Origin: a virus
Direction: 5' to 3' (one strand)
Length of the DNA stretch: 29,842 bases
IMG/VR virus record: IMGVR_UViG_3300044491_002714
Coordinates: 1 to 29,842 of that record
This document shows, piece after piece, positions 1 through 29,842 of the stretch (positions are counted from its first letter, which is position 1; each line of letters starts with the position of its first letter). The notes below the pieces were generated by a model, which was not told where the DNA came from, did no database searches, and saw nothing but the letters and a program-made list of their open reading frames with translations. A program made the position numbers and the translations under genes.

Positions 1-863
1 ATGGTAACAACATCATCTCTGGTGCAGTTGTTCCATCTTCCAACGCAATTGGTCTTCACTTCTATCCCATCTGGGAAGCCGCATCGCTTGACGAGTGGCT
101 GTATAACGGTGGTCCTTTCCAACTGGTAGTCTTCCACTTCCTTATCGGCATCTATGCATATATGGGACGTGAGTGGGAACTTTCTTACCGTCTAGGTATG
201 CGTCCATGGATCTGTGTTGCATACTCTGCACCAGTTGCTGCTGCGAGTGCAGTATTCCTAGTCTATCCTTTCGGTCAAGGATCTTTCTCAGATGCAATGC
301 CCCTCGGAATCTCAGGAACCTTCAACTACATGTTGGTCTTCCAAGCTGAGCACAATATTCTCATGCATCCCTTCCATATGCTCGGCGTTGCTGGGGTATT
401 TGGTGGCAGTTTGTTTAGTGCTATGCACGGAAGCTTGGTTACTTCTTCTCTCGTTAGAGAGACGACTGAAACCGAGTCCCAAAACTACGGTTACAAGTTC
501 GGACAAGAAGAAGAGACATACAACATCGTAGCCGCTCATGGTTACTTTGGTCGCTTGATCTTCCAATACGCTTCATTCAACAACTCCCGTTCCTTGCACT
601 TCTTCCTTGCTGCATGGCCTGTTGTTGGCATCTGGTTCACCGCACTTGGTGTCTCCACGATGGCATTCAACCTGAACGGTTTCAACTTCAACCAGTCCAT
701 CATTGATGGTCAGGGTCGTGTGTTGAACACCTGGGCAGATGTATTGAACCGTGCTGGTCTTGGTATGGAAGTTATGCATGAGCGTAACGCACACAACTTC
801 CCACTTGATCTCGCTGCTGCTGAGTCAACTCCTGTTGCTCTTCAAGCACCTGCCATCGGTTGA
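1..863 (+). CDS. psbA: Photosystem II reaction-centre protein D1 (5' end outside the window)
   Basis: D1 binds the primary photosystem II chlorophylls, QB and the Mn cluster in the thylakoid membrane. Phage copies replace the fast-turning host D1 during infection. The reading frame is open from base 3, and numbering back from the His-Glu pair of [10 protein letters not shown] (H332, E333) makes the first full codon residue 74, with no insertions. D170 (FSDAMPL), E189 and H190 (QAEHN), H198 (HPFHML), H215 (AMHGS), H272 (RSLHFF), H337, D342 and A344 are all present. The 15-residue tail after A344 is the part normally cut off by CtpA, giving a full protein of about 359 residues. No intron interrupts the visible part, although some phage psbA genes carry one. 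The gene ends 21 bases before an intrinsic terminator, so it probably closes its transcript. Confidence 0.98.
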
Positions 864-884
864 TATGACCCCTGGTAGTCCTCT

Positions 885-915
885 CCCCGTCACAGAATAC
901 GTGGCGGGGTTTTTT
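885..915 (+). terminator. Intrinsic terminator after psbA
   Basis: A 9-bp stem (885-893 with 901-909, CCCCGTCAC against GTGGCGGGG, one G-U pair) has a 7-base loop and is followed by six T. It sits just after the psbA stop codon and before the promoter of the next unit. Confidence 0.9.
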
Positions 916-931
916 ATCGGTATCTCAAGCA

Positions 932-959
932 TTGCAATCCCCCTCCTTTGTGTTATACT
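932..959 (+). promoter_or_regulatory. Sigma70-type promoter with extended -10 for the trx-psbD unit
   Basis: TTGCAA (932-937) and TATACT (954-959) are spaced by 16 bp. TG at 951-952 gives an extended -10 (TGTTATACT). Transcription should start near 966, which places the upstream in-frame ATG codons at 948 and 963 outside the transcript and favours the thioredoxin start at 996. Confidence 0.7.
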
Positions 960-995
960 GTTATGATCGGAAACTTAGAACCAGAAGAAACCGTG

Positions 996-1292
996 ATGAG
1001 CACTACAATTCCTAGATTCCTAATCTTCTCAAAAGAATCATGTGGTCCCTGCATGTTAGTCAAAAAGTATTTCAGAACAATCAATGACCCAAGGGTCTCT
1101 GTCATTGAAGAAATTTCTTTAGACCTTGGTGCTCCTCAAGAAAACTTTCTTCTTGCAAAAAAATACACTGACGGCGCTACGCCTACATTGGTTGTCGTCA
1201 ATGATTTTGAAGAAAGAATCGAAAAATATGTCGGGGGACTGGAAATCACTCAAAACATTAGAAAACTTTTCAACAAGTATGGGGTATATTAA
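996..1292 (+). CDS. Small thioredoxin-like protein (CGPC)
   Basis: This 98-residue protein has a thioredoxin fold core and the redox motif SCGPC at residues 15-19 (active cysteines 16 and 19), followed by the conserved TPTLVVV segment holding the cis-proline. It should be a cytoplasmic dithiol-disulfide exchanger. The start at 996 is chosen because the predicted transcription start near 966 excludes earlier Met codons. The gene sits between psbA and psbD, and its TAA directly abuts the psbD ATG in the same frame, so the two are co-transcribed. Likely partners are host Calvin-cycle or photosystem assembly targets, or the phage's own enzymes. That is inference from position. It is shorter than a typical bacterial thioredoxin of about 105 residues and could also be described as glutaredoxin-like. 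Confidence 0.85.
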   Translation: MSTTIPRFLIFSKESCGPCMLVKKYFRTINDPRVSVIEEISLDLGAPQENFLLAKKYTDGATPTLVVVNDFEERIEKYVGGLEITQNIRKLFNKYGVY

Positions 1293-2348
1293 ATGACAAC
1301 AAGTACACTACAAGCACCAACAAGGGGGTGGTTCGATGTCCTGGATGACTGGCTTAAACGCGACCGCTTTGTCTTTGTGGGTTGGTCTGGATTACTACTT
1401 CTTCCCACTGCTTATCTGGCAATTGGTGGCTGGCTTACTGGCACGACGTTTGTTACAAGCTGGTATACCCACGGATTGGCGTCTTCCTACCTTGAAGGTG
1501 CTAATTTTCTCACAGCGGCTGTGTCAACGCCTGCTGACGCTATGGGTCATTCTCTTCTTCTACTTTGGGGTCCTGAGTCTCAGGGAGATTTCGTCCGCTG
1601 GCTCCAACTTGGGGGACTCTGGGCTTTTGTGGCGCTCCACGGGGCTTTCGCTCTGATTGGATTCATGCTCCGTCAATTTGAATTGGCACGTCTTATCGGT
1701 ATCCGTCCTTACAATGCGATTGCTTTTTCTGGTCCGATTGCTGTCTTTGTGTCTGTTTTTCTCATCTATCCTCTCGGACAGTCCAGTTGGTTCTTTGCAC
1801 CGTCGTTTGGTGTTGCAGCGATATTTAGATTCCTTCTATTCTTACAGGGTTTCCATAACTGGACGCTCAACCCGTTCCATATGATGGGTGTTGCAGGTAT
1901 CCTAGGAGGAGCATTGCTTTCAGCAATCCATGGTGTTACAGTAGAAAATACATTGTATGAAGATGGTGAGCAGGCAAATACTTTTAAAGCATTCGATTCT
2001 ACTCAGGAAGAAGAGACTTATTCAATGGTTACAGCAAACCGATTCTGGTCACAGATCTTTGGTATTGCTTTCAGCAACAAACGCTGGCTTCATTTCTTTA
2101 TGTTATTCGTTCCAGTTATGGGACTTTGGACATCATCGATTGGCATCATTGGTCTGGCTCTTAATCTTCGTGCTTACGATTTCGTTTCTCAAGAGATCAG
2201 AGCGGCAGAGGATCCAGAGTTTGAAACTTTCTATACTAAAAACATCCTTCTCAACGAAGGACTGAGAGCATGGTTGGCACCAGTCGATCAACCACATGAG
2301 AATTTTGTTTTTCCCGAAGAAATTTTGCCGAGAGGTAATGCTCTCTGA
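1293..2348 (+). CDS. psbD: Photosystem II reaction-centre protein D2
   Basis: D2 pairs with D1 to form the photosystem II core and binds QA, chlorophyll and the non-haem iron. The 351-residue length is normal for the family. Diagnostic segments are [20 protein letters not shown] near the N-terminus, [10 protein letters not shown] and [11 protein letters not shown] (chlorophyll and iron histidines), [12 protein letters not shown] (H267, second iron histidine) and the C-terminus [12 protein letters not shown]. Five hydrophobic membrane spans are evident. The ATG follows the thioredoxin TAA with no gap, and GGGG near 1280 may act as the ribosome site. Phages carrying psbD usually infect a broad range of hosts. 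It lies in the photosynthesis module with psbA upstream and plastocyanin downstream. Confidence 0.98.
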
Positions 2349-2481
2349 CGATATGCCTTACAAGTTGAGGGAAATTATTCGAGACACTTTCCCCAACTTG
2401 TTCCGTCCACAAAAGGACTGGAAACCTCCGTCAGAGTATCAAAACAAACAAAATAAAAACAAAGAAGAACCTCATAGATAG
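2338..2481 (+). CDS. Small hypothetical protein after psbD
   Basis: I do not recognise a family for this 47-residue ORF. It begins [10 protein letters not shown] inside the last codons of psbD, and an alternative start is the Met at 2353. It contains a short hydrophobic-charged helix ([13 protein letters not shown]) and then a Lys/Asn/Gln-rich, probably disordered tail ending EEPHR. The overlap with psbD and the 19-base gap to plastocyanin suggest that it is translated within the same message. No signal peptide or membrane segment is seen. It may be a small soluble accessory protein or a non-functional ORF. Its support is position and compact packing only. Confidence 0.5.
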
Positions 2482-2500
2482 TGTAGTTTCATACACGAAT

Positions 2501-2824
2501 ATGAAGTTCTTTTTTGCTTTTCTTGCTACACTCTTTCTTGCTGCACCTGCTTGGGCTGTAGACGTTCAGATGGGATCAGGTGGCAACTTGATTTTTGACC
2601 CAGCAGATGTTACAATCTCAGCAGGTGAATCAGTTCACTTTATAAACAACATGCTTCCTCCACATAACGTGGTAGTTGAAGACCATCCAGAAATCTCTCA
2701 TGAAGCACTCGCTATGATGCCTGGTGAAGAGTTTGACATCACCTTTACAGAAGCAGGTGATTACACATACTGGTGTGGTCCTCACAAGGGAGCAGGTATG
2801 ATTGGTACAGTACACGTAAACTAA
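2501..2824 (+). CDS. petE: Plastocyanin
   Basis: Plastocyanin is the soluble blue-copper carrier that moves electrons from cytochrome b6f to photosystem I in the thylakoid lumen. The 107-residue precursor starts with a signal peptide (MKFFFAFLATLFLAAPAWA, cut after residue 19). Copper ligands are H55 (PPHNVVVE), C92 and H95 (WCGPH) and M100 (GAGM), in the usual order and spacing. The C-terminal strand GTVHVN closes the fold. There is no strong ribosome site, and the stop overlaps the talC ATG by one base (TAATG), so the two are translationally coupled. In the phage it would supply electron-transport capacity as host synthesis fails. The copper site looks intact. Confidence 0.95.
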   Translation: MKFFFAFLATLFLAAPAWAVDVQMGSGGNLIFDPADVTISAGESVHFINNMLPPHNVVVEDHPEISHEALAMMPGEEFDITFTEAGDYTYWCGPHKGAGMIGTVHVN

Positions 2825-3471
2825 TGAAAATTTTTCTTGACACCGCTGACTCTCTTGCTATTGAACGATATGCTGACACTGGATTGATTGATGGTGTCAC
2901 TACTAATCCTACTTTGATTATGAAGAGTGGTAGAGATCCAAGAGATGTCTACCACCACATCAAAGATATTGGTATTCAAGATATTAGTATGGAAGTTATG
3001 GGTGACTTCGATCAAATGTATGCTGAGGGATATAAACTCGCAAAAGAATTTGGTGATGTCGCTACGATCAAATTGCCTTGCACCCGTGAAGGTCTTCATG
3101 TGTGCAAAGCTCTTTCTAATGAGGGAATCAGGATCAACGTCACACTGGTCTTTAGTGCTGCTCAGGCAGTCCTTGCTGCCAAGGCAGGGGCAACCTACGT
3201 CAGTCCCTTTGTAGGACGCTTAGACGACCAGTCAGTGGCAGGTCTGGAGGTTGTACGATCCATCTCTGAACTGTATCGTATTCACAGGATGCCAACACAG
3301 GTTCTTGCTGCATCAATCCGTAATGTTCAACGTGCTGTACGCTCTTGGTACAATGGTGCTGAGATCTGTACGTTGCCACCTAAAGTGTTTGATCAGATGT
3401 ATGATCATATCCTTACCGACAAAGGAATGGAGATCTTCGAAGAGGACTGGGCAACTGCTGGACAAATGTGA
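2824..3471 (+). CDS. talC: Transaldolase of the TalC/FSA type
   Basis: TalC transfers a dihydroxyacetone unit between sugar phosphates in the pentose phosphate pathway. In cyanophages it is linked to making NADPH and ribose-5-phosphate from host carbon. The 215-residue protein has the short TalC form of the aldolase barrel: MKIFLDTADS at strand 1, GVTTNPTLI at residues 24-32, the Schiff-base lysine K83 in TIKLP, NVTLVFS, and SPFVGRLDD near the phosphate site. The start at 2824 gives the family N-terminus; an ATG upstream in the same frame would add residues encoded within plastocyanin. It is the last gene of the trx-psbD-petE-talC unit, which ends at the hairpin at 3490. It acts with CP12 encoded at 22921 in redirecting carbon flow. 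Confidence 0.96.
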   Translation: MKIFLDTADSLAIERYADTGLIDGVTTNPTLIMKSGRDPRDVYHHIKDIGIQDISMEVMGDFDQMYAEGYKLAKEFGDVATIKLPCTREGLHVCKALSNEGIRINVTLVFSAAQAVLAAKAGATYVSPFVGRLDDQSVAGLEVVRSISELYRIHRMPTQVLAASIRNVQRAVRSWYNGAEICTLPPKVFDQMYDHILTDKGMEIFEEDWATAGQM

Positions 3472-3487
3472 TCTCGCATGATATACT
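3459..3487 (+). promoter_or_regulatory. Sigma70-type promoter overlapping the end of talC
   Basis: TGGACA (3459-3464) and TATACT (3482-3487) are 17 bp apart, with TG at 3479-3480 as an extended -10. The -35 box lies in the last codons of talC. Expected initiation near 3494 falls inside the terminator hairpin that follows, so new transcripts would lack the 5' arm of that hairpin. Confidence 0.65.
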
Positions 3488-3489
3488 AA

Positions 3490-3511
3490 GGGTCTTCGGA
3501 CCCCTTTTTTT
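3490..3511 (+). terminator. Intrinsic terminator with TTCG tetraloop
   Basis: GGGTC (3490-3494) pairs with GACCC (3499-3503) around a TTCG loop, followed by seven T (3505-3511). It ends the talC unit and directly abuts the ATG of the next gene at 3512. Confidence 0.85.
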
Positions 3512-4162
3512 ATGTCATTCAATTCAAAAATTCTGGATTCAGAGCAAGTTGATGAGTTTCTGGACAGAGCACGTAAGGTTGGTGTCAAATCTGATACTGC
3601 CAATCGCTTTCTTTATCTCTCAGAGAATGATGAGAAGGAAGAATTTGCCATGGAGAAACAGTTCTATCAATATTTCTTCAAGATTTTCTCTGAGAATGAA
3701 TTCTATCGCAACGCTGTTCTTCCTCAGAAAACGTCTATTCCTTATGTTTACTTCTCCAATGAAGAGTTTGGAGAAGAGTGGAAGTTCCATCGTGATGACT
3801 ATGATCAAGACGATATGACTCGCGAGTATAGTGTTGTATTGTCTTTGTCTGATGAATATGAAGGTGGAGAAATGGTTGTTCTTCGCGGTGGTATTGAATC
3901 TACCATCAAACTTCCAAAGGGTTACATGGCAATTTTCCCCTCAGATACTTACGTCAAGTTTGAGAAGGTAACATCTGGCGAACGTGTTATTTGTCGTTGG
4001 GCAACTGAGGTTGGAATCAAGGATCATACTCACTTTGAAATCAATCTAAGGTATCAACAACTGTTCAATGCTTTCCAAGGTAGTCTGTCTCCTCAGGCAG
4101 AAGAGATGTTCTTCCTTGCCAACAACATGTTGGCAAACAATTTTATGAAAAAAGTTGACTAA
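3512..4162 (+). CDS. 2-oxoglutarate/Fe(II) oxygenase-like protein, PKHD type, missing one iron histidine
   Basis: The 216-residue protein resembles prolyl-4-hydroxylase-type (PKHD/PiuC) 2-oxoglutarate oxygenases. It has HRDD at residues 93-96 (HxD, H93 and D95), then YSVVLSLSDEYEGGEMV, then KLPKGYMAIFPSDTY and VTSGER, with R158 in the place of the 2-oxoglutarate-binding basic residue. The distal iron histidine expected in the FPSxxxH stretch is V148 here, so only two of the three metal ligands are present. That could mean an altered metal site, a binding-only protein or a lost enzyme. The start follows immediately after the T-run of the terminator with no ribosome site, so initiation may be nearly leaderless. 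No earlier ATG is available, because a stop codon lies in frame at 3479. The substrate is unknown. Confidence 0.75.
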   Translation: MSFNSKILDSEQVDEFLDRARKVGVKSDTANRFLYLSENDEKEEFAMEKQFYQYFFKIFSENEFYRNAVLPQKTSIPYVYFSNEEFGEEWKFHRDDYDQDDMTREYSVVLSLSDEYEGGEMVVLRGGIESTIKLPKGYMAIFPSDTYVKFEKVTSGERVICRWATEVGIKDHTHFEINLRYQQLFNAFQGSLSPQAEEMFFLANNMLANNFMKKVD

Positions 4163-4180
4163 ATACATTCACGTCTACTA

Positions 4181-4209
4181 TTGACCGCACTAATATGGTG
4201 TGATACAAT
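4181..4209 (+). promoter_or_regulatory. Sigma70-type promoter for the glutaredoxin unit
   Basis: TTGACC (4181-4186) and TACAAT (4204-4209) are separated by 17 bp. Initiation near 4216 lies downstream of the GTG at 4200, so that GTG cannot be the start of the following gene. Confidence 0.75.
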
Positions 4210-4241
4210 ACGTAAAACCTCAGGAGGCATCCCAGCAGACT

Positions 4242-4427
4242 ATGGATAAAGATTCTCTGATCAAGGAAATCCTTTTCAATTTGTTTGAATATACAGACGC
4301 TGACCCTGAGTTACTTGACGCTCAGTATAGGGACGGCACATACAATAACTGGAGCATCGAAGATCTCCAGGGTAAACTTGCACTTATTCAAGAAACCGTA
4401 GCAAATGAGCTTTATAGTTTACAGTAA
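4242..4427 (+). CDS. Small hypothetical acidic protein
   Basis: I do not recognise a family for this 61-residue protein. It begins MDKDSLIKEIL and looks mostly helical, with an acidic centre (YTDADPELLD) and a C-terminal helix. The ATG at 4242 is preferred over the in-frame GTG at 4200, because that GTG lies inside the promoter. A strong AGGAGG at 4222-4227 precedes this ATG, although at the long distance of 14 bases. The last 23 bases overlap the glutaredoxin gene, so the two are translationally coupled. It contains no cysteine, so it is unlikely to be a redox protein itself. Confidence 0.7.
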   Translation: MDKDSLIKEILFNLFEYTDADPELLDAQYRDGTYNNWSIEDLQGKLALIQETVANELYSLQ

Positions 4428-4641
4428 AGACGGGTGCCCACATTGCACCAAAGTTGTTCAACTGCTTCAACTCTCCGAGATGAGACATGTTGAATATAAA
4501 TTAGAAAGAGACTTCACAAAAAACGAATTCATCGAAGAATTTGGACCAGGATCTACATTCCCACAAGTTGTTGTTGATGATACTCCTATCGGGGGATGTA
4601 CAGAAACCGTGAAGTATTTAAAGGAACGTAAAATCATTTAG
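4405..4641 (+). CDS. grx: Glutaredoxin (CPHC)
   Basis: Glutaredoxins reduce disulfides using glutathione; phage ones are thought to serve ribonucleotide reductase, as T4 NrdC does. This 78-residue protein is a typical short glutaredoxin: SFIVYSKDGCPHC with active cysteines C11 and C14, the cis-proline segment STFPQVVVDD, and the glutathione-binding GGCTETVKYL near the C-terminus. The extra cysteine in GGCTE is common in the family. The start overlaps the preceding gene by 23 bases. Together with the thioredoxin at 996, the phage carries two small dithiol oxidoreductases in this window. Confidence 0.93.
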   Translation: MSFIVYSKDGCPHCTKVVQLLQLSEMRHVEYKLERDFTKNEFIEEFGPGSTFPQVVVDDTPIGGCTETVKYLKERKII

Positions 4642-4645
4642 TCCA

Positions 4646-5020
4646 ATGGATGAACTTCTTTATCTTATAGAAAGATCTATCGATGAAGCATTTGAACATG
4701 ACAAGTATCTTGTCAACATGTATTCTATGCTCAAACACTACCAACTTACTGGAGTAAAGACTAGAGAAGTTTTGGGATCGTCCACGTTTGAAAATATTCA
4801 ATCTTTGATCAGAGATCTTGATGAATATATTCAAGGTGGGCAAGATAGAGAACATAAAATGCTCAGAGAAGCGTATGGTCACCTTCCTAAACCACGCGCT
4901 AGAAAAATCATGAAGTATCTAAATCAACTTGTTGAAGACACAAATCGCTATGAGCAAGAAAGAAAACCAGGAAGGAAAAAAGGATCCAAGAACAAGAAAT
5001 CCAGATATACATCTAAATAA
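4646..5020 (+). CDS. Hypothetical protein with basic AT-hook-like tail
   Basis: I do not recognise a family for this 124-residue protein. It is largely helical: an acidic N-terminal helix (MDELLYLIERSIDEAF), then helices to about residue 105, ending in the strongly basic tail KPGRKKGSKNKK. GRKKG resembles the GRP core of AT-hooks without matching it exactly, so nucleic-acid binding through the tail is possible but only inferred. The start lies four bases after the glutaredoxin stop. A tail of this kind is common on small T4-like proteins that meet DNA, but there is no catalytic motif. Confidence 0.75.
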   Translation: MDELLYLIERSIDEAFEHDKYLVNMYSMLKHYQLTGVKTREVLGSSTFENIQSLIRDLDEYIQGGQDREHKMLREAYGHLPKPRARKIMKYLNQLVEDTNRYEQERKPGRKKGSKNKKSRYTSK

Positions 5021-5033
5021 AGGTGTAGAGATT

Positions 5034-5162
5034 ATGATTTCATCCAACAGAGAGGAAGAAGAACCAGAAGAAAAACCATCAGTATTTTCTTTCAAACAAA
5101 CGGTTACTCTTTTTTCTCGAAGGTTTACTGTTTTGTTTGAAATAGACAAAATAGACGAGTAA
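5034..5162 (+). CDS. Small hypothetical protein
   Basis: This 42-residue ORF starts MISSNREEEEPEEK and ends IDKIDE. The first third is very acidic and likely disordered; the rest (SFKQTVTLFSRRFTVLFEI) could form two strands. The start at 5034 has AGGTG about ten bases upstream. It fills the gap between the basic-tail protein and the membrane protein with normal spacing, which is the main support. No family is recognised. Confidence 0.5.
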   Translation: MISSNREEEEPEEKPSVFSFKQTVTLFSRRFTVLFEIDKIDE

Positions 5163-5176
5163 CCTGGAGAGGAACC

Positions 5177-5413
5177 ATGGAAGTCACATTAGTTTCATCG
5201 GTGCTAGTATTTGCTGTACTGATTACCATGGGAGGATTTATTTTAGGAGGTGTGATAGGATGGGTAGCACACAACTACTATCTTGATCACTTCGCAATGA
5301 AGCAATCCTTCCAAGCGAACCACCCAGAATTTTATGATTCTGAAGGAAAGATTATTCCGAATCAACTTCTTACTGTTAGGTTTGAATCTGAGGATGAGTA
5401 TTTTGAAGACTGA
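5177..5413 (+). CDS. Small single-span membrane protein
   Basis: The 78-residue protein has one long hydrophobic segment at residues 5-31 (LVSSVLVFAVLITMGGFILG, continuing GVIGWVA) and then a soluble tail with an acidic end (SEDEYFED). The glycines within the span could allow helix packing. The ribosome site is good (GGAGAGG at 5166-5172 before ATG 5177). The tail after the membrane would face the cytoplasm or lumen; topology cannot be decided here. No catalytic motif is seen. It belongs to the run of small conserved-looking genes between grx and speD, and its role is unknown. Confidence 0.8.
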   Translation: MEVTLVSSVLVFAVLITMGGFILGGVIGWVAHNYYLDHFAMKQSFQANHPEFYDSEGKIIPNQLLTVRFESEDEYFED

Positions 5414-5434
5414 TTACATTTGAGGTAAATTACA

Positions 5435-5905
5435 ATGATTACAAAAACAAGGAAAGAATTACCCTTGGCTGAATTGCTTATTACAGAAGTCTTGCAAAAG
5501 GTTTCTAATGCAAAAACAAAAAAGGAGAAAGTAGAACTTCTGCAGAAGTACAACAGTGATGCTTTGAGATCAATTCTTATCTGGAATTTTGATGAGAGTC
5601 TCACAAGTGCTGTACCTGAAGGAGAAGTCCCTTATAATCCTAATGAAGCACCTGTAGGTACAGATCACACCCGACTCTTCAAGGAGTACAGAGGTCTGTA
5701 CCGTTTTATTCAGGGAGGAGAACCAAAACTGACCAGGATTCGTAGAGAAACCATGTTCATTCAACTCCTGGAGAATCTTCATAAGGATGAAGCAGAACTG
5801 ATCTGTCTTGTGAAAGATAGAGCACTTCAGGATAAGTATCGTGTCACCAAAGCGGTGGTCTCTGAAGCATTCCCCCAGATCCAGTGGGATAAGAGGAAGA
5901 AATGA
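5435..5905 (+). CDS. Conserved phage protein, paralogue of the 6113 gene
   Basis: The 156-residue protein of unknown function has the clear signature EVLQKVSNAKTKKEKVELLQ near the N-terminus and DKYRVTKAVVSEAFPQIQWD at the C-terminus. Both are matched in the protein at 6113 (EVLEKVSRARTPKTKLSHL; EKYKISKGLIVDAYPELSWE). It resembles a family I recall as DUF6433, found in T4-like phages, although I cannot verify that here. It appears helical and soluble, with YxxLYRFIQGGEPK in the middle. The stop overlaps the next start (ATGA), so the genes at 5435, 5902 and 6113 form a coupled triplet. The duplication suggests a dimer-like or dosage role. Confidence 0.85.
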   Translation: MITKTRKELPLAELLITEVLQKVSNAKTKKEKVELLQKYNSDALRSILIWNFDESLTSAVPEGEVPYNPNEAPVGTDHTRLFKEYRGLYRFIQGGEPKLTRIRRETMFIQLLENLHKDEAELICLVKDRALQDKYRVTKAVVSEAFPQIQWDKRKK

Positions 5906-6123
5906 AACTATTGACCCTTGAAGATTACCAAAAGGCAGGTGAAACATTCTGGCCTAAGTACTGGTACATCGCTAAAGAACTTGGTGAAGATGCTAAAGCA
6001 GAAGACATTCTGAAAGTCATGGAAGCAGTCGGTGGTGTTGCATTGAAGATAGCACTAGAGGATAAACTTACAGGACCATTTGGATTCAACAAAAAGTCTG
6101 AGGTAAAGGAAGATGGCGAGTAG
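5902..6123 (+). CDS. Small hypothetical protein between two paralogues
   Basis: This 73-residue protein begins MKLLTLEDYQKAGETFWPKY. The core is helical (AEDILKVMEAVGGVALKIAL), with a hydrophobic face and a charged tail (KKSEVKEDGE). The start overlaps the previous stop (ATGA) and the end overlaps the next gene by 11 bases. It is thus locked between the two related genes and is likely made with them in fixed ratio. A physical partnership with them is a guess from the arrangement. No family is recognised. Confidence 0.8.
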   Translation: MKLLTLEDYQKAGETFWPKYWYIAKELGEDAKAEDILKVMEAVGGVALKIALEDKLTGPFGFNKKSEVKEDGE

Positions 6124-6541
6124 GAAAGTACCACCTTTGGTATATGAGGTTCTTGAAAAGGTTTCTAGAGCCAGAACACCGAAGACTAAACTCAGTCATC
6201 TTACAAAGTATGATAGTCCTGCTCTTCGCACTGTTCTTCTTCTGAACTATCATTCAGAGATGAAGTTCGTTGATTTTCCTGAAGCAGACTATCTAAAAAC
6301 TCAGACACCAGTCTCTAATCTTTATGATGAGTATGCCACCATTGGACATCTGACTGAGGGTGGTGGTAAAATGAAGGGAACAGTTGAACAGGTGCGCCAA
6401 GCGTATGTAAAATTCATGAGTTCCATACATTCCTCTGATGCAGAGGTTGTCATTCTTGCAGGACAAGGTAAACTGGAAGAGAAATACAAGATATCCAAAG
6501 GACTGATCGTTGATGCCTATCCAGAACTGTCATGGGAATGA
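6113..6541 (+). CDS. Conserved phage protein, paralogue of the 5435 gene
   Basis: The 142-residue protein shares with the 5435 gene the N-terminal helix pair (YEVLEKVSRARTPKTK), the ALRxxLxxN segment (PALRTVLLLNY against DALRSILIWNF) and the C-terminal (D/E)KY+(I/V)(S/T)K...(D/E)A(Y/F)P...W motif. The middle differs (LTEGGGKMKGTVEQVRQAY against FIQGGEPKLTRIRRETMF), but a GG pair is kept. This shows an old duplication followed by divergence. Function is unknown. It ends two bases before the speD start, so it shares a transcript with the polyamine gene. Confidence 0.85.
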   Translation: MASRKVPPLVYEVLEKVSRARTPKTKLSHLTKYDSPALRTVLLLNYHSEMKFVDFPEADYLKTQTPVSNLYDEYATIGHLTEGGGKMKGTVEQVRQAYVKFMSSIHSSDAEVVILAGQGKLEEKYKISKGLIVDAYPELSWE

Positions 6542-6542
6542 A

Positions 6543-6893
6543 ATGAAGCACGTACTCTTCACGTTGTATGATTGTGATGAATATCTCCTTGATGATGAGC
6601 AGTTTATTCGTATTATTTTAGGTGAGGCAACAAATAAAATGGGCGCAACTCATTTGAATACTGTTACTCATAAGTTTCAACCTCAGGGTGTGACAGCAGT
6701 TACTCTTCTTGCTGAATCGCACATGTCAATTCATACTTGGCCAGAGAAAAAGATGGCAGTGTGTGATGTCTTTACTTGTGGTGTATCTAATCCTAAGAAA
6801 GGTGCAGTTCACCTAGGTAGGAAACTGAGGGCAAGAGACTTCACTGCTACAGTGATGGATAGATCACCTGCCCGTATCGAATTCCAAGTTTGA
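6543..6893 (+). CDS. speD: S-adenosylmethionine decarboxylase (pyruvoyl type)
   Basis: This enzyme makes decarboxylated S-adenosylmethionine, the aminopropyl donor for spermidine synthesis. The 116-residue proenzyme is the short bacterial class. It should self-cleave between E58 and S59 in AESHMSIHTWPE, turning S59 into the pyruvoyl cofactor; H64 and C79 are the conserved processing and catalytic residues. The start at 6543 gives the family N-terminus, and an in-frame ATG at 6510 lies within the preceding gene. It is the last gene of its unit. Polyamines could help pack or stabilise phage DNA, or keep host translation and photosynthesis going; both are inference. All key residues are present. 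Confidence 0.93.
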   Translation: MKHVLFTLYDCDEYLLDDEQFIRIILGEATNKMGATHLNTVTHKFQPQGVTAVTLLAESHMSIHTWPEKKMAVCDVFTCGVSNPKKGAVHLGRKLRARDFTATVMDRSPARIEFQV

Positions 6894-6904
6894 ATCCAAA
6901 AATC

Positions 6905-6928
6905 GGCGGAAAAAAAATCCACCAAATT
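6905..6928 (+). terminator. Possible weak terminator after speD
   Basis: GGCGGA (6905-6910) can pair with TCCACC (6918-6923) with one C-A mismatch, around a loop of seven A, followed by AAATTTTT. The stem is short, so termination may be leaky. The rest of 6894-6961 holds nothing else I can support. Confidence 0.35.
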
Positions 6929-6961
6929 TTTATCTGTAGGGTTTTGTATCAAATGTTACAT

Positions 6962-6990
6962 TTGTGATTCCCTAAATAATGTGGTATAAT
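6962..6990 (+). promoter_or_regulatory. Sigma70-type promoter for the riboswitch unit
   Basis: TTGTGA (6962-6967) and a perfect TATAAT (6985-6990) are spaced by 17 bp. Initiation near 6997 would put the first transcribed base at the 5' strand of riboswitch stem P1, which is strong mutual support for both elements. Confidence 0.8.
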
Positions 6991-6997
6991 AACCATA

Positions 6998-7060
6998 CGT
7001 TCATCCAAGGGACTTCACATCCCGTGGACGCAAGTAAGTCGCGGAACGGAGCGTTCATCC
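6998..7060 (+). promoter_or_regulatory. Glutamine riboswitch, glnA/Downstream-peptide class
   Basis: The sequence has the recognisable order of this class: CGTTC (6998-7002) closing with GAACG (7044-7048) as stem P1; TCC (7004-7006) with GGA (7026-7028), extended by GGGA (7009-7012) with TCCC (7020-7023); then GGACGCAAGTAAGT and GCGGAACG. Known family members bind L-glutamine and occur in cyanobacteria and cyanophages upstream of very short ORFs, exactly as here. GACTT (7011-7015) could also pair with AAGTC (7036-7040) as a pseudoknot. The ribosome site GGAG (7048-7051) touches P1, so translation control is likely. CGTTCATCC at 6998-7006 is repeated at 7052-7060 and can form a competing hairpin with GAACG. 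Confidence 0.85.
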
Positions 7061-7061
7061 C

Positions 7062-7229
7062 ATGCTAGAATTATTGTTCTACACAACACTCTCATGCACT
7101 CAAACTGATGCTATCATGCTGAAGATTGAGGCAAACCAAAACCTTAGCAATACTGTGAAGGTTGAGTTGGTTGAGACTCTTAAGGACTCAGCACCAGAGT
7201 GTCAGTGGTATTGGGACGCAAACGACTGA
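7062..7229 (+). CDS. Small riboswitch-controlled peptide
   Basis: The 55-residue protein begins MLELLFYTTLSCTQTDAIML and ends ECQWYWDAND. It starts ten bases after GGAG, immediately downstream of the glutamine riboswitch, and fits the short ORFs that give the Downstream-peptide RNA class its name. The N-terminus is hydrophobic but lacks a clear signal peptide with basic residues. Two cysteines (C12, C47) could pair. By position it should respond to glutamine, so a role in host nitrogen status, such as a small inhibitor of an assimilation enzyme, is a reasonable but unproven inference. Two more small genes follow in the same unit. Confidence 0.8.
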   Translation: MLELLFYTTLSCTQTDAIMLKIEANQNLSNTVKVELVETLKDSAPECQWYWDAND

Positions 7230-7275
7230 AGGAACGGGAGACTTAAAACTCACCCATTTTTTCAGGTAACGGCTC

Positions 7276-7440
7276 ATGAACACACTTTCTCTAATCAAGA
7301 AGAAAATCGAAAAAGCATCTGCACTTCACGACGCACAAATTGCAATGACCACTTATCGTGGTGTTCGCTACGAGTGTCAACAAGGAGCAGAAGAAGCACA
7401 TGGCACTTTCTGCTATCGCGGTCACACTTATAACAAGTGA
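7276..7440 (+). CDS. DUF4278-like small protein
   Basis: The 54-residue protein has a basic helix at the N-terminus (LIKKKIEKASALHDAQIA) and then MTTYRGVRYEC and FCYRGHTYNK, two copies of the YRG-x-x-Y signature that defines the cyanobacterial DUF4278 family. Function is unknown for the family. It begins 46 bases after the previous stop, GGTAACGG lies just upstream, and it ends in TGA eight bases before the next ATG, so it belongs to the riboswitch-led unit. The two cysteines (C34, C46) sit next to the YRG motifs. Families of this type are abundant in cyanobacterial genomes, so the gene is probably host-derived. Confidence 0.75.
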   Translation: MNTLSLIKKKIEKASALHDAQIAMTTYRGVRYECQQGAEEAHGTFCYRGHTYNK

Positions 7441-7447
7441 GGTTGTC

Positions 7448-7549
7448 ATGTTAGCACTTCAAATTGCTGCGTTCGGTTCACTGTTTTCTGCAGCATTTAT
7501 TGGTTTACTTTACGGTGAACTGGTTCTCTTGAATAAAATTCAAGATTGA
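7448..7549 (+). CDS. Tiny single-span membrane peptide
   Basis: The 33-residue ORF begins MLALQIAAFGSLFSAAFIGL and ends LLNKIQD. Residues 2-28 are almost entirely hydrophobic with small residues spaced on one face, as in a single membrane helix. GAGG at 7439-7442 is a good ribosome site six bases before the ATG; the longer reading frame from 7358 runs through the DUF4278 gene and lacks such support. It is the last gene before the terminator at 7571. Its size resembles small photosystem or thylakoid subunits, but I see no specific motif. The function is unknown. Confidence 0.6.
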   Translation: MLALQIAAFGSLFSAAFIGLLYGELVLLNKIQD

Positions 7550-7570
7550 GGACATATAAATGCTGAAGAT

Positions 7571-7595
7571 GAGGGGTTTACACCCCTCTTTTTTT
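7571..7595 (+). terminator. Intrinsic terminator of the riboswitch unit
   Basis: GAGGGG (7571-7576) pairs with CCCCTC (7583-7588) around the 6-base loop TTTACA, followed by seven T (7589-7595). The loop is also the -35 box of the next promoter. Confidence 0.9.
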
Positions 7596-7605
7596 GTGCT
7601 ATTAT
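7577..7605 (+). promoter_or_regulatory. Sigma70-type promoter with its -35 in the terminator loop
   Basis: TTTACA (7577-7582) and TATTAT (7600-7605) are 17 bp apart; the spacer holds the terminator's 3' arm and T-run. Initiation is expected near 7612. A late-type ATAAATAT lies downstream at 7620-7627. Confidence 0.7.
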
Positions 7606-7627
7606 GGAGGCACCTTACCATAAATAT

Positions 7628-7798
7628 ATGGATAGAGAAAAACTCAAACTCATCGTCAAGAATCTCAAATCTCTCACGAATGCGTTAGAGAGTGAGGTTT
7701 ATTCTGATCCGTCTGCTTACGAAATTCAGTTACAGCAAGACGGACCAAAATTCGGATTCAAATATGATGATGGAGACGATGATGGATATCCAGACTGA
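7628..7798 (+). CDS. Small hypothetical acidic-tailed protein
   Basis: The 56-residue form begins MDREKLKLIVKNLKSLTNAL, a helix, and ends with a run of Asp and Gly (KYDDGDDDGYPD). An in-frame ATG at 7604 would add eight residues, but it overlaps the -10 box of the promoter, so 7628 is preferred if that promoter is used. With initiation near 7612 the leader would be about 16 bases without a clear ribosome site. If a transcript from further upstream is used, GGAGG at 7606-7610 is available. Acidic tails like this are common in DNA-mimic or disordered proteins, but nothing more specific can be said. It overlaps the next gene. Confidence 0.65.
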   Translation: MDREKLKLIVKNLKSLTNALESEVYSDPSAYEIQLQQDGPKFGFKYDDGDDDGYPD

Positions 7799-7985
7799 TT
7801 GGCGCTATAGTGATGAACGTATGATTCTTCGTGCTGAAGTATTTCTTGCTCTGAGGAAGAAGTATTTCAATTTGAGACAATCCAAGCACCTTTATGAGTT
7901 CTGCCATGATTGGGTATCCCAAGGCAATCAGACTACACAGGGTGCTGAAGAGGCATTCCTCCAATACTTAGAAGACATAAAATGA
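7779..7985 (+). CDS. Hypothetical protein
   Basis: The protein has about 68 residues, starting MDIQTDWRYSDERMILRAEV, with Met at 7764, 7767 or 7776 as alternatives; GGAG at 7771-7774 is close upstream. It looks like a compact helical protein (ALRKKYFNLRQSKHLYEFCH, then a helix ending QYLEDIK). The coding overlap with the acidic-tailed gene is 20 bases, and its stop overlaps the next start (ATGA). It is part of the run of short genes leading to thyX. I do not recognise its family. Confidence 0.7.
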   Translation: MMDIQTDWRYSDERMILRAEVFLALRKKYFNLRQSKHLYEFCHDWVSQGNQTTQGAEEAFLQYLEDIK

Positions 7986-8257
7986 GATTCAAAGATACAA
8001 TCAAACTCTGTAAGAAAACACTAAAACTTGCAGAAAAGCATCCAATGAGGTATACTGATGCTGAGATCCTTTACATGAAAAGGGCACTTCGTGCTGCTCA
8101 AGAGGGTCTAAAACATAAACGTGATTTCAAAAGTAAAGGATTCAAGAATGAAGCAACAACATGGGTCAGTGCGACTAATATCAGTAACCCCAGAAGCGGA
8201 GAAGACGATGGGGTATGTAGCGAGAGTGAGCAATCCGAACAATCAGGAGAATCCTAA
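7982..8257 (+). CDS. Hypothetical basic protein overlapping thyX
   Basis: The protein has 91 residues. Residues 1 to about 55 are a basic helical domain (MRFKDTIKLCKKTLKLAEKH, then RRAL-type helices). From about residue 56 the frame runs into thyX and becomes low-complexity (SGEDDGVCSESEQSEQSGES). The overlap with thyX is 110 bases, much longer than any other in this window, so the tail probably arose when an original stop was lost. The start uses an ATGA overlap with the previous gene. The domain part looks genuine; the tail may be neutral. Confidence 0.65.
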   Translation: MRFKDTIKLCKKTLKLAEKHPMRYTDAEILYMKRALRAAQEGLKHKRDFKSKGFKNEATTWVSATNISNPRSGEDDGVCSESEQSEQSGES

Positions 8258-8810
8258 GGTTGCAGGTCTTTTGAAGTATTGTATTGAGCATGACCATTGG
8301 TCCGTGTTTGAGCAAGCATTCATGACTCTTGAGATCGAGACTACCAGGGGACTGGCAGCTCAAATTTTGAGACATAGATCATTCACATATCAAGAGTTTT
8401 CACAACGCTATGCTGATAGTTCCCTACTCGCGGAGACGATCCCTCTACCTGAACTACGCAGACAAGACACCAAGAATCGTCAGAATTCTATTGATGATAT
8501 TGATGCGTTTACCCGCCAAGAGTTCCAAATCAAAATGCAACGACACTTTGAAGCAGGAATGAAACTCTACAAAGAAATGCTTGATGCGTCGATTGCAAAA
8601 GAGTGTGCTCGTTTTGTGCTTCCTTTGGCGTGTCCCACTAAAATCTACATGACGGGCTCAGTTCGTTCATGGATCCATTATATCGATTTGCGTTCTGCAA
8701 ACGGTACGCAGAAGGAACATATGGACATTGCTAAAGAGTGTCAATGTATTTTCGCTGGTCAGTTCCCCATTGTTGCTGAAGCATTGGGTTGGACCAAACA
8801 TAATAAATAA
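8148..8810 (+). CDS. thyX: Flavin-dependent thymidylate synthase
   Basis: ThyX makes dTMP from dUMP using methylene-tetrahydrofolate, FAD and NADPH, feeding phage DNA synthesis. The 220-residue protein carries the family motif RHRSFTYQEFSQRY at residues 75-88, which fits RHRxxSxxxxSxRY except that the first Ser position is Thr. The N-terminus VRLISVTPEAEK and ARVSNPNNQEN are standard. The active-site region SVRSWIHYIDLR is also present. ATG 8148 has AGGA at 8137-8140, supporting this start inside the preceding ORF. It lies upstream of phoH and the replication genes. A possible ATAAATAA late-type motif overlaps the stop region near 8803. Confidence 0.95.
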   Translation: MKQQHGSVRLISVTPEAEKTMGYVARVSNPNNQENPKVAGLLKYCIEHDHWSVFEQAFMTLEIETTRGLAAQILRHRSFTYQEFSQRYADSSLLAETIPLPELRRQDTKNRQNSIDDIDAFTRQEFQIKMQRHFEAGMKLYKEMLDASIAKECARFVLPLACPTKIYMTGSVRSWIHYIDLRSANGTQKEHMDIAKECQCIFAGQFPIVAEALGWTKHNK

Positions 8811-8827
8811 ATTGTGAGGACATCAAA

Positions 8828-9076
8828 ATGGCAACTTACCCTGTAAAAAACAGAGTTACTGGTGAGCAAACGCAAGTCAGTATGAGTATTCACGAATGGG
8901 ATCAGTGGAAAACTGACAATCCCGATTGGGATAGAGACTGGTCAGACCCCTCTACTTGTCCAATGGCAACAGACGTTGGTGAGTGGAGAGATAAACTAGT
9001 CAATAAAAACCCAGGATGGAACGAAGTCCTCAAAAAAGCCTCACAAGCCCCAGGATCCAGAGTAAAAAAGATTTAG
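8828..9076 (+). CDS. FmdB-like small phage protein without zinc cysteines
   Basis: The 82-residue protein begins MATYPVKNRVTGEQTQVSMS, like the cyanophage FmdB-type proteins (M-P-T-Y-x-F-R-N-x-x-T-G-E), and ends with the same kind of segment, GWNEVLKKASQAPGSRVKK. The central part is tryptophan-rich (HEWDQWKTDNPDWDRDWSD). FmdB proteins have a zinc ribbon, but only one cysteine is present here (STCPMA), so it cannot bind zinc in that way. GAGG at 8816-8819 precedes the start. It lies between thyX and phoH. The family link is based on the ends only. Confidence 0.65.
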   Translation: MATYPVKNRVTGEQTQVSMSIHEWDQWKTDNPDWDRDWSDPSTCPMATDVGEWRDKLVNKNPGWNEVLKKASQAPGSRVKKI

Positions 9077-9077
9077 T

Positions 9078-9833
9078 ATGCCAAGACGTTCTAGAAAAGA
9101 TCCACCTGATCTGAGTTCAATGACTGCAAAACAAATGCGTCGCAAGAAACCAATCAACAGTGACATGCTAGTGGGGGTGGAACCACTAACTGAGAATCAA
9201 AAACTTCTTTTCAATTCTTATGCTGAAGGGAAGAACATTTATGCTTATGGATGTGCTGGAACAGGTAAAACTTTCATCACACTCTATAATGCTCTAAAAG
9301 ACGTATTGGATGAAACCACTCCATACGAAAAGATTTACATCGTAAGATCTCTAGTCGCAACTAGAGAGATTGGATTCCTACCTGGAGACCACGAAGATAA
9401 ATCTGCACTTTACCAGATTCCATACAAAAATATGGTAAAGTATATGTTTGAGATGACATCTGATGCAGACTTTGAGATGCTCTATGGTAACCTCAAGCAG
9501 CAAGAAACGATCAGTTTCTGGAGCACGTCATTTATTCGTGGTACTACATTTGATAACTCTATTATCATCGTTGATGAGTGTCAGAACCTGAACTTCCATG
9601 AACTAGATTCTATTATTACCCGTGTTGGTGAGAATTCTAAGATCATGTTCTGTGGTGATGCCATCCAGACAGATTTGGTGAAGACCAATGAACGTAATGG
9701 TATTCATGACTTCATGAAGATTTTGAAAGTCATGACAGATGAATTTCAACTAGTTGAATTTGGTATTGATGATATTGTCCGTTCTGGACTTGTACGTAAT
9801 TACATTATTAGTAAAACTGAACTTGGTTTATGA
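9078..9833 (+). CDS. phoH: PhoH-like ATPase
   Basis: The 251-residue P-loop protein of the PhoH family is common in marine phages; its biochemical role is unsettled, with helicase- or RNase-related activity proposed. Visible motifs are Walker A GCAGTGKT (residues 58-65), the PhoH signature VRSLVATREIGFLPGD, Walker B IIIVDECQN (D166, E167) and sensor GDAIQTDL. The N-terminus is basic (MPRRSRKDPP), with RRKK at residues 21-24. It starts one base after the previous stop and overlaps the nuclease gene (ATGA), so the two are coupled. Its link to phosphate stress in E. coli should not be assumed for the phage gene. All ATP-binding residues are intact. Confidence 0.93.
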   Translation: MPRRSRKDPPDLSSMTAKQMRRKKPINSDMLVGVEPLTENQKLLFNSYAEGKNIYAYGCAGTGKTFITLYNALKDVLDETTPYEKIYIVRSLVATREIGFLPGDHEDKSALYQIPYKNMVKYMFEMTSDADFEMLYGNLKQQETISFWSTSFIRGTTFDNSIIIVDECQNLNFHELDSIITRVGENSKIMFCGDAIQTDLVKTNERNGIHDFMKILKVMTDEFQLVEFGIDDIVRSGLVRNYIISKTELGL

Positions 9834-10492
9834 TTTTCAACCACATTGATACACCTTCTTATAACCTAAATAGATTACAGGAAGGTGATGTACGTTATTA
9901 CGTCACACCAGAAAACAACAAATACCCTTCGATCACCACTGTCACCTCGTTCAAAAATCGAAAGATCTTTGCTGATTGGCGAAAAAGAGTAGGAAACGAG
10001 GAAGCCAATCGGAAAACTAATAGATCTACCAGAAGGGGAACTGATACACACCTCCTAATTGAGCATTATCTAAAGAATGAGGGCCTCCCTAAGGTTGGTC
10101 CTCTTCCTTCGTTTTTGTTCAAACAAGCAAAACCAATTCTCGACAACATCAATAATATTCACCTTCTGGAAGGTTCTTTGTATAGTGACGAACTATGCCT
10201 TGCAGGTCAAGTTGACTGTATTGCTGAGTATAACGGAGAGTTGGCAGTCATTGATTTCAAAACGGCAGAAAAAAAGAAACCCGAGAAGTGGATTGAACAC
10301 TATTTCGTTCAATGCATGGCATATGGGATGATGTATTTTGAACGCACCAATATTCCTATCAAAAAAGTTGTAATTATTATGACATGTGAAGACGGTGATG
10401 TTGCTGTTTATGAAAAATATGATAAAATTACATACATGAAACTATTGAAGGACTACGTAGAGGAATATGTTAATTTCCATAATGGCAAATGA
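9830..10492 (+). CDS. PD-(D/E)XK exonuclease, RecB/MGME1-like
   Basis: This 220-residue nuclease of the RecB/Cas4/MGME1 type should degrade or process DNA with Mg2+ or Mn2+. The core is visible: RGTDTHLLIEHY (H74), AGQVDCIAEY (D129), AVIDFKTAEKK (D142, K144) and YFVQCMAYGMMY (Q161), the order expected for the motif. The N-terminus YYVTPENNKYPSITTVTS resembles MGME1-like phage proteins. It is coupled to phoH upstream and gp33 downstream (11-base overlap), so it is expressed with replication genes. A likely role is recombination or host-DNA breakdown. No helicase domain is attached. Confidence 0.85.
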   Translation: MIFNHIDTPSYNLNRLQEGDVRYYVTPENNKYPSITTVTSFKNRKIFADWRKRVGNEEANRKTNRSTRRGTDTHLLIEHYLKNEGLPKVGPLPSFLFKQAKPILDNINNIHLLEGSLYSDELCLAGQVDCIAEYNGELAVIDFKTAEKKKPEKWIEHYFVQCMAYGMMYFERTNIPIKKVVIIMTCEDGDVAVYEKYDKITYMKLLKDYVEEYVNFHNGK

Positions 10493-10745
10493 AAAAGATC
10501 TAGAAAATCTAATTGAAAAAAAGTTTATGTCACAAGAAAAGTTCAGTAAAGATATTGAACAACTTGTGCATAACGAAAGAGATTTCACTTATATTGACGC
10601 AGTGGTTTTCTACTGCGAAGAGAATGAAATTGAAATTGAAAAAGTTTCTAAATTGATTTCTAAACCACTCAAAGAAAAATTGAGATGTGAAGCAATCGAC
10701 CTTAACTTTTTGAAAAAAACCTCCCGAGCAAAATTGCCACTATGA
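10482..10745 (+). CDS. gp33: Late-transcription co-activator gp33-like
   Basis: In T4, gp33 bridges RNA polymerase and the sliding clamp gp45 to activate late promoters. This 87-residue protein has the cyanophage gp33 pattern, with helix MSQEKFSKDIEQLVHNE, then YIDAVVFYCEENEIEIE, then KLISKPLKEKLR and a C-terminal LNFLKKTSRAKLPL that likely contacts the clamp or polymerase. It is shorter than T4 gp33 (112 residues), and the assignment rests partly on the conserved order 33-59-32. It overlaps the nuclease by 11 bases and gp59 by ATGA. ATAAATA-type late motifs elsewhere in the window are consistent with a gp33-dependent late system. Confidence 0.78.
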   Translation: MANEKDLENLIEKKFMSQEKFSKDIEQLVHNERDFTYIDAVVFYCEENEIEIEKVSKLISKPLKEKLRCEAIDLNFLKKTSRAKLPL

Positions 10746-11335
10746 AAATGACTGGTTTTCAGTGCTTCCAAACCTATCTTGCACTCAAAAACCATTTTTC
10801 ATCAGGACATTATGATTATTTCAAATACAACGGGAAGACATCAGTAAAAGAAGATTCTTTCAAAATGAGAAAGGATAGATACTTCTTTGAAGCAATGTCT
10901 AGAAAGAGGAATGACACTGAAATACGTGAATTCTTTGTTTCTAACTTTATTGCATCTGATGATCCCTCCAAACTTTGGATCCGTTCTATTGTGAAAGATG
11001 GTGAAGAGAATTTTATTTCTTGGAGAAAGAGAAATAAAAATCTAACATATAACTTCTCTAATGAAGTAGAAGAAATTTTTGAAACAGGAGTGGATGCAGC
11101 ACTTACATGTAAGAGGAGCACGCATCCTATTATCCTAAGAAAGTACCTTTCGGGTAAAGTTTGTATTGAAACTTTAGTCATCCTAAACAAAATTTTCAGA
11201 TTCAAAAAAGACTACGATAAAGTCCTCCAAGATCCCATATGGGAATCGGTCTCTACTAAAATTGAACAGTATGAACCATTTGTACAAGTGGAGATTGACA
11301 AATTCGTACAAATAGTAAAAGGAAAGGTTACATGA
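10742..11335 (+). CDS. gp59: Replicative helicase loader gp59
   Basis: gp59 loads the gp41 helicase onto forked DNA coated with gp32. The 197-residue length is near the T4 protein (217). The match includes the N-terminal AxKNHFSSGHYDYFKYN (T4 has GKYDVIKYN), MRKDRYFFEAMSRK (T4 RRDKYFFQKLSEK), FFVSNFIASDD, and a helical C-terminal half. The gene order 33-59-DUF1825-small-32 keeps T4's 33-59-32 order with two insertions. It overlaps both neighbours by ATGA. The start Met at 10742 or 10748 cannot be separated. It should act in the replisome with gp32 encoded at 11929. Confidence 0.88.
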   Translation: MKMTGFQCFQTYLALKNHFSSGHYDYFKYNGKTSVKEDSFKMRKDRYFFEAMSRKRNDTEIREFFVSNFIASDDPSKLWIRSIVKDGEENFISWRKRNKNLTYNFSNEVEEIFETGVDAALTCKRSTHPIILRKYLSGKVCIETLVILNKIFRFKKDYDKVLQDPIWESVSTKIEQYEPFVQVEIDKFVQIVKGKVT

Positions 11336-11664
11336 GTTTTTTCGACTCAGATATAGTAAAAAACGAAATCAAAGCAGTCATGGAACTGCAACAAGAAATT
11401 TATCTGGCATCGGCAAATTATATTCTTTTCTCCCAAGATGAGAAAATTAATCACATTAGTTTGATGCAAAAACTGCTTGATAAGCAAAGAATCCTTCATG
11501 CTAGAATCAAACTTAGTGATGATCCCGAGGCAAATCAAATGCTTTCTAAAATGAGAGCAACTGCAAGTGCCCTTGGTATTGATGATAAAGTAAGTTTTGA
11601 AGAACTTTTCGATAATATGGATCGAATTATCAAAAGTATGAAGAAACAGGTGGAGATCTCCTAA
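11332..11664 (+). CDS. DUF1825-family protein
   Basis: The 110-residue helical protein starts MSFFDSDIVKNEIKAVMELQ, close to the cyanobacterial DUF1825 N-terminus (M-x-F-F-D-S-E-I-V-x-x-E-x-K). It continues with a SLMQKLLDKQRILHARIKLS segment and ends with SFEELFDNMDRIIKSMKKQV, the family's C-terminal helix. The family occurs in cyanobacteria with unknown function, so this copy was probably captured from a host. It sits between gp59 and gp32, overlapping gp59 (ATGA) and the next gene (TAATG), so it is expressed with the replisome. No catalytic residues are seen; a scaffolding or regulatory role is possible. Confidence 0.75.
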   Translation: MSFFDSDIVKNEIKAVMELQQEIYLASANYILFSQDEKINHISLMQKLLDKQRILHARIKLSDDPEANQMLSKMRATASALGIDDKVSFEELFDNMDRIIKSMKKQVEIS

Positions 11665-11876
11665 TGGAAGCTCCTGATGAAGAGTGGTGGTGCGAGATGA
11701 AAATGGGGATCAGGGAGGCTCGTATGATGTATGACCACATCTGCTACTCCATTGAGATGTGGCCAGGTGCTCCTAGACGCCCCTATGAGGAACAGGAGTA
11801 CCTTCGCATACTCAAGATGCGCTTCTTCGCTATGATTCAGGAATACAACTTCACCCACCTTGACACCGATAAATAA
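11664..11876 (+). CDS. Small hypothetical protein upstream of gp32
   Basis: The 70-residue protein starts MEAPDEEWWCEMKMGIREAR and looks helical, with a Met/Trp/Tyr-rich surface and a conserved-looking APRRPYEEQEYLRILKMRFF. The start overlaps the DUF1825 stop (TAATG). The end overlaps the -35 box of the gp32 promoter, so its last codons are constrained by that promoter. No family is recognised. Confidence 0.75.
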   Translation: MEAPDEEWWCEMKMGIREARMMYDHICYSIEMWPGAPRRPYEEQEYLRILKMRFFAMIQEYNFTHLDTDK

Positions 11877-11888
11877 TCATGCTATGAT
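11860..11888 (+). promoter_or_regulatory. Strong sigma70 promoter with an internal late motif, upstream of gp32
   Basis: TTGACA (11860-11865, perfect) and TATGAT (11883-11888) are 17 bp apart. The spacer contains ATAAATAA (11869-11876), a T4-type late -10. Initiation near 11895 leaves a leader of about 34 bases. A combination of early and late control fits the heavy need for gp32. Confidence 0.8.
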
Positions 11889-11928
11889 GACCCAGTAGCA
11901 ACCCACACAACGAATCCTACGAATCCAA

Positions 11929-12870
11929 ATGTCATTTTCAAATCTCAAGAAAAACAACAAATCCATTTTTGCTAAACTCTCTCAAGAACTTGAGAAGTCC
12001 CAGAACACACAAAGCGGAGGCGCTGATGAGCGCATCTGGAAACCTGAAATGGACGTGTCTGGTAATGGTTATGCTGTAATTCGTTTCCTCCCTGCCCCTG
12101 ACGGTGAAGACATCCCTTGGGCAAAACTTTGGAGTCATGCATTCCAAGGTCCTGGTGGTTGGTACATCGAGAATTCTCTCACCACCATGAATCAGAAAGA
12201 CCCTGTTTCTGAGTACAACCGTGAACTCTGGAGTAGTGGTAGTGATAAAGATAAAGAAACTGTTCGTAAGCAGAAGCGTAAACTGTCTTACTACGCAAAC
12301 ATTTATGTTGTTCAGGATCCTAAGAATCCTGAGAACGAAGGTCGTGTTTTTCTCTATAAGTTCGGTAAGAAGATCTTCGACAAGATTACTGAAGCAATGG
12401 AACCTGCCTTTGCTGATGAGACTCCAGTCAATCCTTTCGACTTCTGGGAAGGTGCTGACTTCAAACTGAAACTCCGTAAGGTCGATGGTTACTGGAACTA
12501 CGACAAGTCTGAGTTTGCTTCTCCCTCCCCTCTGATGGGTGGTGATGATGCTAAACTAGAAACACTTTGGAAGTCTCAGTATTCTCTTGCTGATCTGACT
12601 TCTTCTGATAAGTTCAAGTCTTATGATCAACTCAAGACACGTCTTGATCTTGTCCTTGGTAAGAAAAAGCAAGCACCTCGTATCGATGAGGAACTCGAAG
12701 ATGAGGGCGAAGGTCGTGGTTCTTTCACCCCTAACTTCAACTCCCGTGACATCAATCCTGTCCCTCAGGCAATGAAAGAGGAACTCAATTCTATTACTCC
12801 TCCAAGCAAGGTGGAAGAAGAGGATCTCGATGAGTCTCTCTCCTATTTTCAACGTTTGGCTGATGCCTGA
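11929..12870 (+). CDS. gp32: Single-stranded DNA-binding protein gp32
   Basis: gp32 coats single-stranded DNA and organises the replisome, recombination and repair. The 313-residue protein has the basic cooperativity segment LKKNNKSIFAKL at residues 6-17, the OB-fold core (SYYANIYVVQDPKNPENEGR, FLYKFGKKIFDKI, FWEGADFKLKLRKVDGYWNY) matching T4 closely, DKFKSYDQL, and an acidic C-terminal tail (EELEDEGEGR and onward) for partner binding. The T4 zinc-binding His-Cys3 cluster is absent: the region reads NSLTTMNQKDPVSEYN, with no cysteine anywhere in the protein. It is driven by its own strong promoter. The stop overlaps the next start by one base. Confidence 0.95.
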   Translation: MSFSNLKKNNKSIFAKLSQELEKSQNTQSGGADERIWKPEMDVSGNGYAVIRFLPAPDGEDIPWAKLWSHAFQGPGGWYIENSLTTMNQKDPVSEYNRELWSSGSDKDKETVRKQKRKLSYYANIYVVQDPKNPENEGRVFLYKFGKKIFDKITEAMEPAFADETPVNPFDFWEGADFKLKLRKVDGYWNYDKSEFASPSPLMGGDDAKLETLWKSQYSLADLTSSDKFKSYDQLKTRLDLVLGKKKQAPRIDEELEDEGEGRGSFTPNFNSRDINPVPQAMKEELNSITPPSKVEEEDLDESLSYFQRLADA

Positions 12871-13118
12871 TGGCGAAGGCGCGAGTAAAAATCATTCATC
12901 GCGATTGTGATGAATCTAAGGGAGATGACAGGTCTCTCCCTTACACTTCTTACTTAGTTACATATCGGCAAGAGGGACATCTCAAGTATGACATTGCAAC
13001 TGCTCCCAAAAAGGTAGATGTTTTTGACTATTATTGGGATGAGTATCGTCATGATTTTGTAACTATGAAGCAAACTGAGGGTAGAGTCAATCCTAAACTC
13101 TGGAGTCCTCCTAAATAG
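12870..13118 (+). CDS. Hypothetical protein after gp32
   Basis: The 82-residue protein begins MAKARVKIIHRDCDESKGDD and seems to be a small beta-rich domain (SYLVTYRQEGHLKYDIATAP; VFDYYWDEYRHDFVTM). Basic and aromatic residues alternate, which fits a nucleic-acid-binding OB or SH3-like fold, but that is only a guess. The start overlaps the gp32 stop by one base (TGATG), so expression follows gp32. Between its end and the terminator at 13169, a hairpin TGTCGC/GCGACA (13122-13127 with 13138-13143) has no T-run and no known role. Confidence 0.75.
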   Translation: MAKARVKIIHRDCDESKGDDRSLPYTSYLVTYRQEGHLKYDIATAPKKVDVFDYYWDEYRHDFVTMKQTEGRVNPKLWSPPK

Positions 13119-13168
13119 TTTTGTCGCTCTTTCGTGCGCGACACGCTACAAAAGGAATAACGCGATTT

Positions 13169-13194
13169 GAGGGGCTTGACCACCCCTCTTTTTT
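13169..13194 (+). terminator. Intrinsic terminator after the gp32 unit
   Basis: GAGGGG (13169-13174) pairs with CCCCTC (13183-13188) around the 8-base loop CTTGACCA, followed by six T. The stem is identical to that of the terminator at 7571, and its loop contains the next promoter's -35 box. Confidence 0.9.
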
Positions 13195-13204
13195 CGTCTA
13201 TAAT
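13176..13204 (+). promoter_or_regulatory. Sigma70 promoter with its -35 inside the terminator loop
   Basis: TTGACC (13176-13181) and a perfect TATAAT (13199-13204) are 17 bp apart. Expected initiation at about 13210-13211 coincides with the ATG at 13211, so the message may be leaderless. Confidence 0.8.
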
Positions 13205-13210
13205 AGGGAC

Positions 13211-13348
13211 ATGAGCACACCAAACTGGCAACACCACTCCAAGAAGGAGCAAAAACGAAAACTCAAACCACAAGCACTCCGACAAGCAAAAGCACGTCGT
13301 CAAGCACTCAAGAAGCGTCTCCTAAATGGGGACGCTTCTTTTTATTAA
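13211..13348 (+). CDS. Small, very basic hypothetical protein
   Basis: The 45-residue protein starts MSTPNWQHHSKKEQKRKLKP and is dominated by Lys, Arg and Gln (ALRQAKARRQALKKRLL), forming a basic helix suited to binding nucleic acid or an acidic partner. The ATG lies at the predicted transcription start, with no room for a ribosome site. Its last 12 codons also encode the terminator hairpin at 13312, so RNA structure and protein are constrained together. The stop overlaps that of the minus-strand gene 53 (13345-13348). A short early protein is likely. An upstream in-frame Met at 13121 is before the promoter and is rejected. Confidence 0.65.
   Translation: MSTPNWQHHSKKEQKRKLKPQALRQAKARRQALKKRLLNGDASFY
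13312..13343 (+). terminator. Intrinsic terminator within the end of the small basic gene
   Basis: GAAGCGTCTCC (13312-13322) pairs with GGGGACGCTTC (13328-13338) with one G-T wobble, around loop TAAAT, followed by five T (13339-13343). It stops transcription before the convergent tail genes. Confidence 0.9.
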
Positions 13349-14007
13349 TAGTATTTTCTAACGAGATCGATAGCGGTTCTCTTAGTTCTTAGATCTTCCA
13401 AATCAGAGTTAGGTTCGTATGAGGTAATCTCCTCAAAGTCTGCAATAAATGCTTGCAGGAACTGTGGTTTGAGAAGATCTATTTCTCTTTTTGCATCATT
13501 CAATCTCTCTTCATAATCGTAGTTTGTTACTGCATATGTGTCAGTAGCGAATGTGAGAGTTTTCTTGACGACAGGACTTTGAGAATACAGGTATTCATAA
13601 GTCCACCCAGATTGAACTATAAGACCTTCTCTTACCACTAGATTGCCTTCAGAATCTGTTATCTGATTAGTTTCGTTATGATGAACAGCATCTGGATTAT
13701 CGTACTTAGAGTAGACTAATTCTTCCAAAGACTGTTGATCCAATGGCCATTGTTCATAGACATCTGACATGTCATTGATAATCATAATGACCCAATGCAG
13801 GTTAGGATCATCATAAATTGTATTTGCTACTTGCTCTGGAGTTTCTCCTTCTGGAATTAGATACTTATAAAATTGCAGAGCAGCACGTCGAGCATTATCG
13901 CTCAGTTTATACTTTCTAAAAAGATTTTTGACCTTGACAAAATCACCAGATCCTGCTTTGGTGATTTTTGTAGTATAAAGTAAGTCTGGTAATTTTGAGA
14001 AATACAT
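13345..14007 (-). CDS. gp53: Baseplate wedge protein gp53
   Basis: In T4, gp53 clamps neighbouring wedges of the baseplate. The 220-residue protein begins MYFSKLPDLLYTTKITKAGS and has the gp53 signature: NLFRKYKLSDNARRAALQFY, YLIPEGETPEQVANTIYDD, and PNLHWVIMIIND with a following WPLDQQSLEELVYSKYDNPD. The C-terminal part (LNDAKREIDLLKPQFLQAFI) is a helix and linker. It is similar in length to T4 gp53 (196 residues). It is the last gene of the minus-strand set; its stop overlaps the end of the convergent plus-strand gene by four bases. The start overlaps the gp48 stop (TAATG). Confidence 0.9.
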   Translation of the reverse strand: MYFSKLPDLLYTTKITKAGSGDFVKVKNLFRKYKLSDNARRAALQFYKYLIPEGETPEQVANTIYDDPNLHWVIMIINDMSDVYEQWPLDQQSLEELVYSKYDNPDAVHHNETNQITDSEGNLVVREGLIVQSGWTYEYLYSQSPVVKKTLTFATDTYAVTNYDYEERLNDAKREIDLLKPQFLQAFIADFEEITSYEPNSDLEDLRTKRTAIDLVRKYY

Positions 14008-15188
14008 TAGAAACCTGCTCCTGTGGATTCGATAATATCGTCTGCGTAAAGCAGTTTGAGTTCTTTGAATGTAAGTGTTAGCAACGTTGCAACTGGTGAA
14101 GTATTAGCATAAGTTGCATATACATTATCTGGCGTGTATTCAACACTCATGTTTTCAAGAACCATGGGTTTGAATTTGTTGAGAAATTCATGATCTTCAG
14201 ATTTATGCATAAATCTTACTGTGAACGCCATTGGATACTGCACAAATCTTCCGCCAACGCTTTGTGCCCCTCCACCTGAAGACTTGGATGGATGCATTGA
14301 AATCTTGAATGCTCTTACAATATCACGAACAATTTGTGTTTCTTTTTCATGTCTAGGACTCATGAGGATTCTAAAGTTTGCAGATCTTTGTCCACCATGA
14401 CCAGACCAGAACAATTCGATTGTGGTATTGACCCCAACACCTTGAGTCAAACCAAGTAAGTTATTAGTATCAAAACCTGAAACACCAGGGAGACTATTCA
14501 ATCCACCAGCAAGAACTGAAGCAGCAAATGTTGTTTCTGCACCTTGAAGTGCTTTCTGAATATAAGAAGAGACTTGTTCTGAAGAACCAGTATTGATTGC
14601 CATCTTAGTGGCATTGACTGCCATTCTTGCACCTGGAGTCAATGGTAGGGCACCCCAGTTTTGACCATATGATGTGCCAAGATTATTTGGCATGTAGAAC
14701 ATCATAGTACCTAAAGATGGTCCTTGAATACCAGTTTCTCCAGAAAATGCTGGTTGATGTTCATAGATGTCAATCTTCATGTAGTCTGTAGTATCATTTA
14801 ATAGATCCACAGGGAATCTCAAATCACTAGAACCAAAAATACCTTTCAACGCATCTTTTACTGAATTAGACTTCTCAATCTTTGGTGCTGGAGTCGTTTT
14901 AGTTTCTCCCCCTGTGTTTTCTGTAGAAGTGCTTGAGTTATTATTTTTATTAGCATTATCTACACTCAGACTATTTGCAGCGTTACCACCACCAATAGGG
15001 ACTCCATGAGTTACAGGTTTATTTTCCCTAATTTGATGTGCTCTAGCTCTCTGAGCAGCTTCCATCTCTTGGCGTTTATAATTTGCACCCATCGATGCCA
15101 TCTTAGCAGACTTATCCGCTTGAGCACGATCTGCTGCTCTCTTGGCAGCTGCGTCTCTCTCCGCTCTTTTTACTTGGGACCTACCCAT
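14007..15188 (-). CDS. gp48: Baseplate tail-tube cap gp48
   Basis: gp48 sits on the baseplate hub and starts tail-tube assembly. The 393-residue protein has a highly charged, Lys/Arg/Ala-rich N-terminus (MGRSQVKRAERDAAAKRAAD) and a disordered Ser/Thr/Asn linker, longer than in T4 (364 in total). The folded part follows from about residue 115: LRFPVDLLNDTTDYMKIDIY, then SLGTMMFYMPNNL, NTTIELFWSGHGGQRSANFR, FVQYPMAFTVRFMHK and a tube-like beta core ending LTLTFKELKLLYADDI. Its neighbours are gp53 (overlapping) and gp4. The linker looks like low-complexity expansion and could interact with other proteins. Confidence 0.9.
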   Translation of the reverse strand: MGRSQVKRAERDAAAKRAADRAQADKSAKMASMGANYKRQEMEAAQRARAHQIRENKPVTHGVPIGGGNAANSLSVDNANKNNNSSTSTENTGGETKTTPAPKIEKSNSVKDALKGIFGSSDLRFPVDLLNDTTDYMKIDIYEHQPAFSGETGIQGPSLGTMMFYMPNNLGTSYGQNWGALPLTPGARMAVNATKMAINTGSSEQVSSYIQKALQGAETTFAASVLAGGLNSLPGVSGFDTNNLLGLTQGVGVNTTIELFWSGHGGQRSANFRILMSPRHEKETQIVRDIVRAFKISMHPSKSSGGGAQSVGGRFVQYPMAFTVRFMHKSEDHEFLNKFKPMVLENMSVEYTPDNVYATYANTSPVATLLTLTFKELKLLYADDIIESTGAGF

Positions 15189-15191
15189 TAG

Positions 15192-15626
15192 TTATACTCC
15201 TAATTCTGTTTCAGTTAAAATTTTGAATTTCCATCTTCTATCTAAACAATATTCTTCTGCAGCTTTCCACTTCGCTTGATTTACTGCATAAGTTTTTACT
15301 TCATTGATATAAGTCTTGGTTTTTCTTTTCCCTGGTTTGGGTCCGTTCACTTGATACTTTGGTTTGATCTCAATAATGTACTTGTCAATCTTTCCAAGTT
15401 TATTTTTCACTTTGATGTAGAAGTCTGGAAAATATCTGTGTCTCCTACTGTCAATAGGAGACACATATGGGATCACAATCTCTTCGGATCCCCACTCAAG
15501 AACACCTACATTTTTATCACACCAAATCATAAACTTTCTTTCCCACAGTGACCTGTAGATAATATTTGTAGGATCGCCTTTGTATTTTTTAGTGTTAGAT
15601 GGGGAGTATTTTCCTTTGTATGCCAA
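15192..15626 (-). CDS. gp4: Head completion protein gp4
   Basis: gp4 completes DNA-filled heads in T4; it has an endonuclease-like fold and may trim or protect DNA ends. Matches to T4 are long: KKYKGDPTNIIYRSLWERKF, then SSEEIVIPYVSPxDxRxHRY, FPDFYIKV, YIIEIKPKYQ and VNQAKWKAAEEYCLDRRWKF. FPDFYxK and IEIKPK provide the putative catalytic D, E and K. A TTG start at 15626 is chosen: a late-type motif on this strand at 15660-15652 would begin transcripts near 15641, and L-AYKGKY then becomes the usual N-terminus. A GTG at 15644 is an alternative that adds six residues. Confidence 0.88.
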   Translation of the reverse strand: MAYKGKYSPSNTKKYKGDPTNIIYRSLWERKFMIWCDKNVGVLEWGSEEIVIPYVSPIDSRRHRYFPDFYIKVKNKLGKIDKYIIEIKPKYQVNGPKPGKRKTKTYINEVKTYAVNQAKWKAAEEYCLDRRWKFKILTETELGV

Positions 15627-15627
15627 G

Positions 15628-15660
15628 ATAAATAATGATAACACCCTAAGTATTATTTAG
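15628..15660. promoter_or_regulatory. Divergent T4-type late promoter motifs
   Basis: On the plus strand ATAAATAA (15628-15635) points toward gene 54. On the minus strand CTAAATAAT (15660-15652) points toward gene 4. Both resemble the late -10 TATAAATA. The spacing allows starts near 15643 (+) and near 15641 (-), so the two opposite units share a very short intergenic region. Confidence 0.55.
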
Positions 15661-16578
15661 ATGATATACGATCAGGTAAAAAAATTATTATCAACAGGAC
15701 CTGCATCTACTAATAGATATTCTGCAATGTTCTCTGGGGGAGGAGGTCTTGACCAGCAAGGTGGAAGCGCAACAGGTGGAACACTTGGTTGGGCAAATGG
15801 ATTGCAGTCAGAACTACGTTTGTTGAACGAACATTCTGATTTATTGATTTCTAGTATTCAATTTCCTGGTAGATCATTTGCTACTGGAGAGATGCGTGGT
15901 GATAGAGCACTTGGACTTACAAGAAAGTATATTCACAGTGTCATGTTCAATGAGTTTTCTATGACTTTTACATTGAATGGTACATTAGATGTGCATTATA
16001 TTTTTACTACATGGTTAGAAAATGCTGCTCCGAGAGTAACTGGTCCTAGTCTTACTAGAAAAGATATAAGAATACAATATTATAATAGTTACGTTGATCC
16101 TAAGATCATTTTGAAAAAAATGGAGAGAACTGGTGAGGTATCATTAGTCACTAATGTTTATAATGCTTTTCCTTTGAATGTCTCTGACCTTAGTTTGTCT
16201 GCTTCAGGTAATAACAGTACATTAGAATTTACTGTCAATTTTGCATATGAAACCTTTGAAAATATGTATGGTGGTCAGTCAACTTTACAGAGAGCTGCAC
16301 CTACTAGTGCTGATGGAATGGGAGCAGATGGAAATGCATGGGGTGATGTAGATCTTGGACTTGATACGGGTTTATACAAATTTGATCCTGGGTACGACAT
16401 GTTTGATCCAGATAATCCGATTGCAGACAACTGGGATATTGCGTTTGGAGCAGACCAGTCTATAATTGATTATTCATCAATGATGCAACTCAAGAACGGT
16501 CAATCAAATGATGCAACGAAGAAAATTGTTGCTGAAGAGAAAGCTCTTGCAAACAAAGGTAAGTCTGAGTCACCATAA
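15661..16578 (+). CDS. gp54: Baseplate tail-tube initiator gp54
   Basis: gp54 forms the layer between gp48 and the tail tube and has a tube-like fold. The 305-residue protein is close to T4 (320). It begins MIYDQVKKLLSTGPASTNRY and has SELRLLNEHSDLLISSIQFP, FNEFSMTFTLNG, FTTWLENAAPRVTGP, a middle helix and strand (RKDIRIQYYN), then NVYNAFPLNVSDLSLSASGN and LEFTVNFAYETFENMYGG, the usual C-terminal pattern of T4-like tube proteins (F-P-x-x-x-S, x-F-x-Y). A disordered tail is rich in Asp and Gly. The gene reads opposite to 53-48-4. Confidence 0.85.
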   Translation: MIYDQVKKLLSTGPASTNRYSAMFSGGGGLDQQGGSATGGTLGWANGLQSELRLLNEHSDLLISSIQFPGRSFATGEMRGDRALGLTRKYIHSVMFNEFSMTFTLNGTLDVHYIFTTWLENAAPRVTGPSLTRKDIRIQYYNSYVDPKIILKKMERTGEVSLVTNVYNAFPLNVSDLSLSASGNNSTLEFTVNFAYETFENMYGGQSTLQRAAPTSADGMGADGNAWGDVDLGLDTGLYKFDPGYDMFDPDNPIADNWDIAFGADQSIIDYSSMMQLKNGQSNDATKKIVAEEKALANKGKSESP

Positions 16579-16641
16579 AGAACTGGTAGTGATAGTTTTG
16601 ATATAGGTGATGGTGCCACATTTACTATGTTCTAGGTTCTG

Positions 16642-16656
16642 TGCTATAATAAATAC
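16642..16656 (+). promoter_or_regulatory. Extended -10 and late-like motif before gene 26
   Basis: TGCTATAAT (16642-16650) is a good extended -10, continuing into AATAAATAC, a late-type motif. The -35 at 16622 (TTACTA) is poor, so an extended -10 or phage late control is more likely. The gap 16579-16684 holds no other gene. Confidence 0.55.
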
Positions 16657-16684
16657 ATATACCAGATTATTTTTTTGAATCATC

Positions 16685-17389
16685 ATGCCATTACCCAAGA
16701 TTACTGCCCCTTCTTATGAAGTGATTTTGCCATCAAATGGAAAGACTATCAAGTATAGACCGTTTCTTGTCAAGGAAGAGAAGGTTTTGATGCTGGCATC
16801 AGAATCTGACAATCCAAAAGATGTTGCAAACGCAATCAAAACCATCTTATCTGCTTGTATTATTTCTAGAATCAAAATCGAAGAACTTTCTTCTTTTGAT
16901 ATTGAATATCTCTTCCTGAATGTACGAGCAAAGTCTGTTGGTGAGGTTTTAGAAATTTCAGCACCTCTTCCATCTAATCCAGATGCACTTGTAAAACTTG
17001 AAGTGAACCTACAAGATGTGCAAGTTCAGTTCCCTGAAGGACATGAAAAGGAAATTGAAATTAGTGATGGTCTTACATTGGCGATGAAGTATCCAAGCAT
17101 GGATATGTTCATTGACATGAATTTTACTAATAAAGAAGTTGATCCTTTTGAGGTAATTGCTAAGTGTATTGATCAGATTATTCAAGGTGAGGAAATTTGG
17201 GAAGGATCTGAATGTTCTAAGAAAGAACTGACTGATTTTATTGAATCAATGACATCAGATCAGTTTGCTAAGGTCAATAAGTTCTTTGAAACTATGCCTA
17301 AACTTGAGCATAAAGTTTCAGTTCCCAATCCAGAAACTGGAGAATCTGAAGAAATCACCCTATCTGGTATTGGCGATTTTTTCGGTTAG
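16685..17389 (+). CDS. gp26: Baseplate hub subunit gp26 (T4_baseplate family)
   Basis: gp26 is a baseplate hub assembly protein in T4. The 234-residue protein begins MPLPKITAPSYEVILPSNGK and has the family's TIKYRPFLVKEEKVLMLASE, then DVANAIKTILSACI, FDIEYLFLNVRAKSVGE, LAMKYPSMDMFIDMNF and EVIAKCIDQII, similar to phage hub and chaperone proteins of the PF12322 type. The end reads SGIGDFFG and stops at 17387. The sequence T TTT TTC at 17377-17383 is an in-frame slippery heptamer, and the -1 frame runs without a stop into the next ORF, so a longer version is likely. Its position just before the tape measure matches tail assembly chaperones of other phages. Confidence 0.85.
   Translation: MPLPKITAPSYEVILPSNGKTIKYRPFLVKEEKVLMLASESDNPKDVANAIKTILSACIISRIKIEELSSFDIEYLFLNVRAKSVGEVLEISAPLPSNPDALVKLEVNLQDVQVQFPEGHEKEIEISDGLTLAMKYPSMDMFIDMNFTNKEVDPFEVIAKCIDQIIQGEEIWEGSECSKKELTDFIESMTSDQFAKVNKFFETMPKLEHKVSVPNPETGESEEITLSGIGDFFG
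17377..17383 (+). promoter_or_regulatory. Putative -1 frameshift slippery site
   Basis: The heptamer T-TTT-TTC is in gene 26's frame as X-XXY-YYZ, six bases before its stop codon. A -1 slip gives CGG TTA GCC and then the ATG at 17392. A stimulatory structure is not clear; only GGGG (17393 onward) with TCCC nearby could form a weak hairpin. Confidence 0.6.
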
Positions 17390-17391
17390 CC

Positions 17392-17571
17392 ATGGGGTAC
17401 ATATCCCTCGAAGTATATTATGAAACCAATTTCGCAATGATGCATCACCACAAGTGGTCTCTAACTGAAATTGAAAACATGATACCTTGGGAGAGGGATG
17501 TGTATGCTTCCATGCTTTCCGAACACTTGAAGGATCAAAAACAACAAATGGAACAAAAAAAAGGATTCTAA
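17392..17571 (+). CDS. Small ORF, likely C-terminal extension of gp26 by -1 frameshift
   Basis: The 59-codon ORF reads MGYISLEVYYETNFAMMHHH and then KWSLTEIENMIPWERDVYAS, ending in a Lys/Gln-rich tail. The LTEIxxMxPWERDVYxxML pattern resembles the second part of tail assembly chaperones (as in lambda gpT), which recruit to the tape measure. There is no ribosome site: GGTTAGCC precedes the ATG. In the -1 frame it is continuous with gene 26 past the T-TTT-TTC site. It ends directly at the tape-measure ATG (17572). It may be made only as a fusion (gp26-GT-like) or also alone. I cannot identify a T4 homologue with certainty. Confidence 0.75.
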   Translation: MGYISLEVYYETNFAMMHHHKWSLTEIENMIPWERDVYASMLSEHLKDQKQQMEQKKGF

Positions 17572-20500
17572 ATGGCTAATACCATCGATGTCAAAGGTGC
17601 GATTGTAAATATCACACCAACAAAAACTGTAAAATTTGATAGGATGATGGGGTCTACTGGCGGTGCTGGTGGACAAGGTAAGTCAGCTAAATTCTCTGAT
17701 AAGGGAGAATACAAGAATCTCGGTAAGTTTGTTGTCCTCATGGGGCAAAGTTTGAAGAAGATGAATGTGAATCTTCTTCAAACTAAGAAAGAAATCACAG
17801 GTCTTAGAAAAGAGAATGGTGAGAAACTAACTGCGATTGCAACTGCGATTGGTGATCAGAGAGCAGAACTAAAATCGTTTGCAAAGTCACAGAAGAAAGC
17901 AAATAAGACACTCAAGGATCTTGCAGGTAAGGTAGGAACTTCTCTAGAGTTAGATAAGATCCGAAACAAAGGTGCTCTTGAGGACAGAAAAGAAAGAAGA
18001 AGAGATAGAGAAGAAAGAAGAAGAGTAGAAAGAGAAAGTGCCTTAGAAAAAGGTAAAAAAGTAATTGGTGGTATAGGAAGTGGTTTAGGAAAACTTGCTA
18101 AGGGTGGTAAGAATTTCCTTGAGACCATCATGGATTTCCTTGGAATCGGGGGATTCATTGCATCTGTTGTAACTGCATTTGCTGGTTATCAGATTCTAAA
18201 GAAAGCACTCAACTCCAACTTTGTCAAGAATACTGTCAAAGGGTTCATGGAGGGAATGCAGAACCTGATTGCAGGTATTCAATCAATTCCTGAAGGTGCA
18301 TTTGACAAGATCGGTAACGCTCTCGGTGGCATTGCAAAATTTCTTGGTGGTGCTCTTGGTAAAACTATTGAGAGTGTTGGTAAGTTTATTGATGGGATTC
18401 CTCAAGAAACTCTTGATAAGTTTGGTAAGTTTTTTGGCAATGTCTTCAAGTTTGTCGGTGCCTTTGTTGGAGATAGATTCAAAGAAATCTTCAACGGTCT
18501 AGATAAACTCATTGACAAAGATGGCAATCTGAAGTTTGATTTAGGCGGTATTGTCAATCTGATCACTGGCATTGGTGGTCTTGCTTTAGCATACCGATAT
18601 ATCAAGAACCCAGAAAAGATTATTGGTGATGTTGGAAGTGTCTTAGGTTTCTTTGGTACTCTAGCAGGAAAGGCAGGAGCAATGCCTGGTACTCTTGGTA
18701 AAGTATTTTCGATATTTGCTGAGAGAGGGGCAAGTCCTCTCAAACCAATGTTTGTCAGGGTTGTTGGTAAAGGTGGTGGACTTGGTGGTGGTCTTGATGA
18801 TCTTATACCTAAAGGTCCTGGTCTTAAGATTCCGAATAAATTTACTGCTCCTAGAGGCAGTGGTCTGAACACTGGTGGCAGCAAATTATCAAAGTTGATG
18901 AAGCTAGGTAAAGGTGCTGGTGTTTTAGCACGTCCTGGTAGTATTATCAATGCCGCCACAGGTAGAGCAACTAGAATGCTTGGGGGCAACAAAGCAATCG
19001 ATGTTGTCAAGAATCTAAAGGGTGCTGATGCTACAAAATTTCTTAGAAAAGCAGTTATGTCAGGAACCCTGTCAGAAACGCAGGCACTCAAAATTGCTAA
19101 GTCTAAGGGACCTAATGTTCTGAAGAATCTAAAAGGTGTTCTTGCTCAGGGTGGAAATCTTGGTCGTGGTCTTGCGACCCGTGGAGGAGAGGCTCTAATA
19201 GGTGCGAGGCAGGGATTTGGTAATTTTATGTCAGGTCTTGGTCAAAAAGGCATGGGACTTCTGAAAGGTGCTAAAGGTCTTGGAAAGAATATCTTAGCAG
19301 GCGCTCTTGCACTACCTGGAAATGCAGCGAACCTTGCAAAAGGTATTGGACAAAAGGCAGTGTCATTTGGTGGTTCTGCTGTTGGTGGAATCAAAGGATC
19401 TCTAAGGTCATTAGGTGAAGGTTTATCAAACCTAAATCCAATGCAAGCACTTGAAAAAATCAAGAGCGGGGTTGGATCAAAGATTGATGAGATTATGAAA
19501 GCAGAACCTTTGATTGCTGCAATCAAGAATCTCAAAGATCCTAAAAAGATGAAAGAGATTCTGAAGAATACCTTATCTAGAGCCAAACCTGCATTGAATG
19601 GTATCAAAGATGCTAAGAAAGCAATGGGTCCATTCAAGATTCCTGGACTTGATGCTGCTATTGGTGCATTGACTGCTGCGATTGAGATCTTTGCATTCAA
19701 ACAACCAGCAGGTAATGCTGCATTGGGTGCTCTTGGTGGTGTTCTTGGATCAGCAGCAGGTACTGCTGTTGGTACTCCTGGTGGTCCTCCTGGAATGTTT
19801 ATCGGTGCCATGGCAGGTGCAACTCTTGGTGAATTAGCAGGTCGGGCGATTGCAAGAGGATTGGGTAATGTTCTCCCACCTGAAATTGGTGGATTCACTG
19901 GTATCAATGGTGCTCCATTGTTCTCTACGGCAGGTCTTTCTGAAAATCCAGAACCAGCAGACGGGGAAGCACCAGTCAAGAAAGCAAGGGGTGGTAAGAT
20001 CTTTGGCGGTAGACCAACTGGTGATAGCGTTCCTGCTTATCTTGAGCGTGGTGAATATGTCCTCAATAGAAAAGCAGTATCTGCTATTGGACCATCAAAT
20101 CTAGATGCGATGAACTTTGGAATGTATCCAAGATTCCAAAGTGGTGGTCAAGTATCGAGACAAGAAGGATGGGATAAGTTTACTGAGTGGGGTAAGGAGA
20201 AGGGTGCAAAGTATCCTCAACTCGTTAGTGCTCAGTGGGCACTAGAATCTGGATGGGGATCTGCTCTGTCTGGTAAAAATAACTTCTTTGGAATCAAAGC
20301 AACCACCAGCGAATCTTCAACCAATCATAGAACTAGAGAAGTTGTCAATGGTAAAGACATTTATGTCAATGCTAACTTCAAGAACTTTGAAACACCTCAA
20401 GACGCTGTTGATCACCTTGTGTCTCAGTGGTATAAGAATTATAAGAATTATAAGGGTGTCAACAATGCTGGTAGTCCTAATGAAGCAGCAGCGATGTTGA

Positions 20501-21591
20501 AACAGCAAGGATACGCTACAGATCCTAGCTATCCTCAGAAACTGATCGAGTTGATGCAATCGAAAGGTGTTAGCAGTGGTCCTGCATATGTCAGTGGAGA
20601 TGGAAATTCCAAATCTGGATCTGGTGCCGAACCAAACAGAAGTGGTGGTTTCCTGAGCAACCTTGTGGGATTTATGCAGGAAGGTGGTTCAGTAGATAAA
20701 AAGCATCCACTCTTGAAAAAACTGAGTGATGGTAAGATCAAGAAAGTTGGCGCACCAATGGGATATTGTGTCACTGGATCTCTTGATACGATGAAAGCAA
20801 GTGGTGTTCCAGAACCTGCTGCTACTGGAAATGATGTTGGTAATAATCCAAGAGGTGCAATCTCTCAGTTGATGCAATCACCTTACAACTGGAAGAGTAT
20901 GGGTGGATCATCAATCAAACTAGATAGTCCATATGGAAAGGTCAATGCAGGAACTTACACAAAAGATCAATACAAGAGTTTGGTAGAGAGTGGAAAGGTT
21001 CCTTCAGGTGCATTGGTATTCCAATCTAGACATAGTAATTGGAATGGAACTTCCCCTAGATCCAGTGGTTATGACATGGCGATTGCACAGCAGGGTGGTA
21101 AAAGGCATTGGAATGGACAACCAATGCCAATGTTTGTTTATGGCAACAACACCAAGAAAGTTATCGTTCTTACACCAGACGGTAAACAAGGTGATGGAAG
21201 TGATGTTCAAATAACAGGTGAAGATAATTCATATACTGGAACAGATAGTAGCAATAATCCACAACCATCAACTGCGGAAAATAGCTATGGATTCTTGGGA
21301 CAACAAGACGTAATCGCGAGTGGAGGCATCACAAGTCAAGCAAACATTTCTGCAATGACAAAAGGCATCATGGCAATGGCAGGTGATGTATCTAAATCAG
21401 GTGGTGGAGGTATATTTGGTGGTGCCATGGGTGGTGCAATTCAACCAGCTCTATCAACTGGAGGCAATGCTGCTCCAAATCCAGTATCTACAGCACAAGG
21501 AACTGCTAACCCTTCAAGTGGCGGTGGTCTCTCCTTGTTCTCTACTTCAACGGTAAATAGAAATAACGAAGCAAAGAGTGAAATGAGGTAA
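17572..21591 (+). CDS. Tape-measure-like tail protein with glucosaminidase and peptidase-like domains
   Basis: The protein has 1339 residues. N-terminal region: coiled coil to about residue 160, with a very basic stretch (DRKERRRDREERRR). Middle: hydrophobic, Gly-zipper segments at about 185-215 (FLGIGGFIASVVTAFAGYQI) and 715-770, typical of tape measures. GGKIFGGRPTGDSVPAYLER is a motif common near the ends of tail tape measures. Residues 864-1002 form a FlgJ-like glucosaminidase (QWALESGWGS with E892, NNFFGIK at 903-909, VDHLVSQWYKNY). Residues 1060-1200 resemble a CHAP or NlpC-type fold, with C1066 in GYC and H1154 or H1179 as candidates; this is tentative. It sits after the chaperone and before gp27. 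It would fix tail length and then help DNA cross the host wall. Confidence 0.85.
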   Translation: MANTIDVKGAIVNITPTKTVKFDRMMGSTGGAGGQGKSAKFSDKGEYKNLGKFVVLMGQSLKKMNVNLLQTKKEITGLRKENGEKLTAIATAIGDQRAELKSFAKSQKKANKTLKDLAGKVGTSLELDKIRNKGALEDRKERRRDREERRRVERESALEKGKKVIGGIGSGLGKLAKGGKNFLETIMDFLGIGGFIASVVTAFAGYQILKKALNSNFVKNTVKGFMEGMQNLIAGIQSIPEGAFDKIGNALGGIAKFLGGALGKTIESVGKFIDGIPQETLDKFGKFFGNVFKFVGAFVGDRFKEIFNGLDKLIDKDGNLKFDLGGIVNLITGIGGLALAYRYIKNPEKIIGDVGSVLGFFGTLAGKAGAMPGTLGKVFSIFAERGASPLKPMFVRVVGKGGGLGGGLDDLIPKGPGLKIPNKFTAPRGSGLNTGGSKLSKLMKLGKGAGVLARPGSIINAATGRATRMLGGNKAIDVVKNLKGADATKFLRKAVMSGTLSETQALKIAKSKGPNVLKNLKGVLAQGGNLGRGLATRGGEALIGARQGFGNFMSGLGQKGMGLLKGAKGLGKNILAGALALPGNAANLAKGIGQKAVSFGGSAVGGIKGSLRSLGEGLSNLNPMQALEKIKSGVGSKIDEIMKAEPLIAAIKNLKDPKKMKEILKNTLSRAKPALNGIKDAKKAMGPFKIPGLDAAIGALTAAIEIFAFKQPAGNAALGALGGVLGSAAGTAVGTPGGPPGMFIGAMAGATLGELAGRAIARGLGNVLPPEIGGFTGINGAPLFSTAGLSENPEPADGEAPVKKARGGKIFGGRPTGDSVPAYLERGEYVLNRKAVSAIGPSNLDAMNFGMYPRFQSGGQVSRQEGWDKFTEWGKEKGAKYPQLVSAQWALESGWGSALSGKNNFFGIKATTSESSTNHRTREVVNGKDIYVNANFKNFETPQDAVDHLVSQWYKNYKNYKGVNNAGSPNEAAAMLKQQGYATDPSYPQKLIELMQSKGVSSGPAYVSGDGNSKSGSGAEPNRSGGFLSNLVGFMQEGGSVDKKHPLLKKLSDGKIKKVGAPMGYCVTGSLDTMKASGVPEPAATGNDVGNNPRGAISQLMQSPYNWKSMGGSSIKLDSPYGKVNAGTYTKDQYKSLVESGKVPSGALVFQSRHSNWNGTSPRSSGYDMAIAQQGGKRHWNGQPMPMFVYGNNTKKVIVLTPDGKQGDGSDVQITGEDNSYTGTDSSNNPQPSTAENSYGFLGQQDVIASGGITSQANISAMTKGIMAMAGDVSKSGGGGIFGGAMGGAIQPALSTGGNAAPNPVSTAQGTANPSSGGGLSLFSTSTVNRNNEAKSEMR

Positions 21592-21593
21592 CT

Positions 21594-22919
21594 ATGAAAG
21601 CATTAGGCGCTGGAGATTACGAACTAATTCTAAAGATCACCAACAAAGACGGTGAAGAACTGCTCATCAGTGGAGACAAACTTGCTGGTCTTGTCTATAG
21701 AGAGGGTATTCAATGTCCTACTATTGAATGTGACTTTGCTATAGTTGATACTAATGATGCAAACTATATGGAAAAAATTCTCGTTGGTGAAAAAGTTAGT
21801 ATAACTTTTAGAACCAAGGAAGGTGCAGATGTGACTGTGAAACTTGTGGTTTATGGTATAATGGCAGGTGGAAGAGAGAATGATAAAGTGGCAAACATTT
21901 TCAAATGTATGAGTGAAGAAGCATTCAGGTCACTTTATATTAGAATGGAAAAATTATATAAAGAAAAAACGCCCACAGAGATTATCACAGATATTCTTTC
22001 TACATTCGTAGGTTCAAGTAAAGAAGTCAATACTGGAATAGATGCAGAACCTCTTACACTGGCAGCAATGCGTGACAAACCATTTGATTTTATTCAGAGT
22101 GTATGTAAGAGATCTATTCCTTCAGAGACAAGTCAAAAAGGAGCAGGTAAAGGAACTGCTGGATATACTTTTTATGAAACATCTGCTGGGTTTCACTTCA
22201 AATCCATCGATGAACTTTTGGGTGCAGAAAGTGATGGTGGAGCATATGCCCCCACCACATCTAAAATCAAAGGTGAAAAGGAAGTTGAAACTTTTTATGT
22301 AAACGTTGCACCTAACGCTGATGGTACTAGTGATGAAGATGAAACTAGAGTTGTCCAAAACTACTCAGTAAAAGATAACAATGATCTGGAAGATCAACTA
22401 TATAAAGGAACCCAGGCAAACTTGGTAGGATTTTTCGATCCAAACTCTCTACGATATACAGAAGAAACCTATATTCTAAAGGGTGAAAACTTTGAGGCAA
22501 TGGGTCACCTTGCCAAGGGAACAGGAGAGAATCCAAACATCGATAATTGGAGAGAAATTCCTTCTAGAATCATGACAAAGGTTTTCAACAATGAGATGTA
22601 TGAATTGAAATCTGACCGTGCTGAGGAGGAAAAGTACGATAAAATTAAACAGTACCTTGCTCAACAACTCGTAAGAAATAACCTGGGAAAAAACCAAAAA
22701 GTAGAGATAAATATTCCTGGTAACTCTACATTACATGCAGGTGATAAAATCATCCTGCAGGTGTATAAATCAGTAAGTAACGCAGATTCTAGGAAAAAGG
22801 ACAGGGTTGACAAAAAGATGAGTGGGTACTATCTTATATCTAAGGTGGTGCACAAATTTGATTCTGGCATGGCAACCACCACATGTTTACTAATTAGAGA
22901 CCAAAACAACGAAATCTAA
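21594..22919 (+). CDS. gp27: Baseplate hub protein gp27-like
   Basis: gp27 forms the trimeric torus of the central hub that holds gp5; the fold is shared with phage gpD and VgrG proteins. The 441-residue protein begins MKALGAGDYELILKITNKDG (strand-rich first tube-like domain), then VYGIMAGGRENDKVANIFKC, SLYIRMEKLYKEKTPTEIIT, PFDFIQSVCKRSIPSE, and ends GYYLISKVVHKFDSGMATTT and CLLIRDQNNEI, the typical hub finish (Y-x-I-x-x-V-x-H-x-F-x-x-G-x-x-x-T). The T4 protein has 391 residues; this is longer because of acidic loops (DGTSDEDETR). It lies between the tape measure and cp12-gp5. The start is two bases after the previous stop. Confidence 0.82.
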   Translation: MKALGAGDYELILKITNKDGEELLISGDKLAGLVYREGIQCPTIECDFAIVDTNDANYMEKILVGEKVSITFRTKEGADVTVKLVVYGIMAGGRENDKVANIFKCMSEEAFRSLYIRMEKLYKEKTPTEIITDILSTFVGSSKEVNTGIDAEPLTLAAMRDKPFDFIQSVCKRSIPSETSQKGAGKGTAGYTFYETSAGFHFKSIDELLGAESDGGAYAPTTSKIKGEKEVETFYVNVAPNADGTSDEDETRVVQNYSVKDNNDLEDQLYKGTQANLVGFFDPNSLRYTEETYILKGENFEAMGHLAKGTGENPNIDNWREIPSRIMTKVFNNEMYELKSDRAEEEKYDKIKQYLAQQLVRNNLGKNQKVEINIPGNSTLHAGDKIILQVYKSVSNADSRKKDRVDKKMSGYYLISKVVHKFDSGMATTTCLLIRDQNNEI

Positions 22920-22920
22920 A

Positions 22921-23148
22921 ATGGAAAATATTGAACAGCATATCGCAAAAGATAAGGAGATTCTTCACAATCCAACTGTATCTCCACAAATGCGTCGTCA
23001 CATTGAGGGCGAACTGCATGATTTAGAAGACTGGGTAGTAAATCACAAAGAAGAAATTGCTGCTGGCGATCATCACGATCCCACACCATTGGAACTCTTT
23101 TGTGATCAAAACCCATCAGAACCAGAGTGTTTAGTATACGACGATTGA
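22921..23148 (+). CDS. cp12: CP12-like Calvin cycle regulator
   Basis: CP12 is a small redox-sensitive linker that holds GAPDH and phosphoribulokinase together and shuts down the Calvin cycle. The 75-residue protein ends with PLELFCDQNPSEPECLVYDD, the C-terminal CP12 motif with the GAPDH-binding cysteine pair (C61, C70) and the acidic ending. The N-terminal cysteine pair present in many plant and cyanobacterial CP12s, needed for phosphoribulokinase, is missing; this part is the helix QMRRHIEGELHDLEDWVV. The gene is located between gp27 and gp5, an odd place for a metabolic gene, and its UGA is one codon before the in-frame gp5 ATG. With TalC it should favour the pentose phosphate route. Expression may be late because of position. 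Confidence 0.88.
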   Translation: MENIEQHIAKDKEILHNPTVSPQMRRHIEGELHDLEDWVVNHKEEIAAGDHHDPTPLELFCDQNPSEPECLVYDD

Positions 23149-23151
23149 TAC

Positions 23152-25836
23152 ATGCTTGATTCAACGCTATCAACCCCACATTTCATTGGTAGAGATAAAT
23201 TTGTATGGTGGATTGGACAGGTAGAGAAGTCTGTAGATACTGCTAAGAATTCTAATCGAGTCAAGGTTAGAATTATTGGTTATCATTCAGACAGAACTGC
23301 TGTTCCTGCTGAGGAATTGCCATGGGCACATATTCTCATGCCACCTACAAATGCTCAAAGTGGTGGAACAGGGAAGAAAGCAATGCTCACTCCTGGACAG
23401 TGGGTAGTTGGTTTCTTCCTGGATGGCGATGAAGCACAGGTTCCTTGTATCTGGGGTTGTCTTGGCGGAACCATTGGAACAGATACTGATCCAACAGTTC
23501 CTCAATCTGCATTTCAGAGCCCACAAAATTTGTGGAGCAAACCAGAAATGGTCAAACCCACAAATGTGGCAAAGAAAGCATCTAATCCATCATCTGATGC
23601 AACTAATCAGATGCCACATATGGCAGGTACAAATAAACCTGAAGGAGATGAAGATGAGTTTGAAAAGGTAGATGCTGGTGAAAGTAAACCCAAATTATTG
23701 ACTGAAGATAGTCTTGCATCCACTGGTCAAGTCTCAAAGGAACAAGAACAAACTTATGAAGTAGCAGTCGCAGATGGTGTCTGTGGTGCTAATTCTGTCA
23801 TGGACCAGATGAGTTCTAAATTGACAGAATTTATTGAAGATATCTCCAGTGCTGTAAAAGTAGGGGAACTTTGGATCAATACCCAAACTGGTGCAGTCAT
23901 GGACATGACTAAAAAGATTCAGAGTTATTCTGCACTCATTGGAAATATGTTGCAGGCACCAATGGCTTCTATCATGAGATTTGCCGAAGCAGAAGCAAAA
24001 AAACTATTTCCTGCGCTCTTTGCAGCAGCAGCGGCACCAGATCCATTTGGACTCTCGGGTGTAAAAGAAACAGTAGATAAAGTTTTGTCGGCAATCAAAT
24101 GTGCTTTCAACAGTGACATCTTGGGTGGTCTTGGTGACCTAGTGAGTGGTATCCTTGGAGACATTGTGGGTGGTATTGGTGATTTAGTAAGTGGACTATT
24201 CACAAGTGTAACTAATGCTGCTAATTGTATTCTCCAGTCTGCACTTGAAAAGACCATGGGATCTATTATGTCTGGTCTCAATAGTGTCATGAATGGAATA
24301 AGTAGTGCTCTCGCATCTATTGGTGGCACTATCGAACAGATTACTGGTGCTGTCAGTTCTGTTATGGGATTTGCACAACAGATTCTGGGTATTCTTGATT
24401 GTGTCAACCCTGATAGCAAAAAGTGTGCTAGAACTAAAGTTTACTCTACCAAGGAGGGATCGAAGAGACCAAAAGCATTCTTCGATATGAATAATCCTGA
24501 CCTTGATAAGGCACTTGCTGATCTGGCAGGTGCTCCCCTAAATGTCTGTGAAGATGCAAAGAAATCAACATCCAACAGTCAAGAAATTTTTGCATCTGCT
24601 ATAGGTGATACTGTATCTCAAACAATCACTGGACTTGGTGGTGGTCAAAGACCAGTTCAAACAAGTGGTGTAGAAGAGGTTGGAGAACTCTTTGAGGGAT
24701 ATATTCCCATTGGCGCAATTCAAGCGTTCCAAGATGGTGGGGTTGACATCAGTGCTGCTCTAGCAGCATCAGGTGTTCAAGATGAGAGAAGAGCTCTTGC
24801 ATTTGCCACAAGTGTTCAATCAGCAATCCAATCTGGTTTTGGTGATACATCAACAGCATATCAGGCAGCACAAGCATTAGGAGAGACAGGTGTTCTTTCC
24901 CAATTTACTGAAAGTAATGGTGTTGGTCCAGCATACGGTATTTTTGGTAAACTTGTCGCATTCAATCCTGACACTGGAGCGTATATAGTTGAAGGACTAG
25001 ATGCTCCACTTATCCCAGGCACTTGGATACGGTCAGCATCAGGTCATTGCATTCAAGTTGCAAGATCTAGCATTTATAAACCAAAAGCACCTGGAAAAGG
25101 TAGAGGTGCCAGAGTTATTCTTCCTATTGATGGGAATGGATGTCCTAAAACTGATGCTATTGTTCTTGATGGTGGATCAGGATATGGTAATGGTAAGAAC
25201 GGAAATCATGCCCCAGATGCATTTGTAGTCACAGAGATGTATGACCATGAAACGGGTCAACCTATTGAGGGATATTATCTCAAGGGAACTGTATTTGTTG
25301 ATGATAATGGATCTATCACAGCAGTTACATTCAACAATGAATACAATTATTGCTTCAAAGACACTCCTCAGGTCTCTATCAATGGAGATGGTGGAGATCT
25401 TGGAGATCCAACAGAGAATGATGCTGTCAAAGATCCAAACACACTTACTAACCAGACAGAAACTACACTTGTTCTCAACACTGCCAATACCGCTATCAAT
25501 GGTATCCTCCAAGATTTCCACATCACAAATGTAGGGTTTGGATATAAAAACCCAGTCGTTAGTATTACAGGTGGTGGTGGATCTGGTGCTACAGCAGAGG
25601 TGGTTGACTACTATGGTAGAATAGTAGATATCAAGATTACTAACTCTGGATCTGGATATACATCAGTACCCAATGTTTTGATCAAGGATGTACCAGTCCT
25701 TGGAGAAGATCCAAATACTTTCCGTGGTGCTGGTGCTAGAGTATATCCAATTATAAGATACTTGTCCTCTTCCAATCCAAATCTTGTCAAGAAACTTTCT
25801 GGTGAGGAAGTTGTTGAAGTCGTCGATTGCCCCTAA
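23152..25836 (+). CDS. gp5: Baseplate hub gp5-like protein lacking the lysozyme domain
   Basis: The protein has 894 residues. Residues 1-125 match the OB-fold of T4 gp5 (WWIGQVEKSVDTAKNSNRVK, then IIGYHSDRTAVP and LPWAHILMPPT, QWVVGFFLDGDEAQVPCIWG). A low-complexity linker and a long helical/hydrophobic region follow (230-430; LVSGILGDIVGGIGDLVSGL). The end (660-850) contains Gly-rich repeats with the pattern GSGY-x-x-x-P-x-V-x-I-x-GGGGSGA, a beta domain found in cyanophage structural proteins. No T4-type lysozyme catalytic motif is present. The C-terminal beta-helix of gp5 is encoded by the next ORF, in the same reading frame after TAA AAA ACT. It should act as the central spike hub above gp27. 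Confidence 0.85.
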   Translation: MLDSTLSTPHFIGRDKFVWWIGQVEKSVDTAKNSNRVKVRIIGYHSDRTAVPAEELPWAHILMPPTNAQSGGTGKKAMLTPGQWVVGFFLDGDEAQVPCIWGCLGGTIGTDTDPTVPQSAFQSPQNLWSKPEMVKPTNVAKKASNPSSDATNQMPHMAGTNKPEGDEDEFEKVDAGESKPKLLTEDSLASTGQVSKEQEQTYEVAVADGVCGANSVMDQMSSKLTEFIEDISSAVKVGELWINTQTGAVMDMTKKIQSYSALIGNMLQAPMASIMRFAEAEAKKLFPALFAAAAAPDPFGLSGVKETVDKVLSAIKCAFNSDILGGLGDLVSGILGDIVGGIGDLVSGLFTSVTNAANCILQSALEKTMGSIMSGLNSVMNGISSALASIGGTIEQITGAVSSVMGFAQQILGILDCVNPDSKKCARTKVYSTKEGSKRPKAFFDMNNPDLDKALADLAGAPLNVCEDAKKSTSNSQEIFASAIGDTVSQTITGLGGGQRPVQTSGVEEVGELFEGYIPIGAIQAFQDGGVDISAALAASGVQDERRALAFATSVQSAIQSGFGDTSTAYQAAQALGETGVLSQFTESNGVGPAYGIFGKLVAFNPDTGAYIVEGLDAPLIPGTWIRSASGHCIQVARSSIYKPKAPGKGRGARVILPIDGNGCPKTDAIVLDGGSGYGNGKNGNHAPDAFVVTEMYDHETGQPIEGYYLKGTVFVDDNGSITAVTFNNEYNYCFKDTPQVSINGDGGDLGDPTENDAVKDPNTLTNQTETTLVLNTANTAINGILQDFHITNVGFGYKNPVVSITGGGGSGATAEVVDYYGRIVDIKITNSGSGYTSVPNVLIKDVPVLGEDPNTFRGAGARVYPIIRYLSSSNPNLVKKLSGEEVVEVVDCP

Positions 25837-25842
25837 AAAACT

Positions 25843-26544
25843 ATGTCAACTACAATTAGAGATGAAAAGGGGAAATTTTCCCACATCCTTGGAGAATCAT
25901 TTCATGATGGTTCTCAGTTTGTTATCAATACAACACCAGAAGAGGAGACAATCTCCTTCCGACATAAAAGTGGTAGCAGCATTACATTTACTGCTGATGG
26001 TGATATTTCAATCGTTGCAAAGAGAAACTTTCATCTGTTAGCAGGTGCAAAGCAAGAAGGAACACAACACTCTATTCGATTTGGTGGTGGTCCTCTTCAC
26101 TTTGAGCAAGAGAAAAAGTTTGACATGATTGTTGAAGATGTCATGGATTTACAGGTGACAAAAGCTTTTAGATCTGAAATGTTGACCGCAACAATGACCG
26201 TCGAAGAATCATGGGTCAATAAGTGTGAAGCATGGACTCTAGATGTAACCAACAGAGTATATACTAAGTGTAATTCTTTTGATACTGAAACTGACTCACA
26301 CTCTGATAAAGTTGCTGGAATTTATCTAATCGAGAGTGCAACTGGTGTGGGTATCAAGAACACCAATCCAAAGGGTGGTATTCACATCGAGACTCTAGGA
26401 TTTATGACAGTTCGGTCAACACAAGCATACAATACTACAGTCCTTTTAGGGGACATGAACACAAATGTTTCTGTAGGAATGTACTCAGTCCAAGTCGCAG
26501 CAAACCAGATCGACATGGACGCACTGAAAATTTATCTGAACTAG
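25843..26544 (+). CDS. Spike protein with beta-helix like the gp5 C-terminus
   Basis: The 233-residue protein begins MSTTIRDEKGKFSHILGESF and contains alternating polar and hydrophobic residues (SSITFTADGDISIVAKRNFH; FDMIVEDVMDLQVTKAFRSE; MTVEESWVNKCEAWTLDVTN), as in the triple-stranded beta-helix of T4 gp5C. The end is VSVGMYSVQVAANQIDMDAL. It lacks a PAAR motif that I can see. It is in the same frame as gp5, separated by TAA and two sense codons, and no ribosome site precedes it, which suggests reinitiation or stop readthrough. It is probably the membrane-piercing needle. The assignment is by pattern and position. Confidence 0.7.
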   Translation: MSTTIRDEKGKFSHILGESFHDGSQFVINTTPEEETISFRHKSGSSITFTADGDISIVAKRNFHLLAGAKQEGTQHSIRFGGGPLHFEQEKKFDMIVEDVMDLQVTKAFRSEMLTATMTVEESWVNKCEAWTLDVTNRVYTKCNSFDTETDSHSDKVAGIYLIESATGVGIKNTNPKGGIHIETLGFMTVRSTQAYNTTVLLGDMNTNVSVGMYSVQVAANQIDMDALKIYLN

Positions 26545-26547
26545 GGG

Positions 26548-26576
26548 TTGACAGCGCCACAGACCTGTACTATAAT
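26548..26576 (+). promoter_or_regulatory. Perfect-consensus sigma70 promoter
   Basis: TTGACA (26548-26553) and TATAAT (26571-26576), both exact, are 17 bp apart. Initiation near 26583 gives a short leader to the ATG at 26599. This is the best promoter in the window, placed right after a late tail gene. Confidence 0.9.
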
Positions 26577-26598
26577 ACGAAGACACCAGAGGGACACC

Positions 26599-26781
26599 AT
26601 GGAAAACGATTGCCTCAACAAAGTTGTTGTCGATGTTCAAGCAAGAAAGTTTTATCTGTACTCTGACAATGGAGACGAAAAGATTCTAGATTGTGAGTCT
26701 CCTCAACAATTCATGGATGTTCTTGAGGTGTGCAGAAAACTCTTGGATGAGAGGATTCTCAAGTACGCGAGTGTAGTTTAG
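26599..26781 (+). CDS. Small hypothetical protein with its own strong promoter
   Basis: The 60-residue protein begins MENDCLNKVVVDVQARKFYL and ends with a helix (VLEVCRKLLDERILKYASVV). The first half seems to be a beta hairpin (VQARKFYLYSDNGDEKILDC), so it is a small alpha/beta domain. AGAGGG at 26588-26593 is a good ribosome site. Having an early-type, consensus promoter within the late baseplate block suggests expression soon after infection, possibly a host-takeover role. That is inference. Three cysteines (C5, C34, C46) are present. No family is recognised. The stop overlaps the hairpin at 26780. Confidence 0.8.
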   Translation: MENDCLNKVVVDVQARKFYLYSDNGDEKILDCESPQQFMDVLEVCRKLLDERILKYASVV

Positions 26782-26794
26782 GGGTAAAACCCCT
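26780..26794 (+). terminator. Hairpin after the small early gene, no T-run
   Basis: AGGGGT (26780-26785) pairs perfectly with ACCCCT (26789-26794) around a 3-base loop, beginning within the stop codon. The following GTCTTCC is not a T-tract, so termination may be weak; it may instead stabilise the 3' end. Confidence 0.4.
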
Positions 26795-26814
26795 GTCTTC
26801 CAACTACTATAGAG

Positions 26815-26822
26815 TATAAATA
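26815..26822 (+). promoter_or_regulatory. T4-type late promoter
   Basis: TATAAATA is an exact match to the T4 late -10 element, 17 bases upstream of the ATG at 26839. It is the clearest late promoter in the window and drives the large structural gene. Confidence 0.85.
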
Positions 26823-26838
26823 TGCATATAGGATCAGA

Positions 26839-29800
26839 ATGTCTATAAGCATGTCACTCACCCGTTTATCAAACCTCATTAGTTCAACTGAAGGCAGATT
26901 TTTATACGTTGACCCTAATGAGTTCAACGCTTCCGACCTGATTAGTAACAGAGGTAACTCACCAACTAGACCTTTCAAGACGATCCAGAGAGCATTGCTG
27001 GAAGTTGCTAGGTTTTCATATGTTGCTGGACCTGACCGTGGTAATGATAAGTATGATCAATATAGTATCCTACTATCGCCTGGAGACCACTGGTTAGATA
27101 ATAGGCCAGGATATTTTGTTGACTGGGATGTTACTGCAAACTACTGGAATACTGATCAGAACATTGGTAACACCCAAGTCCCAATTATTCCACAACTGAC
27201 AGATCAGTCAAACTTTGACATCTTTGACGACAATAATGATCTGTTCAAGTTCAACTCTACGGATGGTGGTGTAATCATCCCTAGAGGTACATCCATTGTT
27301 GGTAGTGACCTGCGTAAAACTAGGATTAGACCTAGGTATGTTCCTGACCCAATGTATGCAGAGTATCTTGACTCTAACAACACAGGATACGCTACCTCTG
27401 ACTACAAAGTTCCTGGTTCATATGTTGAAGAAGCATATAGTCAGACTCTTGGAAGAGCAGCGTTCTTCAGAGTTACTGGTGCATGTTATTTCTGGCAGTT
27501 CTCTATCTTTGATGCTGTCCCAACTAATACTGGTGGTATCTACAGATATGCATCAAATGATGCGAATGACATCATCAAGTTTACCAAATATACACCAAAC
27601 TATGAGTGGAACCTGACACAGCAACCACTCACAACTAATGCCACAACTGGTCTTGGTTCACACCACAAAGTTACTGGTTTTGAGTATGCTAATGGTATGT
27701 CAGTTTCTGACCTGACAACCACAACTGTAACTGCTGACACTGACACTGAGATCTTCCTGAATAAGATCAATAGTGGTTCACAAGCAAGACTCTATATGGG
27801 TGACTTGCTGTTGATCGATAATGGTGTAGATGCGAACAAAGAGATTGTCAAGGTCAAGAAAGTCTACACAAATCTGAGTAAGATTGAGGTTTATAGAAAT
27901 CAACTAGGAACAACTGCACCTGCAACACATCCAGCAAACGTCTCAATTATCAAACTGAATGACCTTGGATTGTATTATGCAAAGATTGCTAGAGGTTTCT
28001 CTGCACAATCAATCGATGACGCTATTACTGATTCGCAAGGTGAGATTGAAGCAAGACAACAAGAGAATAGAATTGTTGGTCCTCTGAACGTTGACAACAA
28101 GATTGCTAGTATTTCTATCACTCAGATTGTCAATAACAAGTACAAGATTTCAATTACCACAAGAGGTTCACACGGTCTGTTCAAGAATCAGATTGTATCT
28201 CTCAAAGATTTGGATGTAACTGAGACCACACAAGGAACTGGTTTCTCAGGACAAATCAACGGCACAGTATTTGTTGGTACTGTTCTCAACGCTAATACTA
28301 TTGAAGTACAAAAGGATCTGTCTGGATCTACTATTGCTCAGACATATACCTTCAACCAAAATGCAGCAGCAACACTGGTTGCTGACATTGACACTGTTGA
28401 CTCTGCATCACCATATATCTTCAACTGTTCAATTCGTTCAGTTTTTGGTATCTGTGGTATGTTGACTGATGGATCTAAGGCAACTGGATTCAAGTCAATG
28501 GTTGTTGCACAGTACACGGGTGTGTCACTGCAAAAGGATGATCGTGCGTTCATTCGTTACGTTTATCAGAATCAGAATAGAACGGATGATAACAACAATC
28601 CACTGCTAGATCCTGCGTTCCTGAAAGAGGGTGACGTTGGTTATCTGTTACCATCTGACCAAAATACGGCAACAATGTCAACACTACACAGTGTTGGCGA
28701 TGCTTACTATCAGGACAACTGGAGAACATTCCACGTTCGTATTATCAATGAAAGTTTGATTCAGGCAGTTTCTGTCTTTGCTGTTGGATTCTGTGATCAC
28801 TTTGTCATTGAAGATGGTGGTGACATTTCTATCACTAACTCTAACTCTAACTTTGGTAATACAGCTCTGAGAGCGATTGGTTTCCGTGAGAAGTCATTCC
28901 CACAGGATAAGTATGGTAAGATTACACACATCGTACCACCACAAGCAATTGATCCTGATGACCTTGAACAGTTCTCTTGGTATCCATTTGATGTTGCAAA
29001 AACTCAGGAAGCAAACACCACTACAGTTAGAACTAAGTTATACTTGTTCAATGCTGTAACTCCAGCATCAACGCCACAATATATCTTTGACAATAAGTAT
29101 GTTCTGGGTGGCAAACCTAGCGAGAAAGTGTTTGCTGACATGACGATTGGTGCTCTTGTTAGTAAGAAAGAAGCAAGTCTTGCAACTAACACTGAGAGCT
29201 CTGGATTATTTGAGGCAGTACAAGAGAAAGCATTTACCATCAACCCTAATAATGATGTATGTACTCTTGCAAATAACGATACTCACCAGTGGAGAACTGG
29301 TACTCCAGTAAGACTTGAATCTGAGACTGGTTATATGCCAGATGGTCTGGAACCAGACACTATTTACTACATCATTACTGAGAATGGTGGTAGATGGATT
29401 TCAAACAACTGGAATGGTGATACTGGTGTAATTTCAAATAGAAGTGCTCAGTTCAAACTAGCTAAAACACTTGAAGAAGCAAAAGCAGGTACTGCACTTG
29501 ATCTGAGAACTGATAACCCACCAAAGACAGTCAATCCTGCAACTGGAGCAATTCTCACCAATGGTGAGATGAAGATCTTCCAGAAGACATTTGACGTAAA
29601 ACCAATTCCTGCAAATTTTGAATTTATCACCAGTGGTGCTACTGATGAGTTTATTACTGTCAATGATGCTGAGGCAGCAGGTGGTAACTATACTGAGATT
29701 CCTCATGGTCTTGACAGAGGTCAACCTATCTTCTTTGCTAAGAGTAAAGCAACTGATGTATTCCCAAATCTTTCAACTGGTGACCTGGATGTAACTCAAT

Positions 29801-29842
29801 TCTATTATGCTTATCCTACTAGCAGAACTAGATTCAAGATTG
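26839..29842 (+). CDS. Large virion structural protein (3' end outside the window)
   Basis: About 1001 codons are visible, open to the right edge. The start MSISMSLTRLSNLISSTEGR follows AGGATCAG, a usable ribosome site; an alternative Met lies at 26851. The region RGNSPTRPFKTIQRALLEVA, then YSILLSPGDHWLDNRPG, is like a family of large cyanophage structural proteins. The first 150 residues recall the start of beta-helix fibre or pectate-lyase-like proteins, where a row of asparagine and threonine residues follows PFKTIQRAL. Thr, Asn and Gly dominate, with many beta segments. It lies downstream of the hub genes and likely belongs to the baseplate periphery or a tail fibre. No receptor-binding domain can be seen in the visible part. 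Confidence 0.85.
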   Translation, partial: MSISMSLTRLSNLISSTEGRFLYVDPNEFNASDLISNRGNSPTRPFKTIQRALLEVARFSYVAGPDRGNDKYDQYSILLSPGDHWLDNRPGYFVDWDVTANYWNTDQNIGNTQVPIIPQLTDQSNFDIFDDNNDLFKFNSTDGGVIIPRGTSIVGSDLRKTRIRPRYVPDPMYAEYLDSNNTGYATSDYKVPGSYVEEAYSQTLGRAAFFRVTGACYFWQFSIFDAVPTNTGGIYRYASNDANDIIKFTKYTPNYEWNLTQQPLTTNATTGLGSHHKVTGFEYANGMSVSDLTTTTVTADTDTEIFLNKINSGSQARLYMGDLLLIDNGVDANKEIVKVKKVYTNLSKIEVYRNQLGTTAPATHPANVSIIKLNDLGLYYAKIARGFSAQSIDDAITDSQGEIEARQQENRIVGPLNVDNKIASISITQIVNNKYKISITTRGSHGLFKNQIVSLKDLDVTETTQGTGFSGQINGTVFVGTVLNANTIEVQKDLSGSTIAQTYTFNQNAAATLVADIDTVDSASPYIFNCSIRSVFGICGMLTDGSKATGFKSMVVAQYTGVSLQKDDRAFIRYVYQNQNRTDDNNNPLLDPAFLKEGDVGYLLPSDQNTATMSTLHSVGDAYYQDNWRTFHVRIINESLIQAVSVFAVGFCDHFVIEDGGDISITNSNSNFGNTALRAIGFREKSFPQDKYGKITHIVPPQAIDPDDLEQFSWYPFDVAKTQEANTTTVRTKLYLFNAVTPASTPQYIFDNKYVLGGKPSEKVFADMTIGALVSKKEASLATNTESSGLFEAVQEKAFTINPNNDVCTLANNDTHQWRTGTPVRLESETGYMPDGLEPDTIYYIITENGGRWISNNWNGDTGVISNRSAQFKLAKTLEEAKAGTALDLRTDNPPKTVNPATGAILTNGEMKIFQKTFDVKPIPANFEFITSGATDEFITVNDAEAAGGNYTEIPHGLDRGQPIFFAKSKATDVFPNLSTGDLDVTQFYYAYPTSRTRFKI

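Follow-up and report, generated by a model that had tools for sequence, protein, structure and literature searches.

The locus analysed here raises the question of whether gene 26 and the small open reading frame (ORF) that follows it in the -1 frame encode two distinct baseplate hub proteins or, rather, the short and long forms of a single tail assembly chaperone. The DNA under study, hereafter the window, is an IMG/VR virus record of 29,842 bases in which a second copy of gp26 is absent, and its source is a T4-like cyanophage, as the presence of psbA and S-BM3 as nearest relative indicate. The psbA gene (photosystem II D1) is located at positions 1293-2345, and its product matches phrog_182 at 3.7e-177. 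Around gene 26 lie a tail-tube-like gene upstream and a tape-measure-like ORF downstream (Table 1), which would give the usual order of tube, chaperone and tape measure. On the evidence discussed below, which is computational, it is very probable that gp26 represents the short chaperone TAC-N and the small ORF ("gp51") the TAC-C domain, and that -1 frameshifting joins the two into TAC-NC, so that both would belong to one chaperone locus.

Table 1. Features of the gene 26 locus and of its neighbours, in window positions.
Feature	Position	Strand	Remarks
Gene 26, putative short tail assembly chaperone (TAC-N), 234 aa	16685..17389	+	stop TAG 17387-17389; phrog_150 3.8e-75; PF12322 3.5e-70; AlphaFold2 pLDDT 90
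Slippery heptamer T-TTT-TTC, in phase with gene 26	17377..17383	+	T-TTT-TTN in 324/326 loci
-1 frame extension (putative TAC-C, "gp51"), RLAMGYISLEVYYETNF...KKGF	17383..17571	+	stop TAA 17569-17571; phrog_634 7e-27; open in all complete relatives
-1 frame from first ATG, 59 codons; possible, unproven independent start	17392..17571	+	Shine-Dalgarno not above random
Candidate stimulatory hairpin GGGGT-ACAT-ATCCC, 10 nt past heptamer	17394..17407	+	-5.4 kcal/mol
Tape-measure-like ORF, 1339 codons, glucosaminidase domain	17572..21591	+	directly after TAC-C stop
Tail-tube-like gene upstream of gene 26	15661..16578	+	phrog_45 6.3e-24

Gene 26 ends with the codons GGC GAT TTT TTC GGT TAG, which place the heptamer in the phase X-XXY-YYZ, while the -1 frame reads TTT TTT CGG TTA GCC ATG GGG and continues to a TAA that abuts the ATG of the tape-measure-like ORF. 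A previous sequence-only reading of this DNA had described precisely such an in-frame heptamer, with a -1 frame leading into a 59-codon ORF that ends at the tape-measure-like ATG, and the sequence bears it out; its placement of the heptamer six bases before the stop was only loosely right, as a single codon (3 bases) separates the end of the heptamer from the TAG, and its first base lies 10 bases ahead of that stop. The downstream ORF may be the tape measure gene, judging from its position and from weak matches, and its glucosaminidase domain spans residues 880-997 approximately. In-frame T-TTT-TTN occurs only twice in the 7005 codons of the window genes and, because about 0.003 occurrences would be expected in a gene's final 10 codons, its presence at the end of gp26 is not due to chance. 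An open -1 frame beyond the end of a gene is instead not rare in this gene-dense window and, since neither this nor the missing Shine-Dalgarno (SD) sequence of the small ORF says much by itself, the case for frameshifting rests on conservation.

The alignment of the heptamer and of the -1 continuity across relatives, which the sequence-only reading had proposed, was carried out on loci drawn from scans of viral contigs and from annotated phages, 326 of which had the gp26 stop inside, and the heptamer was scored as an in-frame T-TTT-TTN within the last 20 codons of gp26. It was present in all but two of these loci and, besides cyanophages, was found in KVP40, Aeh1, pf16, Mendera, OLIVR6, RL2RES and LPCS28. 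The codon that precedes TTT is one of six (GAT, AGT, AAT, TCT, ACT or GCT), and its third base is always T although the encoded amino acid varies, which corresponds to a naive log10 P of -32.7 at 95% non-redundancy and of -21.3 at 70%, values that are optimistic because shared ancestry is ignored. The search did demand this T, but 163 of the 165 loci left at 95% non-redundancy passed, and the selection bias is therefore small. Among the 158 complete cases at the same non-redundancy, the -1 frame was open for at least 56 codons in every one, and neither the +1 frame nor the 0 frame beyond the stop was ever as long as 45 codons. In 19 non-redundant loci (L021, L029, L030 and L037 among them) gp26 extends 8 codons beyond the heptamer, and that stretch is consequently coded in two frames. 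The two exceptions among the 326 loci are Salmonella phage SFP10 (Ackermannviridae) and Vibrio phage K361, in both of which the heptamer is absent and the -1 frame is open, and which must use a different slip site or a different mechanism. SFP10 reads ATT TTC ATT TAA (L006, near 1741), and K361 reads CTT TTC AAG TAA (L094, near 1869).

It could be argued that the two phenylalanines are kept for the sake of the protein, given the conserved G[LI]xxFF motif at the end of gp26, and that the -1 overlap is an ordinary gene overlap involving no frameshift, as open -1 frames are common at gene ends in the window. FF pairs elsewhere in gp26, however, are written NNT-TTT-TTY in only 10 of 175 instances, and nine T4-group phages whose separate gp51 is full-length have no in-frame T-TTT-TTN anywhere in gp26, even though five of them still encode FF at this place, as TTC TTT or TTC TTC. 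Furthermore, the second codon of the slippery pair can be TTC, TTT, TTA or TTG, and the nine cases with leucine (TTA/TTG) imply that what is kept are the slippery bases rather than phenylalanine. Such an explanation based on the protein is, in our opinion, almost certainly wrong.

A separate small gene, translated by termination-reinitiation at the ATG at 17392, is an alternative interpretation, and one with which public records agree, in that gp26 and gp51 are annotated separately. This ATG, located 2 bases after the gp26 stop in the window clade, has counterparts in the -1 frame of 51 other relatives (52 of 158 with the window included). In 73 of the 158 relatives, however, no ATG, GTG or TTG follows the preceding -1 stop ahead of the conserved downstream domain, which makes a separate canonical start impossible in those phages, and both the conservation of the heptamer beyond the amino acids it encodes and a T4 gp51 that carries the N domain in one frame speak against reinitiation. 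We consider it very unlikely that reinitiation accounts for the small ORF in place of frameshifting, although the two could coexist in the window clade. It is true, as the sequence-only reading had stated, that the small ORF has no ribosome site, with SD strength at its ATG equal to that of random positions, but gp26 itself does no better and several other window genes likewise have no SD sequence, and hence the missing site proves nothing. In the public records examined (L001, L339 and L337, among others), gp51 is either unannotated or given as a CDS of its own that begins at an internal start; the latter removes conserved residues in some records, and the gp51 of S-RSM4 is made to start 50 bases after gp26. 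The proteins that the examined cyanophage records list as separate hub proteins, or the second of which they miss altogether, are in all likelihood two forms, one short and one long, of a single tail chaperone, and a widespread annotation would thereby be corrected.

Across the family, the 45 bases that begin at +11 hold an excess of RNA structure (their mean z is -1.33, with 33% below -2), compared to a mean z of -0.54 to 0.12, with 4-10% below -2, at other places, and such structure may play a stimulatory role. This enrichment just downstream of the site fits a ribosomal stimulator, and speaks against the possibility that RNA polymerase, and not the ribosome, slips on the T run to yield a fraction of shifted mRNAs. 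The signal is in fact a run of six or more T, and one added U would equal a -1 shift, but six T are short for efficient transcriptional slippage, and we regard this explanation as extremely improbable. With regard to ribosomal frameshifting, the P-SSM2 clade has an 11-bp hairpin with compensatory changes (77.1% of cells paired versus 73.8% when shuffled, 1/500, and at most 47% when slid), and a second clade has a GCCTCT/AGAGGC helix that is changed to GCTTCT/AGAAGC and to GCCTGT/ACAGGC. The only candidate in the window is a weak 5-bp hairpin, which S-BM3 and close relatives share, whereas some other members of the clade do not. The family-wide comparison yielded no single helix common to the whole family, and no Rfam match was obtained. 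A hairpin enclosing the heptamer, with an upstream purine arm and a downstream CCCTCT arm, seemed promising when sequences were viewed one at a time and was rejected, as its pairing (68%) equals that of independent columns (68%). An SD-like run at -14 to -10 is found in 142 of 161 loci, and may follow from conserved E/K/R-Gly codons. The lack of this SD-like stimulator upstream of the window's heptamer, together with the weak downstream hairpin and the ATG in the -1 frame, counts against frameshifting here, and so do the open -1 frames of SFP10 and K361, which have no heptamer. We would only tentatively suggest, as a rather doubtful possibility, that around a near-universal heptamer the stimulator was rebuilt repeatedly, as different hairpins and at different positions in each clade, and that the ATG of the window clade could add free TAC-C.

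As for the proteins themselves, gp26 matches the T4 baseplate hub family, and the small ORF matches the "baseplate hub assembly catalyst" family of gp51 (Table 1) as well as the C-terminal residues 244-282 (of 282) of phrog_150, the gp26 family, a sign that fused members exist. T4 gp26 matches PF12322 at 8.8e-64 and the fusion profile at 1.8e-28, and T4 gp51, whose 249 aa are read in one frame, matches PF12322 over residues 1-201 and phrog_634 over residues 147-246. The fusion profile is colinear with T4 gp51 through the junction and with T4 gp26 only up to GLKEFF; In terms of alignment, T4 gp26 corresponds to TAC-N, and T4 gp51 to the fusion, junction included. Unlike in the window, genes 26 and 51 of T4 are separate, divergent and without a slippery site. 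The 2022 study by Vladimirov and coworkers reportedly describes frameshifting as conserved in several T4-like groups, with T4 using genes 26 and 51. T4-like phages would have two solutions to one need, namely frameshifting or, as in T4, two separate genes. In Cronobacter phage GAP161 (L353, 1201-2494), gene 51 directly precedes gene 26 and both are on one strand, which adds a third layout to those of T4 and of the cyanophages.

Sequence searches returned no relative of solved structure. In the AlphaFold2 model of gp26, residues 1-95 match 3fgx (Z 8.1), the HK97 tail assembly chaperone 2ob9 (Z 7.5) and 3klu (Z 7.2), with Foldseek E > 1 and with Z values of 7-8 falling in the range that the comparison tool calls middling; the next match is 5ir0 (Z 5.0), and unrelated ones do not exceed 2.6. 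Both 3fgx and 3klu are presumably chaperone relatives themselves. The predicted N-terminal part of gp26 thus resembles the HK97 tail assembly chaperone, and while the sequence-only reading had seen in gp26 a T4-type hub gene with a borrowed trick, the protein is better read as a short tail assembly chaperone itself. The -1 frameshift that it had proposed, and its analogy with G/GT, gain strong support from the conservation of the heptamer and of the -1 frame, from the missing starts in many relatives, from the colinear T4 gp51 and from this chaperone-like predicted fold.

In the mechanism that we infer, the efficiency of the slip would be such that most ribosomes terminate at the TAG and release the 234-aa TAC-N, and some slip back one base on T-TTT-TTC, where the two Phe tRNAs would re-pair from TTT-TTC to TTT-TTT. 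These ribosomes would bypass the stop and produce a 295-aa TAC-NC ending in the small TAC-C domain, and both forms, by analogy with lambda gpG/gpGT, might wrap around the tape measure protein and bring in tube subunits. Our literature search found no cyanophage ribosome profiling paper of use in this regard.

The lambda gpG/gpGT pair shares with this locus a short form and a -1-extended long form, encoded at one locus between the tail tube and tape measure genes. It differs in its slippery sequence (GGGAAAG), and the window comes from a myovirus with a larger TAC-N; the two are likened by arrangement. Phage P2 E/E' shifts into the -1 frame where TAC-N ends, on a T-rich site, as would the locus described here. 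The same is reported for the TAC loci of Vandenendeviridae and Andersonviridae, where a GTTTTT is conserved (PMC12846349). P2 and these families belong to other phage lineages, and the likeness is again one of arrangement. Within T4-like phages, TAC-N genes are known to contain poly-T frameshift signals (PMC12846349, citing Vladimirov, Gautam and Davidson 2022), and some of these phages have instead a short gene and, separately, a longer one for the fused form (PMC10885494, citing Vladimirov et al. 2022). The sequence-only reading knew of no description of this arrangement in T4-like cyanophages; as a claim of novelty this fails for T4-like phages in general, as frameshifted tail assembly chaperones of T4-like phages were published in 2022, according to the citing passages of both papers. 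As far as those passages describe the chaperones of Vladimirov et al. 2022, the gp26 and gp51 families are the same, and ours are found on a cyanophage fragment. Our tests at the level of start codons, codons and downstream structure may duplicate those of that study or may not, and the start-codon test, along with the clade-specific hairpins, may go beyond published work. The mechanism is not itself new, being familiar from phages at large and, since 2022, from T4-like ones, and the locus is a clear new example of it.

Follow-up and report, generated by a model that had tools for sequence, protein, structure and literature searches.

A CP12 protein with the C-terminal cysteine pair alone in a recurrent baseplate hub slot of cyanophages, a likely inhibitor of host GAPDH

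The window analysed here, a stretch of 29,842 nucleotides from the virus record IMGVR_UViG_3300044491_002714, carries a cp12 gene for a product of 75 amino acids (MENIEQHIAKDKEILHNPTVSPQMRRHIEGELHDLEDWVVNHKEEIAAGDHHDPTPLELFCDQNPSEPECLVYDD). The protein matched the Pfam family PF02672 (CP12) over residues 2–74 and positions 3–70 of the 70 in the profile, with 38.1 bits (cut-off 22.7, E = 2.7e-09), and phrog_627 over its full length with 145 bits (E = 1.1e-42). Because homologues covering at least 80% of the protein occur in 362 phage records, the comparison confirmed a real CP12 reading frame, far beyond chance. The gene is packed flush into a series of baseplate hub genes: the upstream gene, coding for 441 amino acids, ends 1 nt before its ATG, and gp5 starts 3 nt after its stop codon. 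The upstream product gave no match to the PDB by sequence, even as a profile and with T4 gp27 included; its AlphaFold model (pLDDT 78.5), in contrast, superimposed on T4 gp27 (1wth/1k28) with Z scores of 29.0/28.8 over 335–340 residues (3.0 Å over 335 residues for 1wth_D), and Foldseek returned T4 gp27 chains at E values of about 1e-17 to 1e-18. The genes psbA, psbD, plastocyanin and talC lie at positions 3–3471, about 19.4 kb from cp12. The original prediction, a CP12 gene between gp27 and gp5 and remote from talC and psb genes, was thus borne out, with gp27 recognised by its fold and gp5 by its OB domain. Directly before gp27, the hub operon contains a gene for a 1339-aa protein (17572–21591, + strand) with a glucosaminidase domain (PF01832) at residues 880–997, which in phrogs matches endolysins and tape measure proteins, among others. 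Between psbA and psbD, we observed a gene for a small thioredoxin-like protein (963–1292, + strand) with a CGPC motif and a match to phrog_22, the Pfam matches staying below the cut-off; this putative phage thioredoxin might influence whether CP12 is oxidised or reduced.

Table 1. Positions of cp12, its parts, the adjoining hub genes and candidate promoter elements in the window.
Feature	Position	Strand	Product, evidence or remark
gp27-like baseplate hub protein (T4-GC_15, phrog_350)	21594..22919	+	AlphaFold model vs. T4 gp27
cp12, T4-GC_337 type, C61/C70 pair only	22921..23148	+	75-aa CP12 protein
N-terminal helical hairpin, without cysteine pair or AWD_VEE core	22930..23043	+	model helices 4–16 and 22–41
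C-terminal tail CDQNPSEPECLVYDD, residues 61–75	23101..23145	+	aligns with CP12 in solved GAPDH complexes
gp5 baseplate hub protein	23152..25836	+	OB domain PF06714; T4 gp5 chains
Nearest upstream [AC]TAAATA motif (late-type) standing before a gene (gp26, 16685)	16648..16655	+	possible hub-operon promoter, cp12 included
Candidate sigma-70-like promoter within gp27 (TTGACA-17-TATCTT)	22807..22835	+	weak

The same gene order recurs in related phages. A gp27-like gene, cp12 and gp5 follow each other directly in S-BM3, S-SM2, S-SSM7 and S-RSM4, and the slot holds additional cpeT, tRNA or other small genes in S-SSM5, P-SSM4, S-CREM1 and Syn9. In IMG/VR, both flanks could be read at 60 loci, and 43 of these carry cp12 between gp27 and gp5; the other position encountered, for example in P-HM2, adjoins talC in the neighbourhood of psbA/psbD. 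The location was already known, since Sullivan et al. reported cp12 near gp5 in 2010. The two loci whose gp27 comes closest to that of the window (51–52% identity), a near-identical twin set aside, contain an 88-aa CP12 of the P-SSM2 type between gp27 and gp5. This type has a different N-terminal half, and its C-terminal part alone matches the Pfam CP12 family; 50 of its 80 relatives lie in the gp27–gp5 slot, and all 80 have the C-terminal cysteine pair only. By these alignments, two CP12 types with nothing but the C-terminal tail in common use the slot, and because both share only the tail, keep only the C-terminal pair and occupy the same place, the pattern suggests that what has been retained is the function of the GAPDH tail. 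Sullivan et al. listed both clusters, T4-GC 337 and 63, as CP12; a description of the slot common to the two types was not found in the literature examined. A common tail joined to two different N-terminal halves marks the GAPDH tail as the part to examine first.

The window CP12 contains C61 and C70 as its only cysteines, with none before residue 61, and these form the C-terminal pair CxxxPxxxxC (C61 DQN P65 SEPE C70). All 80 close IMG/VR homologues likewise have exactly C61 and C70 and lack the N-terminal pair. We considered an upstream start that might supply the missing cysteines and ruled it out, the frame ahead of the ATG consisting of nine open codons (LETKTTKSK) after a TAA, with no Cys and no ATG, GTG or TTG. 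The original prediction of an absent N-terminal pair and a retained C61/C70 pair therefore held, including against the upstream start it had named as the finding that would speak against it. Lacking the N-terminal pair of the canonical N/C type, the protein falls into the CP12-C class (C-terminal pair present, N-terminal pair absent), which is a named natural class (PMC3906501). The same 2014 review describes cyanophage proteins as resembling the C-terminal region of CP12, names cyanophages as one exception to the N/C rule and states that, of all cyanobacterial groups, only the marine picoplankton have no classical N/C copy (PMC3906501); the CP12 of S. elongatus PCC 7942 is likewise without the N-terminal pair (PMC11257934). 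The C-terminal-pair-only pattern of cyanophage CP12 is thus already published (PMC3906501), and the window CP12 is ordinary in kind, its family, location and cysteine pattern all having been known before. We also looked for a host CP12 for comparison, the scan of genome contigs yielding a phage-like contig only and that of plasmids chance matches only. A planctomycete contig from a Rhodopirellula MAG (NZVD01000042.1) carries a cyanophage-type cp12 together with an upstream gp27-like gene and is likely misbinned phage DNA.

The absence of the N-terminal pair had been taken to suggest a truncated mode of action, which was not borne out: the protein is not truncated, because its 75 residues compare with the 74 of Synechocystis Cp12 (PMC11257934) and its N-terminal half is strongly conserved, with a helical hairpin as its predicted fold. 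H7, D11, P18, P22, R25, R26, H27, E31, L32 and L35 are invariant over diverse phages. The AlphaFold model, built with 41 relatives, has a mean pLDDT of 92.6 (about 89–96 across residues 1–40) with predicted helices at 4–16, 22–41, 43–47 and 56–63; it is a single-chain model without a partner, and CP12s are conditionally disordered. Its five best Foldseek matches were CP12 chains from GAPDH or GAPDH/PRK complexes, all of them weak (E = 0.065–0.17), and VIA-align gave low Z scores only, not surprising for a helical protein this short. The AWD_VEE core of canonical CP12 is absent, the corresponding residues reading ELHDLED. When the profile was aligned to T. elongatus CP12, the phage protein had other residues in place of the N-terminal cysteines and of "AWD", the first half of this core, but kept the second half, "LEE/LED". 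Because the AWD_VEEL core, which contacts the Ru5P site of Prk (PMC11257934), is degenerate in the phage protein, PRK binding by the window CP12 is uncertain. These data bear on a possible redox-relaxed dual inhibitor, in which a preformed, disulfide-free hairpin would engage both phosphoribulokinase and GAPDH, even in the light when classical CP12 is reduced. The high pLDDT of the hairpin, the full-length CP12 chains as best, though weak, matches, the ten invariant residues and the retained half of the Prk-contacting core would suit such a protein, but the "AWD" half is replaced, the model was computed without a partner, and the persistence of the C-terminal pair suggests that redox control was retained; we consider this activity rather unlikely.

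The C-terminal tail is much closer to known CP12 proteins. The profile comparison with T. elongatus CP12 shows the pattern CxxxNPxxxEC..YDD retained, the tail aligns to the GAPDH-bound CP12 chains 6gfo/6gve, 3zdf and 3b1j, and a profile search (A1) found 6gfo over its full length with E = 3e-4. Going by these alignments, the window CP12 has probably retained GAPDH binding, and its most likely function is that of a GAPDH inhibitor acting through the C-terminal tail. For Synechocystis, it has been reported that during diurnal growth with glucose, cells with a CP12 lacking the N-terminal pair grew like the wild type, whereas those lacking the C-terminal pair did not, so that the C-terminal, GAPDH-binding pair is the one that matters under this condition (PMC11257934). 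Among the papers searched on phage CP12 and GAPDH, we found an expression study only and no biochemical test.

The gene is under purifying selection as judged from its substitution rates, with dN values of 0.08–0.15 against dS values above 1 or saturated. That cp12 is leftover host DNA caught in the hub operon and without function, for which only the odd location speaks, is hardly credible given dN far below dS, an intact cp12 in 80 of 80 relatives and the presence of the gene in 362 records. When the window was compared with its nearest relative, S-BM3, in tiles of 150 nt, the flanks were mostly 0.83–0.97 identical, whereas the central cp12 tile reached 0.75, and dS amounted to 1.42 in cp12 vs. 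0.29 in gp27. The divergence starts just past the cp12 start codon and stops at PECLVYDD. By this pattern, the cp12 allele is swapped between near-identical flanks; the best phage DNA match to the window cp12 is 80.8% identical, which indicates that its donor was not sampled. A description of such an exchange was not found in the literature examined. Among S-RIM2 isolates with flanks at least 99.7% identical, identity falls to 85% over the 5' half of cp12 in one isolate and to 91% over the 3' half in another, whose protein is unchanged, so two isolates were affected separately within this gene. Comparing two of the near-identical isolates (L262, L263) with a third (L261), we observed further divergent tracts at about 7321–7680, 9601–9720, 17401–17520 and 40321–41520, and the S-RIM2 tracts suggest frequent short-tract recombination. 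We rejected the notion of cp12 as a unique recombination hotspot, as divergence within the first 50 kb of S-RIM2 occurs in several tracts, cp12 being only one of them. The allele swaps in an otherwise conserved operon provide a natural variant set for phage CP12. In a more far-reaching interpretation, the gp27–gp5 junction would be a site reserved for Calvin-cycle inhibitors and filled again and again, which two types have entered and in which alleles have recombined in place, with the disulfide-free hairpin inhibiting GAPDH, and perhaps PRK, under light, reducing conditions; as a whole, we regard this proposal as doubtful.

Regarding expression, the position of cp12 had been taken to imply transcription with late genes unless an internal promoter exists. 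Late expression was not established, because most relatives have a motif of their own ahead of the gene and early expression of cp12 has been reported for the slot phage Syn9. An [AC]TAAATA motif stands 26–35 nt ahead of cp12 in 28 of 44 non-redundant slot loci, vs. 2.8 expected, and ahead of the gene in all 14 loci outside the slot, while none of 28 P-HM2-type gp27 ends without cp12 has it. In the window and S-BM3, this leader motif is missing close to cp12. Late-type motifs in the window precede gp26, gp4 and the tail fibre gene, and because the nearest one standing before a gene is that ahead of gp26, cp12 probably shares the hub transcript by read-through. As to the internal promoter, a candidate sigma-70-like site is indeed present inside gp27, but it is weak; it overlaps conserved gp27 coding sequence, and a qualifying site appeared in 4% of synonymous recodings of the window gp27. 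An apparently strong enrichment of such sites against dinucleotide shuffles (17 of 44 loci vs. 1.4 expected) was weakened by synonymous recoding, the fairer null (19 of 46 loci vs. 5.1 expected, related loci included). Elsewhere in the window, a sigma-70-like site (TTGACA...TATGAT) overlaps an [AC]TAAATA motif at 11860–11888 (+ strand), 60–69 nt before gp32, and may form a dual promoter. We rejected [AC]TAAATA as proof of late timing, since P-HM2 cp12, a middle gene (PMC5082946) which adjoins talC outside the gp27–gp5 slot, and psbA carry the motif too. According to a review, Syn9 cp12 is co-expressed early (PMC6359870, a secondary source whose table row for Syn9 also lists zwf and gnd). The evidence on timing conflicts: most relatives carry a late-type motif, but both phages for which expression has been published express cp12 early or as a middle gene. 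A product of the hub operon that acts late, or even as an accessory of the virion or hub, and not as a metabolic switch would agree with the flush packing, with the lack of a recognisable Shine-Dalgarno sequence just upstream of cp12 and with the late-type motifs of the window. We consider it improbable, because cp12 lies elsewhere in about one third of the close relatives (17 of 60 with readable flanks), P-HM2-type hubs lack it in the slot, the early and middle expression just mentioned does not fit, and the tail is that of a GAPDH-binding CP12.

With family, slot, cysteine pattern, flush packing and purifying selection established by comparison of the genes, we hold with good confidence that the locus as a whole is best explained as a C-terminal-pair-only cyanophage CP12 in a recurrent gp27–gp5 cargo slot which would inhibit host GAPDH. 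The gene would pass between phages by homologous recombination and would be transcribed probably by read-through of the hub operon, possibly also from the internal promoter. After infection, the tail closed by the C61–C70 disulfide would dock in the active site of the NADP-dependent GAPDH of the host and slow down the Calvin cycle, leaving NADPH and pentoses to phage nucleotide synthesis, and the N-terminal hairpin, predicted to form without a disulfide, may provide weak phosphoribulokinase binding or some other contact. Phage CP12 is central to the model in which cyanophages redirect light energy so that it serves nucleotide synthesis and not carbon fixation.

Among known systems, S-BM3 (OQ319121) agrees with the window in slot (between T4-GC_15 and gp5), neighbours, length and cysteines of CP12, whereas its cp12 is a different allele with 78.9% DNA and 80% protein identity. 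S-SM2, S-SSM7, S-RSM4 and Syn9 (T4-GC_337) code for CP12 proteins of 75 or 70 amino acids with the C-terminal pair only in the same gp27-like/gp5 slot; in contrast to the window, their hub neighbours are only about 22–30% identical to those found here and a short leader precedes cp12, which contains the [AC]TAAATA motif in S-RSM4 and Syn9. The 88-aa CP12 of P-SSM2 (T4-GC_63) has the same C-terminal tail and metagenomic relatives in the gp27–gp5 slot, but its N-terminal half is without clear similarity (Pfam, BLAST) and the gene lies elsewhere in P-SSM2 itself. The cyanobacterial CP12 proteins in solved GAPDH complexes (6gfo/6gve, 3b1j) have the tail CxxxNPxxxEC..YDD in common with the phage protein, whereas the N-terminal cysteine pair and the AWDALEEL core of 6gfo are both absent from the CP12 of the window.
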